From: Frigoriglobus tundricola
GTDB lineage: Bacteria > Planctomycetota > Planctomycetia > Gemmatales > Gemmataceae
Direction: 5' to 3'
DNA length: 64,000 bases
NCBI RefSeq assembly: GCF_013128195.2
Contig: NZ_CP053452.2
Location: 1,612,001-1,676,000, forward strand
Translations under genes and position numbers: made by a program
Notes under the pieces: generated by a model
The model's input: the letters and a program-made list of their open reading frames with translations, nothing else
The model's database searches: none
What the model was told of the DNA's origin: nothing
In this document: one piece after another, positions 1 to 64,000 of the stretch
Position numbering within the stretch: the stretch's first letter is position 1
Layout of the letters: each line of letters opens with the position of its first letter

Positions 1-462
1 CACGCCGAGCCACGTTTTGATGACCCGCCAGCCCGAGTTCGGGGCCGCGTTCGGCGACCCGGATTCTCGCGTGTTGATTGTGTTTTCCATGACATTCCTC
101 GCTTGGGGCCTGCCGCTGACCGCATCGCTCGCATCGGCGATGTCTCGCGGCCGACGAAACCCTCTACTGGGCCGCGCAGGGATAGATTACAGCAGACCGC
201 TATATTTCCCAAAATTTAGATAATCGGTGACCGCTAAAAAAGTCCGGGCGTACAATGGGACCGTGTCGGGAGTGGGCCGCAGCGGCTGACAGAATCGCGG
301 GAATGAAAAGCCGGGGAGCCGTTCGTCTCTCAAAATCAGGCCCTTCCGCACACCGCCGAGAATTGTCTCCGAGGGCGGCAGAACGGCACTCAATCGGGTA
401 CGCCACCAGGTCGCACGGGCCGGGCGACTGGCGCGGGCCGGCGGATCGAAGGGGAGGACGCG
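1..462. other. Unassigned stretch upstream of the TetR gene
   Basis: No recognisable gene was found here. A 68-codon plus-strand frame at 17..223 encodes one hydrophobic segment (about residues 20-42) but has no clear ribosome binding site and no family resemblance that I recognise. It may be a small membrane protein, the remnant of a gene cut by the window edge, or chance. The part just before 463 should contain the promoter of the TetR-type gene, but I cannot point to convincing -35/-10 boxes. Confidence 0.3.
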
Positions 463-1071
463 ATGAAGAAGTCGAAGGTCGAAACGGCGAAGACCCGGGA
501 GCGGATCGTGCAGGCCGCGGCCCAGGAGTTCCGCCGCAACGGGATCCAGCAGACCGGCGTGGCGGAGATCATGGCCGCCGCCGGCCTCACACAGGGCGGC
601 TTCTACCGCCACTTCGACTCGAAAGATCAGCTCGTCGCCGAGGCGTGTGCCGCGAGTATGAGCGACCGCGCGCGGGCGGCCAACACGGCCGCACAACTGG
701 GCGACGACGCGTTCCTGAAGCACCTCGAAGAGTTCCTGTCGTGCGAGAACCGCGACAACTGGTCGAGGGGGTGCAGCCTCGTCTTCCTCGGGAGCGAGCT
801 GGCCCGGGCCGACCCGGACACGCGGCGCGCGGCCGCACAGGGCTACACCGCGATCGTGGACGTCATGGCCAAACAGAGCCACGCCAAGGACCCGGCGGCG
901 GCAAAGGCCGAGGCCATGTTCGCGCTGTCGGCCATGATCGGTGCGGTCACCCTGTCGCGGATCGTGGACGACCCGGAGCTGTCGGTCCAGATCCTCGAAG
1001 TGGCCAAGAAAATCTTGGCAACAATTCGAACCAAGGCGGGTCCGGCGAAGCGCCCGGCCGCGCCGAAATAG
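463..1071 (+). CDS. TetR/AcrR family transcriptional regulator
   Basis: This 202-aa protein has the usual TetR layout. An N-terminal helix-turn-helix (about residues 8-55) contains ERIVQAAAQEFRRNG, then AEIMAAAGLTQGGFYRHFDSK, which matches the family's turn and recognition helix. An alpha-helical ligand-binding domain follows, with a TetR_C-like cysteine near CENRDNWSRGC. The purine-rich GGGGAGGACGCG just before the ATG supports the start. It probably represses an efflux or detoxification gene. Its target could be itself or the minus-strand dehydrogenase/efflux block, but no operator is visible. It is the only plus-strand gene in the first 12 kb and converges on the mug-like gene. Confidence 0.9.
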   Translation: MKKSKVETAKTRERIVQAAAQEFRRNGIQQTGVAEIMAAAGLTQGGFYRHFDSKDQLVAEACAASMSDRARAANTAAQLGDDAFLKHLEEFLSCENRDNWSRGCSLVFLGSELARADPDTRRAAAQGYTAIVDVMAKQSHAKDPAAAKAEAMFALSAMIGAVTLSRIVDDPELSVQILEVAKKILATIRTKAGPAKRPAAPK

Positions 1072-1157
1072 GACGCCGTCCGTCCGGTCCCGGCGGAGAA
1101 ACGAACGTCCGCTTCGGGCGCCCCCGGCGGACGCCCGCGACCGTTGCTCGGATGTGT

Positions 1158-1766
1158 TCACGAGATCCATTTCGCTATGTCGGGATTCGCGGTTAGGGGT
1201 GCTTGGGTGAGGTCCGGACCTCCCTCCGCTCCCCGGCACGCCGGATGACGGGGCGTGCGAAGCTGCTGCCGCAGCTCCGAATAAGCCCTCACAAGGGCTT
1301 CGAGCGGGAACCCCCTGTTGAGCCCGCTCGGGTTGGGAAGAACCCACGCGACCGCCCCCGCGAACGCCGGCTGCAACCCCCAATCGACGTCGGGCCGCCC
1401 GATCATGGCGCAGTACGCGCGTTTCCCGAGGAAGGCGACCGAACGCGGGGCGTAACGCCGCACCTTGGCCTCGAACCCGCGCCGCGCCCGTCTAAACTCG
1501 TCCGGCGTCACCTCGCCGGCCCGCTTGGCCGGTCGGCGCACGACGGCGGTGATGCCGCACCCGAACTCGAGCAGCCGGCGCTCGTCCCGCGGGTCGAGGC
1601 GCTCGTCGGTGAACCCGCTGAGGTGCAGCACCGGCCAGAAGCGGTTGCTCGGGTCAGAAAAGTTGTGGCCCGCCGCCGCGGCGGTCGCGGCCGGGTTGAT
1701 GCCGCAGAAAATCACGTCGAGGTTCGGGGCAAGGACGTCCGGCTCGTACCCGATCGCACCGTCCAT
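1158..1766 (-). CDS. mug: G/U mismatch-specific DNA glycosylase, Mug-like
   Basis: The protein (202 aa from the internal ATG) belongs to the uracil-DNA glycosylase superfamily, Mug/TDG branch, which removes U, T or ethenocytosine from mispairs with G. The motif FCGINPAAT carries the asparagine that activates water in this family. WVLPNPSGLN is the second signature, which wedges into the helix. The start at 1766 was chosen because the longer frame (to 1805) would overlap the upstream ogt-like gene, and homology begins near residue 8. The gene lies 7 bp downstream of the alkyltransferase gene, so the two form a small DNA-repair operon. The final ~25 residues look non-conserved. Confidence 0.88.
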   Translation of the reverse strand: MDGAIGYEPDVLAPNLDVIFCGINPAATAAAAGHNFSDPSNRFWPVLHLSGFTDERLDPRDERRLLEFGCGITAVVRRPAKRAGEVTPDEFRRARRGFEAKVRRYAPRSVAFLGKRAYCAMIGRPDVDWGLQPAFAGAVAWVLPNPSGLNRGFPLEALVRAYSELRQQLRTPRHPACRGAEGGPDLTQAPLTANPDIAKWIS

Positions 1767-1773
1767 GTTGTCC

Positions 1774-2289
1774 TCACGCCACGTACCGGGTGTTGAGGGC
1801 GTCACCGGCCACGCCCTCCAGTCGGAGCAGAAGCGCCTTCGCGGCGAGCCCGCCCGCGTACCCCGTCAGCTTGCCGGACGTGCCGATCACCCGGTGGCAC
1901 GGGCCGATGATCGCGATGGGGTTCTTCCCGTTGGCCGCGCCCACCGCGCGGACGGCCTTGGGCCGCCCGAGCTGCCGCGCGAGGTCGGCGTAACTGCGGG
2001 TCTCGCCGAACGGGATGTCGAGCAGCGCCCGCCACACCCGTTGCTGGAACGGGGTGCCGACGACGAAGTCGAGCGGGACCGTGAACTCTTTGCGAGTGCC
2101 CGCGAAGTACTGGCCGAGTTGCCGCTCCGTTTCGAGGAGCACCGGGTGGTTGGCGTCTTCCGGACCGGTCGGGATCGGCACCCGGCGCGGGTCCTCGTCT
2201 TCCCAGAGGACCGCCACCAACCCGCGATCGCTCCCCACGAGCGTGAGCTCGCCGATGGGAGATTTCATCGACTTGTGGACGTAGCTCAT
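1774..2289 (-). CDS. ogt: Methylated-DNA--[protein]-cysteine S-methyltransferase
   Basis: This 171-aa protein is about the size of E. coli Ogt. It transfers the alkyl group from O6-alkylguanine to its own cysteine in the motif IIGPCHRVIG and is consumed in the process. The C-terminal DNA-binding domain contains the helix region RVWRALLDIPFGETRSYADL with the ANGKNPI turn. The N-terminal part (VHKSMKSPIGELTLVGSD) fits the Ogt fold. AGGAG lies 5 nt before the ATG. The gene is coupled to the downstream mug-like gene (7-bp gap). No Ada-type regulatory domain is present. Confidence 0.95.
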   Translation of the reverse strand: MSYVHKSMKSPIGELTLVGSDRGLVAVLWEDEDPRRVPIPTGPEDANHPVLLETERQLGQYFAGTRKEFTVPLDFVVGTPFQQRVWRALLDIPFGETRSYADLARQLGRPKAVRAVGAANGKNPIAIIGPCHRVIGTSGKLTGYAGGLAAKALLLRLEGVAGDALNTRYVA

Positions 2290-2474
2290 CGGGACTCCTG
2301 TTCGTTAGCGCCGGTTGGTGTGCGGGGTGCGTGCCCGGTCGATCTTTCGGGCTCGGATCGCACGAGTGATAACGGGCGGGCGTCAGAATGGCCTTTCCGC
2401 TGTACCCGGCCGCGAGAGCGATCGCGTCGGGTCCCGTATTAGGGGCCCGGCGGCCCGGCTCCTGCGCGGAACGG

Positions 2475-3197
2475 TTAGTGGCCCGCCGTGCGGCCGCCGT
2501 CGATGTACGAGATCTCGCCCGTCACGAAGTCCGAGTCTTCGAGGTACAAGACCGCCCGAACGACGTCGGAGACCTCGCCGTACCGGTTGAGCGGGGCGAA
2601 GGACTTCTTCCCCTCGAGCGACCCCGGGTCGTGCAGCGGCGTTCGGATGATGCCGAGCGAGACGGCGTTCACGCGGATCTTGTCCGCGGCCAGTTCCATC
2701 GCGAGGCCCCGGGTCGCGGCGACGCACGCGCCCTTCGACAGGGACGCGAGGACCGCCGGTACGCCCTGGAGGGCGTGCTCGACCAGGCTCGTGCTGACCT
2801 GGACGATGTGGCCGCCGGTGCCCTGTTCCTGCATCACCTCCACCGCCGCCTGGGTGGTGAAGAAGACGCTGTCGAGGTTGGTCGCCATCACCCGCCGGTA
2901 CAGCTCCTCGCTGATGGTCGTTATCGCGCCGGGGCGCCAGATGCCCGCGTTGTTGATGAGCGTGTCGACGCGCCCGAAGCACCGGACCGCGGTCTCGATC
3001 AGCGTCCGAGCGATCGCGGGCTCGCCGATGTCGCCGGGGACCGTGACGTAGTCGGGGTCCCCGGACTGGCGGATCGAGCGCGAGTTCCCGACCACGCGCC
3101 AGCCGCGCGCCCGGTACGCTTGAACGAACCCGTCGCCAAGCCCCCGCGACGCGCCCGTTACGACGAGAACCTTTCGGTCCGTGCTACTCGTGGCCAT
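2475..3197 (-). CDS. SDR family oxidoreductase lacking the catalytic tyrosine
   Basis: This 240-aa short-chain dehydrogenase/reductase has the Rossmann motif TGASRGLGDG (residues ~16-25), an NNAG motif and a conserved-type C-terminus ending in ISYIDGGRTAGH. The catalytic region reads VSTSLVEH, then VLASLSKG: the serine and lysine are present, but the YxxxK tyrosine position holds alanine. Some SDR subfamilies naturally diverge here, so activity is uncertain. The ATG is preceded by AGGAG at 11 nt, rather far. It lies 31 bp downstream of a second SDR gene and is probably co-transcribed with it. The substrate is unknown. Confidence 0.88.
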   Translation of the reverse strand: MATSSTDRKVLVVTGASRGLGDGFVQAYRARGWRVVGNSRSIRQSGDPDYVTVPGDIGEPAIARTLIETAVRCFGRVDTLINNAGIWRPGAITTISEELYRRVMATNLDSVFFTTQAAVEVMQEQGTGGHIVQVSTSLVEHALQGVPAVLASLSKGACVAATRGLAMELAADKIRVNAVSLGIIRTPLHDPGSLEGKKSFAPLNRYGEVSDVVRAVLYLEDSDFVTGEISYIDGGRTAGH

Positions 3198-3228
3198 TGT
3201 GCCCCGTGCTCCTGTGGTTCGGGTGTGC

Positions 3229-4098
3229 TCAGCCGACTTTCAGCGTTGAAAGGACGTCGAACCCGATTCCGGAGACGAGCTGCCCCTGGATCGGTTTGAG
3301 GGCCGCGTTGGCCGCGTCGGCCCCGTAAGGCGCCCCGACCAGGACGCGGTCCGGGCGCTGGCCGGCGGGCGTCGCGATCAGCACGACGAGGGCTTTCGTC
3401 ACGTCCTGCGGGTCGGGCGCGTCGGCGCTGCTGAAGACGCCGTGGAGGAACTCGGCGAACCGGCCCGGGAGGGCGGCGACGTCGCCGTACCCCGCCGCCC
3501 GGCCCCCGTCCGCGGGCTTCTGGATCGCGGCGTACAGGTTGGTCTGGTACGCGCTCGGCTGGACCAGCACGACGTCGACGCCGAGCTGCGAGAGCTCGTA
3601 CCGGTAGCTGTCGGTCAGCGCCTCCACCGCGTGCTTGGACGCACCGTAGAGGCCCATGAACGGGATGGTGACGCGGCCGAGGATCGAGCCGACGTTGACG
3701 ATCAGGCCCGACTTGGTTTTGCGCATAGCGGGCAGCGCGGCGCGGGTGACCCGCTGGATGCCGAACACGTTGACCTCGAACAGGTCGCGCACCTGCTCGG
3801 GGGTGTACGTTTCCGAGACGCCCTGCGAGAACAGGCCGGCGTTGTTGACGAGGACGTCGAGCGTCCCGCCCGTCTTCTGGAACAGGGCCGCGAAGGCCGC
3901 GTCGACGCTCGCGTTGTTCGTGACGTCGAGTTCGAGCGTCTCGATCCCCTTGGCCCGCAGCGCTTCGGCCGGGACGCGGTGGCGCGTGTTCACGTCGCGC
4001 ATCGTCGCGAACACGTGGTGCCCGGCCGCGGCCAGGGCCTTGGCCGCGTCGTTCCCGAAGCCGTTCGAGGCACCGGTGATGAGGATCGTTTTGCGCAA
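3229..4098 (-). CDS. SDR family NAD(P)-dependent oxidoreductase (TTG start)
   Basis: This is a 289-aa classical short-chain dehydrogenase. It has the cofactor motif TGASNGFGND, VNNAGLF, the catalytic serine in VNVGSILG and an intact YGASK catalytic motif. The start is a TTG at 4098, supported by AAGGAG 7 nt upstream; no ATG is better placed. The C-terminal third, which forms the substrate pocket, is not diagnostic. The neighbours (second SDR, isochorismatase-like hydrolase, PEP mutase family enzyme) suggest small-molecule metabolism or detoxification, but the substrate cannot be read from the sequence. Confidence 0.9.
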   Translation of the reverse strand: MRKTILITGASNGFGNDAAKALAAAGHHVFATMRDVNTRHRVPAEALRAKGIETLELDVTNNASVDAAFAALFQKTGGTLDVLVNNAGLFSQGVSETYTPEQVRDLFEVNVFGIQRVTRAALPAMRKTKSGLIVNVGSILGRVTIPFMGLYGASKHAVEALTDSYRYELSQLGVDVVLVQPSAYQTNLYAAIQKPADGGRAAGYGDVAALPGRFAEFLHGVFSSADAPDPQDVTKALVVLIATPAGQRPDRVLVGAPYGADAANAALKPIQGQLVSGIGFDVLSTLKVG

Positions 4099-4278
4099 GT
4101 TGTAACTCCTTCTTTCATTTCACTTGGTTGAGTAACACGTCCCGTGGCAGTCTCTCGCTCGGTCTCCGCAATCGGACCATTCCCCGCCGCTCCCGATCGG
4201 CGGGGGGTAAAGCCACGCGCTACCTCCGGCCGCCGGCGCGCGGCCCTCGTCAACTCGCGACCCGTGGCCCGACCGGTG

Positions 4279-4971
4279 TCAGGTGGCCGCCTTCATGCGG
4301 TTGACCGTCTCTTCGGTGGTCCAGATCGCGTTGCACATGAAGCGGTAGTTGACCATCGCGGCCTGGTAGGCGTCGCCCTCTTCGTTCCGCCCGCCAGCGA
4401 TGGCGTCGCGCACCACCGCGATCTCGAACCCGGCTTCGATGAGGTCGCGCACGTGGTTTTCCAGGCACAGGTTCCCGACCGGCCCCGCCACGATCGCCTG
4501 CTCGACGTGCCGCATGCGGAGCTGCTTGATGAGATCGTTCGAGTGGCACGACAGGCCCTTGTGGGGCGACGTGTTGGCCGTCTTCCCGTCCATGAGGTAC
4601 TTCTTGTACCGCTCCGGGTAGTCGGCCCCGGACCCGTTGAACCCGTCCAGGTCGACGGGGTCCTTGCGGCCGACGAAGCCCGCGGGGAGGTTCGCGAGGT
4701 AGTCCGCGATCGCGCCCCCCGCGGCGACCCACTGGCGGTCGGTCGGGTAGTAGTAGTGCGGCGAGTGGATCACGTAGTAGCCGTGCTCCTGCGCGCACTT
4801 CATCAGCTCCTCGAGGTGGTCGAGCACCTTGTGAGCCTTCAGGCTGTCCGCGATCATCGGGTAGTAGCTGCCGGTTTCCGCCAGGAACTCGTTCTGGATG
4901 TCCGCCAGCACCAGGGCCGTGCGCTTCTTGTCGAGCCGCATCTCGGGGTTGCGGTGGGTGAATGTAAACAC
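4279..4971 (-). CDS. Isochorismatase-like cysteine hydrolase (GTG start)
   Basis: This protein (230 aa from the GTG) belongs to the isochorismatase-like hydrolase superfamily, which includes nicotinamidase-type amidases with an Asp-Lys-Cys triad. The catalytic aspartate lies in ALVLADIQNEF, and the nucleophilic cysteine is probably in GNLCLENHVRDL. Two longer N-termini are possible, but AAGGAG sits 7 nt before the GTG at 4971, which decides the start. It is probably cytoplasmic, as no signal peptide is seen. The gene is 180 bp upstream of the SDR pair and on the same strand. The exact substrate is unknown. Confidence 0.88.
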   Translation of the reverse strand: MFTFTHRNPEMRLDKKRTALVLADIQNEFLAETGSYYPMIADSLKAHKVLDHLEELMKCAQEHGYYVIHSPHYYYPTDRQWVAAGGAIADYLANLPAGFVGRKDPVDLDGFNGSGADYPERYKKYLMDGKTANTSPHKGLSCHSNDLIKQLRMRHVEQAIVAGPVGNLCLENHVRDLIEAGFEIAVVRDAIAGGRNEEGDAYQAAMVNYRFMCNAIWTTEETVNRMKAAT

Positions 4972-5084
4972 GGCAAAACTCCTTAACTGTATGAGAGTTC
5001 CGAAAGGCTCTGTGCCGGCCAACCCGACGACAGGTCACGCGTCGCCGGTTCAGCCGCGGTTGCAGTCTGACAGGCACCGGCTCC

Positions 5085-5843
5085 TCACGAGAGGGCTCGG
5101 AGGGCGGCCTCCTTGACCGCGCTCATCGCAGCGACGTAAGGGAGGTGACCGTAGCTGATGCGGGCCACCCCGAGGGCCGCCAGTCGCTCCTTCGGAGGCA
5201 CGCCGTCCATCACCAGGACGTTGACCGGAAGCGAAACGCCGTCGCAGATGCGGCCGATCAGGGCCTCGTCGCGTAACCCGGGCACGAAGAAGCCGGACGC
5301 GCCCGCGTCGGCGTAGGCCCGCGCGCGCTTCAGGGCTTCGTCGATCGACCTGGCGGGGTCGCCCGTCTGCCCGAGGAACAGGTCCGTGCGCGCGTTGATG
5401 AAGAGCCCGACGCCCTTCTTCTCGGCGGCCCCGCGGATGGCCTCGATCCGGCACACCTGGCGGTAGCCCGGGTACAGGCCGGTGCCCTTCACGACGCGGT
5501 CCTCGAAGTTGATCCCGACCACCCCGAGGTCGATGAGCCGCGACACGTTTTCGGCCACCGCGTCGCTGTCCTCGCTGTAGCCGCCTTCGAAGTCCGCGGT
5601 CACGGGGACGTCGATCGCGCCCGCGATGCGTGCGACGACCCGCTCCACCAGTTCGAGCGGGATGTGTTCGCCGTCCCGGTAGCCCTGTGCCTCCGCGACG
5701 GCCCAACTGCTGGTCGCGACGGCCTTCGCGCCCGCTTCGGCTACGGCCTTGGCCGAGCCGGCGTCCCAGGCGTTGTAAAGCACCACCGGGGACCCTTTGA
5801 CGTGGAGGGCCGCGAACTGTGCGGCCTTTTCGCGCTGGCTCAT
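5085..5843 (-). CDS. Isocitrate lyase / phosphoenolpyruvate mutase family protein
   Basis: This 252-aa TIM-barrel protein belongs to the PEP mutase/isocitrate lyase superfamily, which makes or breaks C-C or P-C bonds next to a carboxylate with Mg2+. Recognisable segments are YNAWDAGSAKAVAEAG near the N-terminus, PVTADFEGGYSED (metal region), GINFEDRV and INARTD. GGAG lies 6 nt before the ATG. The bona fide isocitrate lyase KKCGH motif is absent, so a methylisocitrate-lyase-like or phosphonomutase-like role is more likely. It is the first gene of the minus-strand run leading to the hydrolase and SDR genes. Confidence 0.88.
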   Translation of the reverse strand: MSQREKAAQFAALHVKGSPVVLYNAWDAGSAKAVAEAGAKAVATSSWAVAEAQGYRDGEHIPLELVERVVARIAGAIDVPVTADFEGGYSEDSDAVAENVSRLIDLGVVGINFEDRVVKGTGLYPGYRQVCRIEAIRGAAEKKGVGLFINARTDLFLGQTGDPARSIDEALKRARAYADAGASGFFVPGLRDEALIGRICDGVSLPVNVLVMDGVPPKERLAALGVARISYGHLPYVAAMSAVKEAALRALS

Positions 5844-5955
5844 ACCGTGCTCCGTTCGGGACGGTTGTTCACCGTTTCACGCTTCAGAATCCGGCGCGTG
5901 TCGCGGGCCGATCGGGACCGGCTCCGCGACCGCGCCGGCACCATTTCCGTCTCGT

Positions 5956-8900
5956 TCATGTTTGGCCACCCGGGCTGGCCCCGCGCTCCGCGAGGCGACG
6001 GACGACGGAGTAGAAGACCGGCGTCAGGACGAGGCCGAAGAAGGTAACCCCGAGCATCCCGGCGAAGACGGCCGTGCCGAGGGTGCGCCGCATCTCGGCC
6101 CCGGCCCCGTGGGCGATGACCAGCGGGAACACCCCGAGCACGAACGCGAAGCTCGTCATCAGGATCGGTCGCAAGCGGACCTTGGCGGCCTCGACTGCGG
6201 CGTCGAACCGGGTCGCGCCCTCGTGCTCGCGGTCCCGCGCGAACTCGACGATCAGGATGGCGTTCTTACACGCCAGGCCCACGAGCACCACGAACGCGAC
6301 CTGGACGAAGATGTCCACGGCCAGGTGGGCCAGGAAGACGCCGGCCAGCGCGCTGAGCACGCACATGGGCACCACGAGGACGACCGCCAGCGGCAGCGAC
6401 CAGCTCTCGTACAGGCCGGCCAGCACGAAGAACACCAGCACCGCGCCGAGTACGAACGCGCTCAGCGGGTTCTGCCGCAGGTCCCGGAACCGGTCCGCCC
6501 GCGCGGCCTGCTTTTGCAGGTAGTTCACCTCGGTCCACTCCGCGAACATGGACGCCGGCAGCTCCTCGGCTGCCAAGCCGTCCATTTTCCGAAGGACGTC
6601 GCTGGTGCTGGCCCCCGGTTGCCAGGAGCCGGTGACCGGGGCCGCCGTGAACGTGTTGTACCGCGTGACCGTCGTCGGTCCGACGGCGTCCCGGAACACG
6701 GCCACCGCCCCGAGCGGCACCATGTCCCCGTCAGCGTTTCGGACCTTGAGCTGGCGGACCGCGTCCGCGTCCGCCCGGAACGGCATGTCGGCCTGGATGT
6801 TCACCTGCCAGGTCCGACCGAAGCGGTTGAAGTCGTTCACGTAGTAGCTGCCCAGGTACCCCTGCAGGGTGTCGAACACGTCGGACAGGGTCACCCCCAT
6901 CGCCTTCGCCTTCTCCCGGTCGATGTCCATGTGCAACTGGGGCGTCCGGGCGCGGAACCCGTTGAACACGCCGACGAGGTCGGGCTCCCGGTTGGCCCGG
7001 GCCGCCAGGCCGTCGGCCCGGGCCTGGAGGGCCTCGTAGTCCACGTCACCGGTGGCCTCGACCATCAGTTTGAACCCGCCCGCGTTGCCCAGACCGCGGA
7101 CCGCGGGCGGGGCGAAGACGAGCACCCGGGCCTCCGGGACCTCCTGCCTCAGCCGCGCCCGGAGGCGGCCGATGATCGCCTCGGCGGAGCGCGCCTCGTC
7201 CCGGCGAGCGGCGAACGGCTCGAGGATGACGAACATGTTCGCGTAGTTAGGGCCGTTGGCGTTCAGGATCAGCGAAGTTCCCGGGACCGCGAACGTGTGG
7301 GCGACCCCGGGCGTCTCCAAGCAGACCTTCTCCACCGAGGCGGTCGCCTCGACCGTGCGCTCCAGCGAGGCCGCGTCGGGCAACTGGACGTTCACAACCA
7401 GGTACCCCCGGTCCTGGACCGGGATGAACCCGCCGGGGGCGCGGGCGAAGCCGACGCCCGTCAGGGCGAGCAGACCGACGTAGACGAGGAGCACGATCGC
7501 GGAGAGTCGGAGGCACCACCCCACGCCCGTTCCGTACACCTGGTTCGCCCACTCGAAGGCCCGGTTGAACGCGCGAAACCCCCTGCCCAGGACCGCGTTC
7601 ACGGGCCGGATGACGAGCCTCCCGACCACGCCCCCGGCGACCGCACCGGGCAGGAAACACGCGAGCGAGGCGCCCCATTCGCGGGCCGCGCCCGCCAGAC
7701 CGACCGGGGCATCGCCCGTTGGCCCCCCGGCCGGAAGACCCAGTTTCGGTCCCAGCACCGGCTCCACCAGCCAGACCGTCACGAACCCGCCGAGCAGGGC
7801 GAAGCTCCACCAGGGCAGCGCTTCCTTCTCCTGGTCGCCGTGGGCACCGGGCTTGCGGCCGCCAAAGATCCACGCGGCCCGGGCCGGCGTCAGGGTCATG
7901 GCGTTGATGGCCGAGATCAGCATCGTCACCGAGATGACCAGCGCGAACTGGCGGAAGAACTGGCCGGTGATCCCGCCGAGGAACGCGCTCGGCAGGAGCA
8001 CCGAACTGAGCACCAGGGTGATGGCGACGATCGGCCCGGTGATCTCCTGCATGGCCCGGATCGTGGCCTCGCGGACGGGCAGCCCCTTCTCCAGCCAGCG
8101 CTCGATGTTCTCCAGCACGACGATCGCGTCGTCGACCACGATGCCGATTGCCAGCACCAGCCCGAACAGGGTCAGGTTGTTGAGGGTGAACCCCATCAGC
8201 CCCATCACGACGAAGGTGCCGACCAGGGACACCGTCACGTCGATGACCGGCAGGAGCAGGGCCTTCCAGTCCTGCAGGAACAAGAGGATGACGATCGCCA
8301 CCAGCACGATCGCGTCGCGGAGCGTGTGGAACACCTCCGCGACGGACTCGCGGATGAACGGGGTGGTGTCGTAGATGACGGCGTAATGCAGCCCCTTGGG
8401 GAGCCGGGGCTCCAGCTCGCGCAGCTTGGCCTTGATGCCGTCGGCGGTGTCCAGGGCGTTCGCACCGGGCAGCAGGAACACGATCATGGCTGGCGACGGC
8501 TTGCCGTCGAGCCGCCCGACCGTGTCCTGGTTCCGCGCCCCCAGTTCCACCCGGGCGACGTCCCGGAGGTACGTGATCTCCCCGCTCGGCCCGGTCTTGA
8601 GGACGATTTGGGCGAACTGTTCGGTCTCGGTCAGTCGGCCGAGGGCAGTCAGCGTGTACTGGAAGTCTTGCCCGGCGCCGATCGGCGGCTGGCCCAGTTG
8701 CCCGGCCGCAACGTGGACGTTCTGCTCCCGGAGTACCCGCAGCACGTCGGTCACCGTCAGGTCCCGCGACTGGAGCTTGTCCGGGTCCAGCCAGACCCGC
8801 ATGCTGTAGTCGCGCTGGCCCAGGATCGTCACGTCGCCGACCCCCGGCGCCCGGGCCACGACGTCCCGCAGGTGGATCGTGGCGTAGTTGCTCATGTAGA

Positions 8901-9375
8901 GCGAGTCGTAGGACGGTCGGCCGGTCGCCGGGTCGTCGTCGGACGTCAGGTTGATCCCGAGCAGGACGTCCGGCGACCGCTTCTTCACCGCCACCCCGAT
9001 CGCTTGGACCACCGGAGGCAGGGTCGGCTGGGCGATTGCGACGCGGTTCTGGACGAGCACCTGCGCCAGGTTGACGTCGGTCCCCATTTCGAATGTCACG
9101 TCCAGGGTGTACGAGCCGTCGGTGTTGCTCTGCGACGACATGTACATCATCCCCTCGACCCCGACGACCTGTTGCTCGATCGGGGCGGCGACGGTGTCGG
9201 CCACGATGCGGGCGCCGGCCCCGGGGTAGCTGGCCGTGACGCGCACGGTCGGGGGCTGGATCTCCGGGTACTCCGCGACCGGCAGGAAGCCCGCCGCCAC
9301 GGCCCCGAGCAGCACGAACACGACGGAGATCACCCAGGCCAGGACCGGGCGGTCGATGAAGACACGTGCGAACAA
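5956..9375 (-). CDS. RND multidrug efflux permease (HAE1/AcrB type) with an inter-half insertion
   Basis: This 1139-aa inner-membrane proton/drug antiporter opens with FARVFIDRPVLAWVISVVF, as AcrB-like proteins do. The proton-relay pair DD (residues ~415-416) lies in GIVVDDAIVVLENIERW. Two large periplasmic loops and 12 family transmembrane helices are present. The protein is about 100 residues longer than AcrB because of an extra segment at ~505-597, between the two halves, which carries two more hydrophobic stretches. The start is TTG with GGGAGCG just upstream. It forms an operon with the adaptor gene 54 bp upstream. No TolC-type gene is nearby, so the outer-membrane channel must be encoded elsewhere. 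Confidence 0.95.
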   Translation of the reverse strand: MFARVFIDRPVLAWVISVVFVLLGAVAAGFLPVAEYPEIQPPTVRVTASYPGAGARIVADTVAAPIEQQVVGVEGMMYMSSQSNTDGSYTLDVTFEMGTDVNLAQVLVQNRVAIAQPTLPPVVQAIGVAVKKRSPDVLLGINLTSDDDPATGRPSYDSLYMSNYATIHLRDVVARAPGVGDVTILGQRDYSMRVWLDPDKLQSRDLTVTDVLRVLREQNVHVAAGQLGQPPIGAGQDFQYTLTALGRLTETEQFAQIVLKTGPSGEITYLRDVARVELGARNQDTVGRLDGKPSPAMIVFLLPGANALDTADGIKAKLRELEPRLPKGLHYAVIYDTTPFIRESVAEVFHTLRDAIVLVAIVILLFLQDWKALLLPVIDVTVSLVGTFVVMGLMGFTLNNLTLFGLVLAIGIVVDDAIVVLENIERWLEKGLPVREATIRAMQEITGPIVAITLVLSSVLLPSAFLGGITGQFFRQFALVISVTMLISAINAMTLTPARAAWIFGGRKPGAHGDQEKEALPWWSFALLGGFVTVWLVEPVLGPKLGLPAGGPTGDAPVGLAGAAREWGASLACFLPGAVAGGVVGRLVIRPVNAVLGRGFRAFNRAFEWANQVYGTGVGWCLRLSAIVLLVYVGLLALTGVGFARAPGGFIPVQDRGYLVVNVQLPDAASLERTVEATASVEKVCLETPGVAHTFAVPGTSLILNANGPNYANMFVILEPFAARRDEARSAEAIIGRLRARLRQEVPEARVLVFAPPAVRGLGNAGGFKLMVEATGDVDYEALQARADGLAARANREPDLVGVFNGFRARTPQLHMDIDREKAKAMGVTLSDVFDTLQGYLGSYYVNDFNRFGRTWQVNIQADMPFRADADAVRQLKVRNADGDMVPLGAVAVFRDAVGPTTVTRYNTFTAAPVTGSWQPGASTSDVLRKMDGLAAEELPASMFAEWTEVNYLQKQAARADRFRDLRQNPLSAFVLGAVLVFFVLAGLYESWSLPLAVVLVVPMCVLSALAGVFLAHLAVDIFVQVAFVVLVGLACKNAILIVEFARDREHEGATRFDAAVEAAKVRLRPILMTSFAFVLGVFPLVIAHGAGAEMRRTLGTAVFAGMLGVTFFGLVLTPVFYSVVRRLAERGASPGGQT

Positions 9376-9429
9376 TTTCGCTCCCTGGGTTCGGGGGTTG
9401 GATCGATCGTTTCGAGCCGTCGGCCCGGA

Positions 9430-10581
9430 CTATTTGGGTGCCGGCCCTCGGCTCCCGCCCGGCATCTCGATCACTTTGGGATCGACTGTGAGTCCCGGGC
9501 GCACCTGCTGCAGGCCGGTGACGACCACGCGCTCGCCCGGCGCCAGCCCGTCGGTCACCTCGCGCAGGCCGTCGTGGACCGCCCCGACGGAAACCCGCCG
9601 CACGGCCACCTGGTTCGCGTCGTCGACGACGTACACGACCTTCTGGCCCTGGTCGGTGTCGAAGGCCCGGTCGCTCACCAGCAGGGCCTTGTGGGGCCGG
9701 CCGATGGGCACCCGCACGCGGCCGAAGACGCCGGGGAGGAGCACCTGTTCGGCGTTGGGGAACACGCCCCGGAGCCGGAGGGTTCCGGTCTTCGGGTTGA
9801 CCTGATTTTCCACGAAGTGGATGGTGCCCCGGTGCGGGAACCCGTCCTCGTTCGTGACGCCCAGGGACAAGGGGTAGTTGCCCCCGCGGGGGGCGTCCGA
9901 CTTGCCCGCGCGGACCAGTTGCCGGACCCGCATGGCGGTGCTCTCGTCGGAGTCGAAGTAGGCGTACATCGGGTCGACCGACACCACGGTCGTCAGCAGG
10001 CTGCCCCCGTTCTGGTCGCCCGCCTGGATCAAATTCCCCACGGTGACGACGTAGCGGCTGGCGCGGCCGGCGACCGGGGCGGTGACCTTCGTGTAGTCGA
10101 GGTCCAGTTGGCGGGCCGCGACCACGGCCTTGCTGGCCTCGATGTTGGCCTTCGTGACGTCCCGGGCAGCGCGCGACTTGTCCAGGTCCGCCCGCGAGCC
10201 GACCCCCTTATCGAACGAACTCTTATTCCGCTGGTATTCGGACTCGTCGAACTCCAACTGGGCCTCGTCCTGGCGGACCTTCGCCTTCGCCTGGTTCAAC
10301 AGGGCCTCATACGGCCGGGGGTCGATCTCGAAGAGCACGTCCCCCGCCTTGACCATGTCCCCCTCCTTGAAGTTGACCTTCTGCAGGTAGCCCCACACAT
10401 GGGACCGCACCTCGACGGAGTCGACTGCGGCGGTCCGGGCGGTGAAGTCCGCGTAGTCGCTCACTTCGCGCTCGACGGGGCGGCTGACGGAGACCGATAC
10501 GGGCGGCGCGTCCGCCGGCTTCGACGGCCCCCGGACGCAGCCCACCAGGCCGATACAAATTCCGAGAATGAGACAGCGCAT
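9430..10581 (-). CDS. RND efflux periplasmic adaptor (membrane fusion) lipoprotein
   Basis: This adaptor (383 aa) links the RND permease to an outer-membrane channel. From the ATG at 10581 the N-terminus is a lipoprotein signal with lipobox GLVGC; the longer frame to 10632 adds a basic extension that would spoil it. A HlyD-like barrel-sandwich segment follows (VWGYLQKVNFKEGDMVKAGD, with FEIDPRPYEALLNQAKA), then a coiled-coil hairpin around RQDEAQLEFDESEYQRNKSS and the second lipoyl half (VTAPVAGRASRYVVTVGNL). The gene precedes and is presumably co-transcribed with the permease. Confidence 0.94.
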   Translation of the reverse strand: MRCLILGICIGLVGCVRGPSKPADAPPVSVSVSRPVEREVSDYADFTARTAAVDSVEVRSHVWGYLQKVNFKEGDMVKAGDVLFEIDPRPYEALLNQAKAKVRQDEAQLEFDESEYQRNKSSFDKGVGSRADLDKSRAARDVTKANIEASKAVVAARQLDLDYTKVTAPVAGRASRYVVTVGNLIQAGDQNGGSLLTTVVSVDPMYAYFDSDESTAMRVRQLVRAGKSDAPRGGNYPLSLGVTNEDGFPHRGTIHFVENQVNPKTGTLRLRGVFPNAEQVLLPGVFGRVRVPIGRPHKALLVSDRAFDTDQGQKVVYVVDDANQVAVRRVSVGAVHDGLREVTDGLAPGERVVVTGLQQVRPGLTVDPKVIEMPGGSRGPAPK

Positions 10582-10698
10582 GACCTTTCCCTTCACCCGC
10601 CGAGGAAGGCGCTTGAGCAAGGAAGCCAGCACACGAATACCCCGTGCCGGGAAGCCACCCGGTATCGATGACCACCACCGCGCTGCCCCGATAACCCG

Positions 10699-11897
10699 TC
10701 ACGTCGGACCGACCGAACCGGCCGGTTGCAGAGAACCGGCGGTTTTCGGACCCGAACTCAGCGGCCATTTCCGCGCCGCGAACTCCGAGACGGCGAGCGC
10801 GAGCCCGATCAGAACGGCCCCCACGAAGCCCAGGTTGTGCGCCCCGGCGGTCTCGATCCCCGCCGCTCCGACCACGCCAGCGGTAGCAACGCCGACGTAG
10901 GTACTGGCCGTGTTGAGGCCCAGGACGACGGGCGCGATCGACGGGGCCAAGCCGACCAGCCGGTACTGCTGCGGGACCAGGACGCCCCAGCCACACGCGC
11001 CCCAGACGGCGATTACGGGGGCGGCGGTTCCGATCCACCCGCCCGCCCAGGGCGTCAGGGCGATGTCCATGGCCAGGATTGCCAGCATCGTCACCAGAAC
11101 CCAGCGCGAACCGATCGAGTCGATCATGCGGCCGGCGGACAGGTTGGAGAGCGTACCGCAGGTGCCCCAAAGGACGAGCAGGGCTCCGAGCACGACCGCG
11201 TTCTCTCCGGTGGCGCGGTCGAAGACCACGGCGAAGTAGGTGTACACGGTGAAGATGCCGCTCATGGCCAGCGCCGTCGTCGCGAGCGTCGCGACGATCC
11301 GCTTGTCGGCAAGGGGCGCGAGGCGCCGGCCGAGGGTGATCTGCGGCGGCAGGGGCAGTTCCTTCAACAGGAGCGCCACGCCGATCCCGGCGGCCGCGCC
11401 GAGTAACGCGACGAACACCAGCGTCCACCGCCAGTCACCAGCGGCCCCGATGACCGTCCCGATCGGCGCGCCCAAGGCCGTTGCGGAGGTGAGTCCGGCG
11501 GCGACGACCGAAAGGGCGAGCCCCCGCCGTTCGGGGGAACCAGGAGCGTGGCGACCCCGGTGGCGGTGGGCGCGAACATCGCGGCCCCGAGCCCGGCGAG
11601 CGCCCGCGTCGCCAGCGCGATTCCGAACGTCGGGGCCGCGGCCGTGCCGACATTGGCGACCACGAAAACCGTGAGCGCCGCGAGCAACAGGCGCTTCCGG
11701 GGCACGCCCGCGGCGAGGGCCGCGACCGTCGGCGACAGCAGCGCGTAAGAGATCGCGTACACCGTCGTCATCTGGCCCGCGGCGCCGACGCTGATGTCGA
11801 ACCCGCGCGCGACCTGGGGCAGGATGCCGGCCACAACGAAGCTGTCGGTCCCCAGAGCGAACATGCCGAGGGCAAGTACGAGCAGGCGGTGGTCCAT
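10699..11897 (-). pseudogene. MFS drug/sugar exporter, interrupted by one frameshift
   Basis: Two overlapping frames together make one ~400-aa, 12-helix major facilitator protein of the arabinose-efflux/drug-exporter type. The N-terminal half starts at 11897 (MDHRLLVLALGMFALGTDSF) and runs through ATLLVPPN. The C-terminal half continues from about 11530 with ALGAPIGTVIGAAGDWRW to 10699. The switch falls at a run of five G on the plus strand (11533..11537, C on the coding strand). One more C would restore the normal PPERRGLAL reading. This is either a recent -1 frameshift or a sequencing error in a homopolymer. It lies head to head with the GlxA-type regulator. Confidence 0.85.
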
Positions 11898-12201
11898 TAC
11901 CAGTCCCTCAGTACCTCTTGCGCGATCCGTGTCAACGGCACTTGCCCCGGACAGGTGCTCCCAGTACGTAACGGACCCTCCGCGCCCGGCGGCTCGCGCC
12001 GGTCGTTCGCCTCCGCGCCGGATCCAGATGCGCCCGGTGATTTGTCGCGTCCGAGTTGCCCTTCCGCTAACCCCAGCCACCGACTTTCGTCGCGCAGCTA
12101 TATAGTTCTATACTCGCAGTAACGGTTGAAAAATGACATAAACACAGCAAATTCTGCCATGTTGCGATTGGCACCGGGGGATGCTGGAGGGGGACTCAGT
12201 T
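11898..12201. promoter_or_regulatory. Divergent intergenic region between the MFS gene and the glxA-like gene
   Basis: This 304-bp gap separates divergently transcribed genes and must contain both promoters. An AT-rich patch at about 12098..12170 stands out from the GC-rich surroundings and is the likely promoter area. The short quasi-palindrome CTATATAGTTCTATA is found at about 12100. No convincing operator pair or consensus boxes can be assigned by eye. Confidence 0.35.
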
Positions 12202-13155
12202 GTGGCGAAGCGTAGCGTGGTGTTGGTGTGTTTCGAAGGGGTACAGGGGCTCGATCTGGTCGGCCCGTGGGAGGTGTTCGTCGAGGCCGGGGCCGACCAG
12301 TACGCTCTGCGGGTGGCGACCGTGGGCGGTGGTCCGTTTCTGTCCAGTTCGGGGCTCCGGCTGAGCGCCGACGATCTGTCACGGGTGCGGGAACCGATCG
12401 ACACGCTACTGGTAGCCGGCGGGCAGGGGATCGACACCGCGGTCGCCAACCCGGCCTTCGTCGGGCCGATCAAGCGCCTTGCCGCGACTGCCCGGCGGGT
12501 CGGGTCGATCTGCACCGGGGCGTTCGCCTTGGCCGCGGCCGGGTTGCTGAACGGACGGCGCGCCACCACCCACTGGGGATGGTGCGAGCGACTGGCCCGG
12601 GAGTACCCGCTCGTAGCTGTCGACCCGGACCCGATCTTCGTCAAGGACGGGAACGTGTACACTTCGGCCGGGGTGACGGCTGGGATGGACTTGGCTCTGG
12701 CGCTGGTCGAAGAGGATCTCGGCCGGAAAGCGGCGATGTGGGCGGCCCGCAGGTTGGTGCTGTTCGTTCGCCGACCGGGGGGCCAGGCGCAGTTCTCGGC
12801 GGCGCTCGAACTCCAGGCGGCCGATCGGGAGCCGCTCCGCGACCTGCAAGCGTGGATCGTCGCTAACCCGGCGGCTGATCTGTCGGTCGATAACCTCGCT
12901 GCGCGGGTCCACATGAGTCCGCGGAACTTCGCCCGGGCGTTCGCGCGGCAGGTTGGCACCACCCCGGCCCGGTACGTCGAGCGGGTGCGGGTAGAGGCTG
13001 CGCGGCGGCGGCTTGAGGAGTCCCCTGACACTCTGGAACTCGTGGCGGCGCAGTGCGGTTTTGGGAGCGGCAACTCGATGCGGCGCTCGTTCCTGCGGAT
13101 CGTGAAGGTGCCTCCGGCCGACTACCGCGCCCGGTTCCGGTCAGCGGGTTCATAA
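12202..13155 (+). CDS. GlxA family transcriptional regulator (DJ-1/PfpI plus AraC helix-turn-helix)
   Basis: This 317-aa regulator joins an N-terminal DJ-1/PfpI-like domain (residues ~5-185) to a C-terminal AraC/XylS DNA-binding domain (~215-310). The former has VLVCFEGVQGLDLVGPWEVF and the nucleophile-elbow segment GSICTGAFALAAAG. The latter has LAARVHMSPRNFARAFARQV and CGFGSGNSMRRSFLRIV. A GTG at 12202 is preferred over the ATG 21 nt upstream because GGAGGGGG lies 8 nt before it. It is divergent from the broken MFS exporter and may have controlled it; this is inference from position only. Confidence 0.92.
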   Translation: MAKRSVVLVCFEGVQGLDLVGPWEVFVEAGADQYALRVATVGGGPFLSSSGLRLSADDLSRVREPIDTLLVAGGQGIDTAVANPAFVGPIKRLAATARRVGSICTGAFALAAAGLLNGRRATTHWGWCERLAREYPLVAVDPDPIFVKDGNVYTSAGVTAGMDLALALVEEDLGRKAAMWAARRLVLFVRRPGGQAQFSAALELQAADREPLRDLQAWIVANPAADLSVDNLAARVHMSPRNFARAFARQVGTTPARYVERVRVEAARRRLEESPDTLELVAAQCGFGSGNSMRRSFLRIVKVPPADYRARFRSAGS

Positions 13156-13429
13156 ATCCTTTTGGCGAGGTGGAATGCTGCGACTCAAGAGCAGCGCGGC
13201 CGGGACGTCGTGATAGCCGGAGGGTCTAAACTGTCAGGTCAGCACCTGCGCTGTTCATTCTTCCGCTACTTCGCGAGACGCCAAACAATCGATGCAGACC
13301 GGGTCGCAATAGGGTCGCAAATGGACGCCCGGTGGGGCCAAAACCTGCCGACCGGTGACTACGGATGCCTAATCGCCAAGCTCGCGGAAACGCTGAGAAC
13401 TCAAGGCGATAGACCGCTTTCGTCGGGTT

Positions 13430-13503
13430 TGCCTGGGGATGCTCAAAATCGCGCCCTGCAGATTTTGGTTCTCTTTGTCCTGGTTCGAATCCAGGCCGGG
13501 TAA
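13430..13503 (+). tRNA. tRNA-Gln(UUG)-like sequence, probably degenerate
   Basis: A cloverleaf can be drawn without using any gene call. The acceptor TGCCTGG pairs over 7 bp (two G-U) with CCGGGTA at 13496..13502. The T arm is CCTGG-TTCGAAT-CCAGG, which is perfect. The anticodon loop TTTTGGT at 13463..13469 has UUG as anticodon, exactly the loop of many tRNA-Gln genes. Against a working gene, the anticodon stem GCAGA/TCTCT has a C-C mismatch and the D arm is about 3 nt too long and lacks the conserved GG. CCA is not encoded. I read it as a tRNA-Gln pseudogene or the tRNA-like end of an integrated element. It lies 340 bp before an insertion sequence. Confidence 0.55.
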
Positions 13504-13841
13504 CTTTAAATTGTTGCAGCCAATTGACTTATACGAATCTAATTCCAGTCGACCTCAAGAGATTAACCTCTCTTTGTTCTGTGTCGATTCTGGACTGGGT
13601 AGCTCAAGAAAACACAGAGAACAAGGTGATTCGGCGAGTCGAACGAGTAAGCATACGAAGGCGAACCGATGAAAGTACACCTAAAATAAACCTACCTCGG
13701 CAATGCCTCTCGGATCGCCAGTACACGGCTCTCGTGATCAGCAACGAGTCTGACACTTCCGGCGAACGAAGCGTTTCAGCCGATGCCTTCTTTGAGTCGC
13801 GCTCGCCCCGTCGAACCACAAAACCGATGTACCCTACTGAC

Positions 13842-13857
13842 CAGGCCATTCACGGTG
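13842..13857. repeat. Left terminal inverted repeat of the IS4-type element
   Basis: Sixteen bases, CAGGCCATTCACGGTG, are matched perfectly in inverted orientation at the right end. They lie 64 bp upstream of the transposase start codon. Confidence 0.9.
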
Positions 13858-13921
13858 AGCGGTTCCAATCATAAGCCATCCCCACCCTTTTGTTTAGGCC
13901 GATTCAGCGGCAGAGGACGCC

Positions 13922-15313
13922 GTGATTCAGAGTCCGATATTCGATCAGTTTGTGAACCACAGCCCGCTCAGCGTGATGTCGCGTGCGACGATCGAGCGGG
14001 TGTTCTCGACGTCGTCCCTCGACGCGTTGTTTGACCGCGTCGCCGATGCGGGTTACACCCGCGAGCTCTTATTCTCGACCGTCGTGGATCTGATGAGCCG
14101 GGTTGTGTTCCGGAAGGCTCCGCATGTCCAATCGGCCTACCAGCAGCGGGCCGAGCAGATCCCGGTCACGCTCAAGAGCGTCTATGAGAAGCTCCAGAAC
14201 ATCGAACCGGTCGTCTCCGCCGAGTTGGTGCGCCACGTCACCGGACGGTGTTACGACGTGATTGCCGAGATGGGCGGGACCCGCACGCCTCTGCTGGCCG
14301 GTCGGCGGGTCCGCATCCTCGACGGCAACCACTTGGCGGCCACACAGAAAAGGCTCCAGGTTACCCGCGGGCACACGGCCGGGCCACTCCCGGGGCAGGC
14401 TCTGGCCATCCTCGATCCGCAGGCGATGGTCATCGCCGATCTGATCCCCTGTGAGGACGCCCACACCCAAGAACGCGCCCTGCTCGGCCAAGTTCTCGCC
14501 AAGGTGGATATTGGCGAAGTGTGGGTCGGCGACCGGAACTTCTGCACGCTCGAGTTCCTCTGCGAACTCGAGCAGAAGGAGGCGTTCTTCGTCATCCGCC
14601 GGCACGGGAACACGACCATCGAGGCGGAGCCGGGGGTTGATTGGGGGGCGGAGGTCGAGACCGAAACGGGGTGGGTCCGCGAGCGTCGGGTGTGGTTGTG
14701 TGTGGGTGGGCGGCGGGTGTTGGAGGTGCGTTGCGTCCGCGTGCGGTTGAGGCGGCCGACCGAGGACGGGGATGTCGCGATCGAGGTGCTCACGAACCTA
14801 CCGGTCGAGGAGGCCGACGCGGCGGCGATTGCGAACCTCTACAGGAACCGGTGGACGATCGAAGGCGCGTTCCACGAATTGACGATGTCACTGCGTTGTG
14901 AGGTGGAGACGCTGGGGTATCCGAAGGCGGCGCTGTTCGGAGTTGCGGTGGCGGTTTCGGCGTACAACGTGCTGTCGGTGCTGAAGGCGGCGTTGCGTGT
15001 GGCGCACGGCGAGGAGACGGTCGCAAACGAGGTGTCGAGTTACTACCTGGTGCTGGAGTTGTCGGCGGTCTACGCGGGCATGATGATCGCGCGGCCCGCC
15101 CCGCTGTGGTCGGGCTTCGGATCGATGCCCGTCGCGGAGTTCGCCGGCCACTTGGGTCGCTGGGCCACCCAGGTCAACATGGAGCGGATCAGGAAGTCGC
15201 CTCGCAAGCCGACCAAGAATCCGACCCCACGCATTCAAGATCCGGGACCACACGTTGCAACGGCTCGCCTACTGAACGACGCCAAGAAGAATAAAAAATC
15301 TGCGAAGAAATAG
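13922..15313 (+). CDS. IS4 family transposase (DDE)
   Basis: This 463-aa transposase has an N-terminal helical domain (~1-120) and a DDE catalytic core. D134 is in RILDGNHL, D204 in WVGDRNFCTLEF, and E314 in the YRNRWTIEGAFHEL signature (the IS4 Y-R-E motif). A beta-strand insertion between the second D and the E (~230-290) is typical of the IS4 group. The start is GTG, preceded by AGAGGACGCC. The C-terminus is lysine-rich. No frameshift or internal stop is present, so the copy looks functional. It ends 17 bp before the right inverted repeat. Confidence 0.95.
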   Translation: MIQSPIFDQFVNHSPLSVMSRATIERVFSTSSLDALFDRVADAGYTRELLFSTVVDLMSRVVFRKAPHVQSAYQQRAEQIPVTLKSVYEKLQNIEPVVSAELVRHVTGRCYDVIAEMGGTRTPLLAGRRVRILDGNHLAATQKRLQVTRGHTAGPLPGQALAILDPQAMVIADLIPCEDAHTQERALLGQVLAKVDIGEVWVGDRNFCTLEFLCELEQKEAFFVIRRHGNTTIEAEPGVDWGAEVETETGWVRERRVWLCVGGRRVLEVRCVRVRLRRPTEDGDVAIEVLTNLPVEEADAAAIANLYRNRWTIEGAFHELTMSLRCEVETLGYPKAALFGVAVAVSAYNVLSVLKAALRVAHGEETVANEVSSYYLVLELSAVYAGMMIARPAPLWSGFGSMPVAEFAGHLGRWATQVNMERIRKSPRKPTKNPTPRIQDPGPHVATARLLNDAKKNKKSAKK

Positions 15314-15329
15314 ATCGCACAGCGATACC

Positions 15330-15345
15330 CACCGTGAATGGCCTG
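15330..15345. repeat. Right terminal inverted repeat of the IS4-type element
   Basis: The 16-bp sequence CACCGTGAATGGCCTG is the exact reverse complement of the left end. Confidence 0.9.
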
Positions 15346-15420
15346 ACCTTAGGTTCATAACAGGCTCTAGTTGAACCCGGCGGACTTCACGCGGGCCTAC
15401 AGGCCGGCGGGGAGTCGGTT

Positions 15421-15562
15421 AAAACCACAGGACGCCAAGCGACGACAAAGACCCTCCACGAGCAGCGGAGAGGGGAATGACTCCCCCCTCACTTACTACA
15501 GTGCCTCTTTTTCTCGGTTTTGTTTTCTGTCTGTACTCTCTGTGACTCTGTGGTTAATTCTG
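15421..15562. repeat. Imperfect inverted repeat of the ACCACAG/CTGTGGT type
   Basis: The gap between the IS and the TPR lipoprotein gene begins with TTAAAACCACAGGACGCC and ends with CTCTGTGGTTAATTC, which can pair over about 10-12 bp. The interior is lower in GC than the neighbours and holds no gene. It resembles the CCACAAAG-type palindromes in the nuo operon and a short one at about 13565..13625 (TTTGTTCTGTG against CACAGAGAACAAGG). Confidence 0.6.
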
Positions 15563-15573
15563 CGGCCTTTGTC

Positions 15574-16431
15574 TCATGGCGCCGGCTGCGTGTCGCTCGC
15601 TTGCCGAATGCCGTTCGGGTCGTTGGGCTGATCGAGTTCGGCCAGGAACCCCTGGGCCGGGACGAAGTTCGGGTCGGCCTTCAGCGCGAGTTGCAACTGC
15701 ACGCGGCTCGCGTCGGCGTGCCCCATGTGGTCGAGGAGCCCGGCCAGGTTGTGCCGGGCCTGGGCCTCGGGCATGATCTGGCACAGCGCCGCGAATGCGT
15801 CGTCCCACCGGCCGGCGAACGCCTCACAGAACCCGAGTGTTTTCTTCACCGCCCGGTTCTCCGGGTCGATCTTCAGCGCGAACTCGCACCACGCCACCGC
15901 ACCCGGCCAGTCCTTCCACCGGGCGTGCGCTAGGGCCACCTCGTGGGCCACGCCCGCGTCGCTCGGGTACAGGGTCAGGTACTTCTTGTACACCTCCAGT
16001 GCCCGGTCCCGGTCCCCGAGCCGCGCGTAGTACCGGGCCATCCCGGTCAGCGCCGCCTTGCTCTTGGGGTCCTGGGCCAGCGCCTTCTGGTACCCGGTCC
16101 GCGCCAGGTCCAGAAGCGCCTCCTTGTTCCCGGGCGTCTTCTCGTCCAGGGCCGCCTCCAGCCGCACGTCCGCCACCGCCACCAGCGATTCCGCCGACGC
16201 CGGGCGCTTACTGTTGTCCGCCAGCTCCACCGGGGTGGTCGGGCCGCGCGACCCGCCCCAGAGCGACCGGGAGCTGCCGCTGCCGTTCACCGGCATGTTG
16301 ACCATCTGGACCCCGCCCGGGTCCGGCATCGGCCCGAACGGGGTCTGCTGGGTCGCGTTCCGGTTGCACCCGAGGGCCGCGGCCATCAGGCCGCCGAGGG
16401 CGCACCACCGGCGAAACGTTCGGCCGTCCAT
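15574..16431 (-). CDS. TPR-repeat lipoprotein, TadD-like
   Basis: This 285-aa protein has a lipoprotein signal (lipobox AALGC, residues ~18-22) followed by at least four tetratricopeptide-like repeats, e.g. LLDLARTGYQKALAQDPKSK, MARYYARLGDRDRALEVYKK and WAVAWCEFALKID-like segments. SD-like GAGGTAGG precedes the ATG. As the last gene of the minus-strand tad run it fits TadD, the TPR lipoprotein that helps secretin assembly in tad systems; that assignment rests on domain type plus position. The N-terminal third after the cysteine is Pro/Gly/Ser-rich linker. It probably sits on the outer-membrane inner face. Confidence 0.85.
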   Translation of the reverse strand: MDGRTFRRWCALGGLMAAALGCNRNATQQTPFGPMPDPGGVQMVNMPVNGSGSSRSLWGGSRGPTTPVELADNSKRPASAESLVAVADVRLEAALDEKTPGNKEALLDLARTGYQKALAQDPKSKAALTGMARYYARLGDRDRALEVYKKYLTLYPSDAGVAHEVALAHARWKDWPGAVAWCEFALKIDPENRAVKKTLGFCEAFAGRWDDAFAALCQIMPEAQARHNLAGLLDHMGHADASRVQLQLALKADPNFVPAQGFLAELDQPNDPNGIRQASDTQPAP

Positions 16432-16549
16432 GACCTACCTCGGTATAAGTGTTTGGTTTTTCGTGTCCCGCGTATCTGGCGTCCGCTCCCGGTGGCCGCC
16501 TCGCCCCGGCGGCCGCCGCACCACCCCCCGCCGGACACGAAGCACAAAC

Positions 16550-17899
16550 TCAAGTGAACTCGGCGATGAAACTGGCCGAGGCTTCGACCATCAGGTCGCG
16601 CGTTAAATGCACGGGCTGCCGTCTGTATCGGCAGATGGACTGGACCGTTTCCAGCAAATCGCGGCAGTCGGACGCCCGCGGCGTGCGGCCCTTGGTGTAG
16701 TAGCGCTCGTACAGGTAGTCCACCGCGGTCACGTCGTAGTTCATCCCGAGCCGCTTGCAGTTGGACGCGAAGATCCGCTCGTACACGTCCCGCTGCGGGG
16801 CGTTGATGCCCACCTTGTGCCGGATGCGGCGCAGGAACGCGTCGTCCACCAGCGCCTTCGGGTCCATGTTGGTGCTGAAGATGATGAGCTGTTCGAACGG
16901 CACCTGGAACTTCTTCCCGCTCGCCACGGTGAGGAAGTCGTGCCGGTCCTCCAGCGGCAGGATCCACCGGTTCAGCAGGTCCTTCGGGCTGACCAGTTGG
17001 CGCCCGAAGTCGTCGATCAGGAACACGCCGCCGTTGGCCTTGAAGTGGATCGGCGCCTGGTAGAACTTGGACTCGGCGTTGTACCGCAGGTCGAGCATCT
17101 GGAGGTTCAGCTCGCCGCCGGTCACGATCACCGGGCGGCGGATCCGCACCCAGCGCCGGTCCACCGCGCCGGTCGAGAGCAGCTTGCGGACGGTCGCATC
17201 GGCGTCGTCCACCAGTTCGTCGGCCGTGTCGTCGATGACGTGCAGCGACGGGTCGAAGACGGTGATGATGTTGTTATCGGCGACGAACGCGTACGGGATG
17301 TAGATGGACCCGCCGGCGGTGTTCATGAAGTCGCCGATGGCCCGCGCCATGGCGGTCTTGCCGTTGCCCGGCGGGCCGTAGATGAACACCGACCGGCCGC
17401 TGATGATTGCCGGGCCGATGTTGTTGAACATCTCCTCCTTGAGGACCAGGTGCCCGAACGGGGCCTTGAGCGATTCCGGGTAGCACTGGAGCCCGGTCAC
17501 CGTCTGCCGGTAGCACTGCTCGACGTAGTCCTCCAGGGGCACCGGGGCCGGGCCGACGTACGCGCACTGCTCCATCGCCGCCCGCGCCCGGTCGCGGCCC
17601 AGGTCGGTCAGGCTGAACCGGTAGCTCACGTCGCCGACGAGGTCGCCGCCGTCCACCTGGATCAGCTTCTCGTCCTTGAGGAACCGCACCGATTCGCGGA
17701 TCACCTTGAACGGCAGGCACAGGTACTGGCTCAGGTCGCGCCCGATCGTCACCCCGCGCGTGTACACCGTGCGGAGGATCATGTCGCAGACGAACCCGGT
17801 CGTCAGCCCGGACTCCTTGAGCGACTCCGGCGACACCGGCGCTTCCGGGACCGGGTTGCCCTCCCACTCCGCGACCGCGCTGTGCCGACTCAGGCCCAT
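16550..17899 (-). CDS. AAA family ATPase associated with the tad locus
   Basis: This 449-aa cytoplasmic ATPase has an N-terminal winged-helix-like region (~20-100: LPFKVIRESVRFLKDEKLIQV). The AAA core has Walker A GPPGNGKTAMARAIGDF (~175-191), Walker B GGVFLIDDFGRQ (~291), a sensor-1-like IIFSTNMDP and an arginine-finger region FLRRIRHKVGI. It is not a secretion-type GspE ATPase, since CpaF is encoded separately. It lies 118 bp upstream of the TPR lipoprotein gene and 120 bp downstream of the 77-aa gene. A remodelling role for the pilus machine is inference from position. It might also act on gene regulation through the winged helix. Confidence 0.88.
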   Translation of the reverse strand: MGLSRHSAVAEWEGNPVPEAPVSPESLKESGLTTGFVCDMILRTVYTRGVTIGRDLSQYLCLPFKVIRESVRFLKDEKLIQVDGGDLVGDVSYRFSLTDLGRDRARAAMEQCAYVGPAPVPLEDYVEQCYRQTVTGLQCYPESLKAPFGHLVLKEEMFNNIGPAIISGRSVFIYGPPGNGKTAMARAIGDFMNTAGGSIYIPYAFVADNNIITVFDPSLHVIDDTADELVDDADATVRKLLSTGAVDRRWVRIRRPVIVTGGELNLQMLDLRYNAESKFYQAPIHFKANGGVFLIDDFGRQLVSPKDLLNRWILPLEDRHDFLTVASGKKFQVPFEQLIIFSTNMDPKALVDDAFLRRIRHKVGINAPQRDVYERIFASNCKRLGMNYDVTAVDYLYERYYTKGRTPRASDCRDLLETVQSICRYRRQPVHLTRDLMVEASASFIAEFT

Positions 17900-18018
17900 G
17901 ATCGTCCCTCAATGTGTCTTCGGCCCCGAATCACGTGCCCTTGGCCCGGCGCGTTCGCGCCGCCGCGAACCGATGACCGGGGACGCGTGGCCCGGGACCA
18001 AGGACCCGTGTCCGATGA

Positions 18019-18252
18019 CTACTTCCGCCACTTGCCGCGGGTGATGATGAAGAGGCACACGGCGCCGAGGAACAACGCCCCCATGACGACGCCGTTCTGC
18101 TTCTGGAACACGCCGGTCCAGTGTTCGAGGAAATTCGCCCAGTACCCCGCGAAGAGGGGCGCCCGCGCGCCGGCTTCGGCCCCCGCGGCCCGCGCGGGGG
18201 CAGCGGCGACGAACAGGGCCAACACGGCGGTCGCGGCGAGGCGGAGTGGCAT
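18019..18252 (-). CDS. Small secreted/membrane protein, unknown function
   Basis: This 77-aa protein has a clear N-terminal signal peptide (RLAATAVLALFVAAAPARA) and one C-terminal transmembrane helix (VVMGALFLGAVCLFIIT) followed by basic RGKWRK. The predicted form is a small periplasm-facing, single-span inner-membrane protein. I recognise no family. It lies inside the tad run between the OmpA-like lipoprotein and the AAA ATPase and is likely co-transcribed with them. A 35-bp GC-rich palindrome (18299..18333) sits upstream. Confidence 0.65.
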   Translation of the reverse strand: MPLRLAATAVLALFVAAAPARAAGAEAGARAPLFAGYWANFLEHWTGVFQKQNGVVMGALFLGAVCLFIITRGKWRK

Positions 18253-18359
18253 TTTGGCATCCGGTTCGGGGGGCAGCCGAAGTGTAGGACACGAAACCGG
18301 GGCCGGGCGACCGGTACCGGTCAGCCCGACCCCGCAGGACGGTTCCGATTGTGCCGGGC

Positions 18360-19103
18360 TTAGCGGGGCGCGCCGCCCGCGCCCGCACCGCCACCCGCCG
18401 GGGCCGTCAGGTTGCCCTGGCCGCCGGTGCCCAGCGTGCCGGTGCCGGCCCCGCTGACCCCGCCGCGGTACTGGAGGATCGACCCGTTGTACGCCCGGAG
18501 GGCCATATCGGAGTTCATGCCCGGGACCGGCGCGTCGTGGACGAAGACCTCGAAGGCCACCGGGGCGAAGAGCTGCGTGCTCATGTACTGCTTGACGGCC
18601 GCCGCCCGCTTGGCGTCCAGTTCGGCCCGCACGTCGACGAGTTTACCCACGCTCTCCGGGGTGGTCGGGATGTCGCGGGCCGTCTGGATGTAGAGCCGGG
18701 GGTCCGGGGCCGGCCGGGCGCGGGTGAGCGAGTCGAGCTTCTCGATCCCGGCCGGCGTCAGCCGGTCGGTACCGGATTCGAAGTAGTAGTTCCAGATGGT
18801 CTGGTTCAGGAAGTGGCCGTTGGCGGCCTGCTGGGCGAACGGGCCGACCACGGACTCCCGGGCGGCGTAGTTGTACCGCTCCGGGTAGCACGGGTCGACG
18901 AAGTTGCGCCAGTGGTCCCCGATCGGGCCGTGGCCCTCGCCGCGGCCGCCGAGGCCGCCGCCGCTGCCCGGGCCGCCGCCGGTGCCGCTCCCGGCACAGC
19001 TGCCGCTGGAGCAACCGGTCGTGCCGGTGTTGACGCAGCCGATGGACCCCAAACCGCTCGTGAGAATGGCGGCCGCCGCGGCCGCACGCATCGTCCGGTT
19101 CAT
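18360..19103 (-). CDS. OmpA-like lipoprotein of the tad locus
   Basis: This protein (247 aa from the ATG at 19103) starts with a lipoprotein signal ending in GLGSIGC. AAGGAGG 6 nt upstream fixes that start; the longer frame to 19166 has none. A Gly/Ser/Cys-rich linker follows the cysteine. The middle part YYFESGTDRLTPAGIEKLDSL resembles the start of an OmpA-type peptidoglycan-binding domain, but the usual NxxLSxxRA motif is weak (ELDAKRAAAV). It may tether the Tad machine to the envelope. Low-complexity glycine/threonine segments make alignment unreliable. Confidence 0.7.
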   Translation of the reverse strand: MNRTMRAAAAAAILTSGLGSIGCVNTGTTGCSSGSCAGSGTGGGPGSGGGLGGRGEGHGPIGDHWRNFVDPCYPERYNYAARESVVGPFAQQAANGHFLNQTIWNYYFESGTDRLTPAGIEKLDSLTRARPAPDPRLYIQTARDIPTTPESVGKLVDVRAELDAKRAAAVKQYMSTQLFAPVAFEVFVHDAPVPGMNSDMALRAYNGSILQYRGGVSGAGTGTLGTGGQGNLTAPAGGGAGAGGAPR

Positions 19104-19248
19104 CGCACTCCTCCTTGAGACCGGCTGGGGCGTCCTGCCCTGAGACCGGGTCGAACTTCGGAACAAGTGGGCAGTGACATGGGGCCCGGGGACCGTCGGA
19201 ACCCGAGCGCTCGAGATCGGCCCCGCCCCACGTCACCGCCCGATTCAA

Positions 19249-20205
19249 CTAGCCCTTCAACAGGTTCTTCTGAATCTGGATGGCCGCGGGGCCGACCAGC
19301 ACCACGAAAATCGCCGGGAAGATGAACAGCACCAGCGGGAAGATCAGCTGCACGGCCGTCTTCGCCGCCTTTTCTTCCGCCAGCTGCCGGCGCCGGGTCC
19401 GCATCGAATCGGACTGCACCCGGAGCGCCTGCGCGATACTCGACCCGAACCGGTCGGCCTGGATGAGGATCGCCGCCAGGCTGCGGACGTCGTCCACGCC
19501 CGTGCGCACGCCCAGGTCGTGCAGCACCTCGCGCCGCGGGCGCCCCATCTGGAGCTGGAGGTTAGCCAGCGAGAACTCCTCGCAGATCGTTTTGGCGTGC
19601 CCCTTCATCTCTTCCGTCACCTTCCGCAGCGCCGCGTCCAGACCCAGCCCGGACTCGACGCACACCACCAACAGGTCGAGGGCGTCCGGCAGGGTGAGGA
19701 AGATCTCCTTCTGCCGGGTGGTCCGCAGGTGCCACAGCACCAGCTGCGGGAGGTAGAAGCCGACCCCCGTCAGCGCCGCCGTCCATTCAATCGACTTCAC
19801 GGTGAAGCCGTCTTTGACCAAGAAGAGCAGAACGGCCGGGAGGAGGAACACGAGTAGGCAAACTACGCGGATCCCGTGGTATACGCCGGCTGCGTTCTCG
19901 CTCCGGAACCCGGCGTTGGCCAGCTGGATGCGGAGCGAGTTCTTCTCCAGCTCGCTCTGCGGCTCCATCACCCCGCCGATGTTGCTGAACGCCTCCTTGA
20001 TCCCCTTGAACCGGCCGGCGGACTCGGCCTGCCCCATCTCGATCTCGACCAGCGACTTGGGCCGGCCGATCCGCTCCAGGCGCTCTTCCGCCTGGCTGTT
20101 GCGGCTGGAGATCATGGACAGCAGCCAGAACGTGCCCGCCACGATGGCGACGAACACGAACAGCGGCGTCAACTCGTCGGCGGTCAGGAACGCGAACAGT
20201 CCCAC
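19249..20205 (-). CDS. tadC: Tad inner-membrane platform protein TadC (T2SS F family)
   Basis: This 318-aa protein carries a T2SSF domain (~150-290: LPDALDLLVVCVESGLGLDAAL, with SLAAILIQADRFGSSIAQAL), which is diagnostic of GspF/TadC platform proteins. About four transmembrane helices are seen, at ~15, ~115-150, and the last near LIFPLVLFIFPAIFVVLVG. No ATG is available. A GTG at 20205 with CTGGAG 6 nt upstream gives a sensible N-terminus (GLFAFLTADELTP). It pairs with TadB 137 bp upstream to form the inner-membrane base for pilus assembly. Confidence 0.94.
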   Translation of the reverse strand: MGLFAFLTADELTPLFVFVAIVAGTFWLLSMISSRNSQAEERLERIGRPKSLVEIEMGQAESAGRFKGIKEAFSNIGGVMEPQSELEKNSLRIQLANAGFRSENAAGVYHGIRVVCLLVFLLPAVLLFLVKDGFTVKSIEWTAALTGVGFYLPQLVLWHLRTTRQKEIFLTLPDALDLLVVCVESGLGLDAALRKVTEEMKGHAKTICEEFSLANLQLQMGRPRREVLHDLGVRTGVDDVRSLAAILIQADRFGSSIAQALRVQSDSMRTRRRQLAEEKAAKTAVQLIFPLVLFIFPAIFVVLVGPAAIQIQKNLLKG

Positions 20206-20342
20206 GGCAGTCTCCAGGTGTCGGTGTGCAGTGTGCGGGGCGGACAGAGGGCGACTGGACCCTGAGGCCACTGGTTCGCCGGGGCGGGGGCCGGGAACTC
20301 GGGCTTTACGCCCCCACTCCACGCGGCCCGCGCCCCTCTTGC

Positions 20343-21302
20343 TCAGACCTTGATGTCCACGATCTTCTTGATGGCGTAGGAGCCGAGCAGCATGAGCACG
20401 ACGGCCCCGGCCGACATCTGCTGGCCCATCTTGTCCTTCCAGAGCAGCTCGATGTAGTCCGGCTTCATCCACAGCATCATCATGAACAGGCCGATGGGCA
20501 GGGCGATGAGGACGACCCCCGAGAGCCGCCCCTCGGCCGTCAGCGCCTTCACCTGCCCGAGGATCTTGAACCGCTCGCGGATCACGTGCCCGATCCGGTC
20601 CAGGATCTCCGCCAGGTCGCCACCGGTCTGCCGCTGGATCGCGACCGAGGTGACGAAGAACCGCAGGTCCAGGTTGGGCACGCGGTCGCACATCCCCTTC
20701 AGCGCCTCCTCGAGCGGGATGCCCAGGTTCTGCTCCTCGTACACCCGGCCGAACTCCTTGCAGATCGGGGCGGGCATCTCCTCGGCGACCACGTGCATGC
20801 CGGCGGCCAGCGAGTGCCCGGCCCGGAGGGCGCGGGCGACCAGTTCCATCGCGTCCGGCAGCTGCCCGGCGAACGCCTTGAGCCGGCCGGCCCGCTTGGT
20901 GTACAGCCACACCCAGGGCAGGGTGAAGAACACCAGCGCCCCCAGCGGGAGCACGTACAGGTTCACCAGCCAGATGCTCAGGGCGGCCCCGAGGACCCCC
21001 AGCCCGAGCGAGATGCCGAACAGCGCGCTCGGCTTGATGTTGCAGTCCGCCTGCTCGAACACCTTGGTCAGGTTGAAGAACTCCGGCGTGAGCCGGTCCA
21101 TCAGCGTCTTCCGGTCCACCTCCTGGAGGGCCTGCTTCAGGAGCATGTCGGCGGACGAGTCCTTGCGCACGTTCCGCCCGACCAACTGGTCGAGCCGGTC
21201 GGACGCCTTTTCGTCGTCGCCCCGGGTGAAGGCGATGTACAGCATCGCGACCATCGCGATGACCAGACCGCCGACCAACACCGGGAGCAAAATCGGGTTC
21301 AT
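20343..21302 (-). CDS. tadB: Tad inner-membrane platform protein TadB (T2SS F family)
   Basis: This is a 319-aa protein. The N-terminal helix NPILLPVLVGGLVIAMVAML and a second hydrophobic pair (~90-130) are followed by the T2SSF domain (LPDAMELVARALRAGHSLAAG, then FVTSVAIQRQTGGDLAEIL) and C-terminal helices. The ATG at 21302 is preferred to the longer frame because homology starts there. Together with TadC it forms the platform driven by the CpaF ATPase. The gap to cpaF is 181 bp. Confidence 0.94.
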   Translation of the reverse strand: MNPILLPVLVGGLVIAMVAMLYIAFTRGDDEKASDRLDQLVGRNVRKDSSADMLLKQALQEVDRKTLMDRLTPEFFNLTKVFEQADCNIKPSALFGISLGLGVLGAALSIWLVNLYVLPLGALVFFTLPWVWLYTKRAGRLKAFAGQLPDAMELVARALRAGHSLAAGMHVVAEEMPAPICKEFGRVYEEQNLGIPLEEALKGMCDRVPNLDLRFFVTSVAIQRQTGGDLAEILDRIGHVIRERFKILGQVKALTAEGRLSGVVLIALPIGLFMMMLWMKPDYIELLWKDKMGQQMSAGAVVLMLLGSYAIKKIVDIKV

Positions 21303-21483
21303 CTGGGTCCACCTGGCGCGGGGTGCGGGGTGCGGGGCCGGGCGGCGCCCGGCGCGTGTGCGAGTCTCACCCTCCTGGCGTCCCGTGGTCCGGCCCGAGA
21401 TCCGTTCGGGCCGCGTTCGTGTCCTGTGAGCGGGTCGGTCTTCGGTCGGCGCGGCCGCTCCGGCGGGCCGCACCGGGGCACAA

Positions 21484-22878
21484 TCAGTCGCGCATGAGGA
21501 TGCGCTCGGCGAACATGTTCGACGGCAGCTTCACGCCCTTCGACTCGAGCCGGTTGATGAACGTCGGGCGGACCCCGGTCGCCTCGAACTGGCCGTAGGC
21601 GCGGCCGTTCTGGTCGATGCCGAGCTGCTTGTACCGGAACACTTCCTGCATGATGATGATGTCCTGCTCCATGTTCATCACTTCCGTGATGTGCGTGATC
21701 TTGCGCGGCCCGCCCTGGAGCCGGTTCGCCTGGATGATCAGGTCGATGGCGGAGCTGATCTGCTGCCGCATCGCCTTCACCGGGAGCTCGAACCCGCCCA
21801 TCATGATCATCGTTTCGAGCCGGGTCAGGGCCTCGCGCGGCGTGTTGGCGTGGAGCGTCGCGAGCGAGCCGCCGTGGCCGGTGTTCATGGCCTGGAGCAT
21901 GTCCAGGGCCTCCGAGCCGCGGACCTCACCGATGATGATGCGCTCGGGCCGCATGCGCAGGGCGTTCCGCACGCAGTCGCGCGTGGTCACGGCGCCCTTG
22001 CCCTCGATGTTCGGCGGGCGGGTCTCCAGCCGGACCACGTGGTCCTGTTGCAACTGGAGCTCGGCCGCGTCCTCGATCGTCACCACCCGCTCGTCGCCGG
22101 GGATGAAGCTGGAGAGCGTGTTGAGCAGGGTGGTCTTGCCGCACCCCGTGCCGCCGCTGATGAGCACGTTCAGGCGGGCCTTGATGCACGCCTCCATCAG
22201 CATCGCCATCTCGGGGGTGAACGCCTTGTAGTTCAGCAGGTCCTCGAGCTTCAGCGGGTTGGCCCCGAACCGGCGGATGCTCAGGCTCGGGCCGTCCAGC
22301 GCGATCGGCGGGATGACCGCGTTCACGCGGGACCCGTCCGGGAGCCGGGCGTCCACCATCGGGCTGGTCTCGTCCACCCGGCGCCCGACCTTCGACACGA
22401 TGCGGTCGATGATCTGCATCAGGTGGTCGTTGTCCCGGAACTTGACCTCCGTCTTCTCCAGCTTGCCGCGGCGCTCGACGTAGCACTTGTGCGGGCCGTT
22501 CACCAGGATGTCGCTGACCGTCGGGTCCTTGAGGAGGATCTCCAGCGGGCCGAACCCGAGGGTCTCGTCGAGCACCTCCTCGATCAGCTTCTCCCGCTCG
22601 ATGCGGTTGAGCAGCGGGTTCTCGGTGTCGCACAGGTGCTCGATGACCCGGCGGATGTCCCGCCGCATCGCCTCGCTCGACAGGTCCTTGATGCGGGTGA
22701 AGTCCAGCCGCTCGACCAGTTTCGAGTGGATCTGCCGCTTCAGCTCGTCGAAGTTCTTGTTCCCGCCGCCCCCCGGCCCGCCGATGCTCGGGCTGGACAG
22801 CCGCGAGATGCTGCTGCCGCCCACGCTCGGGTGGTTCAGGCTGTTGAGCTTCGAGATCCCTTGCTGGAGCCGACTCAT
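21484..22878 (-). CDS. cpaF: Tad/Flp pilus assembly ATPase CpaF (TadA)
   Basis: This 464-aa hexameric secretion ATPase of the GspE/VirB11 superfamily has Walker [16 protein letters not shown] (~245-260), an Asp box around [10 protein letters not shown], Walker [21 protein letters not shown] and a His box [18 protein letters not shown]. The N-terminal ~45 residues are Ser/Gly-rich and non-conserved; the CpaF N-terminal domain follows ([18 protein letters not shown]). It powers Flp pilin polymerisation through TadB/TadC. The ATG is at 22878. A 152-bp gap with an imperfect GTCAGAGGGCAG/TCTGTCCTCTGA inverted repeat separates it from cpaE. Confidence 0.97.
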
Positions 22879-23030
22879 GGTGTTCGCTTCCCGGTATCGT
22901 CGGAGGTTGGGCGAAGCGGGCAGAAGTCAGAGGGCAGGGGCGGTGGGCCGTGGGACCCGGCCCCGCGCGCATCCCGTCTTTCTTCTGGCCGATCTTCTGT
23001 CCTCTGATCTCAGTCCCCTGGTCTCTGGTC

Positions 23031-24257
23031 CTACCGCTTCCCGAAGAACCCCCACCCGCCCTTGCTCCCGCGGCCGTCCGCGGGCGCGGCGACCGGCTTG
23101 CCGTAGAGGGCCTGGGCCAGCCCGTAAATGCTCTGCTGGACCCGGCTCTTCGGGGCGTACTTCACGAGCGGGTGCCCGGCCACGCGGGCGCCGATCACCG
23201 ACTTCGTGTCGTTGGGCACCTGCCAGAAGATCGGCTTGCCGATCACCTCTTCGGCCTTCTTGAGGCTGATCCCCTCTTCCACCGAGTCCGCGCCCTGGCG
23301 GTTGATCACCACCCGCACCTTGTCCGCGAGGTTCTCCTCGCCGCCCAGGCAGTGGATGAGCCGCACCACGTTCCGCAAGCTCGCCAGCTCCAGTTGCGCG
23401 ACCAGGAGGATCATGTCGGCCATCCGCAGGCCCATCAGGTCGGTCGGCAGGAGCGACTTGGACAGGTCGAGGACCAGGTGCGTGTAGCTGATCTTGAGCA
23501 GGTTGAGGATGCGCTCCACGTGCTGCTCGTGCACGATGCCGCCCTCGGCGATCTCCAGCGGGTGCCGCAGGATCGCCAGCCCGCTGGCCTCGTGCTTGGC
23601 CATCGCGCGGCGGAGGAAGTTCATGTCCAGGCGCTCGATGTTCCGCGCCAGGTCGGCGATCGAGATGTTCTCGAACCCGTTCACCTCCAGGGCGATGTCG
23701 GCGTCGCCGAGGGCCAGGTCGAGGTCGATCAGGGCGGCGGCGTTGCCCGGGTCGGCGGCCAGCGTGGCGGCCAGGTTGACGGCCAGCGTGGTGGTGCCGA
23801 CGCCCCCGCGGGACCCCAGGACCGCGATCATGGACGACGCGCCGGTCGTCCGGACCGAGGTGGACCCGCCGGGCGGGGCCTCGCCGCCGCTGCCCCCGTT
23901 CTCGCCCAGCGCCCGCCGCAGGGCGGCGAGCATGTCTTCGAGCCCGACCGGGTGCGTCAGGAAGTACTTGGCGCCCCGCTGGAGCGACTGGAGCAGCGCC
24001 TGGTGGTCGTGGCTGATGGTCAGGATCGGCAGCTTCGGGTGCTCCACCGAGAGCTGGCCGATCATCTGCAGCGCCTTCTCCTTGTTGGCGTCGAGCGCGA
24101 CGATGGCCAGGTCCGGCGTGGACTGCTGGATCACCTCGAAGAAGTACTCGTACCGGGCGCATTCGGCTTCGAGCCACACGAAGTCGACCCCCAGGAGCAG
24201 CGTGCGGAGCGACTCGCGGGTCGATTCGGTCGGGTCTACGATCGCGACGCGTTGCAT
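23031..24257 (-). CDS. cpaE: Pilus assembly protein CpaE/TadZ (receiver-like plus ParA-type ATPase)
   Basis: This 408-aa protein has an N-terminal receiver-like domain (RVAIVDPTESTRESLRTLL to ~120) that probably lacks normal phosphorylation. A MinD/ParA-type ATPase follows, with deviant Walker A GSRGGVGTTTLAVNLAATLA (~148-167) and the switch region LIDLDLALGDADIAL. CpaE/TadZ positions the Tad pilus machine at the pole or cell surface. The ATG at 24257 is chosen; a GTG three codons earlier is possible. The C-terminus is basic and Gly-rich (GRGSKGGWGFFGKR). Confidence 0.94.
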   Translation of the reverse strand: MQRVAIVDPTESTRESLRTLLLGVDFVWLEAECARYEYFFEVIQQSTPDLAIVALDANKEKALQMIGQLSVEHPKLPILTISHDHQALLQSLQRGAKYFLTHPVGLEDMLAALRRALGENGGSGGEAPPGGSTSVRTTGASSMIAVLGSRGGVGTTTLAVNLAATLAADPGNAAALIDLDLALGDADIALEVNGFENISIADLARNIERLDMNFLRRAMAKHEASGLAILRHPLEIAEGGIVHEQHVERILNLLKISYTHLVLDLSKSLLPTDLMGLRMADMILLVAQLELASLRNVVRLIHCLGGEENLADKVRVVINRQGADSVEEGISLKKAEEVIGKPIFWQVPNDTKSVIGARVAGHPLVKYAPKSRVQQSIYGLAQALYGKPVAAPADGRGSKGGWGFFGKR

Positions 24258-24377
24258 ATCCACCACCGAGTGTTGTGCCGCGTGTGGGTCAGTCGTATCG
24301 GGGTCGCGCCTCGACCCCAGGGGCGGCCTGGGGTCGGGCGCGGGCGTTTACTTCTCGGTCCCGGCCGCCGGCCCGGG

Positions 24378-26129
24378 TCAGCCGGGCGGCACCGGCGCCC
24401 CGGTCACGGGCGGCGGCGGGGGCGGCAGCGGCAGGTTCACGGGCGCCGGTTCGGTCACCGGGGCCGGCGCCGCCCCGACCGACGGGAGCTCGGCGGGCGG
24501 CACCGCGGCCGGGGGCGCCGCGCCCGTCCCGCTCGGCGGGATCGTGGGCGCGATCGGGGGCAGCGGGACCGGCATCGCCGGGCCGCCGCCGCCGGGCGGC
24601 AGGCCGAAGCCCGGGGTCACCGGCAGGCAGGTGCCGTTCGGCCCCTTGCACACGCCCCCCGCACACGGGTACTTGTTGATCGTCGGGTCACACTTGTACG
24701 CCGCGTTGTAACACTTCCCGTTCCACACCTTGCGTTGCCCGCGCGGGGCCTCAAGAATGTTTTCCAAGAATAGTTCATAATCGTCGGGCGTGCGGGTTTC
24801 CATTCCCGGAAGCCGCTTCGGGGCCTGGCACGGGTCCAGCGCCTCGACCAGCCGCGGGGTGACCATGATCACCAGCTCGCTCTCCCGCGTCTGGTAGGAG
24901 ACCGAGCTGAACCCGAACCCGATGAACGGCAGGTCGCCGACGACCGGCACCTTGTTCGTCGACGCCTGGATGCTGTTCTGGATCAGGCCGCCGATGGCGA
25001 ACGTCTGTCCCGACTCCAGCAGCACGGTGGACCGCACGCTCTGTTCCGTGAAGCCCGGGCTGGTCGCCCCGCCCACGGTGATCCCGAGGCCCTGGCTCAC
25101 CGCCGTGATCCGCGGGTTGATGTCCAGCCAGATCTTGCCGTTGCCGTACACGATCGGCGCCACTTCCAGTTCGGTCCCGAACGGCACCAGTTGCACACCG
25201 GGGCCGGTGATGCCGGAGGTGCCGCTGAGGATGGCCTGCTGGCCGCCGGCCCGGAAGAACGCCGGGCGCCCGCTCTGGGTCACGACCTTCGGTTCGGCCA
25301 GGAACTTCGCCACCCCTTCCGTTCGGAGGGCCTGCAGGGCCCCGAAGAACTTGTTCGGCAGGATGCCCAACTGGATGTTGGCGGTGTTGCTGACCGTGAC
25401 CGCGCCGCCCGCTGTCGACGGCGGCGTCAACAGGCCGCTGACGATGCTGGAGAACGTCGTCCCGCCCGCACTGCCGCCCGGGGCGATGAAGTCGAACCCG
25501 CGGGCCCGCAGCGTGTTGCGGTCCACCGACGCGATCACCACCTCGATCTGCACCAGTTGCGCGCCGCCGACCTGGATCGCGTTGATCACGTTGTTGACAC
25601 CGGCCCCGACGGCGCTGTTCGCCAGCCGGGCGATGATGTCGGCATCCTGGGGGGTGGTCACGTACCCGGTAAGGATGATCACGTTGCCCAGGCCGGGCTG
25701 GACGTCCACGTTGGCCGTCGGCACCGTCCGCTTGATCAGGTTGCGGAGCTGGGCCAGGTCGGGCTGAACGACCACTTCGTACTTGATCGGCGGCAGGTCC
25801 TTCTGCACGACCGTCAGTTGGCTCACGCCGCCGGTCTTGCCCCGCAGGAACAACTTCCTCGGGTTGTTCGGATCGACCCGGGCCTCGAGGATGTCGTCGC
25901 GGCTGACCAGGATGTCGGTCGGCGGCGGCCCGTCCTTCAAGCCGAGGTCGAAGCTCACGAGGGCGTTGAGCGGCACAATAATCGCGCCGGTCTTGGCGTC
26001 CACCAGGGCGGCCGGCGGCGGGTTCTTCGGGTCCGGCGGCTGGGCCCGGCCGGTGCTCAGAGCCGCCAGACCCAGCGTCAGAATTAGGGCCCACGGTACG
26101 AACCGTCGGGCGGTACGCGTCAGGTGCAT
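24378..26129 (-). CDS. cpaC: Tad secretin CpaC/RcpA with a Cys-rich and Pro-rich tail
   Basis: This 583-aa outer-membrane secretin has a signal peptide (RRFVPWALILTLGLAALSTG), an N-terminal pilus-assembly domain (~40-110), a BON-like segment (GNVIILTGYVTTPQDADIIA) and the secretin core ending in the signature VPVVGDLPFIGFGFSS and ELVIMVTPRLVEAL. After the core come about 150 further residues: a six-cysteine segment (KCYNAAYKCD ... CAGGVCKGPNGTC), then a proline/alanine-rich tail. The ATG at 26129 has AGGAGAGG upstream. It forms the gated pore for the Flp pilus. The tail is unusual for the family. Confidence 0.94.
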   Translation of the reverse strand: MHLTRTARRFVPWALILTLGLAALSTGRAQPPDPKNPPPAALVDAKTGAIIVPLNALVSFDLGLKDGPPPTDILVSRDDILEARVDPNNPRKLFLRGKTGGVSQLTVVQKDLPPIKYEVVVQPDLAQLRNLIKRTVPTANVDVQPGLGNVIILTGYVTTPQDADIIARLANSAVGAGVNNVINAIQVGGAQLVQIEVVIASVDRNTLRARGFDFIAPGGSAGGTTFSSIVSGLLTPPSTAGGAVTVSNTANIQLGILPNKFFGALQALRTEGVAKFLAEPKVVTQSGRPAFFRAGGQQAILSGTSGITGPGVQLVPFGTELEVAPIVYGNGKIWLDINPRITAVSQGLGITVGGATSPGFTEQSVRSTVLLESGQTFAIGGLIQNSIQASTNKVPVVGDLPFIGFGFSSVSYQTRESELVIMVTPRLVEALDPCQAPKRLPGMETRTPDDYELFLENILEAPRGQRKVWNGKCYNAAYKCDPTINKYPCAGGVCKGPNGTCLPVTPGFGLPPGGGGPAMPVPLPPIAPTIPPSGTGAAPPAAVPPAELPSVGAAPAPVTEPAPVNLPLPPPPPPVTGAPVPPG

Positions 26130-26339
26130 CCGTTCACCTCTCCTCACTGCGGGCGGGTTTCACCCCGCCCGGCTGGCATCGTCATCCCGCCGGCCGGTTT
26201 GGGACCGGGACCGACCGGGACTCACTTGGGTGGTGGGCATCCGAACCCACCTGGGGGCCGCCGGGGCCACGGGTGACCCGTGGCGCCCGCCGGTTGTGTT
26301 CCGGTTGAGGACTCGCCTCCGCAACCGGAACGGGTGCTC

Positions 26340-27644
26340 TCAGTCCCGCTTCTTGGACTCCGGGTCCGCCTTCGGCGTCTCCGGCGCCTCGTCCTTCGAG
26401 GCCTGCTCGGGGGTCAGTTCGGCGATCTTCTTCCACACGCCCGGCTTCACCTCTTCGAACCGGTGAATCACGGTGCCGTTGGAGGTGTGGACCGCCACGT
26501 CGTGCGTCCGCTTCTTGACCACCACCGGCGGGGGCGGCACTTCCTTCGGGGCCGGTTCCGGCTTCACCTCGGGCTTGATCTCGACCTTGTCCTGCGGGAC
26601 CGGCTTCGGGGCGAACCCGATCATCGTCGGCGTCACCCACTGCCCCTTCGCCACGCCGGTCTTGAACTGCTGGCCCAGCGCGTCGGTCAGATCGCCCAGG
26701 GCGTCAACCGCGAGGTCCTTCGGCAGCTCCTTGAGCTCGAACGCCTCGGCGATCAGGTCCTTCGTGACGTCGGTGTTCGGGGCGATCTCCTTGACGGCGA
26801 TCAGCACCTTCCGCGTCTCGACGACCGGGGGCATCGGCGCCGGCGGCGTCGGCGGCGCCGGGGGCGTTTCGATCTTCGGCTCCGGCTTGGGCGGCGTGGG
26901 CGGGACCGGCTTGTCGCCGCCGCCGTCGCTCGGCCTCACGCCGATCTGGTTGTCGGGGTCGGAGAGCATCGCGAGGACGCTCTCCATGTTGTAACTCTTG
27001 TCCGATTCGTTGCTCTTGTTCGGGTGGCGGAGCATCAGCTCGATCGTGCAGCCGCGGCTCTTGGCCAGCGACAGGAGGAGCGCTTCTTTTTCCCGCACCG
27101 CGAACGACACCGTGTTCATGCTCGGGTAGGTGCCCTCCTTGCTGCCGACCGTGTTCGTGTCCACCGCGACGACGAGCATGTTCACCAGGAGCGGGAACGC
27201 GAGGGTCTTGTTGCCCGACCGGACGGTGGCGTTCACGTTCACCCGGCTGCCCGGCCCGACGAACCCGGCGGCGGCGTTGGCGACGCCGACTTGCAGGGAG
27301 ACCATGTCGTACCCGTCGGGCAGCGTCACCACGCCGCCCTTGGTGAGGTCCGACGGGTTGAACGTCTCATCGGTCCGGACCGGGCGCGTGAGCTTCTTGT
27401 CCAGGAGCTCTTCGCGGTTGATGACGATCGTCGGCGGCAGCCCCTCCTTCGGCACCGTCTTGGTTTTCACCATCTTGTCGAGGTCCTCTCGCGTGATCAG
27501 CGTGCCGACGGGCAGGTCCTTGGCCGCCACCAGCACCTGAACCTGTTCCACCTGGCCCTTCGCGCTCATCTGCGAGGTCAGGAATGCGGCCACGAGGCCG
27601 CACCCGACCGCCACAACCATCAAGATCACGTTCTTCTGCTTCAT
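26340..27644 (-). CDS. cpaB: Flp pilus assembly protein CpaB/RcpC with two SAF-like modules
   Basis: This 434-aa protein has one N-terminal membrane anchor (VILMVVAVGCGLVAAFLTS), an SAF domain (QVLVAAKDLPVGTLITREDL, ~35-55) and the CpaB middle domain (GYDMVSLQVGVANAAAGFVG). A proline-rich linker then leads to a second SAF-like segment (KVLIAVKEIAPNTDVTKDL, ~275). The C-terminus is Lys/Glu/Pro-rich with another basic patch. CpaB is a periplasmic partner of the secretin. GAGAGG precedes the ATG. The second SAF copy and long tail make it larger than typical CpaB (~260-300 aa). Confidence 0.92.
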   Translation of the reverse strand: MKQKNVILMVVAVGCGLVAAFLTSQMSAKGQVEQVQVLVAAKDLPVGTLITREDLDKMVKTKTVPKEGLPPTIVINREELLDKKLTRPVRTDETFNPSDLTKGGVVTLPDGYDMVSLQVGVANAAAGFVGPGSRVNVNATVRSGNKTLAFPLLVNMLVVAVDTNTVGSKEGTYPSMNTVSFAVREKEALLLSLAKSRGCTIELMLRHPNKSNESDKSYNMESVLAMLSDPDNQIGVRPSDGGGDKPVPPTPPKPEPKIETPPAPPTPPAPMPPVVETRKVLIAVKEIAPNTDVTKDLIAEAFELKELPKDLAVDALGDLTDALGQQFKTGVAKGQWVTPTMIGFAPKPVPQDKVEIKPEVKPEPAPKEVPPPPVVVKKRTHDVAVHTSNGTVIHRFEEVKPGVWKKIAELTPEQASKDEAPETPKADPESKKRD

Positions 27645-28260
27645 AGGTGCAACCTCTCGGAGACAAAAAAATGGCCGTTTGTCGGGTCCGGCGGGCCCGC
27701 GGGCGGGCTCGTCGGGACAAGTGCCAGCGGATGGTCCGCGGCGGCCGTCTCGCGAAAGGGCGGAGACGACCGGCTGCCGCTCGGCGGCGCTGCGAGCGCC
27801 GCCGGGCGGCGTGGGGCCTTACACGGCCCCACGTGCGTGCTCCGGTCATCCGGGATCGGGTGACCGGGGCCGCCAAGCCCTCTGTTGGTCGTGACCCGGG
27901 GCGGCACCGCCCGATCGTCTCCGGTTCGCGTCCGGCGAGCGGTTCGGCGCTCGCCGGACGTTTGAACCTTACCGGATTTACCGGACTTGTGTGATGTGCC
28001 ACCTGTTCCCCCCGCCCTCAAAATCGGCTGGGCGGGTCGGGTTCCTTCAGTCTTTCAGAATTTCGCGGGTGTACTGAAAATTCGCAACTTGCCTGTTCTA
28101 TAGCTCACCCCGGAGCGCCCGGTTGTCGCGAGTCACCGGATTTTTCCGAACGGGGCGAAAGTGCCGTTAAGTTTGCCGGCGGGCGGGCCGTGCGAGCGGC
28201 CGGCCCCGGGCGTTCGGCGCCCCGCCCGCCCGCGCGGGGCGGGGGCGCCGGCACTCGACC
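27645..28260. other. Non-coding gap with several GC-rich hairpins
   Basis: No gene is recognised in these 616 bp inside the tad run. Three strong hairpins are visible: 27783..27803 (GGCGGCGCT/AGCGCCGCC), 27810..27833 (CGTGGGGCC/GGCCCCACG) and 28215..28249 (GGCGCCCCGCCC against GGGCGGGGGCGCC). The last lies just after the prepilin peptidase stop codon and could terminate or protect that transcript, but it has no T-tract. The first two would sit in the leader of cpaB. The region 28040..28110 is AT-richer and may hold a promoter for cpaB and the genes after it. Confidence 0.5.
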
Positions 28261-29046
28261 TCACGCCATCAGCACGAGCATGTACAGCAGGTACATGATG
28301 AACCCGACGCACAGCGGGATGCCGTAGGGCAGCTTCGTCCACCGGCTCCGCCGCGCCTGGGCCTGTCGGGTCGCGGCGCTCACCTGGCCGGTGCCGAACA
28401 GTTGCAGGTCGTTGAAGATCTCGCGGACGATCCCCGCGTTCTGGCTGAACTGGCGGCGGATCAGGATGATCACCATCCCGAACGCCCCGCCCACGATCGC
28501 GCCGAAGCAGAACGCCCAGAACACCACGCCCAGCCCGTGCAGCCCGGTCGGGCTGGTCGTGCCGAAGTAGGCCCCGACCCAGGCCCCGAACCCCATCTGC
28601 ATCTTCACGTCGCCCTCGCCGACGCCGCGGATGGCGAGCATCGGGAGCAACAGGAAGAAGCCCATGAACGTGCCGAGGACCGCGACGCCGAAGCCGCCGG
28701 TGCCGGCGTCCACGGGCACGCCGAAGTCGTGCAGCGCGCCGAGCGCCCAGCCGCTGAGGACCAGGGGCAGGGTGATCCAGTTGGGCACCTTCAGCGCCCA
28801 GCCGTCGATGACCGCGGCCAGGATCATGCCGACGCTGATGACGACCAGCGGGCCGGCGTTGAGGCCCTCCGGCCACACCGCGGCCCAGGCCAGGTGCGCC
28901 AGGAACGAGGCCGCGACCCAGAGCACGGCGAGGGCCGGCATCCGGGCCATCTGGAGGACGAACGCCCGGTCGATGCCGAGCGAGTCGTCGTGCGGGGCGA
29001 GCGGTTGCGGGGCGGTCGTCGGCATCACGGGGGCGGGGCTGCTCAT
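28261..29046 (-). CDS. cpaA: Prepilin peptidase, A24 family (CpaA/TadV-like)
   Basis: This 261-aa multi-pass inner-membrane aspartic protease cleaves Flp prepilins. The two catalytic aspartates are visible in AAVIDGWALKVPN and in GVGEGDVKMQMGFGAWVG (the GxGD motif). Six or so hydrophobic helices are present. The N-terminal methylation domain of PilD is missing, as expected for the Tad branch. The ATG at 29046 was chosen; the longer frame upstream is low-complexity and overlaps the intergenic region. The gene lies 164 bp downstream of the second pilin gene. Confidence 0.93.
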   Translation of the reverse strand: MSSPAPVMPTTAPQPLAPHDDSLGIDRAFVLQMARMPALAVLWVAASFLAHLAWAAVWPEGLNAGPLVVISVGMILAAVIDGWALKVPNWITLPLVLSGWALGALHDFGVPVDAGTGGFGVAVLGTFMGFFLLLPMLAIRGVGEGDVKMQMGFGAWVGAYFGTTSPTGLHGLGVVFWAFCFGAIVGGAFGMVIILIRRQFSQNAGIVREIFNDLQLFGTGQVSAATRQAQARRSRWTKLPYGIPLCVGFIMYLLYMLVLMA

Positions 29047-29210
29047 CGGTCGGTCACCTCGGTCGCGGGTACGGGTTACGGTTCGGGATCCGGTTCTGTG
29101 GCCCCTGGTGATCGCGGTCGGGCGCCCGGTGGGGCGGGCTTCGTGGCGCGACGCGGGCCGGGCCGCCAGAGCGGCCCGGCCCGCGTTGAACGAACTCGGT
29201 CCGAACGGCC

Positions 29211-29411
29211 TTAGCTGGCGGTCGAGCCACCCGCCGGCGGCTTGATCGACGAGCCGACGAAGCTGAACGTACTGTTCGCGTTCTGGCCGAGGGTGGTGAT
29301 GGCGGCGATGCACACCACAACGATCAGCGCGAGCATCACGGCGTACTCGACAGCGGTCGGGCCGTCTTCGGCCTTGAGGAACGACACCAGGTTCTTGGTC
29401 AGGCTGCGCAT
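29211..29411 (-). CDS. flp: Flp family type IVb pilin (copy 2)
   Basis: This 66-aa prepilin has a short basic leader (MRSLTKNLVSFLKAEDG) and the cleavage/packing motif G-PTAVEY, in which Glu5 and Tyr6 of the mature pilin are diagnostic of Flp pilins. A hydrophobic helix (AVMLALIVVVCIAAITTLG) and a short polar tail (NANSTFSFVGSSIKPP) follow. GGGAG lies upstream of the ATG. It is closely related to the pilin gene 100 bp upstream, indicating tandem duplication, but the tail sequence differs. Confidence 0.96.
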   Translation of the reverse strand: MRSLTKNLVSFLKAEDGPTAVEYAVMLALIVVVCIAAITTLGQNANSTFSFVGSSIKPPAGGSTAS

Positions 29412-29511
29412 GGTCCGATCTCCCGTTGTTGGTTGAGTAAGTGGGTCTGGTATCTGCGCGGCACCGGGGTCCCCGTCCCGGCGCCCCGCGGCGGGCCGTT
29501 GCGTTCGAGGG

Positions 29512-29712
29512 TCACGACCCCGAACCGCTTGGGGGCTTGACGCCCTGCAAGCTCAAATTGTTGTACATCGCGCTCGTCGAACCACCGATGTTGCTGATCG
29601 CTGCTACCAAGACCACGATGATCAGCGCCAGCATCACGGCGTACTCGACGGCGGTCGGGCCGTCCTCCTTCTTCAAGAAGGCGACGACCCTCTTTGTGAA
29701 CCGGCCGAGCAT
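29512..29712 (-). CDS. flp: Flp family type IVb pilin (copy 1)
   Basis: This 66-aa prepilin is of the same length as its neighbour: leader MLGRFTKRVVAFLKKEDG, cleavage motif G-PTAVEY, hydrophobic helix VMLALIIVVLVAAISNIGG, tail SAMYNNLSLQGVKPPSG. As the first gene of the tad run it is probably the most strongly transcribed. The two pilins differ mainly in the last ~25 residues, which would form the exposed pilus surface. Confidence 0.96.
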   Translation of the reverse strand: MLGRFTKRVVAFLKKEDGPTAVEYAVMLALIIVVLVAAISNIGGSTSAMYNNLSLQGVKPPSGSGS

Positions 29713-30014
29713 GGCTTCACTCCGGGTGTTGCGCGAGCCGGCTGGACCCGGCCTCGGTCGCGCGATCCCGGCTCCGCACTCCCGTCGGTTCGCCGATTCG
29801 TTGGGCGCTTCGAGTCAGTCTCCTGCCCGTTTGACCCCTCGAACTTGCGACCGCGACCGGGGCGGCCGGGTGTCGTCTCGAACCGAGCCGGTGTAACCAG
29901 ACGACCCGTTCACGCCTGAACCGTAGAACGGTCGCTCGGCGTGTCAAATCAGCGATTTGTCTATTTACCCGGGGTTTGACGGGAATTCGGACGGTGCGGG
30001 TCGTGGGAGACCAC
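29713..30014. promoter_or_regulatory. Region upstream of the tad run
   Basis: This 302-bp gap lies between the first pilin gene and the phosphotransferase gene, which points the same way and ends at 30015. It should contain the main tad promoter. An AT-richer patch near 29935..29975 (TGTCAAATCAGCGATTTGTCTATTTACC) includes the small palindrome AAATCAGCGATTT. No consensus promoter can be assigned with confidence. Confidence 0.35.
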
Positions 30015-30983
30015 CTAGACGTGCGGGATCGGACCGACGCGCGCGAGGAGCGCCGCGATCCGGGCGGCGGTCGCGCGGGGAGCGGGGACCGCCTCGCGCC
30101 GCAGCACAAGTCGGACGAGCCAGCCGAGGACCGAGCACACGGCCCCCGTGCGGGCCAGCAGTTGCGCGAATTCGGTCGTGGCCTCAAAAGTGGGATTCAC
30201 CCCACGATACACAGCCAGTCCGGCGCCGAAGAGGGCGTCATCGGGTCCGGCGTAATCGCTGAGCAGGCGGGCCAGATCGACCGCGGGGTGATCCGCACCC
30301 GCGGCCCCATAATCGATGATTCCGCCGACGCGCCCGCCTTCAAAAAGGACGTGGTCGGCGCGCAAATCGCGCACGCACGGTTGGAGAACGACGGCCCGGT
30401 GCTCCCACGGCCGCAGTGCCCGGACCGCCCCCGGTGCGGCCCGCGCGGCGGCGGCGAGCGCGTGGCGGAGAACGGGGTCGAGGTCGGGTGAAACGGGCGG
30501 GAGCGCGTCCGGTCCCGCGCGGAGGATCGGTTCGGTCTCGGTCAGAATGCGGAGCCGGTTCTGCACGCCGGGGCACGGGCCGAGGCGCGATGTGGCCGCC
30601 CAAGTGGCGTGTAACTGGGCGACCGCCGCGCACGCGGCCGCCACCTCCGCTGCGGTGGGCGCCGAACAGGGCCGGCCGGGCATCCACCGGCAACAGTCCC
30701 ACACGCGGTCGGCTTCGGTCACGAGGGTGTGCCCGTCGCCACCGGCCAAGGCGCCCGGCACGAAGGGCAAGTGCGCGGCCAGCGAGAGCCACGTGTGAAC
30801 CTGCCGAACACGCTCGGGGCGAGTGCCCGCAGGCCACGCTTTCAGCGCGACGCGGGCAGTGTCGTTCTCGCCCCCGCACCACACGACCGCGCCGCTGAAG
30901 CCATCGGGCGCGCGGTGCCACCGCAGGCCGCGCGTGTGCGGCGCGAAATAAGCGAGTACGGGAAACGGGGGGTACGGGCTCAC
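30015..30983 (-). CDS. Aminoglycoside phosphotransferase (APH)-like kinase
   Basis: This 322-aa protein has the APH/choline-kinase fold. N-lobe features are VALKAWPAG and an ATP region. The C-lobe contains a modified Brenner motif, RDLRADHVLFEG, where HGDxxxxN is usual, then the DFG-equivalent GIIDYGAAGADHPAVDLARL. The catalytic Asp seems kept, but the usual His and Asn are replaced by Arg and His, so the substrate may be atypical. Homologues act on aminoglycosides, homoserine, choline or proteins, and nothing here singles one out. It stands alone between the tad and nuo loci. Confidence 0.75.
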   Translation of the reverse strand: MSPYPPFPVLAYFAPHTRGLRWHRAPDGFSGAVVWCGGENDTARVALKAWPAGTRPERVRQVHTWLSLAAHLPFVPGALAGGDGHTLVTEADRVWDCCRWMPGRPCSAPTAAEVAAACAAVAQLHATWAATSRLGPCPGVQNRLRILTETEPILRAGPDALPPVSPDLDPVLRHALAAAARAAPGAVRALRPWEHRAVVLQPCVRDLRADHVLFEGGRVGGIIDYGAAGADHPAVDLARLLSDYAGPDDALFGAGLAVYRGVNPTFEATTEFAQLLARTGAVCSVLGWLVRLVLRREAVPAPRATAARIAALLARVGPIPHV

Positions 30984-31147
30984 ACCGGCAGTTTAACCGA
31001 ACAGGGCACCGGTGTGGGGGCCACCCGAACCATGTGCGGGTACGCCGGCGCGACCCGCCGCCCTGGCGGGTGGGCTCACGCCAAGCCCTTACCGAAGAAA
31101 CTCGACCCAGCCCCCGGGAGGGAGCGGAGGGAACGGTCCGACACACC

Positions 31148-32728
31148 TCACCGCGCGTCGGCGGTGGCTCTTGCGGGCACCGTCGGGACCGGGGCGGCCT
31201 TGCGGGCGGCGCGGGCGATCGGTTCCGGGTAGATGCCGAAGAAAAGGGTCCCGGCGGCCAGCGCAACGGCGGCCAGGAACGTGGGCACGGACCGCGACGT
31301 CGCGGCCGGCCGGATCGGGGTGCGCAGGTACATCACCCCGACGACGCGCAGGTAGTAGTACGCGCCGACGGCCGCGTTCACGGCCGCGAACACCGCCATG
31401 ACCTCGTACAGGTTCCGCATCACCGGCGTGTCGGTCGGCGCGGAGAACGCGCCGACGAACAGCAGGAACTTGCCCGCGAACCCCGCGGTGAGCGGCAGAC
31501 CGATCAGGCTGAACATGAACACCGCCATCGCCCCGGCGGAGATCGGGTTCGTCTGCCCCAGACCGGCGAGGTCGTCGATGGACTCGACCGGCCGCTCCGG
31601 CGTGCTGAGGAACAGGATCACCGCGAACGCCCCGACGGTCATCATGCCGTAGGCGACGAGGTACACCAGGACCGCGTCGATCCCGCCCACGTCGGGCGTG
31701 CTGTGCGCGTCCGGGAGCGAACTCGCGACCACCACGCCCATGAGCATGTACCCGCCGTGGGCCACGCCGGAGTACGCGAGCATCCGGCGGACGTTGTCCT
31801 GCAACAGCGCCAGCATGTTGCCCAGGCACATCGTCATCACGGCCAGGATCCAGAGCAGCAGCGGCACCTGCGTGTTCGTGTCGAACGGGAGGTTCCGGAC
31901 GTCGGCGCCGAGCAGGCCGAACACGCGGGCCAGCGCGACGAACCCGGCCACCTTGGGGAAGAACGCGAGCTGCGCGATCACCCCGGCCGGCCCGCCCTCG
32001 TACACGTCCGGCGCGTAGAAGTGGAACGGCACCGCCGTGACGCGGAACCCGACCGCCGCGATCACCATCACCGCGGCCAGGAGCGCCATCGGGTTGGGCG
32101 CGACCCGCGGCCCCACGTCGGCGTGGGCCTTGGTCAGCGCGTCGGCGATGACGGTCAGGTTCGTGCTGCCGGTCAGCCCGTACAGGTAGCTGAAGCCGAA
32201 CAGCATGACGGCCGAGGACATCACGCTCAGGAGGAAGTACTTGACCGCGGCCTCCTGACTCAGCTTCGACCGGGCCGGCAGGTACAGCAGAATGTAAGTC
32301 GGGATGGAGATCAGCTCGAGCGACAGGAACAGGGTGATCAGATCGTTCGCCCGGCCGACGAGCGACACCCCGGCCGCGGCCACGAGGAGGCAGGCGTAAT
32401 ACTCGGCGGCGTTCGAGCGCTCCACCTCGCCCCACGCCACGAACAGCAGCACGAGTGCGGCGATCAGGGCGACCCAGCGGACGAACTCGGCGGCGCCGTC
32501 CGGGACGAGCGGCGCGGCGGTGAGGACGTCCGGCACCGGCGCCGGTACGGTGACGGCCAGCGCCGCGGCCAGACCCACGCCGAGGAGCGAGACGGCGAAC
32601 CAGAGGCGCCGGTGGCTGTACACGCAGCCGAACAGGAACAGGACGCACGCCGTTCCGACCAGCGCGATCTCCGGCGCGGCGAGGGCGAACACGCCCTTGA
32701 ACGTCTGTTGCAGCAGCGGGTCGGTCAT
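31148..32728 (-). CDS. nuoN: NADH-quinone oxidoreductase subunit N
   Basis: This 526-aa antiporter-like membrane subunit of complex I has about 14 transmembrane helices. Key segments are ISIPTYILLYLPARSKLSQEAAVKYFLLS (split here as ISIPTYILLY and SQEAAVKYFL, with the conserved lysine), the discontinuous-helix region MLAYSGVAHGGYMLMG and LIGLPLTAGFAGKFLLF. The ATG at 32728 is used; the longer frame is low-complexity. It is the last gene of the nuo operon and pumps protons with NuoL and NuoM. Confidence 0.96.
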   Translation of the reverse strand: MTDPLLQQTFKGVFALAAPEIALVGTACVLFLFGCVYSHRRLWFAVSLLGVGLAAALAVTVPAPVPDVLTAAPLVPDGAAEFVRWVALIAALVLLFVAWGEVERSNAAEYYACLLVAAAGVSLVGRANDLITLFLSLELISIPTYILLYLPARSKLSQEAAVKYFLLSVMSSAVMLFGFSYLYGLTGSTNLTVIADALTKAHADVGPRVAPNPMALLAAVMVIAAVGFRVTAVPFHFYAPDVYEGGPAGVIAQLAFFPKVAGFVALARVFGLLGADVRNLPFDTNTQVPLLLWILAVMTMCLGNMLALLQDNVRRMLAYSGVAHGGYMLMGVVVASSLPDAHSTPDVGGIDAVLVYLVAYGMMTVGAFAVILFLSTPERPVESIDDLAGLGQTNPISAGAMAVFMFSLIGLPLTAGFAGKFLLFVGAFSAPTDTPVMRNLYEVMAVFAAVNAAVGAYYYLRVVGVMYLRTPIRPAATSRSVPTFLAAVALAAGTLFFGIYPEPIARAARKAAPVPTVPARATADAR

Positions 32729-32841
32729 TGGGGTCGCGTGTTGGGTGTTTTCGTTTGGGGCGGGCCGGCTCTCGCGAGCCGCGCCGTTCCCGTTTGGGGC
32801 CGCACCGGGCACGAACTCGCGTTCCGGGTGATTGGGCGGCC

Positions 32842-34965
32842 CTACTCTTCGCCCGGTGGCGGGCCTTTCGGCCCAGCGGGTGGGAGCGCGGGCGGTCCGC
32901 CCTTCTGTCCGCCGCCCTTGCCGCCACCGCCTTTGCCGCCTCCCCCGCCCTTCTGTCCGCCGCCTTTCGGCGCTGCCTGTTTGGTCAGTACGGCCGGTGC
33001 GCTCGGAACCACGAGCGGCTCGTCGGACACGTAGCGGACGCCGGCGGCGCGGGCGCGAGCGGCGTCGCCGATGTTGGACAGCACCCGCACGTCGGCGGCG
33101 AGCGTGTTAATGACCGGTTGGGGGACGAGCCCGAGCAGCAGGCACAGCCCGGCGAGCGACCCGAACGCGAAGAACTCGCGCCGCGACACGTCGCGGGCCG
33201 GCGCATCGGGGGCGACCGGTTCCGGCTCCTTCACCGGGTTGAAGAACACCCGCTGGAGCATCGTCAGGGTGTACCACGCGCTCAGGAAGATGCCGACGGC
33301 CGCGACCACCGCCAGCCCCAGGCGGCCCGCGCCGGGGTTGCGGGCGTCGAACAGGCCGCCCAGCATCAGCATCTCGCTCACGAAGTTGTTCAGGCCGGGC
33401 AGGCCGACGCTCGCCAGGCACAGGACGAACGTGAGTACGGCGAACCGCGGGAACCGGCCCATCAGGCCGCCGAACTTCGCCATCTCCGTGGTGCGGTACC
33501 GGTCCGTCAGGAACCCGAGCACGGCGAACAGCGCGCCGGTGCTCAGCCCGTGGTTCACCATGTGCAGGGTCGCCCCGGTCAGCCCCTCTTTGTTGAACGC
33601 GAACAGCGCCAGCACCAGGAACCCGAGGTGCGAGACGGAGCTGTAGGCGATCACCATCTTCATGTCCTTGGACGCGTAGGCGCAGAGGGCCGCGTACACG
33701 ATGCCGAACGCGGCCAGCGACCCGATGGCGGGCAGGCCGTAGGCGAGCGCGGCGTCCGGCACGAGCGGCAGCACCAGCCGGAGGATGCCGAACGTGCCGA
33801 GCTTCGCCATCACGGCAGACAGCAGCACCACCACGCCGGTCGGTGCCTCGCCGTAGGCGGCCGGGAGCCAGGTGTGGAACGGCCAGATCGGCACCTTCAC
33901 CATGAACCCGGCCATGAGCGCGATGAAGAGCCAGAACTGCGCCGCCAGGTGCTTCGCCCGCACCTGCTGGGCCTCGGCCTGGACCCGGCGCGCCGAGTCG
34001 AGCGTCCGCTCCGCGGCCCGGACCTGTTCGGCCGTGGCCCCGGGCCGCGCCCGCTCGGTCGTCACGAACTGCTCCACCTCCGCGAGGCGGACGTTCGCCG
34101 TGGCCTCCGCGGCGGCCCACACCTGCACGTTGCCCATCAGGTCGGGAAGGGAGAACGTGAGCGGTCCGCGCTTCGCCATCACCCAGTCGGTCGCCGGCTG
34201 GTTCGGCGGCCCCGACTGGATCACGGCCTCGCTCACCCGCCTCCCGAGTGCGTCCACCGGGGTCGGGTTGGTGAGGACGACCCCGACCACGCCCAGGAGC
34301 GTGAGCAGGCTGCCGGCGAGCGTGTAGAGGAAGAACTTGCGGGCGGCGTCGCGGCGCCCGGAGCCCACGCCCCACCGGCCGATGAGGAAGAAGGCCGGGA
34401 TCAGGGTCAGCTCGAAGAACACATAAAACAGCATCACGTCGAACGACAGGAACGCCCCAACGAGTCCCGCCTGGAGCAGGAACAGCCAGCCGTAGAAGGC
34501 ACCGGGCCGGTCCGTGACGGACTCCCAGGAGATCAGGACGGCCGGGGGCAGCATGACGGCGGCGAGCGCCACCAGCCACAGGTTCAGGCCGTCGATGCCG
34601 AGGAACAGTTGAACATCGGGCGCGAACCGGCCGGGGGCATTGGGGGCCGAGGACAGGTGCAGCAGGGTCCACTCGGTGCGGCCGTCGGCGCCGTCCGACC
34701 GGCTCGCGGTGTCACCGGGTACGTACTCGGGCTGGAACCGCTGGAGCACCGAGTCGCCGCGCTGGTACGCGGAGGTTTCCGTCCGGTAGCCGAGCGCCGG
34801 AATGGCGACCCCCACCACCGCCGCCGCCAGGCCGAGGTTGAACAGCGCGGCCAAAAGTGCCACGCGCCGGGCCACGCAGCCGGACACCGATACCACCGCG
34901 GCGGACACCAGCGGCACCAGCACCAGCAGCAGAACCAGGACGCGGCCGACGGCGTGAATAGTCAT
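32842..34965 (-). CDS. nuoM: NADH-quinone oxidoreductase subunit M with a Gly/Lys-rich tail
   Basis: This ~707-aa membrane subunit is well above the ~500 aa of E. coli NuoM. Core motifs are present: ELTLIPAFFLIGRWG, WPFHTWLPAAYGEAP, VIAYSSVSHLGFLVL, MVNHGLSTGALFAVLGFL and LPGLNNFVSEMLMLGG. Extra material includes a polar insertion at ~240-330 (helical, rich in Ala/Arg/Glu) and a C-terminal tail of about 45 residues built of glycine-lysine-glutamine and proline (32842..32990). The start at 34965 (ATG) is assumed; a TTG two codons upstream is possible. A GC-poorer inverted repeat separates it from nuoL. Confidence 0.95.
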   Translation of the reverse strand: MTIHAVGRVLVLLLVLVPLVSAAVVSVSGCVARRVALLAALFNLGLAAAVVGVAIPALGYRTETSAYQRGDSVLQRFQPEYVPGDTASRSDGADGRTEWTLLHLSSAPNAPGRFAPDVQLFLGIDGLNLWLVALAAVMLPPAVLISWESVTDRPGAFYGWLFLLQAGLVGAFLSFDVMLFYVFFELTLIPAFFLIGRWGVGSGRRDAARKFFLYTLAGSLLTLLGVVGVVLTNPTPVDALGRRVSEAVIQSGPPNQPATDWVMAKRGPLTFSLPDLMGNVQVWAAAEATANVRLAEVEQFVTTERARPGATAEQVRAAERTLDSARRVQAEAQQVRAKHLAAQFWLFIALMAGFMVKVPIWPFHTWLPAAYGEAPTGVVVLLSAVMAKLGTFGILRLVLPLVPDAALAYGLPAIGSLAAFGIVYAALCAYASKDMKMVIAYSSVSHLGFLVLALFAFNKEGLTGATLHMVNHGLSTGALFAVLGFLTDRYRTTEMAKFGGLMGRFPRFAVLTFVLCLASVGLPGLNNFVSEMLMLGGLFDARNPGAGRLGLAVVAAVGIFLSAWYTLTMLQRVFFNPVKEPEPVAPDAPARDVSRREFFAFGSLAGLCLLLGLVPQPVINTLAADVRVLSNIGDAARARAAGVRYVSDEPLVVPSAPAVLTKQAAPKGGGQKGGGGGKGGGGKGGGQKGGPPALPPAGPKGPPPGEE

Positions 34966-34970
34966 CTTCA

Positions 34971-35045
34971 ATAGTGGGCAGTTGGCAGGGGACAGTGGGC
35001 AGTGAAGAAGCCGGTTGTGCCTTCAACTGCCCAGAGCCCACTATC
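34971..35045. repeat. Inverted repeat in the nuoL-nuoM gap
   Basis: ATAGTGGGCAGTTGGCAG at 34971 faces CAACTGCCCAGAGCCCACTAT ending at 35044. The two arms pair imperfectly over about 16 bp. GGACAGTGGGCAGTG between them is a partial direct copy of the left arm. Confidence 0.7.
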
Positions 35046-35060
35046 CACCGCTCACACTCC

Positions 35061-37022
35061 CTAGCGTGTGATGCGGAACACGACGAACGACAAAAACACG
35101 GCAAGCCCGAGGGCCATCGAGAGCGCGTAAAACTGCACCAGCCCGTTCTGGATCGGCCGCACCCACTGGCCGACGAACCGCGGGACCGCGGCGATCAGGC
35201 GCGTCAGCGCGTCGAGGAAGCCGTCGAACACGCGCGCCAGGAACGCCACCACCGCCGCGGGGCGAACCAGAACGGTCTGATAGATCTCGTCCACGTACAA
35301 CTTGTGCCGCGAGAGCGCGAACACGAAATCCAGTCCGGGCGGGACCCTCTCCGCCCCGCCGGCGCCGTACAGCACGAACGCGGCACCGATCCCGCCCAGC
35401 GCCAGGACCGTACTCACGCCGATCAGCGTCCAGTTCAGGTGGTGCGCGATGTGCGCGGCGTGGGCCGACTGGTGGGCCTGCGACAGCGACGGGCTGGTTT
35501 CCAGGAACTCCGTGAACCAGTGCGTGAACGGCTGCAACACGATGCCGACGAACACCGCGCCGATGGCGAGAACCACGAGGGGGATCGTCATCGACGACGG
35601 CGACTCGTGGGCGTGGTGCCCGGCCTCTTCGGGCACCCGCTCGGGCCCCCAGAAGGTGAGGAAGTACGCGCGGAACGTGTAGAACGCGGTCAGGAACGCG
35701 GTCGCGCACGCCACGATGAACAGCGCGAAGTACCCGGCGGTGTACGGGCTGCTGCCCTCGCTCGCCTCCGTGAGCGATTCGAGGATCAGGTCCTTGCTCC
35801 AGAACCCCGACAGGAGCGGCACGCCGGCGAGGGCCGCGGCGCCGCAGAGGAACGCGACGTGCGTGATCGGCATCAGCTTCCGCAGCCCGCCGAACTTCCG
35901 CACGTCGATGACGCCGCCCATCGCGTGCATCACGCTCCCGGCGGAGAGGAACAGGAGCGCCTTGAAGAACGCGTGGGTGAACAGGTGGAACATCGCCGCG
36001 CCCACCGCGAACGCCGGGTCGATCGCGCCGCCGGTGCCGAGCGCCATGAACATGAACCCGAGCTGGCTAACGGTCGAGTACGCGAGGACGCGCTTGAGGT
36101 CGGTTTGGGCGAGGGCGATGAACGCCGCCAATAGGGCCGTGATGCCGCCGATCCACGAGACGATGATCTGTGCGTCCGGGGCCAGCACGAACAGCGGGGC
36201 GCAGCGGGCGAGCAGGTACACGCCGGCCGTCACCATCGTGGCCGCGTGGATGAGCGCGGAGACGGGCGTCGGGCCCTCCATCGCGTCCGGGAGCCACACG
36301 TACAGCGGGAACTGCGCGCTCTTGCCCACGGCCCCGCAGAACAGCAGAAGGCACGCGGTCGTCAGCGCCGCGGGGTCCGGCGGGTGCGTGGCAATGTGGT
36401 TGAAGAGCAGGGTCAGGTCGGTGTGCCACCCGCCCATGCGCCACAGGAAGAAGATGCCGAGCAGGAACCCGGTGTCGCCCACGCGTGTGTACAGGAACGC
36501 CTTGCGGGCGGCGGCGGCGGCGCTGGGCTTCTCGTAGTAGTAGCCGATCAGCAGGTACGAGCAGAGGCCGACGCCCTCCCAGAAGGCGACGAGCACGAGG
36601 AAGTTGTTCGCGAGCACCAGCCCGCACATGCTGAACACGAACAGGCTCATCACCGCGAAGTAGCGGGGGAAGCCCTTGTCCCCGTGCATGTAGCCGCCGG
36701 AGAAGACCGCGATGAACGTGGCGATGAACGTGATCATGGCGAGCATGATCGCGGACAGCGCGTCCACGTTGATCGTGAACCGCACCTTCAGGTGCCCGGC
36801 GGCGAACCATGTCACCGGGTCGGACACGTACTGCGACTGGCCGCCATCGAGAACCTTGGTGAGCAACAGGGCCGCAACCACGGCCGCCGTGGCACAGGCG
36901 CCGATGAGCGGCAGGTGGGCGTAGTTTCTGAGCGCCGGCAGCCCGCAAAAGAGCCAAGCGATGAGGGCCGCGGCCAGCGGCAGCCCGAGGACAATAAACG
37001 CGAGGCCGATCGGGTCAGACAC
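35061..37022 (-). CDS. nuoL: NADH-quinone oxidoreductase subunit L
   Basis: This 653-aa membrane subunit contains FWEGVGLCSYLLIGYYYEKP, FPLYVWLPDAMEGPTPVSAL, AYSTVSQLGFMFMALG, LFTHAFFKALLFLSAGSVMH and PLLSGFWSKD, all typical of NuoL. The long C-terminal lateral helix region is present. The start is a GTG at 37022 that overlaps the end of nuoK by 8 bp (GTGTCTGA), indicating translational coupling. It is the distal proton pump of complex I. Confidence 0.97.
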   Translation of the reverse strand: MSDPIGLAFIVLGLPLAAALIAWLFCGLPALRNYAHLPLIGACATAAVVAALLLTKVLDGGQSQYVSDPVTWFAAGHLKVRFTINVDALSAIMLAMITFIATFIAVFSGGYMHGDKGFPRYFAVMSLFVFSMCGLVLANNFLVLVAFWEGVGLCSYLLIGYYYEKPSAAAAARKAFLYTRVGDTGFLLGIFFLWRMGGWHTDLTLLFNHIATHPPDPAALTTACLLLFCGAVGKSAQFPLYVWLPDAMEGPTPVSALIHAATMVTAGVYLLARCAPLFVLAPDAQIIVSWIGGITALLAAFIALAQTDLKRVLAYSTVSQLGFMFMALGTGGAIDPAFAVGAAMFHLFTHAFFKALLFLSAGSVMHAMGGVIDVRKFGGLRKLMPITHVAFLCGAAALAGVPLLSGFWSKDLILESLTEASEGSSPYTAGYFALFIVACATAFLTAFYTFRAYFLTFWGPERVPEEAGHHAHESPSSMTIPLVVLAIGAVFVGIVLQPFTHWFTEFLETSPSLSQAHQSAHAAHIAHHLNWTLIGVSTVLALGGIGAAFVLYGAGGAERVPPGLDFVFALSRHKLYVDEIYQTVLVRPAAVVAFLARVFDGFLDALTRLIAAVPRFVGQWVRPIQNGLVQFYALSMALGLAVFLSFVVFRITR

Positions 37023-37440
37023 GGGCGGCCTCCTCCGCGGTCGGGACCGGCCGCGCACCGGCCGGGGTGAGCGTCGGTTCGGGCTCGACCCGGACCGGTT
37101 CGAGCGGTTCCGCGTCCGCGGCGGCCGGAACGCCCAGCTCGCGCAGGTCCTGCCACTCGGACGAGTCGAGGGTCCGGCGGCGGCGGTACAGGCTCACGAA
37201 CAGGGCGAGGGCCACGCCGGCTTCGCACGCGGCGACGGCCAGGATGAACAACACGAACACCTGCCCTTGCAGGTTCGCGTGGTACCGGGCGAACGCGACG
37301 AAGTTGATCGCGACGCCCTGGAGCATCATCTCGGCGCACAGGAACATCGTGATCAGGTTGCGGCGGGTGAGGAACCCGACCAGACCGAGGCCGAACAGCG
37401 CCGCGGCCACCGCGAGGAAGTGCCACAGGGTAACGGTCAC
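37015..37440 (-). CDS. nuoK: NADH-quinone oxidoreductase subunit K
   Basis: This 141-aa, three-helix membrane subunit has the conserved glutamates in LCAEMMLQGVAINFVAF and AVAACEAGVALALFVSLYRR. The C-terminal ~40 residues are an acidic/proline-rich cytoplasmic extension (ELGVPAAADAEPLEPVRVEP), which is longer than usual (~100 aa total). The GTG start overlaps the nuoJ stop by 4 bp (GTGA). Confidence 0.96.
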   Translation of the reverse strand: MTVTLWHFLAVAAALFGLGLVGFLTRRNLITMFLCAEMMLQGVAINFVAFARYHANLQGQVFVLFILAVAACEAGVALALFVSLYRRRRTLDSSEWQDLRELGVPAAADAEPLEPVRVEPEPTLTPAGARPVPTAEEAARV

Positions 37441-38666
37441 TTGGCGACCCCCTTTTGAGTGCGGGAATCCCCCCCGGCCCCCGCCGGGTCGCGCTTGCTC
37501 TGGGCGATCGCGACCGCGCCGATCGTCGCGACGAGCAGGAGCGTGCCGGCCAGTTCGATCGCGAGCAGGTGTTCGGAGTACAGCACGAACCCCAGGTTGC
37601 GGACGTTGTCCGCGGGCAGGTCGCCGGTGCCGTACAGGATCGCGACCTCGTCGCGGAGCGCCCGGGCCTGGGCCTTCACCGAAGCCGTGTCCAGAGCGCC
37701 CGGCGGGGCCGGAAACGCTAGCTCGAGTCGCCGGACGGTGAAATTCGCGGTGCGCACCTTCGCCGCTTGCTTGAGCGCGTTTCGGGCCTGCGTGTCCTCC
37801 CGGAACAGCACCGCGGGCTCGCCCGGCTCGTCCGCTCGCGCGGGCCGGGCCGCCTTCATCTCCAGGCGCGTGCGGAGCGTGCCGTCGCTGGCGTTTTGCT
37901 CGACCTGCCCGACGACGTGCGCGACGTCGTTCATGATTTTCTCGAAGTATTCGACCCGCTTGGCCCGCTCGCTCGCGGTGGCCGGGGCGTCGTCGAGTTG
38001 GGCACCGGCGGCGTCGAGGCGGGTGACGACGTCGGCCAGCTTCGTTCGCTCCTCGGCGGCGAGGACCGGCGCGGGCAGCGGCGTCCCGCGTCGCACCGCG
38101 CCCGGCTCCACGGGCGCGTTCGCCTGACTCGTTTGGTAGAGCGAGAACAGCACCAGCCCGACGAACGCGAACCCGGCGAAGCTGCCGTACAGCGGTTCGC
38201 GGCTGCGGTCGTTCTCGTTCGACGCCGCGTCCGCGTGCGACAGCATCAGCACGAACAGGAACGTGACGATGATCGCCCCGGCGTAGATGATGATCGTCGC
38301 GGCCATCAGGAACGGGGCGGCGAGCAGGAGGAACAGGCCGCAGGTGCTGAGGATCACGAACGCGAAGGCAATGGCCCCGCGGGCCGGGTTCTTCTGAACG
38401 ACCAGCACGGTGCCGAAGACGAGCGCGCCGCCGGCGAACAGCCAGAACAGCACGGTGCCGAGCAGATCGGGGAGCGGGTTGCCGTAGGTGTTGTACACCC
38501 ACGCGCCGAACACGGCGGCCGCGGCGACCAGCGCCGCGATCCCTCCGGGGACGAACCGCCCGCGGGGCCGCGGCAGGAGCAGGACCAGCCCCACGATGCC
38601 GAGGACCGCCGCGAGGGCGAGTTGCCCGCCGGCTTCCTGCGTCTTGGTGAGAGCGAACAGGTTCAT
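37437..38666 (-). CDS. nuoJ: NADH-quinone oxidoreductase subunit J, greatly enlarged
   Basis: This protein has 409 aa, against roughly 165-200 in most bacteria. The core is clear: FWLFAGGALVFGTVLVVQKN, the pi-bulge helix LMAATIIIYAGAIIVTFLFV, and the final helix NLGFVLYSEHLLAIELAGTL followed by LLVATIGAVAIA. Two features are added. The first is an N-terminal pair of hydrophobic segments (~15-31 and ~41-58). The second is a soluble insertion of about 185 residues (~180-365; 37574..38129) between the fourth and fifth core helices, rich in Ala/Arg/Glu and probably helical. The frame is intact and coupled to nuoK. Confidence 0.93.
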   Translation of the reverse strand: MNLFALTKTQEAGGQLALAAVLGIVGLVLLLPRPRGRFVPGGIAALVAAAAVFGAWVYNTYGNPLPDLLGTVLFWLFAGGALVFGTVLVVQKNPARGAIAFAFVILSTCGLFLLLAAPFLMAATIIIYAGAIIVTFLFVLMLSHADAASNENDRSREPLYGSFAGFAFVGLVLFSLYQTSQANAPVEPGAVRRGTPLPAPVLAAEERTKLADVVTRLDAAGAQLDDAPATASERAKRVEYFEKIMNDVAHVVGQVEQNASDGTLRTRLEMKAARPARADEPGEPAVLFREDTQARNALKQAAKVRTANFTVRRLELAFPAPPGALDTASVKAQARALRDEVAILYGTGDLPADNVRNLGFVLYSEHLLAIELAGTLLLVATIGAVAIAQSKRDPAGAGGDSRTQKGVAK

Positions 38667-38820
38667 GCGCGGTTCGTGAAGTTTGTCACAAGGAAGACGA
38701 CAATGGTATATAAGGCGGGCGAGCAGTGTCAGCCGGTCGGTTGTGAAAAGTGGGCGAACGGTCGGTGGAATCCGGCGGGCGGGACCGCCGCACCGGCCGA
38801 CCCGAGCCGTTCGCCCCGGA

Positions 38821-39390
38821 TCACTGCCCCGGCGGCGCCTCGCTCGCCACGCTGAGCCGCCCCGCCTGCGTCCGCACGGGGTCGGTGCCGGCTTTCGTCG
38901 TCGCGTCGAAGACGCTGAGGAGCTTTTCCTTGTCGAACACCATCTGCTCGCGGCTCAGGCCGGTGAGGTCGCAGAGCGTGGTCAGTTCGATCGCGTCCAC
39001 GGGGCACGCTTCTTCGCACATGCCGCAGTAGATGCACCGCAGCTCGTCGATGACGAACGTTTCGGGGTACTTCTCGCGGCCGTCCCTTTGCCACTCGGCC
39101 GGGGCGGGGGCCGCGACGATGTCGATGCAGTGGGCCGGGCACGCGGTCGCGCACATGTAGCACGCGACGCACTTCACGCGCCCGGCGGCGTCGCGGTTGA
39201 GCCGGTGGACGCCGCGGTAGTTCGCGGGCATCTTCGGCTCCTGCTCCGGGTACTGCTCGGTGATCTTGCGACTCACCATGTGCCCGAGCGTGGTCTTCAG
39301 GCCGTCGAGGAGCGCGGGGATGTAGAGCTGTTCCCACAGCCCCAGCCGGGCCTCTTCCACCCATTCGACTTCGGATTCGGCGATCGGCAT
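38821..39390 (-). CDS. nuoI: NADH-quinone oxidoreductase subunit I (2x[4Fe-4S] ferredoxin)
   Basis: This 189-aa peripheral-arm subunit carries clusters N6a/N6b, with two CxxCxxCxxxCP motifs: CVACYMCATACP and CIYCGMCEEACP. The N-terminal amphipathic part is followed by PALLDGLKTTLGHMV, which is typical of NuoI. It passes electrons from NuoG to NuoB. The gene lies between nuoH and nuoJ as in most nuo operons. Confidence 0.97.
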   Translation of the reverse strand: MPIAESEVEWVEEARLGLWEQLYIPALLDGLKTTLGHMVSRKITEQYPEQEPKMPANYRGVHRLNRDAAGRVKCVACYMCATACPAHCIDIVAAPAPAEWQRDGREKYPETFVIDELRCIYCGMCEEACPVDAIELTTLCDLTGLSREQMVFDKEKLLSVFDATTKAGTDPVRTQAGRLSVASEAPPGQ

Positions 39391-39409
39391 GTCGGCTCCG
39401 CAGTGTCTT

Positions 39410-39590
39410 TCACCCCGAAGGGGTGGGACAACGTTGCCCGGGGCCGCGCCCCGGGTAAACGAGTAAACGGATCTGGCAGGCTGAACGCCCGAGACACGCT
39501 CGCCCGTTGCACCCCTTCAGGGTGCCAAATCAATCACACTCGACACCAGGGGGTGGCCCTGTGCTAACCGGTCCCACCCCTTCGGGGTGA
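39410..39590. repeat. Nested palindromic repeats in the nuoH-nuoI gap
   Basis: The outer arms at 39410..39429 and 39571..39590 are perfect 20-bp reverse complements, and each arm is itself a small hairpin (CACCCCGAAGGGGTG). Inside lie further palindromes: CCCGGGGCCGCGCCCCGGG near 39438, GCACCCCTTCAGGGTGC near 39510 and CACCAGGGGGTGG near 39544. The stretch fills almost the entire gap. Confidence 0.9.
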
Positions 39591-39607
39591 CAACGAATCG
39601 AGCAAAA

Positions 39608-40864
39608 CTACCGGGCGGCGTAAGTCACGCCCGCGGGCAGCCCCGGCGGCTGTTTCGCGACCGGACGCTTCGGGTTGGTGACCGTACCGCTGGCGCGGGC
39701 GCTCATCAGACCCGCGCCGAAGAACAGCAGGGCGTTCACCCCGGTCAGCACCACTAGCCCGGCCCCGAACTGCTTCACGAAGATCACGGCCACGAGGTTC
39801 AGGAGGGCCAGCGGGATCATGACCTTCCACGCCAGGTTCATGAGCTGGTCGAAGCGGAACCGGGGAATCGTCCAGCGCACGAATTGCGCGAAGACGCAGA
39901 GCCCGACCATCTTCGTGCACAGCACGAGGAGCTTCAGCACCGCGCCGAGGACCGGGTCCGTGACGAGCGATTCCAGCCCGAACAGGTTCCAGCCGCCCAG
40001 GAACAGGACCGACAGCATGAAGCTCGCGGTGACCAGGTGGACGTACTCCGTGAGGAGCATCAGGCCCAGTTTGAGCGAGCTGTATTCCGTGTGGTAGCCG
40101 CCGACGAGTTCCTGCTCGGCCTCCGGCAGGTCGAACGGGAGCCGGCTGCTCTCGGCGTAGGTGCTCGTCATGAACAGCAGGAGGGCGAGCGGCTGGAACA
40201 GCAGGAACCAGCCGTGCGAGAGCTGCCACGCGATGATCTTTTCCGGGTTCAGCGAGCCGACCACGATGAACACGCCCAGCACCGACATGCCGAGGGGGAT
40301 CTCGTAGCTGACGATCTGGGCGGAGCTCCGCAGCGAGCCCAGGAGCGAGTACTTGTTGTTCGCGCTCCAGCCGGCCAGGATCACGCCGTACACGGCCAGC
40401 GAGCCGAGGGCGAAAATGTAGAGCACGCCGATGTCCAGGCCCGGCGCGAGTACGAAGTTGAAGTGGCTGGCGTATTCCGCCTGTTGCGCCCCGAACGTCT
40501 CGACCGGCGACGGCCGGCCGGGCGCCGGTGCGACGAGCGGCACCGGGTCCGGGGCGGGCGTGGTCGCGCCGAACGGCACCACCGCCAGCGCCATGAGCGC
40601 GGTGCCGACGGCGACCGCCGGCGCGAGGAGGTAGAAGACCTTATCGACGTGGTCGGGGACCACTTCTTCCTTGAGGAAGAACTTGCCGCCGTCGGCGAGC
40701 GGCTGGAGCAGCCCGCCGGGGCCGACGCGGTTCGGGCCGATGCGGTCCTGCATCCAGGCCGAGATCTTGCGCTCGCCGAGCGTGAGGTAGCCGCACACGC
40801 CCAGCACGCCGCCGACGAGGCCGACGATGAGGATGGCGGTGTAGTAGGGGTCGAAGGTCGGCAT
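39608..40864 (-). CDS. nuoH: NADH-quinone oxidoreductase subunit H
   Basis: This is a 418-aa membrane subunit at the quinone site. LGERKISAWMQDRIGPNRVG, PLADGGKFFLKEE, DLPEAEQELVGGYHTEYSSL and RWTIPRFRFDQLM are all diagnostic. It is longer than the usual ~330 aa, owing to a Pro/Ala-rich periplasmic-loop insertion at ~75-120 (ATTPAPDPVPLVAPAPG) and a C-terminal extension. The ATG at 40864 was chosen over a longer frame that runs into the repeat-rich gap. Confidence 0.96.
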   Translation of the reverse strand: MPTFDPYYTAILIVGLVGGVLGVCGYLTLGERKISAWMQDRIGPNRVGPGGLLQPLADGGKFFLKEEVVPDHVDKVFYLLAPAVAVGTALMALAVVPFGATTPAPDPVPLVAPAPGRPSPVETFGAQQAEYASHFNFVLAPGLDIGVLYIFALGSLAVYGVILAGWSANNKYSLLGSLRSSAQIVSYEIPLGMSVLGVFIVVGSLNPEKIIAWQLSHGWFLLFQPLALLLFMTSTYAESSRLPFDLPEAEQELVGGYHTEYSSLKLGLMLLTEYVHLVTASFMLSVLFLGGWNLFGLESLVTDPVLGAVLKLLVLCTKMVGLCVFAQFVRWTIPRFRFDQLMNLAWKVMIPLALLNLVAVIFVKQFGAGLVVLTGVNALLFFGAGLMSARASGTVTNPKRPVAKQPPGLPAGVTYAAR

Positions 40865-40967
40865 GATACTCGTCTGTAGTAACGCGGGTCTTCGCTCACC
40901 CCGGTGAGACAACCGAAGCATAACCCCGGGAACGAATCTCGACACAGATCGCGTCGGGGGAACTCAA

Positions 40968-41120
40968 GACGACCCCGGCGAGCGGGGGGCGTAAGCCCCC
41001 CGAGGAATCCGACAACCGAAGCGTAACGCCGAGACCGAATCGCGTAACCCGGGGACGAATCTCGACACGTATCGCTCAGGGTCACTCGGGGGGCTTCCGC
41101 CCCCACTCGCCGAGGTCGTC
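40968..41120. repeat. Long inverted repeat in the nuoG-nuoH gap
   Basis: The arms are 40968..41004 and 41085..41120 (GACGACCCCGGCGAGCGGGG ... against its near complement ending GCCGAGGTCGTC). Each arm has its own small hairpin (GGGGGGCGTAAGCCCCCC; GGGGGGCTTCCGCCCCC). In addition, ACAACCGAAGC(A/G)TAAC and ACGAATCTCGACAC occur twice in direct orientation (about 40910..40945 and 41012..41067). Confidence 0.85.
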
Positions 41121-41123
41121 TCT

Positions 41124-42821
41124 TTACACACTCGCCGGTTGCGGGGTCGGCTTCGGCTCGGGGGTCAGCCCCGCGAAGTACGGGACCGCCTTCGCCAGTT
41201 CCGCCCGCACCGCGGCCGGTTGCACCAGCCCGCGGCGACCGAGCAGGTCGTGCGCCAGTTGCAACTCGCTCCGCGTTTCCACCGGCGGGCGGACGGCCCG
41301 GGCGAACGTCTGGATGTAGCCGGCGTGGTTCACGAACGTCCCGTCCTTCTCGAACCCGGTCGTCGCGGGGAGCACGTACTTCGCGGACGCCGTCACCACG
41401 GTCGGGAGGATGTCCTGGGCGACCAGGAGCGCGGGCGCCTTCCAGCTCGCGGGGACCAGTGCGTCGAGGTGCGCCGGGTCGGGGTACCCGCCGGCGAACC
41501 ACATCGCGGTGATCGCCTCACTGGCAACGGTCGCGAACGGGACCACCTCGCCCTGAAGGTGCTTCAGCACCTCCTCGATGCCGAGGCGGTTCGGGGCCTT
41601 CTCGGCGCGGACGGTGAACTTCACCGGTTCGACCGATTCGCCCTTGGCGTTCTTCGGGTACTTGTCGTCCTGGCCGATCACCGGGACCGGCCCCATGACG
41701 AGACGCACGCCCGGCGCGAGCGACTTGAAGTACGTGCCGAACAGGAACGCCTCTTCGACGGTCAGGAACGGCGACAGCACCGCGACGACGCCCGCCGCAT
41801 TCTCCTGTGCCGCAGTGGCGAACTCGGTGGCGAGCATCGGGACGAGCGAGGACCACACGACCGGCTTGAAGCGGCCGTCCGCCTTCGTCAGCGGGCGGAC
41901 GAACCGCTCGCCGGAGTTCGCGTGGTGGTACCCGTACCGCCCGTCGTCGCACATGAAGTGCCCCTGTGCCTTCGGGTTGTACCGGGCGCGGAGGCGGTAC
42001 ACGATGTCCTTGTTGGCGTCGACGTAGGTGCTGCACCCCGTCGAGCAGCGGTTGCACACGCCGTCGGTGGTCTTCAGGTACCAGACGCGCTGCTTGTAGA
42101 GGAAGTCCTTGCTGCCGAGCGCGCCGACCGGGCACAGGTCGACGACGTTCCCGGCGAGCTTGTTCTCCAGCGGCCGGCCGGGGAACACGTCGATCTCCTC
42201 GTGGTGGCCGCGGCCGACGACCTGGAGTTCCGCCGTGCCGGAGATCTCCCGCGTGAACCGGACGCACCGCGTACACATGATGCAGCGGTCGGTGAAGAGC
42301 GTGATCTTGCTGGACAGGGCCGGCTTGTTCGGCGGCGTGTTCTTCAGGTCCACCATCCGCGACTCCGACCGGCCGTAGCGGTACGAGAAGTCCTGGAGCT
42401 TGCACTCACCGGCCTTGTCGCACACCGGGCAGTCGAGCGGGTGGTTGATGAGCAGCCCTTCGAGCGTGTCGGCTTGCGCCTTCTTCGCGCGGTCGCCGAG
42501 GGCGGCGGTTTTCGTGTACGCGGGGTCGTACGGGAGCGCGGGCAGCCCCTTATCGCGCTTGTCGTACTCGCCGGTGACGATGACGGTGCCGTCCTTGACC
42601 GGCGTCTGGCAGCCGGGCAGCACCTTCGGCTGCATGGTCACCTTGCCGTCCTTCAGGTCGCCCATCTCGACGAGGCACATGCGGCAGGACGCGACGACGG
42701 ACAGCGCCTCGTGCCAGCAGTAGTGCGGCACGAACACGCCGGCGAGTTCGGCCGCCTGCACGCAGTTCAGCTTCTGGGTGCCGATCTCGACCGGCTTGTC
42801 GTTCACGTAAACGGTCGGCAT
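41124..42821 (-). CDS. nuoG: NADH-quinone oxidoreductase subunit G, compact form
   Basis: This 565-aa peripheral-arm subunit is shorter than E. coli NuoG (~900 aa). The N-terminal [2Fe-2S] ligands are in HYCWHEALSVVASCRMC and LPGCQTPV. An N5-type His/Cys set INHPLDCPVCDKAGEC, a [4Fe-4S] set DRCIMCTRCVRFTREISG with CPVGAL, and a further CNRCSTGCS set follow. The molybdopterin-like C-terminal domain is present only in part (VLPATTGFEKDGTFVNHAGY). ATG at 42821. All cluster ligands I would expect in the N-terminal half are present, so I read it as functional. Confidence 0.95.
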   Translation of the reverse strand: MPTVYVNDKPVEIGTQKLNCVQAAELAGVFVPHYCWHEALSVVASCRMCLVEMGDLKDGKVTMQPKVLPGCQTPVKDGTVIVTGEYDKRDKGLPALPYDPAYTKTAALGDRAKKAQADTLEGLLINHPLDCPVCDKAGECKLQDFSYRYGRSESRMVDLKNTPPNKPALSSKITLFTDRCIMCTRCVRFTREISGTAELQVVGRGHHEEIDVFPGRPLENKLAGNVVDLCPVGALGSKDFLYKQRVWYLKTTDGVCNRCSTGCSTYVDANKDIVYRLRARYNPKAQGHFMCDDGRYGYHHANSGERFVRPLTKADGRFKPVVWSSLVPMLATEFATAAQENAAGVVAVLSPFLTVEEAFLFGTYFKSLAPGVRLVMGPVPVIGQDDKYPKNAKGESVEPVKFTVRAEKAPNRLGIEEVLKHLQGEVVPFATVASEAITAMWFAGGYPDPAHLDALVPASWKAPALLVAQDILPTVVTASAKYVLPATTGFEKDGTFVNHAGYIQTFARAVRPPVETRSELQLAHDLLGRRGLVQPAAVRAELAKAVPYFAGLTPEPKPTPQPASV

Positions 42822-42842
42822 TTCTCGCTTCCGGAGAAAGAA

Positions 42843-42953
42843 CTCACCACAAAGCCACAAAGCGGGCACAAAGGGTCACACAGTTGAAAACTCGTTTTTT
42901 CGGCTGCTTTGTGGCCCTTCGTGTTGATCTTGGTGCCTGTGTGGTGAAACTCG
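42843..42953. repeat. CCACAAAG-type inverted repeat between nuoG and the lipoprotein gene
   Basis: CTCACCACAAAGCCACAAAG at 42843 faces GCTTTGTGGCC and GTGTGGTGAAACTC, which end at 42953. This family also occurs at 47222..47325, and the loop-side words (GTTGATCTT, GGTGCCT) are shared between the two copies. Confidence 0.85.
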
Positions 42954-42961
42954 GCTGCTCG

Positions 42962-43654
42962 TTACTTCCCGAGGCGCGTTTTCAGTTCCGCGGCGCTGAG
43001 CGTCTCGACGCCTTTCTGGCTGGCGACCAGTCCGCCGTCGGTGCGTGCCCGCGTTTCGTACGCCCAGACGCTTTCGCGAACCGTGGCCCCGGTGAGCGCG
43101 AGCGTCCCGTCCTTCACCCGATCCGCGGCGGGCGAGCTGCCCTTGGTGAGCGCCTGATGGATCTCCGACTGCGTCGGCATCGTTCCGCTGGCGCCGGACC
43201 GGTGCTCGATGAACACCCACACTTCCAGCATGTCGGCCGTCGTGACGGCAATCTTCGCGGCGCGGACCGGTGCTCCACCGTCGGGCGCGATCGCCGGCGG
43301 GCGGGCCGGCACCGGGTTCGGCTGGCGTGACACGGCTCGTGGCGGCGGTGCGACATCGGGAACCGGGGGGCTCGGTTGCCCGCTCGCGGCCGGTGCGGAC
43401 CGCTCGTCTTGTGTCGCGGGTGCCACCGAGGGCCGTTGCCCGATCGAAGAACCGTCTGCCGGGGCCTCTTTATGGAACCGCAGGTCCGTGAGCAAGTTGG
43501 TTTCGTCGGCCGTGGTGTCCTTTTTGTCTTTGACGCTCGCGGCCGGCGGTTGCGCTTTCGCGCCCTCGTCCCGCGCCGGCGGGGCGTTCTTTGCGGTCCG
43601 CTTCGCACAGCCGACACCGAGCCCCAGCGCCGCGATCAGCAGAACGGTCCGCAT
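42962..43654 (-). CDS. Lipoprotein of unknown function inside the nuo operon
   Basis: This protein (230 aa) has a lipoprotein signal ending in ALGLGVGC. A long Pro/Ala/Lys-rich, probably disordered segment follows (~20-130), then a compact C-terminal part (ADMLEVWVFIEHRSGASG to the end). I recognise no family. It lies between nuoF (51 bp upstream, same strand) and nuoG, so it should be co-transcribed with complex I. An envelope lipoprotein has no known role in NADH dehydrogenase. It may be an accessory factor or a passenger gene. Confidence 0.75.
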   Translation of the reverse strand: MRTVLLIAALGLGVGCAKRTAKNAPPARDEGAKAQPPAASVKDKKDTTADETNLLTDLRFHKEAPADGSSIGQRPSVAPATQDERSAPAASGQPSPPVPDVAPPPRAVSRQPNPVPARPPAIAPDGGAPVRAAKIAVTTADMLEVWVFIEHRSGASGTMPTQSEIHQALTKGSSPAADRVKDGTLALTGATVRESVWAYETRARTDGGLVASQKGVETLSAAELKTRLGK

Positions 43655-43704
43655 CGGTCGGTCCTCCCGGCTGTTTCTCAATCGGAGGGCGATCCGTGCG
43701 TGAA

Positions 43705-45072
43705 TCAGTGCGCGCCGGCCATTGCGAGTGACTTCGCGTACTTACTCTTGGCCCCGCTCTTGATCGCGGCCTCAAACTCCTCACGGAACTTGCGGATCGC
43801 GGTCTTCACCGGCCAGCCCGCGCCGTCGGCGAGGCCGCAGATGGTCGTCCCCGGCATGATGCCGATTCGGTCCGCGACGTCAACCAGCACGTCGAGGTCT
43901 TCCTTGCGGCCGAGCCCGCGCCGCAGGCGGTCGGTGATCTTCAGCATCCACCCGGTGCCCTCGCGGCACGGCGTACACTGGCCGCAGCTCTCGTGGCTGA
44001 AGAACTGGCAGGTGTTGTGCAGCACGTCGATCATGCTGGTCTGGTCGTCGATGACCGTGACCGCCGCGGTGCCGAGGCCGAGGCACTGCACGCGGCCGGG
44101 GCCGTTGAAGTCCAGCGGGATGTCGTACTCGGTGAGGTCACTGTCCTTGAGCTTCGTGTTGACGTTCAGGTAGCCCATGCTCAGGCCGCCGGGGTTCACG
44201 GCCTTCGCCTTGCGGCCCTTCCACACGCCGCCGCCGTGCTTCTCCACCAGCTCGCGAACGGTCACGCCCATCGGCAGTTCGACGCAGCACGGCTGTTCGA
44301 CGTGCCCGGCGATGGTGTAGAGCTTCGGCCCGTAGCTGCCGGCGTCGCGGGGGTTCTTCGGGTCGGGGGGGACGCCGAGCGACTGGAACCACTCCTTGCC
44401 GCGCTTCATGATCTGCGTGACGCAGGCCAGCGTTTCGACGTTGTTTACGATCGTCGGCTTGCGGAACGCACCCTCAATGGCCGGGAACGGCGGCTTGATC
44501 CGCGGCCACGCCCGCTTGCCTTCGAGCGACTCGATCAGGCCCGTTTCTTCGCCGCAGATGTACGCCCCGGCGCCGCGGTGCAGAACGATGTCGAGGTCGA
44601 AGCCGCTGCCGAGGATGTTCTTACCGAGCAGGCCGGCGGCGTACATCTCGGCCACGGCCGATTCGAGCGCGCGGAACGCGTCGCCGTACTCGTACCGGAC
44701 GTAGAAGAACGCCTTCTGGGACCGGATGGCGTAGCACGCCAGCATGATCCCTTCGAGCACCTGATGGGGGTCCTTCTCCATCAGGATGCGGTTGTTGTAC
44801 GTACACGGCTCGGACTCATCCGCGTTGACGCACAGGTAGATCGGCCCCGGGTGGTCCTTCGGGAGGAACGTCCACTTGAGCCCGCACGGGAACCCCGCGC
44901 CGCCGCGCCCGCGCAAACCCGAATCCTTCACCTGCGTGACGACGTCGATCGGCTTCAGCTCTTTCAGCGCCCGCTCGACGGTGGCGTACCCGCCATCGGC
45001 GCGGTAGCCCTCCAGCTTGCCGCTGTTGGGCTTGTTGATGCGGGCCAGGAGCACGGGTTCGTAGGTCGGCAT
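43705..45072 (-). CDS. nuoF: NADH-quinone oxidoreductase subunit F (NADH/FMN binding)
   Basis: This 455-aa subunit oxidises NADH through FMN. Motifs are GLRGRGGAGFPCGLKWTF (NADH/FMN loop), CVNADESEPCTYNNRILME, GAYICGEETGLIESLEG and the [4Fe-4S] N3 ligands in ESCGQCTPCREGTGWM with a later Cys near TTICGLADG. The ATG at 45072 begins the conserved PTYEPVLL segment. It sits directly behind the palindrome that follows nuoE. Confidence 0.97.
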   Translation of the reverse strand: MPTYEPVLLARINKPNSGKLEGYRADGGYATVERALKELKPIDVVTQVKDSGLRGRGGAGFPCGLKWTFLPKDHPGPIYLCVNADESEPCTYNNRILMEKDPHQVLEGIMLACYAIRSQKAFFYVRYEYGDAFRALESAVAEMYAAGLLGKNILGSGFDLDIVLHRGAGAYICGEETGLIESLEGKRAWPRIKPPFPAIEGAFRKPTIVNNVETLACVTQIMKRGKEWFQSLGVPPDPKNPRDAGSYGPKLYTIAGHVEQPCCVELPMGVTVRELVEKHGGGVWKGRKAKAVNPGGLSMGYLNVNTKLKDSDLTEYDIPLDFNGPGRVQCLGLGTAAVTVIDDQTSMIDVLHNTCQFFSHESCGQCTPCREGTGWMLKITDRLRRGLGRKEDLDVLVDVADRIGIMPGTTICGLADGAGWPVKTAIRKFREEFEAAIKSGAKSKYAKSLAMAGAH

Positions 45073-45083
45073 CTCGTCTTCTC

Positions 45084-45147
45084 GTAGGTCGGGCCGTGCC
45101 CGACGTCTTTTCTTCGCACCGCCGGCGTCGGGCACAGCCCGACCTAC
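45084..45147. repeat. Hairpin repeat between nuoE and nuoF
   Basis: GTAGGTCGGGCCGTGCCCGACG (45084..45105, arms quoted in part: GTAGGTCGGG and GTGCCCGACG) pairs with 45126..45147. There is only a short mismatch at the centre and a 20-nt loop. The right arm overlaps the nuoE stop codon (TAG at 45144..45146), so the repeat now supplies the end of the gene. Confidence 0.9.
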
Positions 45148-45626
45148 TTGAGCTTCAACTCGGTGATCAACTGGTCCGCCTTCTCCGGCGTCACGTTCAT
45201 CGCGTGAACGTCGTTCACCAGACACGCCGGGGCGCCGTCGCACGCCCCGATGCACTCCGCGAACTCCAGCGTGATCTTTCCGTCGGGCGTCGTGTGCCCG
45301 CAGTGAACGCCGAGCTTGTCTTCGCAGTGTTCGATCAGCTCGTACGCGCCGCGGAGCATGCACGCCAAGCCCCGGCACACCCAGAACCGCGTGGTGCCGA
45401 GCTTCTCCCCCTCGCCCTTGAAGAAGGCGTAGAAGGTCATCGTGTCGTTCACTTCCGACGGGTGCAGCTCGAGGATCTCGGCGATCTCGACGATGGCCTC
45501 GTTCGAGACCGTGCGCAGCTCGTCGTGAACGAGGTGCAGCGCCGGCAGCGTCACCGCCTGCTTCCGCGGGTACTTCGGGATGAACGCCCGTATGCGGTTC
45601 TTCAGGTCTTCGGACAGAACGCTCAT
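45144..45626 (-). CDS. nuoE: NADH-quinone oxidoreductase subunit E ([2Fe-2S] N1a)
   Basis: This 160-aa thioredoxin-like subunit has the four cluster cysteines in VCRGLACMLRG and ECIGACDGAP, plus PSEVNDTMTFYAFF upstream, as in NuoE. The start ATG overlaps the stop of the 117-aa gene (ATGA), so translation is probably coupled. The stop codon lies inside a palindromic repeat arm. Confidence 0.96.
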   Translation of the reverse strand: MSVLSEDLKNRIRAFIPKYPRKQAVTLPALHLVHDELRTVSNEAIVEIAEILELHPSEVNDTMTFYAFFKGEGEKLGTTRFWVCRGLACMLRGAYELIEHCEDKLGVHCGHTTPDGKITLEFAECIGACDGAPACLVNDVHAMNVTPEKADQLITELKLK

Positions 45627-45976
45627 TTGCGGCCTCTGGATCGACGTCCCGTGTTCCTGTCGTCGTCTTCGTCGTCCTGTTCTTTCCGGCCTCTGGACCG
45701 ACGCCTCTTGTTCCGATCGTCGCCCTCGTCTTCCTCGTTCGGCTCTGCCTTGTTCCCGCGGAGCTTACTCACCAGCCCGGAGAGTACCGTCGCAACGAAC
45801 ATCGTAAGCCCGACGTACTGCAGGAGCATGCCGGTGCCTCGGAGCGCAGCCGCCGGGTTGCCGGAGACGAACATCAGGACGCCGAAAATCACGAAAGCGG
45901 CGGCGAAAATGAGCAGCGTCACGACCCACTGCGGTATGCCCGTCGGCTGTTCGGGCGCGGGCCGCCTTCTGGTCAT
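45623..45976 (-). CDS. Small membrane protein with a charged repeat tail, inside the nuo operon
   Basis: This 117-aa protein of unknown function has two transmembrane helices (VVTLLIFAAAFVIFGVLMFV and LLQYVGLTMFVATVLSGLV), then a cytoplasmic-type tail of alternating acidic and basic blocks. The block DDRN..RRSRGRK occurs twice, from an imperfect DNA duplication. The gene overlaps nuoD and nuoE by 4 bp each (ATGA at both ends), so it is firmly embedded in the operon and likely made in step with complex I. It might be an extra membrane subunit or assembly factor; that is inference. Confidence 0.8.
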   Translation of the reverse strand: MTRRRPAPEQPTGIPQWVVTLLIFAAAFVIFGVLMFVSGNPAAALRGTGMLLQYVGLTMFVATVLSGLVSKLRGNKAEPNEEDEGDDRNKRRRSRGRKEQDDEDDDRNTGRRSRGRK

Positions 45977-47205
45977 CGATCCAACTCCGCCGCGATGATG
46001 TTCAGGCTCCCCAGTACGGCGGGCACGTCGCTGATCTGGTGGCCCTCGATCATCATCGGGAAGACGGCGAAGTGGATGAACGACGGCGGCCGGGTGCGGG
46101 CGCGGAACGCCTTGCCGCCGCCGTCCGCCACCACGTAGAAGCCGAGTTCGCCGTTCGCCGTCTCGTGGGCCCCGTACACCTCTTCCACCGGCGTTTCCCA
46201 CCGGCGGTTCCACATGAACAGCTCGAAGTGCTGGATCAGCCCCTCGATGCTGCGGTAGGTGGCGTTCTTGTCGGGGATGGTGAGCTTGTCGTTCAGTTCG
46301 ACGTTCACCGGCCCCGTGGGCAGGTTCTCGACGGCCGCGGCGATGATCTTCCACGACTCCAGCATCTCGCCCATGCGGACCAGATAGCGGTTGTAGCAGT
46401 CGCCGCCCTTGCCGCACACGACCTTGAACGCGCCGGCCAGTTCCTTGTACGCGAGGTACGGCTCGTCCTTGCGGAGGTCGCGGACCACTCCGCTCGCCCG
46501 CGCCACCGGCCCGGAGCAGCTCGTGTTGATGGCGTCCTCTTTGCTCAGGACGCCGATGCCCTTTGTCCGGTCGATGAAGATGCGGTTGCGGTTCAGGAGG
46601 CGGCAGATGTCGGCGTGAACCTTGGGGAAGGTTTTCACGAAGTCGCGGACGAGGGCCACGACGTCGTCCGAGATGTCGGCCATCAGGCCGCCGACGCGCG
46701 TGTAGCTGGGGTGGAACCGCTGGCCCGCGGTCGATTCGATGACGTTGTAGATCTTCTCGCGGGCGTTGAAGGCGTACAGGAACCCGGTCAGCGCGCCGAG
46801 GTCGAGCGCGGCGGCGCCGACGCAGAGCAGGTGGTCCGAGATGCGGGCGAGTTCGGCCAGGATGGTGCGGAGGTACTTGCACCGGGGCGTGATCTCGATG
46901 CCGATCAGCTTCTCGACCGTGTGGTGCCACGCGATCTCGTTCGCGACCGGCGAGATGTAGTTCATCCGGTCGACGATGGTCACGTACTGGTTGAAGTCGA
47001 GGTCCTCGCCCAGCTTCTCGAACCCGCTGTGCAGGTAGCCGATGTCCGGCACGGCCTTGACGATGGTCTCGCCGTCGAGGGTGAGGATGAGCCGCAGTGT
47101 GGTGTGCGTGGCCGGGTGCTGCGGGCCGAAGTTCAGGGTGTAGAGGAACTCCTGGTCCGCACCAGCGACGTCTTCGAGAACGGGAGCGGCGGTTTGCAGC
47201 GGCAT
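45973..47205 (-). CDS. nuoD: NADH-quinone oxidoreductase subunit D (49-kDa type)
   Basis: This is a 410-aa quinone-site subunit. LNFGPQHPATHTTLRLI (with the quinone-site His) and GYLHSGFEKLGE are present, and it ends IHFAVFPMMIEGHQISDVPA, LGSLNIIAAELDR. The ATG at 47205 is chosen; the longer frame reads into the palindromic gap. It is not fused to NuoC. The stop codon overlaps the start of the next gene by 4 bp. Confidence 0.97.
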   Translation of the reverse strand: MPLQTAAPVLEDVAGADQEFLYTLNFGPQHPATHTTLRLILTLDGETIVKAVPDIGYLHSGFEKLGEDLDFNQYVTIVDRMNYISPVANEIAWHHTVEKLIGIEITPRCKYLRTILAELARISDHLLCVGAAALDLGALTGFLYAFNAREKIYNVIESTAGQRFHPSYTRVGGLMADISDDVVALVRDFVKTFPKVHADICRLLNRNRIFIDRTKGIGVLSKEDAINTSCSGPVARASGVVRDLRKDEPYLAYKELAGAFKVVCGKGGDCYNRYLVRMGEMLESWKIIAAAVENLPTGPVNVELNDKLTIPDKNATYRSIEGLIQHFELFMWNRRWETPVEEVYGAHETANGELGFYVVADGGGKAFRARTRPPSFIHFAVFPMMIEGHQISDVPAVLGSLNIIAAELDR

Positions 47206-47221
47206 ATCAAGACCCCGGATC

Positions 47222-47325
47222 TCACCACAAAGGCACAAAGGAGCCACAAAGGGCCACAAAGTGAAAACAGTTCACTTCACTCTTCTTGGTGTCCCTTTGT
47301 GTTGATCTTTGTGCCTTTGTGGTGA
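47222..47325. repeat. CCACAAAG-type inverted repeat in the nuoC-nuoD gap
   Basis: The arms TCACCACAAAGGCACAAAG (47222..47240) and its exact complement (47307..47325) are perfect over 19 bp. Between them CACAAAG/CTTTGTG words recur (GCCACAAAGGGCCACAAAG, CCCTTTGTGTTGATC). It is the same family as 42843..42953. Confidence 0.9.
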
Positions 47326-47336
47326 AACTCTTCTCT

Positions 47337-47840
47337 TCAACTGTCGGCCCGCGTGACGGTCGGGAAGTTGTGGCGCTCGCCGTACCCGCGGAGCGGGTAG
47401 TCCTTGCGGAGCGGGTGGCCGGTGTACTCGCTCGGCATCAGGATGCGGCGCGGGTCCGGGTGCCCGGGGAACCGCACGCCGTACATGTCGTACACCTCGC
47501 GCTCCATCCAGTCGGCGCCCTTCCACAGGGCCACCACGGACGGCAACTCGGGGTCCGGGTCGTTGGCGAACGCCTTCACCCACACGCGTTCGCCGGTGGT
47601 CGTGTTCGTCAGCCCGTACACCACGCAGAAGCGGTCGGTCGCGTGCGGGTAGTGCAGGTAGTCGATGCCGCCGAGTTCCGCGAGGAAGTCGAACCCGCAC
47701 TCCTCTTTGAGGCACTTCAGCAGCGGGAACAGGACCGTGAACGCCTTTTCGGCGCTCAGTACCACCCGCTGGTTGTCGCGGAACGCCGACGTGGCGAACG
47801 CCCCGGCGAACTTCGCGTTGAGTGTGTCGAGGTAGGGCAT
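47337..47840 (-). CDS. nuoC: NADH-quinone oxidoreductase subunit C (30-kDa type)
   Basis: This 167-aa peripheral-arm subunit contains the hallmark REVYDMYGVRFPGHPDPRRI followed by DYPLRGYGE. The N-terminal fold segment LKCLKEECGFDFLAELGGID is also present. The ATG at 47840 has a G-rich stretch and AAAA just upstream. A ~120-bp gap with a GC-rich imperfect palindrome separates it from nuoB. Confidence 0.96.
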   Translation of the reverse strand: MPYLDTLNAKFAGAFATSAFRDNQRVVLSAEKAFTVLFPLLKCLKEECGFDFLAELGGIDYLHYPHATDRFCVVYGLTNTTTGERVWVKAFANDPDPELPSVVALWKGADWMEREVYDMYGVRFPGHPDPRRILMPSEYTGHPLRKDYPLRGYGERHNFPTVTRADS

Positions 47841-47844
47841 TTTT

Positions 47845-47963
47845 CCCCCCGGGATCGCGGCCGCCCCGGCCGCACGTTGCACCCAAGATGTCGCTACAGA
47901 AACCGAGCCGGCACGAACGGCGGTGCGTTCGCGTTGCGGGGGAGACGCCCGCGGTCCCGGGGA
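47845..47963. repeat. GC-rich imperfect palindrome in the nuoB-nuoC gap
   Basis: CCCCGGGATCGCGGCCGCCC at 47847 faces GCCCGCGGTCCCGGGGATC ending near 47966. This resembles the GGGACCGCGGCCG hairpins at 52893..52954 and 60964..61025, but the arms are further apart and less perfect. Confidence 0.6.
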
Positions 47964-48569
47964 TCAGTTCACTGTCGGCAGTGACCGCAGCCGCGTGGCG
48001 GTGTTGTAATCGCCCGGCGCGACGATGGCCTCTTCCGCGCCGAGTTCGCGGGCCAGTGCGGTCGGGCCTTCGTAGGCCGTCCGGCTCGCGAACTCGCGGG
48101 CATCGATGGTGCCGGTCCGCTGGATCTTCTCTTGCAGGTCGAGGATCGAGCGGATCAGTTGTTCCGGCCGGGGCGGGCACCCCGGCACGTACACATCGAC
48201 GGGGATGAACCGGTCGATGCCCTGAACCACGGCATAGGTGTCGAACACCCCGCCCGAGCTGGCGCAGGCCCCCATGCTGATGCACCACTTCGGCTCCGGC
48301 ATTTGCAGCCAGATGCGCTGCATCACCGGCACCATCTTCATCGCCACCCGGCCGGCGACGATCATCACGTCGCACTGGCGGGGCGAGAACCGCATGGCCT
48401 CGGAGCCGAACCGGGCGATGTCGTACCGGCTGGAGGCCGTCGCCATCAGCTCGATCCCGCAACACGCCGTCGCGAACGGCATCGGCCACAGGCTGTGCTT
48501 GCGGGCCATGTTGGCGAGGTAGTCGAGCGGGGCGATCAGGAAGTCCGGCAGCAGGTTCGTCAGCGCCAC
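47964..48569 (-). CDS. nuoB: NADH-quinone oxidoreductase subunit B ([4Fe-4S] N2)
   Basis: This 201-aa subunit carries terminal cluster N2. The tandem cysteines are in [19 protein letters not shown], the third in [10 protein letters not shown] and the fourth in [11 protein letters not shown]. The start is GTG at 48569, overlapping the end of nuoA by 10 bp. The C-terminal ~30 residues are variable. Confidence 0.97.
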
Positions 48570-49000
48570 TGGAACACTCCCTTCTTCCACGCGTACACGT
48601 AGGCGATCGCGAAGGTCGCGAGGAACACGAGGATTTCGAGAAACACCACGGTGCCGAACACGGTCCGCCACGTCTGGTCGCCGCCCTCGGCGTAGGCGAT
48701 CACGGCCCACGGGTAGAGGAACAGGAGTTCCACGTCGAACACGAGGAACAGGATCGCGATCAGGTAGAACTTCACGTCGAACTGCATCCGCGCCGACCCG
48801 ATCGGGTCCATGCCCGATTCATACGGCATCTGTTTGATGCGGGTGGGCTTACGCGGCTTGAACGGGAACAGTTGCGTGCCGGCGAGTGCGCCGACCGCGA
48901 ACAGAACACACACCACCGCGTAGACGAGGATCGGGTAGTACGCGGCGAGGTCGAACGCCGGTTCCAGTCCGGCTGGCGTCTGTACGGGGGTGACTGGCAC
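48560..49000 (-). CDS. nuoA: NADH-quinone oxidoreductase subunit A
   Basis: This 146-aa, three-helix membrane subunit has the conserved segment [20 protein letters not shown] followed by [13 protein letters not shown]. The start is a GTG at 49000 with AGGGG about 7 nt upstream. It is the first gene of the nuo operon. The leader contains a palindrome at 49043..49062 and a terminator-like hairpin at 49079..49096. Confidence 0.96.
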
Positions 49001-49042
49001 GGCCTAACCCCTCTGGTGATGCGGCCCATGTCTAACCGCAGG

Positions 49043-49062
49043 CTTGTGAATGTTTTCACAAG
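49043..49062 (-). promoter_or_regulatory. Palindrome in the nuoA leader
   Basis: CTTGTGAATGTTTTCACAAG has 8-bp perfect arms around a 4-nt centre and is centred about 52 bp upstream of the nuoA start. Its AT content stands out. It could be an operator for a dimeric regulator (a TTGTGA/TCACAA core is reminiscent of Crp/Fnr-type sites) or an RNA hairpin in the leader. The sequence alone does not decide. Confidence 0.5.
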
Positions 49063-49065
49063 AGC

Positions 49066-49096
49066 GGCCAAAAAACAACCTCGACAGCGGTCGAGG
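49066..49096 (-). terminator. Intrinsic-terminator-like hairpin upstream of nuoA
   Basis: Read on the minus strand, CCTCGAC-CGCT-GTCGAGG (7-bp perfect stem) is followed by TTGTTTTTTGGCC. This is a short stem with a U-tract, and it points toward nuoA about 70 nt ahead. It could insulate nuo from antisense read-through or act as an attenuator in the nuo leader. Confidence 0.55.
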
Positions 49097-49320
49097 CGTG
49101 GTGCTTCTTTCCCCTCTGATACTACGGAGGGCGGTTGCGCCGTCAAGGAACTCCCTAACCAACGGGGTTCGCGGGGCGCCACTTGGGCGGGACGGCTTCG
49201 CGAAATGCGGCCGATCGCCGCGCAATCCCGGACCGCAAGTGCGGCGTCCCTATAATCGCCGTCAGCGGCCGGTTGCGGTTCGTGCCGAACGGTTTCCGGC
49301 CGCGCTCCACGGAGGCTCTC

Positions 49321-49713
49321 ATGAAGGCGATCCTGTCGGCGGCGATGGTGCTCGGGCTCTGCGGCCTTGCGGGCGCACGCGACGAAAAGGCGGACCCGGT
49401 CGGGACGTGGAAGTGCGAGTACGAGATCGGCGGCCAGAAGCGAACGTCCACCCTGACGCTCAAGAAGGAGGGGGACAAGTACGCCGGGACGATGAGCTGG
49501 GCGGATCAGAAGGACGCGAAGATCAAGGACCCGAAATTCAAGGACGGCAAGCTGACGTTCACCGCCGAGCGCAAGTTCATGGATAACACGTTCACCGTCG
49601 AGTACACCCTGACGTTCGACGGGGACAAGTTCAAGGGGAAGAGCGCGGCGGAGTTCGGGGGCCAGAAGCAGGAGTGGGACATCGAGGGCAAGCGGGAGAA
49701 GAAGGACAAATAG
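49321..49713 (+). CDS. Small secreted protein, unknown function
   Basis: This 130-aa protein has a signal peptide (KAILSAAMVLGLCGLAGA) and a lysine-rich, beta-strand-like body (WKCEYEIGGQKRTSTLTLKK, AGTMSWADQK, FTVEYTLTFDGDKFKG). The alternating strands and the WDIEGKR end suggest a lipocalin-like or immunoglobulin-like barrel. Planctomycetes have many such small secreted proteins. ACGGAGG lies upstream of the ATG. It is transcribed divergently from nuoA across a 320-bp gap. Confidence 0.85.
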   Translation: MKAILSAAMVLGLCGLAGARDEKADPVGTWKCEYEIGGQKRTSTLTLKKEGDKYAGTMSWADQKDAKIKDPKFKDGKLTFTAERKFMDNTFTVEYTLTFDGDKFKGKSAAEFGGQKQEWDIEGKREKKDK

Positions 49714-49814
49714 CGATCGGACTGTCCGCTCCGTGCGGTACCGGGACTTGCGCTACGAACCCGCGGCCCGCAAATTCGGGTTACGGGTTCCGCACTCACG
49801 GGTGAATGGTCAAC

Positions 49815-50606
49815 TCACTCTCGCAAGGGCGTCGCGATCAGGCGCCCCAACAACTCGCCCATCCGCCCGACCGAGAGTTGTGCGTTCGCGAGGACCTCGG
49901 CGTGGTCGAGCGGGGCGGCGCTCAGCCCCGCGGCCTTGTTCGTAATGCACGAAATAGCAGCCACTTCCAGGCCCAGCCGCGCGGCCTCTTCCGCCTCGAT
50001 TGCCGTGGACATGCCGACCGCGTCCGCCCCGCACGCGGCCAGCGCGCGTATCTCGGCCGGTGTTTCATAACTCGGCCCGGTGAGCGCCGCATACACACCC
50101 GCGAGCAGCTCGCACCCGGCCCGCGCCTCGTGCGCCTGCATCAGTTCGAGCAAGCGCCGCGAGTACGGCCCGGACGGCCCCCCGGAACTCGCCAACTCCC
50201 GCCACGAGTTCGGTTGGAGCAGCTTGATGTGTTCGCGGATCGCCATGAGGCCGCCGGGTGCGAGCGCCGGGTGAATGCCGCCGGCCGCGTTCGTGAGAAC
50301 GATGCGGGTCGCGCCGAGCTTCGCCGCAACGCGCACGGTACCGGTGATTACGGACCAGGGGAGCCCTTCGTAGAAGTGCAACCGGCCGAGGAACAGTAGC
50401 GCAGGTACGCCGGCCCAGGTGCCGACCGCGAGGCGTCCGCCGTGCCCCTGGACCGAGGGGAGTACCAAACCAGGGACGTTCCGGAAATCGACCGATGCCC
50501 GCTCCGCGAACGCGGCCGTCGCGCCCCCGAGGCCGGAGCCGAGGACGACGGCCGTCCGCGGGCCGAGCGAGCGGCGGGCGCGCGCGAATGTGGCGAACGC
50601 GGGCAT
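49815..50606 (-). CDS. punA: Purine nucleoside phosphorylase
   Basis: This 263-aa enzyme of the trimeric PNP family splits inosine/guanosine with phosphate. Motifs are VVLGSGLGG (phosphate loop), GRLHFYEGLPW, LTNAAGGIHPALAPG, TGPSYETPAEIRALAACG, DAVGMSTAIEAEEA and SCITNKAAG (base-binding Asn). The ATG at 50606 follows GGGGGAGCG. The 420-bp gap to the next gene upstream is full of repeats. It is the last gene of the minus-strand run from the ABC cluster, though the repeats may separate the transcripts. Confidence 0.95.
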   Translation of the reverse strand: MPAFATFARARRSLGPRTAVVLGSGLGGATAAFAERASVDFRNVPGLVLPSVQGHGGRLAVGTWAGVPALLFLGRLHFYEGLPWSVITGTVRVAAKLGATRIVLTNAAGGIHPALAPGGLMAIREHIKLLQPNSWRELASSGGPSGPYSRRLLELMQAHEARAGCELLAGVYAALTGPSYETPAEIRALAACGADAVGMSTAIEAEEAARLGLEVAAISCITNKAAGLSAAPLDHAEVLANAQLSVGRMGELLGRLIATPLRE

Positions 50607-50731
50607 CACGCTCCCCCGCCGGCCCCACGGCCTGACGCGTCAATGTGCTGCTCCACGGCCGTGCAGCCCTCGCGGCCTGTCGCACCGAGCGCGGCTTTAG
50701 GCATGGGCGGAGAGAAAATGCACCGCTTGTT

Positions 50732-50796
50732 CGTGTTGTGGTGCAGGCGTCCCGCCTGCCAAAGCAAGGCAGGCGAGACGCCTGCACCACAACACG
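50732..50796. repeat. Near-perfect hairpin with 29-bp arms
   Basis: The arms 50732..50760 and 50768..50796 are complementary at 28 of 29 positions around a 7-nt loop (AAAGCAA). The tips read GTGTTGTGGTGCAGGCG and CGCCTGCACCACAACAC. It would form a very stable cruciform or RNA hairpin on either strand. It sits between the purine phosphorylase gene and the 48-bp tandem repeats. Confidence 0.95.
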
Positions 50797-50836
50797 ATCG
50801 AACCTTAGCGGTCGAGCATGTTCCCGCTTCTGCCTT

Positions 50837-51028
50837 ACGGCCGTCGTGCGGTGCTGGCGGCCTGTCGCATTGAAGCGCGGCTTCACGGCCGCGGTGCGGT
50901 CCTCGCGGCCTGTCGCATCGAAGCGCGGCTTCACGGCCGCGGTGCGGTCCTCGCGGCCTGTCGCATCGAAGCGCGGCTTCACGGCCGCGGTGCGGTCCTC
51001 GCGGCCTGTCGCATCGAAGCGCTGCTTC
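50837..51028. repeat. 48-bp tandem repeat, four copies
   Basis: The units are 50837..50884, 50885..50932, 50933..50980 and 50981..51028, with a partial fifth (ACGGCCGCT). Units 2 and 3 are identical, unit 4 has one change and unit 1 a few. A diverged single copy lies at about 50654..50699, on the other side of the big hairpin. Each unit contains CGGCCTGTCGCATCGAAGCG. The unit length is 16 codons and remains open in several frames, which at this GC content is not evidence of coding. The last unit abuts the stop codon of the cytidylate-kinase-like gene. Confidence 0.95.
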
Positions 51029-51764
51029 ACGGCCGCTCCATGTCATCCAGGGTGCCGTGGGCGAAGGTCCGGCCCGGTTCCGCCAGTTCGGCGAACATCT
51101 GTTTCGTGCGCACCCCCCAGCCGACGAACTGGGCCGCGCCCTCAACGCCCAGTCGGTCGGAGTTCACCACCACGTCGTAGGCGGTCGGATCGGACGCCCC
51201 CGCCGCGCCCATTCGTTCGAGGAAGAGCGCCCGGCGCTCGTCTCGCGCGCGCACCTCTTCGACCGCTTCCGGGCGGGTCAGCCGGAGCTCTTGAGCCATG
51301 TACGCCACACGCGCTTCGAGCGGGGCGACGATCCGGACGTGAACGGTCGTTTCGGGCGGCAGAAGGAACCCGGCCGCCCGGCCGACGATGACCGCGTTGC
51401 CGCGGGCCGCGACCGTCAGCACGAGCCGGACGAGCCGCAGCGCGTCGCCCTCCGGCGTCAGCCCGCGGGCGTGCCGGAGCCGGGCGAACTGGTCGTCGGA
51501 CCAGCGCCGGGCCTCGGGCGGGACGTCGGCCAAGAGCTGCGTTCGGGCCGTATCGTCCTGGGCGAGGTAATCGAGCGTGTCGTGGTCGAACACCTGCCAG
51601 CCGAGGATCTCGGCGACCATGCGCGCGATGGTGGTACCGCGCGACCCGGCCTCGCGGCTGATGGCAACGGTCAGCCCGCACGGGCGCGGCCGCGGGTCGG
51701 GTTCGGCGTCGCCCCGGAACCCGTGCTGCGGGGCCTGGGCGAGTTCGGCGGGGGGAGGGGACAT
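51027..51764 (-). CDS. Cytidylate kinase-like family protein
   Basis: This 245-aa P-loop protein of the cytidylate-kinase-like (CMK-2) type has a nucleotide-binding region VAISREAGSRGTTIARMVAE (~32-51), then VFDHDTLDYLA and a central VIVGRAAGFLLPPETTVHVR segment typical of this family. The first ~28 residues are non-conserved. Substrate and role are not established for most members. The C-terminal end (DDMERP) runs into the edge of the 48-bp repeat array. The ATG lies 9 bp downstream of the ABC permease gene, implying one transcript. Confidence 0.82.
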   Translation of the reverse strand: MSPPPAELAQAPQHGFRGDAEPDPRPRPCGLTVAISREAGSRGTTIARMVAEILGWQVFDHDTLDYLAQDDTARTQLLADVPPEARRWSDDQFARLRHARGLTPEGDALRLVRLVLTVAARGNAVIVGRAAGFLLPPETTVHVRIVAPLEARVAYMAQELRLTRPEAVEEVRARDERRALFLERMGAAGASDPTAYDVVVNSDRLGVEGAAQFVGWGVRTKQMFAELAEPGRTFAHGTLDDMERP

Positions 51765-51773
51765 CGGAGAGCC

Positions 51774-52826
51774 TCACACGTCGTCCCGGTACTCGGACCG
51801 GGCGAAGAACCACATGCCGGCGAGCGTGATGGCGACCGTCGCGCCGCCCAGCACGGCCCACGCGGTCGTGCTCGAAACGGCGGCCGCCATCGACGGCAGC
51901 ATGTCAACCGGGTAACCCGCCGCGGCCGCCTCATTATACATCAGCGAACGCGCATAAAAGGTCAGGCTGAGTAACTTCAGACTGCCCGGCAGCGCCGCGA
52001 CCACCGCCTCGAAGAAGAACACGTACACCAGCCCGACGACCACCGGGCGCTGGAAGAGCGCCCCGACCAGGTGAAACAGAGCCGCGAAGGCGAGGGTGGC
52101 CACCGTCGCGGCGGGCCAGTAACGGGCCAGGGCCTCGTGCCCCACCGGGCCGCCGGCCAGACACACCGCGACGAACCCGCCCAGGCCGAACGCCAGGCAC
52201 CACGGGAGCGTGCCCAGAAATTTCGCGAGGTAGATCGCGCTCCGCGGGATCGGGCGCGTCATCAGCCACACGAGCGACCGGCTCTCCCGGTCGGTGCCGA
52301 ACGCGCCGCTCGCGTACGACAGCGTGAACAGCGGCAGCACGAACCCCATGAACACGAAGTGGACGACCCACCGCGAATAGGTCATGAACGCCCAGTCGGC
52401 GAGGAACCGGTCGGAGGTCATGGCCGCGTGCGGAACGGACAGCACGAGCGACTGGAGCGCGTCCTCGGTCGGGTTCAGCGGGCTGGGCACCTCGTGGGGC
52501 CGGAGGGGCAGCGCCGGCCCCTCGTCGCCGAGCGCGGCGTACCGGCTCGCGGGTCGGAGCCGCTCGGCCTCCTGGCGGTTCGTGCCGGCCGCACGCCGCG
52601 CCCTCTGGTTCGTCAGGTCCCACCCGCCGCGGGCCGTGAAAACGGCGACCCACGCCACGACGATGCCGAGCAGCCCGAGCGACACCCACCCCATTTGCCG
52701 CACGCGCCAGTGGCGCTGGAAGCTTTGCACCACCAGCACACACCACGCCCGAAATGCGTTAGGAAGTTCGGAGCGGTCGGAAGTAAGCGGCGGGGCGCCG
52801 GGTGCGGCGGCCGGTGTGGTCCTCAT
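51774..52826 (-). CDS. ABC transporter permease (ABC-2 type)
   Basis: This 350-aa permease has six hydrophobic helices: one near the N-terminus (WVSLGLLGIVVAWVAVFTA), then, after a ~90-residue periplasmic loop, a C-terminal group with FVFMGFVLPLFTLSYASGAFG, DRESRSLVWLMTRPIPRSA (the cytoplasmic coupling segment) and SLKLLSLTF. The ATG at 52826 is chosen over a TTG 33 nt upstream. It pairs with the ATPase gene 181 bp upstream. The gap carries a 27-bp-arm hairpin. The substrate is unknown. Confidence 0.88.
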   Translation of the reverse strand: MRTTPAAAPGAPPLTSDRSELPNAFRAWCVLVVQSFQRHWRVRQMGWVSLGLLGIVVAWVAVFTARGGWDLTNQRARRAAGTNRQEAERLRPASRYAALGDEGPALPLRPHEVPSPLNPTEDALQSLVLSVPHAAMTSDRFLADWAFMTYSRWVVHFVFMGFVLPLFTLSYASGAFGTDRESRSLVWLMTRPIPRSAIYLAKFLGTLPWCLAFGLGGFVAVCLAGGPVGHEALARYWPAATVATLAFAALFHLVGALFQRPVVVGLVYVFFFEAVVAALPGSLKLLSLTFYARSLMYNEAAAAGYPVDMLPSMAAAVSSTTAWAVLGGATVAITLAGMWFFARSEYRDDV

Positions 52827-52892
52827 CGCCTCACGGTCCTCTGTTCGTAACTGAGACAAATGATAACCGAAGCGCGGGGATGAGTTCCTGTT

Positions 52893-52954
52893 CCGGGGAC
52901 CGCGGCCGCCCCGGCCGCTCCTCGCTCAGCGGCCGGGACGGCCGCGGTCCCCGG
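52893..52954. repeat. GGGGACCGCGGCCG hairpin repeat
   Basis: The 27-bp arms 52893..52919 and 52928..52954 differ at one position, around an 8-nt loop. The same family, more diverged, is at 60964..61025, and a loose relative at 47845..47963. Confidence 0.93.
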
Positions 52955-53007
52955 GAAAAGCCCTCCACGCGATCCCCATCACGTGTCTGTTCCCATCGCC
53001 CATGCTC

Positions 53008-54093
53008 TCACGTCTTCCCCGAGCCGCCCAGCAGGTAGCCGAGGATGGCGTGGGCGGACTCGTCCAGCGGTTCCAGGCGGCGGACGTCGAGGCCGTGTTC
53101 CACCACGAGGGCGCCGAAGTGCTCGAAGAACCGCTTCGGGTTCCGGGCCTTCACCACCACCGCTTCCGCCGGTCCGTCCGGCAGTTTCGGGGCCACGTCC
53201 ACGGCGAGCACTTCCGGCAGCGCGAGGAGCAAGCGGGCGACCTCCCGCGGGCGGCCCACGTCGATCCGCACGGAGAGCGGGTGGTCGTCGAGCAGGTCGC
53301 GGATCTGCTGGAGCGTGCCGACCGCCGCGATCCGGCCCCGGGCCATGATGACGACGTGGTTCGTGAGCTTCTCCAGCGCTTCGAGCTCGTGGCTGGAGAT
53401 CAGCAGGCACTTCCCCTGGGCCGCGAGCGCCTGGAACAGTTCGAGCAGCTCCTGCCGGCCGATCGGGTCGATCCCCGAAAGGGGCTCGTCGAGGATCAGC
53501 AGTTCCGGGTCGTGGATGAGGGCTTGTGCGAGCTTGATGCGCTGGCGCATGCCCTTCGAGTAGCCCCGGAGCCGGCGGTCGGCGCGGTCGGCCATGCCGA
53601 CCCGCTCCAGCACGTCCTCCGTGCGGCGGGTGGCCTCGGCCCGGGTGTAGCCGCACAGGCGGGCCATCACCCACACGAACCGCCGGCCCGACATGTCCTC
53701 GTAAAAGGCGTCGATGTCCGGGCAGTACCCGACCAGCCGCCGCGCCCGCCAGTTCCAGGTGTCGACGCCGCGCACGCTGACGCGCCCCATCGTCGGTTGG
53801 AGCTGCCCGTTCGCCATGCGGAGCAGCGTCGATTTGCCCGCGCCGTTCGCGCCCACGAGCCCGGTGATCCCGCCCGTGAGTTCGAGCGTCACCTGGTTGA
53901 GCGCGAGGACCGTGCCGTACCACTTCGACACTTGTTCGAAGAGCAGGAGCGGTGCGGGTGCCGGGTGCGTTGGCACCGATGAGTGATGAGCGACGAGTGA
54001 CGCGTGCTGCTTCCCGTTCACGGACGGAGTACCGGCGCCGGGGCTTTGCCCAACGGGAATCAAGGCGGCGGGACTGTTCAACTCATCACTCAT
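53008..54093 (-). CDS. ABC transporter ATP-binding protein
   Basis: This 361-aa ATPase has Walker A GLVGANGAGKSTLLRMANG (~80-97), signature LRGYSKGMRQRIKLAQALI, Walker B ELLILDEPLSGIDP and switch LISSHELEAL. The first ~50 residues are not conserved and are partly encoded by an inverted repeat (53978..54103) made of GATGAGTGATGAG words. The true start may therefore have shifted when the repeat arrived. After the ATPase domain, a ~120-residue C-terminal domain is typical of ABC-2 exporters. It works with the permease at 51774..52826. Confidence 0.93.
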   Translation of the reverse strand: MSDELNSPAALIPVGQSPGAGTPSVNGKQHASLVAHHSSVPTHPAPAPLLLFEQVSKWYGTVLALNQVTLELTGGITGLVGANGAGKSTLLRMANGQLQPTMGRVSVRGVDTWNWRARRLVGYCPDIDAFYEDMSGRRFVWVMARLCGYTRAEATRRTEDVLERVGMADRADRRLRGYSKGMRQRIKLAQALIHDPELLILDEPLSGIDPIGRQELLELFQALAAQGKCLLISSHELEALEKLTNHVVIMARGRIAAVGTLQQIRDLLDDHPLSVRIDVGRPREVARLLLALPEVLAVDVAPKLPDGPAEAVVVKARNPKRFFEHFGALVVEHGLDVRRLEPLDESAHAILGYLLGGSGKT

Positions 54094-54103
54094 CGCTCAT
54101 CAC
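53978..54103. repeat. GATGAGTGATGAG inverted repeat overlapping the ABC ATPase 5' end
   Basis: CGATGAGTGATGAGCGACGA at 53977 faces ACTCATCACTCATCGCTCAT at 54081. The arms pair imperfectly over ~20 bp. The right arm contains the annotated ATG (54091..54093). Confidence 0.8.
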
Positions 54104-54120
54104 TGTCGCGAATGTGAGGG

Positions 54121-54178
54121 GTGGGTCAAGGCTTTGCGCCGTCCCACCGTGTTCTCGGCGCAAAGCCTTGGCCCGCAC
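54121..54178. repeat. Hairpin between the two ABC modules
   Basis: CAAGGCTTTGCGCCG (54127..54141) is perfectly complementary to CGGCGCAAAGCCTTG (54156..54170). The outer bases GTGGGT/GCCCGCAC extend the pairing. It lies between the start of the downstream ATPase gene and the stop of the upstream permease gene. Confidence 0.85.
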
Positions 54179-54205
54179 TACGAAAGCGGTCCACAAGAAT
54201 CGGTC

Positions 54206-55138
54206 CTATGAGACGATTTCCACTGCCTGAATCCGTCGGCGGAGGTACAGGACGCACGCGCCGACCACCCCTGCGACCGCGAGCCACGCTTCCCAGTACT
54301 CCGGTTGCGGCTGGGGCCGGACGGTCGCCGGATCGGCCCGCAGGCCGCTCAGCCCGCACAGATAAAGATTGTTCCACAGATCGATCAGCCGCCACCGCTC
54401 GTCTTTGGTCGAGTCCACCAGCCACCCGGCCAGCATCGGCAACAGGGCGAAGAGGCCCATCCAGATCATCGCCAGCGGCACCGTTCGCCGCACCCACACC
54501 GCCGTCGCGACCACGAGCAGGCCGAGCGTGACCGTGAGCGTGAGCCCGTAGCCGATGATACCGGCGAGCAGGTCGAGGTTCTCAAAGTAATACGTGCGCC
54601 AGTCGTACAGCAGCCCGGCTTCGACCCACAGGAGCACGGCCGGGACCGTGGTGAGGAGGTTGATGAGCACGCCGATCGCGAGGCACTTTCCCAGAATGTA
54701 GTGCCACCGGCCGATCGGTTTCGAGAGGTAGAACGGCAGGCTGCCGTGAAAGAAGTCGTTGCCCACCAGCACGGACCCGGCGAGCGCCAGGACGATCACG
54801 AGCACGTAGCCCTGGTACCAGATGAAGTTACCGAACGTGTGCGCGGTGCCGTTGAGCGCCAGGCGGTCCAGGAACCGCGTCAGGTTGCTGGCGCTCACCG
54901 GGATGCCCGCGAACCGCACCGTTTCGGTCGCGAGCTGGTTGGTGATCCACACCACCAGGTACTGCGCGTAGAAGAAGAAGAAGAACACGAGCAGCGCGAG
55001 CGCGAACAGCCCCCACATGAGCCGCCGGCGGAGGAGCAACTTGAGCGACGCGCGGGCCAGCGCCGCGGACGCGTACAGCGGCCCCCGCGGCGTGCCGCGC
55101 CACGGCCGGTAGCGGAGGAGGGTGTCGGTTTGCGCCAT
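54206..55138 (-). CDS. ABC transporter permease
   Basis: This 310-aa permease has at least six transmembrane helices: LMWGLFALALLVFFFFFYAQ near the N-terminus, VLVIVLALAGSVLVGNDFF, CLAIGVLINLLTTVPAVLLW, GIIGYGLTLTVTLGLLVVA, LAMIWMGLFALLPMLAGWLV and a last one near ~290. The segment FFHGSLPFYLSKPIGRWHY between helices is the typical ABC-2 coupling loop (compare LMTRPIPRSA in the other permease). It partners the ATPase gene 68 bp upstream. The substrate is unknown. Confidence 0.88.
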   Translation of the reverse strand: MAQTDTLLRYRPWRGTPRGPLYASAALARASLKLLLRRRLMWGLFALALLVFFFFFYAQYLVVWITNQLATETVRFAGIPVSASNLTRFLDRLALNGTAHTFGNFIWYQGYVLVIVLALAGSVLVGNDFFHGSLPFYLSKPIGRWHYILGKCLAIGVLINLLTTVPAVLLWVEAGLLYDWRTYYFENLDLLAGIIGYGLTLTVTLGLLVVATAVWVRRTVPLAMIWMGLFALLPMLAGWLVDSTKDERWRLIDLWNNLYLCGLSGLRADPATVRPQPQPEYWEAWLAVAGVVGACVLYLRRRIQAVEIVS

Positions 55139-55206
55139 AAACGGACCGCGATCCTGGAGCCGTGCGGTTTTTCAAGGGTACAAACGCCGGGCACCGGGGC
55201 TCAGCA

Positions 55207-56142
55207 TCAGTTTCCGACCGTGCGCAGGAACAGTTCTTCCAGCGTTTCGTCGTCGCGTGTCAGCGAGCGGACCACCACGCCGCAGGCCCCGGCCTGTTGA
55301 AAGAACGTCAGGTTCGACCACCCGACCGGGACCGCGATCCGCCACTCGCCCGGCCCCGTGTCGCTCAGGAGCGTCACCCCGGCTCGGGCCAGTTCCTCGC
55401 GGTAGGTATCCATCTGGTCGCCCTGTACCCGGAGCCGGAACCGGTCCTGGCGCCGGGCACACAGTTCCGAAACGTGGCCCTGGCCGCGGACGCGACCGCC
55501 CGCCATGATGACGACCCGTTCGCACACCGCCTCGACGTCGGCGAGCAGGTGCGTGGAGAGCAGCACCGACTTGCCGTGGTCGGTGCCGAGCGCCTTGATG
55601 AGCCGGAGCATCGCGTCGCGCCCGGCCGGGTCGAGGCCGCTCGTCGGCTCGTCGAGGAGCAGCACCGGCGGGTCGTGCACGAGCGCCTGCGCCAGCTTCA
55701 CCCGCTGCTTCATGCCGGCGGAGTACTCCTCCACGCGCCGGTACCGGGCCTCTTCCAGTTCGAGGTACGACAGCACCTCGTGGGCGCGCCGCCTGGCGTC
55801 GCGCCGGGGCATCCCGTACATTTCGCCCGCGAGGCCCACGTACTCGACGCCGGTCAGCCCGGGCACGAGCGCGTCGGCCTCCGGCATGAAACCGATCAGG
55901 CGCCGGAGCCGCCAGTTGCCCTCGTTGTCACGGTCGCCGCCGAGCGCCTCGTCCAGCACCCGGCCGGTGCCGCTCGACGGCGGGATCAGGCCCATGAGGA
56001 TCTTGAGCAGCGTGGACTTGCCCGCCCCGTTCGGCCCCAGCAACCCGATCCGCCCCGGCGGCAGCGCCAGCGTCACATCGTGTAGCGCGGTGAACGCGCC
56101 GAACGTGCGGGTGACACCGTTGAGTTCGATGAGCAGCGGCAT
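55207..56142 (-). CDS. ABC transporter ATP-binding protein
   Basis: This 311-aa ATPase has Walker A GLLGPNGAGKSTLLKILMG, signature VEEYSAGMKQRVKLAQALV, Walker B VLLLDEPTSGLDPAGRDAM and switch LLSTHLLADVEAV. A C-terminal regulatory domain follows. The ATG at 56142 begins the conserved LLIELNGVTRTFG segment. It is the first gene of the ABC cluster. The two ATPase/permease pairs have the same gene order, consistent with duplication or a four-part transporter. Confidence 0.94.
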   Translation of the reverse strand: MPLLIELNGVTRTFGAFTALHDVTLALPPGRIGLLGPNGAGKSTLLKILMGLIPPSSGTGRVLDEALGGDRDNEGNWRLRRLIGFMPEADALVPGLTGVEYVGLAGEMYGMPRRDARRRAHEVLSYLELEEARYRRVEEYSAGMKQRVKLAQALVHDPPVLLLDEPTSGLDPAGRDAMLRLIKALGTDHGKSVLLSTHLLADVEAVCERVVIMAGGRVRGQGHVSELCARRQDRFRLRVQGDQMDTYREELARAGVTLLSDTGPGEWRIAVPVGWSNLTFFQQAGACGVVVRSLTRDDETLEELFLRTVGN

Positions 56143-56233
56143 GGGTTCGTGAGCGGCCTGAGCCCGCCGGTGGTCCTCGGGGTGTGGCACCGGCGGGCTC
56201 ACGCCGCGCCGCTCGCAAGCACTGCGGCCGCGT

Positions 56234-57412
56234 TCAGGTCGTGTAGTCCGCGTTCAGCTTCACGTACTCGTAGGTCAGGTCACTGGTGTAGAACGTGCAG
56301 CGGCCGGTACCGAGCGTGAACCGGAGCTTGAAGTGAACCTCGCGGTTGTGTTTCAGGTACCCGGAGGCCGCGGCCGCGTCGAACGGAAGGGGCGTTCCGG
56401 CACGGTACAAAGGCAGGTCGCCCATCCAGAGGGAGAGGTCCTTCTCGTCGAACGTCACACCGGAATAGCCGGCGGCGGACACGACCCGGCCCCAGTTCGG
56501 GTCGGCGCCGAAGACGGCCGTCTTCACCAGCGCGCTCTCGGCGATCGTTTTGGCGATCTGCTTGGCTTCGGCGTCGGTGCGGCAGCCGTCCACGTCGATG
56601 GTAATGAGGTGTTCAGCGCCTTCCGCGTCGATGATGATCTTGCGGGCGAGTTCCACACACACGTGCCGCACCTCGAGCGCGAACGCGTCCAGATCTTGCC
56701 CCGCGAGCGGCGGGCCGCTGCCGTTGGCGAGCAGGAACACGGTGTCGTTGGTGCTGGTGTGGCCTTCTACCGAGATGCAGTTGAAGCTCTGTTCCGCGGC
56801 CGTTTTGAGGATGCGGTGCAGATCGGTCGGGGCGACCGCCGCGTCCGTCATAACAAAACCGAGCATGGTCGCCATGTTCGGGCCGATCATGGCGGCGCCT
56901 TTGGCGAACCCGGTCACGGTGAAGCCGCTGTGCTGGCGCGTGGCGATCTTGATGCCGGTGTCGGTCGTCAGGACGGCGTGGGCGGCGTTCGAGAGCGCGT
57001 CGCGACCGGCCGCGGCCTCGCGCGTGGCCCTCGGAATGCCCGCCTCCAGCACCGGCATCGGCAGCGGGCGGCCGATCACTCCCGTAGAAGCGACCAGGAC
57101 TTGCTCCGACGGGCAGCCCAGTTCGCCGGCGACAAGGTCGGTCATGCGGCGGGCGTCGGCCAGTCCCTGCTCGCCGGTGCAGGCGTTGGCGTTACCCGAG
57201 CACACGACAACGGCCCGTGCGTCCGCACGCGGTAAGCGCTCGCGGCTCACCTGGACGGGGGCGGCACACACGCGGTTCTGCGTGAACACGCCGGCCGCGG
57301 CCGCGGGCGTATCGCTGATAATCACGGCGAGGTCGCGCCGGTCCGGTTCCTTACGTAGCCCGCTGACGGTGCCCGCGAACCGGTAGCCGCGGGCCAAGTG
57401 CCATTCGCTCAT
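56234..57412 (-). CDS. argJ: Bifunctional glutamate N-acetyltransferase / amino-acid acetyltransferase ArgJ
   Basis: This 392-aa enzyme of arginine biosynthesis transfers acetyl from N-acetylornithine to glutamate and, in the bifunctional form, also uses acetyl-CoA. It is made as a precursor that cleaves itself before the threonine in MATMLGFVMTDA; that motif is intact. Also present are GVIGRPLPMP, KGAAMIGPN, EGHTSTNDTVFLLANGSG and ADPNWGRVVSAAGYSG. The protein ends LTYEYVKLNADYTT, the normal C-terminus. The gene stands alone here, with no other arg gene nearby. Confidence 0.97.
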   Translation of the reverse strand: MSEWHLARGYRFAGTVSGLRKEPDRRDLAVIISDTPAAAAGVFTQNRVCAAPVQVSRERLPRADARAVVVCSGNANACTGEQGLADARRMTDLVAGELGCPSEQVLVASTGVIGRPLPMPVLEAGIPRATREAAAGRDALSNAAHAVLTTDTGIKIATRQHSGFTVTGFAKGAAMIGPNMATMLGFVMTDAAVAPTDLHRILKTAAEQSFNCISVEGHTSTNDTVFLLANGSGPPLAGQDLDAFALEVRHVCVELARKIIIDAEGAEHLITIDVDGCRTDAEAKQIAKTIAESALVKTAVFGADPNWGRVVSAAGYSGVTFDEKDLSLWMGDLPLYRAGTPLPFDAAAASGYLKHNREVHFKLRFTLGTGRCTFYTSDLTYEYVKLNADYTT

Positions 57413-57531
57413 GCTCCAATCGTATACACAGGGGCACGGGGGTGGAAGGAGCGCCCCCGAAGAGCGCGGGAAACGGCCCGGAGCGGGTTAAGATGGGAAG
57501 GATTTCGGGTCGCGCTGCGTGTGGGGTGCCC

Positions 57532-58260
57532 ATGTCCGACGGCGAGGCGCTGCTCTCGGTCATTCTGGCCCAGCCGGACGAGGACGTGCCGCGGCTCGTC
57601 TACGCCGACTGGCTGGACGAGAACGGTACCGAGTCCGACCGCGCCCGGGCCGAGTTCGTCCGGGTGCAGGTCGCGCTGGCCGGCGTCGGGCCGACGGAAC
57701 TGGTGCCCTGGAACCAGCCGGTCGTGGCACAGCGGGGGCGCGAGAAATTGCTCCTCGCCGCGCACGGGGCGAACTGGCTCGCCCCGCTCCGGGCGCCCGG
57801 CGGCCCGCTCCAGAGCGAGGCGACGCACGGGCAGTTCCGGCGCGGGTTCGTGGAGGTGGTGTGGATGCCCGCGGCGTGGTTCGCGGTGCGGGCCGACGTG
57901 CTGTTCGCCCGCGTACCGGTCCGCGAACTGCGCGTCACGCGGGCCACGGCGGAAGAGCTCGCGGCGCTCGTCGCGCACGGACACTTCCCGCGCCTGCGAT
58001 CGCTCGAACTGTCGGACCAGAGGCTCGGCGATTCCGTGGCCCTCGTCCTGACCCGACAGCCGGCGGTAGCGGCACTGACCCGCTTACGGCTCCGCGGGTG
58101 CGGGCTGACCGACGCCGGCGCCTGCCGGCTCGCGGACGCCGACTTCGACTGGCCGCTCCGGGAACTCGACGTCTCCCTGAACTCGCTCAGCCCCTACGGC
58201 GTGGCGGCCCTGCGGGCCCGGTTCGGCGAAGCGATCGTGTGTACGACGGGGGCGGAGTAA
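57532..58260 (+). CDS. TIGR02996 domain protein with leucine-rich repeats
   Basis: This 242-aa protein begins with the planctomycete TIGR02996 domain (~1-50: SVILAQPDEDVPRLVYADWL, then DENGTESDRARAEFVRVQ). A variable middle follows, then ribonuclease-inhibitor-type leucine-rich repeats at ~150-230 (RLRSLELSDQRLGD, LTRLRLRGCGLTDAGACRLA, LRELDVSLNSLSPYGVAAL). It is likely cytoplasmic with a protein-binding role; the function is unknown. The ATG at 57532 was chosen because the domain starts there. It is divergent from argJ. Its stop codon is directly followed by the terminator of the opposite gene. Confidence 0.9.
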   Translation: MSDGEALLSVILAQPDEDVPRLVYADWLDENGTESDRARAEFVRVQVALAGVGPTELVPWNQPVVAQRGREKLLLAAHGANWLAPLRAPGGPLQSEATHGQFRRGFVEVVWMPAAWFAVRADVLFARVPVRELRVTRATAEELAALVAHGHFPRLRSLELSDQRLGDSVALVLTRQPAVAALTRLRLRGCGLTDAGACRLADADFDWPLRELDVSLNSLSPYGVAALRARFGEAIVCTTGAE

Positions 58261-58292
58261 AAAGAAAAAACGGGAGGCTCTCGCCTCCCGTT
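58258..58292 (-). terminator. Rho-independent terminator of the globin gene
   Basis: On the minus strand, AACGGGAGGC-GAGA-GCCTCCCGTT (10-bp perfect stem, 4-nt loop) is followed by TTTTCTTTTTA. It begins 24 bp after the stop of the tandem-globin gene. On the plus strand there is no T-tract, so it probably acts in one direction only. Confidence 0.9.
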
Positions 58293-58315
58293 CGCGTGCG
58301 CGGGCTGTCGAGTGG

Positions 58316-59449
58316 TCAGTTCTTCTCGACGATGTCGGGGCGGGTGCTGTCGACGATCTTCACGAGCTCGTCGATCTCGGTCTGCGGGACCTTGTACTTC
58401 TTGAGCGTGTCAACGAGGTCGGCGGCCAGGGCGTTGAACTCGGCGTCGGTGATGCCCATCCCCTTGTGCGACTCCTTCATGCTCTTGCCGGAGTACTTGA
58501 GCGGGCCGCCGGTGGTCTGGCTGATCAGTTCGACCAGCGTCTTCTCCAGGTGCGCCACCCCCTTCTCGTCGAGCTTGAACTTGCCGTTGCGGGTGAAGTT
58601 CACCTTCTTGTCCGCGGCCGCCGTCGCCACGAAATCGTGAACCACGGCCTTCACCGCCGGCTCGCCCCCCAACCGGTCCCACAGCGGCTTGATCGACAGC
58701 TTTTCCGGCGCTTTCCCAGTTGCCTTTTCGACGATGTCGGCGCGCGTGCTGCCGACGATCTTGAGCAGCTCGTCCGTTTCGGCCTTCGGTACGTTGTACT
58801 TCTTCAGGACCGTAACGAGGTCGGCGGCCAGGGCGTCGAACTCGGCGTCGGTGATGCCCATGCCCTTGTGGGCGGCTTTCATGTCTTTGCCGGTGTACTT
58901 GAGCGGCCCGCCGGTGGTCTGGCTGATGAGTTCGACCAGCGATTTTTCCAGTGCGGGAAGCGCCGCGGCGTCGATCTTCTTGCCGCGGGTGAAGTTCACT
59001 TTCGGGTCGTCGATGGCGACCAGTACGAAGTCGTGAACGACGGCCTTCACCGCCGCCTCGCCGCCCAGACGGTCCCACAGGGCCTTCTTCGGCGCGTCCT
59101 TCGGCGGGGCGATTTCGTTCTGGATCTCGTCGAGGGCCGCACGCAACTCGAACGCGGCGTCGGCGATCTTCATCTTTCGGGCGCGTTCCAACCGGGTCTT
59201 GGCGGTCGCCTGGAGCCGGGGCCGGTGGTCCAACAGCGGGACCACGCCGAGCAGCGTGCCCTCGTACAGCCGGTAGCAGCCGCCGTGATCGCCCTTGTTG
59301 AAAATGTCGGTCCCGATCAGCGCCGCTTCGTACACGCTGGAGACCACCCGCTTGTCCAGATCGGCCCGCTCGAGCGGCTTGTCCTGAGCCCGCGTCAACC
59401 CGACCGTGCCGGCCAGGAGGAGGGCCGCTAGAAGCACCCGCACTCGCAT
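58316..59449 (-). CDS. Secreted protein with two tandem truncated-globin (group 1-like) domains
   Basis: This 377-aa protein has a signal peptide (VRVLLAALLLAGTVGLTRA) and an N-terminal helical region of unknown type (~25-117). Two homologous globin-like domains follow (~123-242 and ~255-377). Each has LWDRLGGE.AVKAVVHDFV, VNFTR, LVELISQTTGGPLKY and HKGMGITDAEF. The histidines H194 and H328 match the proximal haem ligand of group-1 truncated haemoglobins. Export of such a globin is unusual. The ATG at 59449 is fixed by the signal peptide. A strong terminator follows. Confidence 0.88.
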   Translation of the reverse strand: MRVRVLLAALLLAGTVGLTRAQDKPLERADLDKRVVSSVYEAALIGTDIFNKGDHGGCYRLYEGTLLGVVPLLDHRPRLQATAKTRLERARKMKIADAAFELRAALDEIQNEIAPPKDAPKKALWDRLGGEAAVKAVVHDFVLVAIDDPKVNFTRGKKIDAAALPALEKSLVELISQTTGGPLKYTGKDMKAAHKGMGITDAEFDALAADLVTVLKKYNVPKAETDELLKIVGSTRADIVEKATGKAPEKLSIKPLWDRLGGEPAVKAVVHDFVATAAADKKVNFTRNGKFKLDEKGVAHLEKTLVELISQTTGGPLKYSGKSMKESHKGMGITDAEFNALAADLVDTLKKYKVPQTEIDELVKIVDSTRPDIVEKN

Positions 59450-59693
59450 GATCGTCCCCTTCGAGAAAAAAGGATGTGAAACGGGACCGCCCGCGACCCG
59501 GTCGTCGTACCGGGTCGGTGTCCGGTGGGAGTGACCGCCACACACGCAACAGTGTACCCGAGCGCGCCGTTCGGGTGAACGGTCCTGCAAATTTCCGTTG
59601 GCCGAAGCGCCGCAGATTCAATTTCTTTGTGAAACCCGTACCCGGCCGAGCCTATCGTATGAATATGAGGGTTGCACGCGGGAGACGACGACC

Positions 59694-60935
59694 ATGAGTG
59701 ACTACGACTACACCCCGCGCCGCCGGCGCGACGAGGACGACGACGACGACCGACCGGTGCGGCGGCGGTTCCGGCCCGAGGAGCGCCCCGGGCGCGGGCC
59801 GGCGTATTACGCGCTGTTCGTCGTGCTGGGCGTCGTCATCGGCGGGCTCGTGCTGTGGGGCGTGATCGGGCTCGCGAAGTTCCGCGGCACCAGGCCGGGG
59901 CTCGACCCCTCCGCGCAGCCGCGCGAGACGACCCCGGGCGCCCCGCTGGACGCCGAGGAACAAGAAGCCGTCACCCTGTTCGAGCGGGTGCGGGATTCGG
60001 TGGTGAACGTGGACGTCGTGTTGGTCCGGCAGGGGCGGCTCGACGAGCAGCCGACCGAGCAGCAGACCAGCGGCGGGTCCGGGTTCGTGTGGGACGCCGA
60101 GGGGCGCATCGTCACCAACTACCACGTCGTCGCGGACGTGACCAAGCGGCCCGACGTCACGCAACTGCGCGTGGTGCTGGCGGACCGCTCCGCGTACACC
60201 GCCCAGCTCCTCGGCACGGCGCCGGACAGCGACCTGGCGGTGGTGCAGATCAGCGCGCCCAAAGACAAGCTCAAGCCGATCGCGGTGGGCACGTCGGCCG
60301 ATCTGAAGGTGGGCCAGAAGGCGTACGCCATCGGGAACCCGTTCGGCCTCAGTTTGACCATGACGAAGGGCATGGTCAGCTCGCTCAACCGGATCATCGA
60401 ATCGCCGTCGGGGGCGCGGATCCCCAAGGTGATCCAGACGGACGCGGCCATCAACCCCGGCAACTCGGGCGGCCCGCTGCTCGACAAGAGCGGGCGGCTG
60501 ATCGGCGTCAACACGTCGATCGCCACGCCGAACGGCGGTAACGTGGGCATCGGGTTCGCGGTTCCGGTGGACACCGTGAACCGGGTGGTGCCGGAACTGA
60601 TCCAGAGCGGCCGGTCGCTGCGGCCCGATCTGGGGGTGAAGCTGTACGACGAGCGGCGCCTGCGTCAGGCGCGGTACGATCACGGGGTCATGATCGACCG
60701 GGTCGCCCCGAACGGTCCCGCGGCGAAGGCCGGGTTGCGCGGGGTGCAGTACAGCTCCCGGGGCGTGCCGGAGCAGCCGGGCGACCTGATCGTGGCGATC
60801 AACGGTCAGACGGTGAACGACATGGAGGACTACGAGCGGGTTCTACGTGACCTGAAACCGGGCGAACCGGTGCCTGTGAAGTTCGTCCGCGGGACGAAGC
60901 CGATGGAGCTGACGGTTACTGTTGGCGGGGTGTGA
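59694..60935 (+). CDS. Membrane-anchored HtrA/DegP-like serine protease (S1C) with PDZ domain
   Basis: This 413-aa protein has a charged cytoplasmic N-terminus (RRRRDEDDDD), one transmembrane helix (YYALFVVLGVVIGGLVLWGV), a trypsin-like domain and a PDZ domain (~320-410). The protease domain has catalytic His in TNYHVVADV, Asp in DSDLAVVQI and Ser in NPGNSGGPLLDKSG. GGAGACGACGACC precedes the ATG at 59694. It is a periplasmic quality-control protease, divergent from the globin gene across a 244-bp gap that must hold both promoters. Confidence 0.95.
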   Translation: MSDYDYTPRRRRDEDDDDDRPVRRRFRPEERPGRGPAYYALFVVLGVVIGGLVLWGVIGLAKFRGTRPGLDPSAQPRETTPGAPLDAEEQEAVTLFERVRDSVVNVDVVLVRQGRLDEQPTEQQTSGGSGFVWDAEGRIVTNYHVVADVTKRPDVTQLRVVLADRSAYTAQLLGTAPDSDLAVVQISAPKDKLKPIAVGTSADLKVGQKAYAIGNPFGLSLTMTKGMVSSLNRIIESPSGARIPKVIQTDAAINPGNSGGPLLDKSGRLIGVNTSIATPNGGNVGIGFAVPVDTVNRVVPELIQSGRSLRPDLGVKLYDERRLRQARYDHGVMIDRVAPNGPAAKAGLRGVQYSSRGVPEQPGDLIVAINGQTVNDMEDYERVLRDLKPGEPVPVKFVRGTKPMELTVTVGGV

Positions 60936-60963
60936 GGTTGAAACGCGGGGCCGCGTTTCTGTC

Positions 60964-61025
60964 CCCGGGACCGCGGCCGTTTTGGTCGCTCTTCGCGGTG
61001 CGGCCGAGACGGCCGCGGCCCCGGG
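60964..61025. repeat. GGGACCGCGGCCG hairpin repeat
   Basis: CCCGGGACCGCGGCCG (60964) faces CGGCCGCGGCCCCGGG (ending 61025), with a 10-nt loop and several mismatches near it. It is the same family as 52893..52954. It lies between the protease stop and the end of the convergent NTF2-like gene. Confidence 0.88.
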
Positions 61026-61055
61026 AAAAGTATCTGCCGGTGAAGTCGGCCCGTA

Positions 61056-61442
61056 TCAGCTTCGGTCAACGAGTCGGCTGATCCGTCCCTCTTCAAAGCT
61101 GTACTCGGATTCTCCGGTCAGTTCCAGCACGGACCCGGCGGTTGGGCCGCCCGGGATGTCTGCCGCCAACACTCCGCGGTAAGCGATGGACACGAGCGCG
61201 GAGTCGGATCGAAACGTGATTCCGGTGATACGCTGCTCCCGCTCCGAAAAGAGCTTCGCCGACTGTTCCGCCAGACTGCGAAACTCGGCCGCCCCGACCG
61301 CCGAAGCCGTGACCTGTCCGCCGGACACGTTTTCAAACACCACGTTCGGAGCGAGCAGGGCGAGCATCCCGTTCACGTCGAACCGGTTATACGCCGCGAC
61401 GAATCGGCCGATCACGTCTCGCATCCCGTCCCCGGTCATCAC
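61056..61442 (-). CDS. NTF2-like / SnoaL-like domain protein
   Basis: This 128-aa protein has the cone-shaped NTF2-like fold signature: RDVIGRFVAAYNRFDVNGML, then ALLAPNVVFENVSGG, and a C-terminal beta sheet ending EYSFEEGRISRLVDRS. Members are isomerases, hydrolases or simple binding proteins, and no catalytic residues can be named here. The gene is 18 bp downstream of the alpha/beta hydrolase gene, so the two probably form an operon. Confidence 0.85.
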   Translation of the reverse strand: MMTGDGMRDVIGRFVAAYNRFDVNGMLALLAPNVVFENVSGGQVTASAVGAAEFRSLAEQSAKLFSEREQRITGITFRSDSALVSIAYRGVLAADIPGGPTAGSVLELTGESEYSFEEGRISRLVDRS

Positions 61443-61460
61443 GAGTCCTCCTGGGCGCGG

Positions 61461-62393
61461 CTACTTCGTCGGTGCCTTCAGTTGTTTCGCGATAAAATCC
61501 CAGGTGTCCTGATACTTTTCCGTCGGGTGATCGGGGTATTTGACGTGGCACTCGACGCCCGCCTTCTCGGCCAGCTTCTGGAAGCCCAGCGCCCAGGCCG
61601 GGGAATGAACCTTGTAGTCCGTTTCCGTGACCTTTTCGGGTTGCGTCAGTCCCCAGTTGTTCTCGAAGTACAGCGGGGGCGTACCCTTGTGAAGCAAGTA
61701 GTCCGGAGACCACGCTTTGAGCACCGGTAGCAGTTCCTCGTGGCGCTTCAGAGACTCCTTGAAGCTGCACCCGAGCGCGGGGGCGCCCCACTCCACGCCC
61801 GGAACCCACTCCTGCATCCGCTTCGGGTCGAGTGTGGGCTGACTGCGGTACGCCGCCGCGCACGTCACCTTGGTCGAAACGCGCGCGACCGGGTCTTTCG
61901 CGTTCGGGTCGGCGCGGTCGGCGGCACACGCCACGTACAGGGCCGGCTGCGCCCCCTGCGACCCGCCGCCCACGGCGATCCGGTCCGGATCGAGCTTCCA
62001 TTTGGCCGCGTGCAAGCGAACGAACTGCACCGCCCGACAGGCATCGGCGGCGACGTAAGAGATCGGCACGGCCACCTTGTCGTCGGTGGCGTCGGTCATC
62101 GTCCGCGTCTGCACGGCGATCACCGCGCACTGCGCCTTTCCGAAGTAATCGAGGGCGGCGGGGTGCTTGGCCGGCTTCCAGATCCCACCGTACCAGACCA
62201 GGACCGGGTACGGGCCGTCGCCTTTGGGCGGCAGGTAGATGTCGAGCCGCTGGTGCTCGTGCGGGCCGTAGGCCACATCGGCGTGGGTCGGCGTGGGGGC
62301 GGCCGCGGTCAGAGGCGCGCTGCCAGAAAGGGCGGCGACAACTCCGACGACGAGGGCGTGAGGAGAACCCGGGGTGAGGAAGATGGCTTTCAT
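61461..62393 (-). CDS. Secreted alpha/beta hydrolase (esterase/lipase-like)
   Basis: This 310-aa protein has a signal peptide (FLTPGSPHALVVGVVAALSG, with cleavage likely near AAAP). The alpha/beta-hydrolase features are LDIYLPPKGDGPYPVLVWYGG (oxyanion region; HGG replaced by YGG), nucleophile Ser in VGGGSQGAQPALYVA and a possible catalytic His in VECHVKYPDHPTEKY. It is likely a carboxylesterase of the Abhydrolase_3/BD-FAE type; the substrate is unknown. The ATG at 62393 was chosen because the signal peptide starts there. Confidence 0.85.
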   Translation of the reverse strand: MKAIFLTPGSPHALVVGVVAALSGSAPLTAAAPTPTHADVAYGPHEHQRLDIYLPPKGDGPYPVLVWYGGIWKPAKHPAALDYFGKAQCAVIAVQTRTMTDATDDKVAVPISYVAADACRAVQFVRLHAAKWKLDPDRIAVGGGSQGAQPALYVACAADRADPNAKDPVARVSTKVTCAAAYRSQPTLDPKRMQEWVPGVEWGAPALGCSFKESLKRHEELLPVLKAWSPDYLLHKGTPPLYFENNWGLTQPEKVTETDYKVHSPAWALGFQKLAEKAGVECHVKYPDHPTEKYQDTWDFIAKQLKAPTK

Positions 62394-62555
62394 TGACGCC
62401 ACTGTAACATGGCAGAGTTGAGAAGAAAACGTACTGCCTGGGAGGACACGAGTTGCTGAGTTTGTGAGGTATCGTTTCGCCCCTGTGGGCGAAACCCCGG
62501 AGCGGGCTGGGGGGGCACGGCGACCGGGGCGTCCCCCCGAACCGTCACGAGGCAC

Positions 62556-62585
62556 AACGTGACGCGGCTTTACTCGCGTCACGTT
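62556..62585. terminator. Hairpin after the repeat-protein gene
   Basis: AACGTGACGCG (62556..62566) and CGCGTCACGTT (62575..62585) are perfect 11-bp arms around GCTTTACT. It lies 34 bp beyond the stop codon of the minus-strand gene 62619..63437. There is no T-tract, so it may act with other factors or simply be a repeat. Confidence 0.5.
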
Positions 62586-62618
62586 ACGAGGTCATCAATC
62601 GTCTTGCGGAAGCCACGA

Positions 62619-63437
62619 TCAGGAAAGTTCGCCGAGGGTAACGGGCGGGGACGACCCGATGGCCACGATGACCAGATCATGGGGCGGGGGCGGAGGGGGC
62701 GGGGGGTTACCAACGGTGAGCACGTCCGGCGTGACAAACACGTCCTCCTGGACGGCCGTTTGGATCAAAGTTCCGTTCGGCGCGAATGTCAGGCTTTCGG
62801 CACTCACACCGGTCGAAATCGTCGGTTGCGAGGGAACGCCTCCCGAATCGCCGTACCGGTCCACCGATCCGTCCACGCCGACAACGTCTAGCACCTCGGC
62901 CCCGTTCGTGGCAAAGGCCACGCTCGCCGAGCGCACTCCACTCGTCAGAAGGCCAAATTTGCCATTTGTGTTTTGCTGGTAGAGATCGCCGTTCTGGAGC
63001 GTGAGTTCCCGCACCCGGTCCCCATTCGGGGCGAAGGCCACGCTCACGGCCGCCACCCCGTACCCGCTCGGCAGCACCGTCTGGACGCCCCCGACCGGCG
63101 CGCCGTAGGCGACGACACTGCCGTCCTTCATAACAACATCGATCTCTTCCGCCCCGAGCGGGTTGTACGCGACGCTGACCGACAGCACGCCGCCCATCAA
63201 GGGCGTAAACCCCGAGCCGTTTTGGTTGTAGCGGTAGAGCACGTCGCTCGCGGAGACAGCGAACAGGTCAAATTGTGACCCGTTCGGGGAGAAGGCCAAG
63301 CTCGCGGACGAGGGCACGTCTCGCCCCTCGAGGATTTCCAAACGGAGGCCACCGGTTGGGTACGCGTGTCCGGCTTGTGGCGGGGGCGGGTCTCCGGCAG
63401 GTACCGAGCGTAACGGTCGAATATAGCGTCGGAGCAT
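62619..63437 (-). CDS. Extracellular repeat protein, possible beta-propeller
   Basis: This 272-aa protein has a Pro-rich N-terminus with the planctomycete-type LRLEILEGRDVPS segment (~40), which in these bacteria marks many surface or exported proteins. About five repeats of ~40-45 residues follow. Each has a form like SVAFAPNG.....L.L..GDLYQ: SLAFSPNGSQFDLFAV, SVAYNPLGAEEIDVV, SVAFAPNGDRVRELT, SVAFATNGAEVLDVV, SLTFAPNGTLIQTAV. A run of eight prolines precedes the C-terminus. The repeat count fits a five-bladed beta-propeller. The ATG at 63437 has GGAGAG upstream. Confidence 0.8.
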   Translation of the reverse strand: MLRRYIRPLRSVPAGDPPPPQAGHAYPTGGLRLEILEGRDVPSSASLAFSPNGSQFDLFAVSASDVLYRYNQNGSGFTPLMGGVLSVSVAYNPLGAEEIDVVMKDGSVVAYGAPVGGVQTVLPSGYGVAAVSVAFAPNGDRVRELTLQNGDLYQQNTNGKFGLLTSGVRSASVAFATNGAEVLDVVGVDGSVDRYGDSGGVPSQPTISTGVSAESLTFAPNGTLIQTAVQEDVFVTPDVLTVGNPPPPPPPPHDLVIVAIGSSPPVTLGELS

Positions 63438-63852
63438 TAGCGCTCTCCGGTCGGACGAACACGATGGCACACCGAGAACCGACACCGATCCACGCGTGCC
63501 GGGATCTCAACCCCCGACAGACCCGTTCTGTACGGGAGTGAGCGGGAGATGCAATTTACGTTCCTCCGGCCGAGTCATTCCATTCCGCCTTGTATTTATG
63601 ACACGAACGGCAGTTTCTGTGGCTGCCTCACCGCATTCTTCGGTTAGACGGTTCCGATCCCGATCGGACCCCTCCCGTCCGGCGGCTCACCCGGACGCGA
63701 ACGGCGAGCACGAGGGTGCCCGCTATGAGACGGAGCGTGCCGGGTTTCATTCGGAAGCTCGGCGCGCGGTCGATCACGGGCCGGTGACCACCGGGACCGT
63801 TCTTCCACTTCTGCGCGGCGAACGGGTGGGGCCGTGCCAGAGTCGAGATCGG
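63438..63852. other. Gap without a recognisable gene
   Basis: This 415-bp gap separates the repeat protein from the HEAT-repeat gene end; both are on the minus strand. I see no convincing coding frame. The part just upstream of 63437 should contain the promoter of the repeat-protein gene. A modest AT-rich patch lies around 63585..63625. Confidence 0.4.
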
Positions 63853-64000
63853 TCAGAACTGGCCCGTTTCGATGCGGTGAATCGACTGTTCGGCCTCGAA
63901 CCGCAGTTCGATGGCCCTCGCCTTCTTCGCCACCTCGCGCAGTGCCGGGAGCGCGTCCTTGGCCGCCGGTCCGATGAAGCCGAGCGCCCGCACCGCCAAG
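63853..64000 (-). CDS. HEAT-repeat protein, C-terminal fragment (cut by window edge)
   Basis: Reading the minus strand from the window edge gives an open frame of about 48 codons ending in TGA at 63853..63855. It contains AVRALGFIGPAAKDALPALR and then a second helix ending IHRIETGQF. This is a HEAT/PBS-lyase-type repeat (two helices with the GxxGxxAxxALPAL signature). HEAT-repeat proteins are numerous in planctomycetes. The rest of the gene lies beyond 64000. Confidence 0.75.
   Translation of the reverse strand, partial: LAVRALGFIGPAAKDALPALREVAKKARAIELRFEAEQSIHRIETGQF

Follow-up and report, generated by a model that had tools for sequence, protein, structure and literature searches.

The closest described relatives of the protein analysed here are group 1 (N) truncated haemoglobins. 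In globins of the TrHbN-1 type, represented by M. tuberculosis HbN and Tetrahymena trHb, a Tyr-B10/Gln-E7/Gln-E11 network is associated with high O2 affinity and with enzymatic function, and the sections of PMC11904497 drawn on here describe TrHbN-2 globins as little studied, with hydrophobic residues at B10, E7 and E11, an expected low O2 affinity and a preference for Phe at CD1. SbHbN of S. benthica (PDB 8ugz, 7tt9), a TrHbN-2 whose solved chains are 116 residues long and comprise one domain, has Tyr at CD1, shows no reversible O2 combination and is prone to haem d formation. Oxy bands develop in the Tyr(CD1)-to-Phe variant, Y34F, which is described as resembling most TrHbN-2s more closely (same sections of PMC11904497). 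None of the words periplasm, signal peptide, tandem, export, secretion and Planctomycetes occurs in the main text of that paper. In cable bacteria, a pentahaem cytochrome, lPHCtX, carries one or two terminal truncated-haemoglobin domains, and periplasmic action has been proposed for it (parts of PMC11976967).

The protein described here, encoded within a 64,000-nucleotide stretch of DNA (the window), has the truncated-globin fold and the F8 His in common with M. tuberculosis HbN, Tetrahymena trHb and SbHbN. Where Tetrahymena trHb has Tyr25, Gln46 and Gln50, the protein has Val, Leu and Leu, and its apolar B10/E7/E11 set is shared in character with SbHbN, where the residues are Phe/Val/Val; relative to SbHbN it adds a signal peptide, an N-domain, a second globin copy and a longer loop after helix B. 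Like lPHCtX, as described in the parts of PMC11976967 used here, it is predicted to be exported and belongs with proteins bearing one or two truncated-globin domains, but it has neither a cytochrome domain nor a c-type haem motif, and its single Cys (C58) makes a CXXCH impossible. Unlike flavohaemoglobin, it has no Pfam match to a C-terminal FAD/NAD reductase domain. The kind of globin domain (the TrHbN-2 pattern) and the export of truncated globins in cable bacteria are thus already known. Among open-licence PMC papers, none came up that pairs truncated globin with Planctomycetes or truncated hemoglobin with Gemmata, the combination of a planctomycete N-domain, one to three globins and HtrA synteny was not found among the matches listed, and the word globin is absent from the main text of the Tuwongella subcellular proteome (PMC8567305).

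Layout of the gene and its globin domains

The gene lies on the minus strand at 58316-59449, in an open frame that runs from an ATG at 59449 to a stop codon ending at 58316, and its 377-residue product has the layout proposed in the initial annotation: a signal peptide, a helical N-domain and two tandem truncated-globin domains (all at minus-strand positions). Residues 1-21 (59387-59449), with an MRVR n-region, a hydrophobic core and a TRA/QD cleavage-like site, read as a Sec signal peptide (MRVRVLLAALLLAGTVGLTRA/QD); an alternative TTG start at 59590 appears in the ORF list and would hide it. The N-domain follows at residues 22-115 (59105-59386), where a four-helix bundle is predicted with high confidence (94 residues, pLDDT 95.2, pTM 0.86), and then come globin domain 1 at residues 124-239 (58733-59080), delimited by its PF01152 match, and globin domain 2, also PF01152, at residues 255-375 (58325-58687, with limits from the match to Tetrahymena trHb, PDB 3aq5). 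Nothing above cut-off was returned by NCBIfam for the protein, and nothing at the gathering threshold by Rfam for positions 57000-61500. Close relatives come from Gemmata, Gemmataceae and Isosphaera/Isosphaeraceae. A frameshift or pseudogene at the window locus was ruled out by the open frame, the intact His of both domains and the 59-71% identity of the closest relatives.

Both copies are significant matches to Bac_globin (PF01152), the profile that the initial annotation had named as a check: hmmscan gives E 6e-27 and 94.7 bits (cut-off 21) over two stretches of the protein, and in a search of the whole genome the copies score 1.4e-12 and 3.8e-12, each above the cut-off and together the sole matches. 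The protein also matches PF00042 at 1.4e-6 by hmmscan; a genome search with PF00042 gave no match, but it missed the window's own protein too, so this absence is weak and a further globin in the genome is possible. In the PDB, phmmer found 24 distinct sequences at E <=0.1, all of them truncated haemoglobins or algal/cyanobacterial relatives. AlphaFold2, given the window protein aligned with 29 relatives, predicts the globin fold with high confidence (mean pLDDT 88.9); at a full-length pTM of 0.44, the model does not fix how the domains are arranged relative to one another. With this model Foldseek returned 25 matches at E <=0.001, each spanning one domain only, led by the group 1 truncated haemoglobins of S. 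benthica, M. tuberculosis, Tetrahymena and Paramecium; the best, 8ugz, has E 1.6e-6, a TM score of 0.92 by target length and an rmsd of 1.5 Å. As had been claimed from the letters, each copy has a histidine at the proximal position, H194 (codon 58868-58870) in domain 1 and H328 (codon 58466-58468) in domain 2, both on the minus strand and both aligned with His73 of 3aq5, which we take to be the proximal F8 residue. By profile, predicted 2-over-2 fold and F8 His, the two domains are group 1 (N) truncated haemoglobins.

The two copies are 74% identical to each other, and no sister relation between them was recovered in the tree. Domain 2 is 79% identical to domain 2 of one relative (L017) as against 74% to its own domain 1, so the duplication may predate the species. 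Elsewhere, trees place within-protein copies as sisters with high support in L024, L029 and L035 and in L115, L117 and L189 (L117 and L035 being the same protein), which indicates that tandem duplication has recurred; a single ancient duplication for the whole family is ruled out by these sister copies.

The putative haem pocket and its likely chemistry

Pocket residues were assigned by alignment to 3aq5, with Y25, Q46, Q50 and H73 as reference positions; that Y25, Q46 and Q50 form the B10/E7/E11 network is taken from PDB titles and one reference title. By this alignment B10/E7/E11 are V142/L167/L171 in domain 1 (F8 H194) and V274/L301/L305 in domain 2 (F8 H328), so that both domains have Val/Leu/Leu in place of the TrHbN-1 network and show the hydrophobic B10, E7 and E11 of TrHbN-2, a subgroup further marked by a hydrophobic residue at G8. 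The distal pattern holds across the family: among the 70 globin domains of 53 proteins with an N-domain, Tyr-B10 occurs in none, Gln-E7 in three, Gln-E11 in none and His-F8 in 62, and the three distal positions are apolar in nearly all. Candidates for CD1 are F153 and F285, at a position made uncertain by the loop insertion. In a tree of 38 hand-chosen rows, a 100/100 branch separates 3aq5 and two canonical planctomycete trHbs (L005, L006; TrHbN-1-like) from the 35 other rows, which comprise the exported domains, cytosolic-type planctomycete globins and SbHbN, the last on a long branch and weakly placed.

We favour the reading, at a probability of roughly 0.6, that the protein is exported and carries five-coordinate haem, at which small ligands bind or react. 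The Sec pathway would carry it across the cytoplasmic membrane, as its signal peptide implies; the four-helix N-domain would probably be a docking or packing module; and each TrHbN-2-type domain, to judge from its predicted fold and its F8 His, would hold one haem b. The sixth position would face the apolar pocket, and for this reason O2, NO, CO or peroxide might be expected to be taken up with little hydrogen-bond stabilisation. Such a protein might bind or buffer its ligand reversibly at low affinity, or carry out peroxide or NO chemistry with a periplasmic donor, rather than cytoplasmic NO dioxygenation, and tandem copies would provide more haem per polypeptide.

The initial annotation had offered NO/O2 binding or redox work, and an enzymatic role in NO/O2 turnover is weakened by the residue counts above and by the loss of the proximal His in eight of the 53 proteins. 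A periplasmic role of the classical trHbN kind, either dioxygenating NO or scavenging NO and O2, would be in keeping with the group 1 truncated-globin fold, the F8 His and the presence of M. tuberculosis HbN among the structural relatives. The Tyr-B10/Gln-E7/Gln-E11 network is absent, however, and it is this network that is tied to enzymatic use in the part of PMC11904497 cited above; nor is there a reductase domain in the protein or among the seven neighbours scanned. With Val/Leu/Leu in the distal pocket and no reductase domain, a classical NO dioxygenase is a reading that we regard as decidedly unlikely. The scanned neighbours, which include a divergent HtrA-type protease, ArgJ, an ABC transporter pair, SnoaL-like and BD-FAE proteins and one protein with an LRR match just under the cut-off, contain no electron-donor, reductase or haem-uptake gene among the seven.

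A planctomycete family with a shared N-domain

The initial annotation had suggested a survey of planctomycete genomes for the same architecture. In the window's own family, 58 of 95 genomes have a PF01152 match. A contig scan with two globin peptide patterns as queries found 39 loci, and because it rested on those patterns it is biased towards recovering close copies. Across the class, a search with a full-length alignment gave matches in 191 of 397 genomes, in many of them through single globins or the N-domain alone. After identical and contained proteins had been collapsed and loci L072-L104 left out, 95 proteins remained, and in 53 of them an N-domain is joined to one (37), two (15) or three (1) globins. 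The N-domain plus globin architecture is therefore that of a planctomycete family of 53 distinct proteins, found in the window's family, in family f102 of its order and in f6 of its class. The remainder comprises 40 single globins without an N-domain and two further proteins, L112 and L138. L112 (3-1004) is a contig-end fragment with three globins, and L138 (3875-4922) has its N-domain and globin in two overlapping frames, through a frameshift or a sequencing error. In L106 (3795-5327), three globin domains occur in one protein with a signal peptide, and in L132 and L134 an insertion of ~30 residues after the second helix breaks the N-domain.

A crude Sec test was passed by 50 of the 53 family proteins; it is not a specific test, as it was also passed by 17 of 41 globins without an N-domain, ten of which were false positives produced by the globin B helix. 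Lipoprotein-like signal sequences occur on truncated globins of Hymenobacter (L140-L143), a Rhodospirillaceae MAG (L136) and planctomycetes (L003, L004). Given these and the cable-bacteria cytochrome, as described in parts of PMC11976967, the earlier statement that truncated haemoglobins are normally single-domain and cytoplasmic is too strong.

Within the N-domain C58 and H75 are near-invariant. Pfam has no family for it above cut-off, Foldseek found no PDB match below E 0.001, and VIA-align 2 reached a peak Z of 10.3, the level of ordinary helical bundles; as these fold matches are uninformative, we claim no fold family. Of 392 genomes taken from the phylum, 65 contain the domain, counting that of the window, and at most 13 candidates were scored in each of the other genomes. 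Three more copies lie in the window's genome, one at C1:4188938-4189195 (L073), which opens with a signal-like sequence and has a proline/lysine-rich linker, and two at C1:4550566-4551059 (L074, L075), adjacent to each other and in different frames. In other Planctomycetota (L076-L104) the domain is found with fasciclin, SOUL and CIA30. None of the N-domain frames of L073-L104 has a globin match. HMM matches place the same domain in planctomycete fasciclin-SOUL and fasciclin-CIA30 proteins, which have no globin match in the same frame and in which, where scanned, the helical domain follows fasciclin. Within the Planctomycetota, the N-domain has thus been combined with a range of partners, and two of these are haem-binding folds.

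This reuse bears on the idea that the protein serves to store, transport or shield haem outside the membrane, and not to use it for gas chemistry, with the N-domain as an adaptor shared by planctomycete haem-binding export proteins. Nine N-domain proteins, hand-chosen from the 32 loci L073-L104, were scanned, and SOUL lies beside the domain in three of them (above the Pfam cut-off in one), which would fit such an adaptor, as would a globin copy number that ranges from 1 to 3. The same nine, however, carry fasciclin in eight cases and CIA30 in four, neither of which is to our knowledge a haem fold, and no haem-uptake gene was seen among the seven neighbours scanned; haem handling of this kind seems unlikely to us. 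One of the nine, from the window's genome, had no Pfam match.

The divergent HtrA gene and loss of the proximal histidine

Upstream of the globin gene and divergent from it, on the plus strand at 59694-60935, lies a gene for an HtrA-type serine protease (Trypsin_2 and PDZ), separated by a 244 bp gap if the ATG at 59694 is its start. With tblastn at E 1e-20, and with flanks of unequal length, a divergent HtrA gene was found at 19 of the 45 N-domain loci having at least 1300 bp upstream, as against none of 39 globin loci without an N-domain judged by the same threshold; at E 1e-5 one of the latter (L064) gives a 34% partial match. The protease gene lies within about 0.3-0.6 kb at 18 of the 19 loci and at 1.6 kb in one, and none was found in the examined flank of the other 26. 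As these loci share descent, the arrangement represents conserved synteny and not independent recurrence. In 17 of the 19 divergent intergenic regions, which are homologous and not independent, a -10-like TANACT stands upstream of the globin start, no more than about 140 bp away, compared with a mean of 0.9 of 19 and a maximum of 4 in 500 mononucleotide shuffles; on the strength of this recurrence, TACACT at 59551-59556 (minus strand) is a putative -10 element of the globin gene. The conserved position of the HtrA gene suggests that the globin may be connected with stress or with the quality control of envelope proteins.

The F8 His is present in every domain of 45 of the 53 family proteins. 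The eight that have lost it all carry a single globin: five (L122, L124, L126, L174 and L175) are assigned to the window's own genus, in genomes G013, G025, G009, G012 and G010, respectively, and three (L179, L059 and L061) come from one other genus, g37, so that two or three losses are likely. Three of these genomes of the window's genus (G009, G010 and G012) have no PF01152 match, yet carry the degenerate globin form. Since the His-less proteins keep the N-domain and a globin match, the architecture evidently persists in some lineages after the haem ligand has gone. The divergent HtrA gene is retained by five of the eight (L126, L174, L175, L179 and L059), which are likely orthologues; for L122 and L124 no HtrA match was found within about 4 kb upstream, and the flank of L061 is too short to judge.

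With eight of 53 proteins lacking the F8 His and five of these eight standing beside HtrA, a haem-independent role is possible. On one such reading, the globin fold would now be mainly structural or protein-binding and would act with HtrA as a substrate, adaptor or inhibitor, haem being optional. Such a role would account for the loss of the ligand in proteins that keep the architecture, most of them beside the protease; against it, 45 of the 53 keep the F8 His in every domain, a pattern to be expected chiefly where selection favours haem, and 26 of the 45 loci showed no HtrA in the flank examined. We judge it very unlikely, and the exported haem protein with an apolar, small-ligand pocket remains the reading that we prefer. 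More speculatively, the GCYRLYEG-type N-domain might be an unrecognised planctomycete exported module that presents haem-binding partners (one to three TrHbN-2 globins here, and SOUL elsewhere) beyond the cytoplasmic membrane within an HtrA envelope-stress system, the globin having become a haem-free scaffold in some lineages; we put this forward as a tentative and somewhat improbable proposal.

What emerges is a TrHbN-2-type globin family, predicted to be exported and bearing repeats, that has a partner domain found across the phylum, a protease neighbour in part of its members and natural losses of the haem ligand. In its members with and without the proximal His, and with one to three globin domains, the family offers ready-made comparisons for the roles that globins may play outside the cytoplasm.
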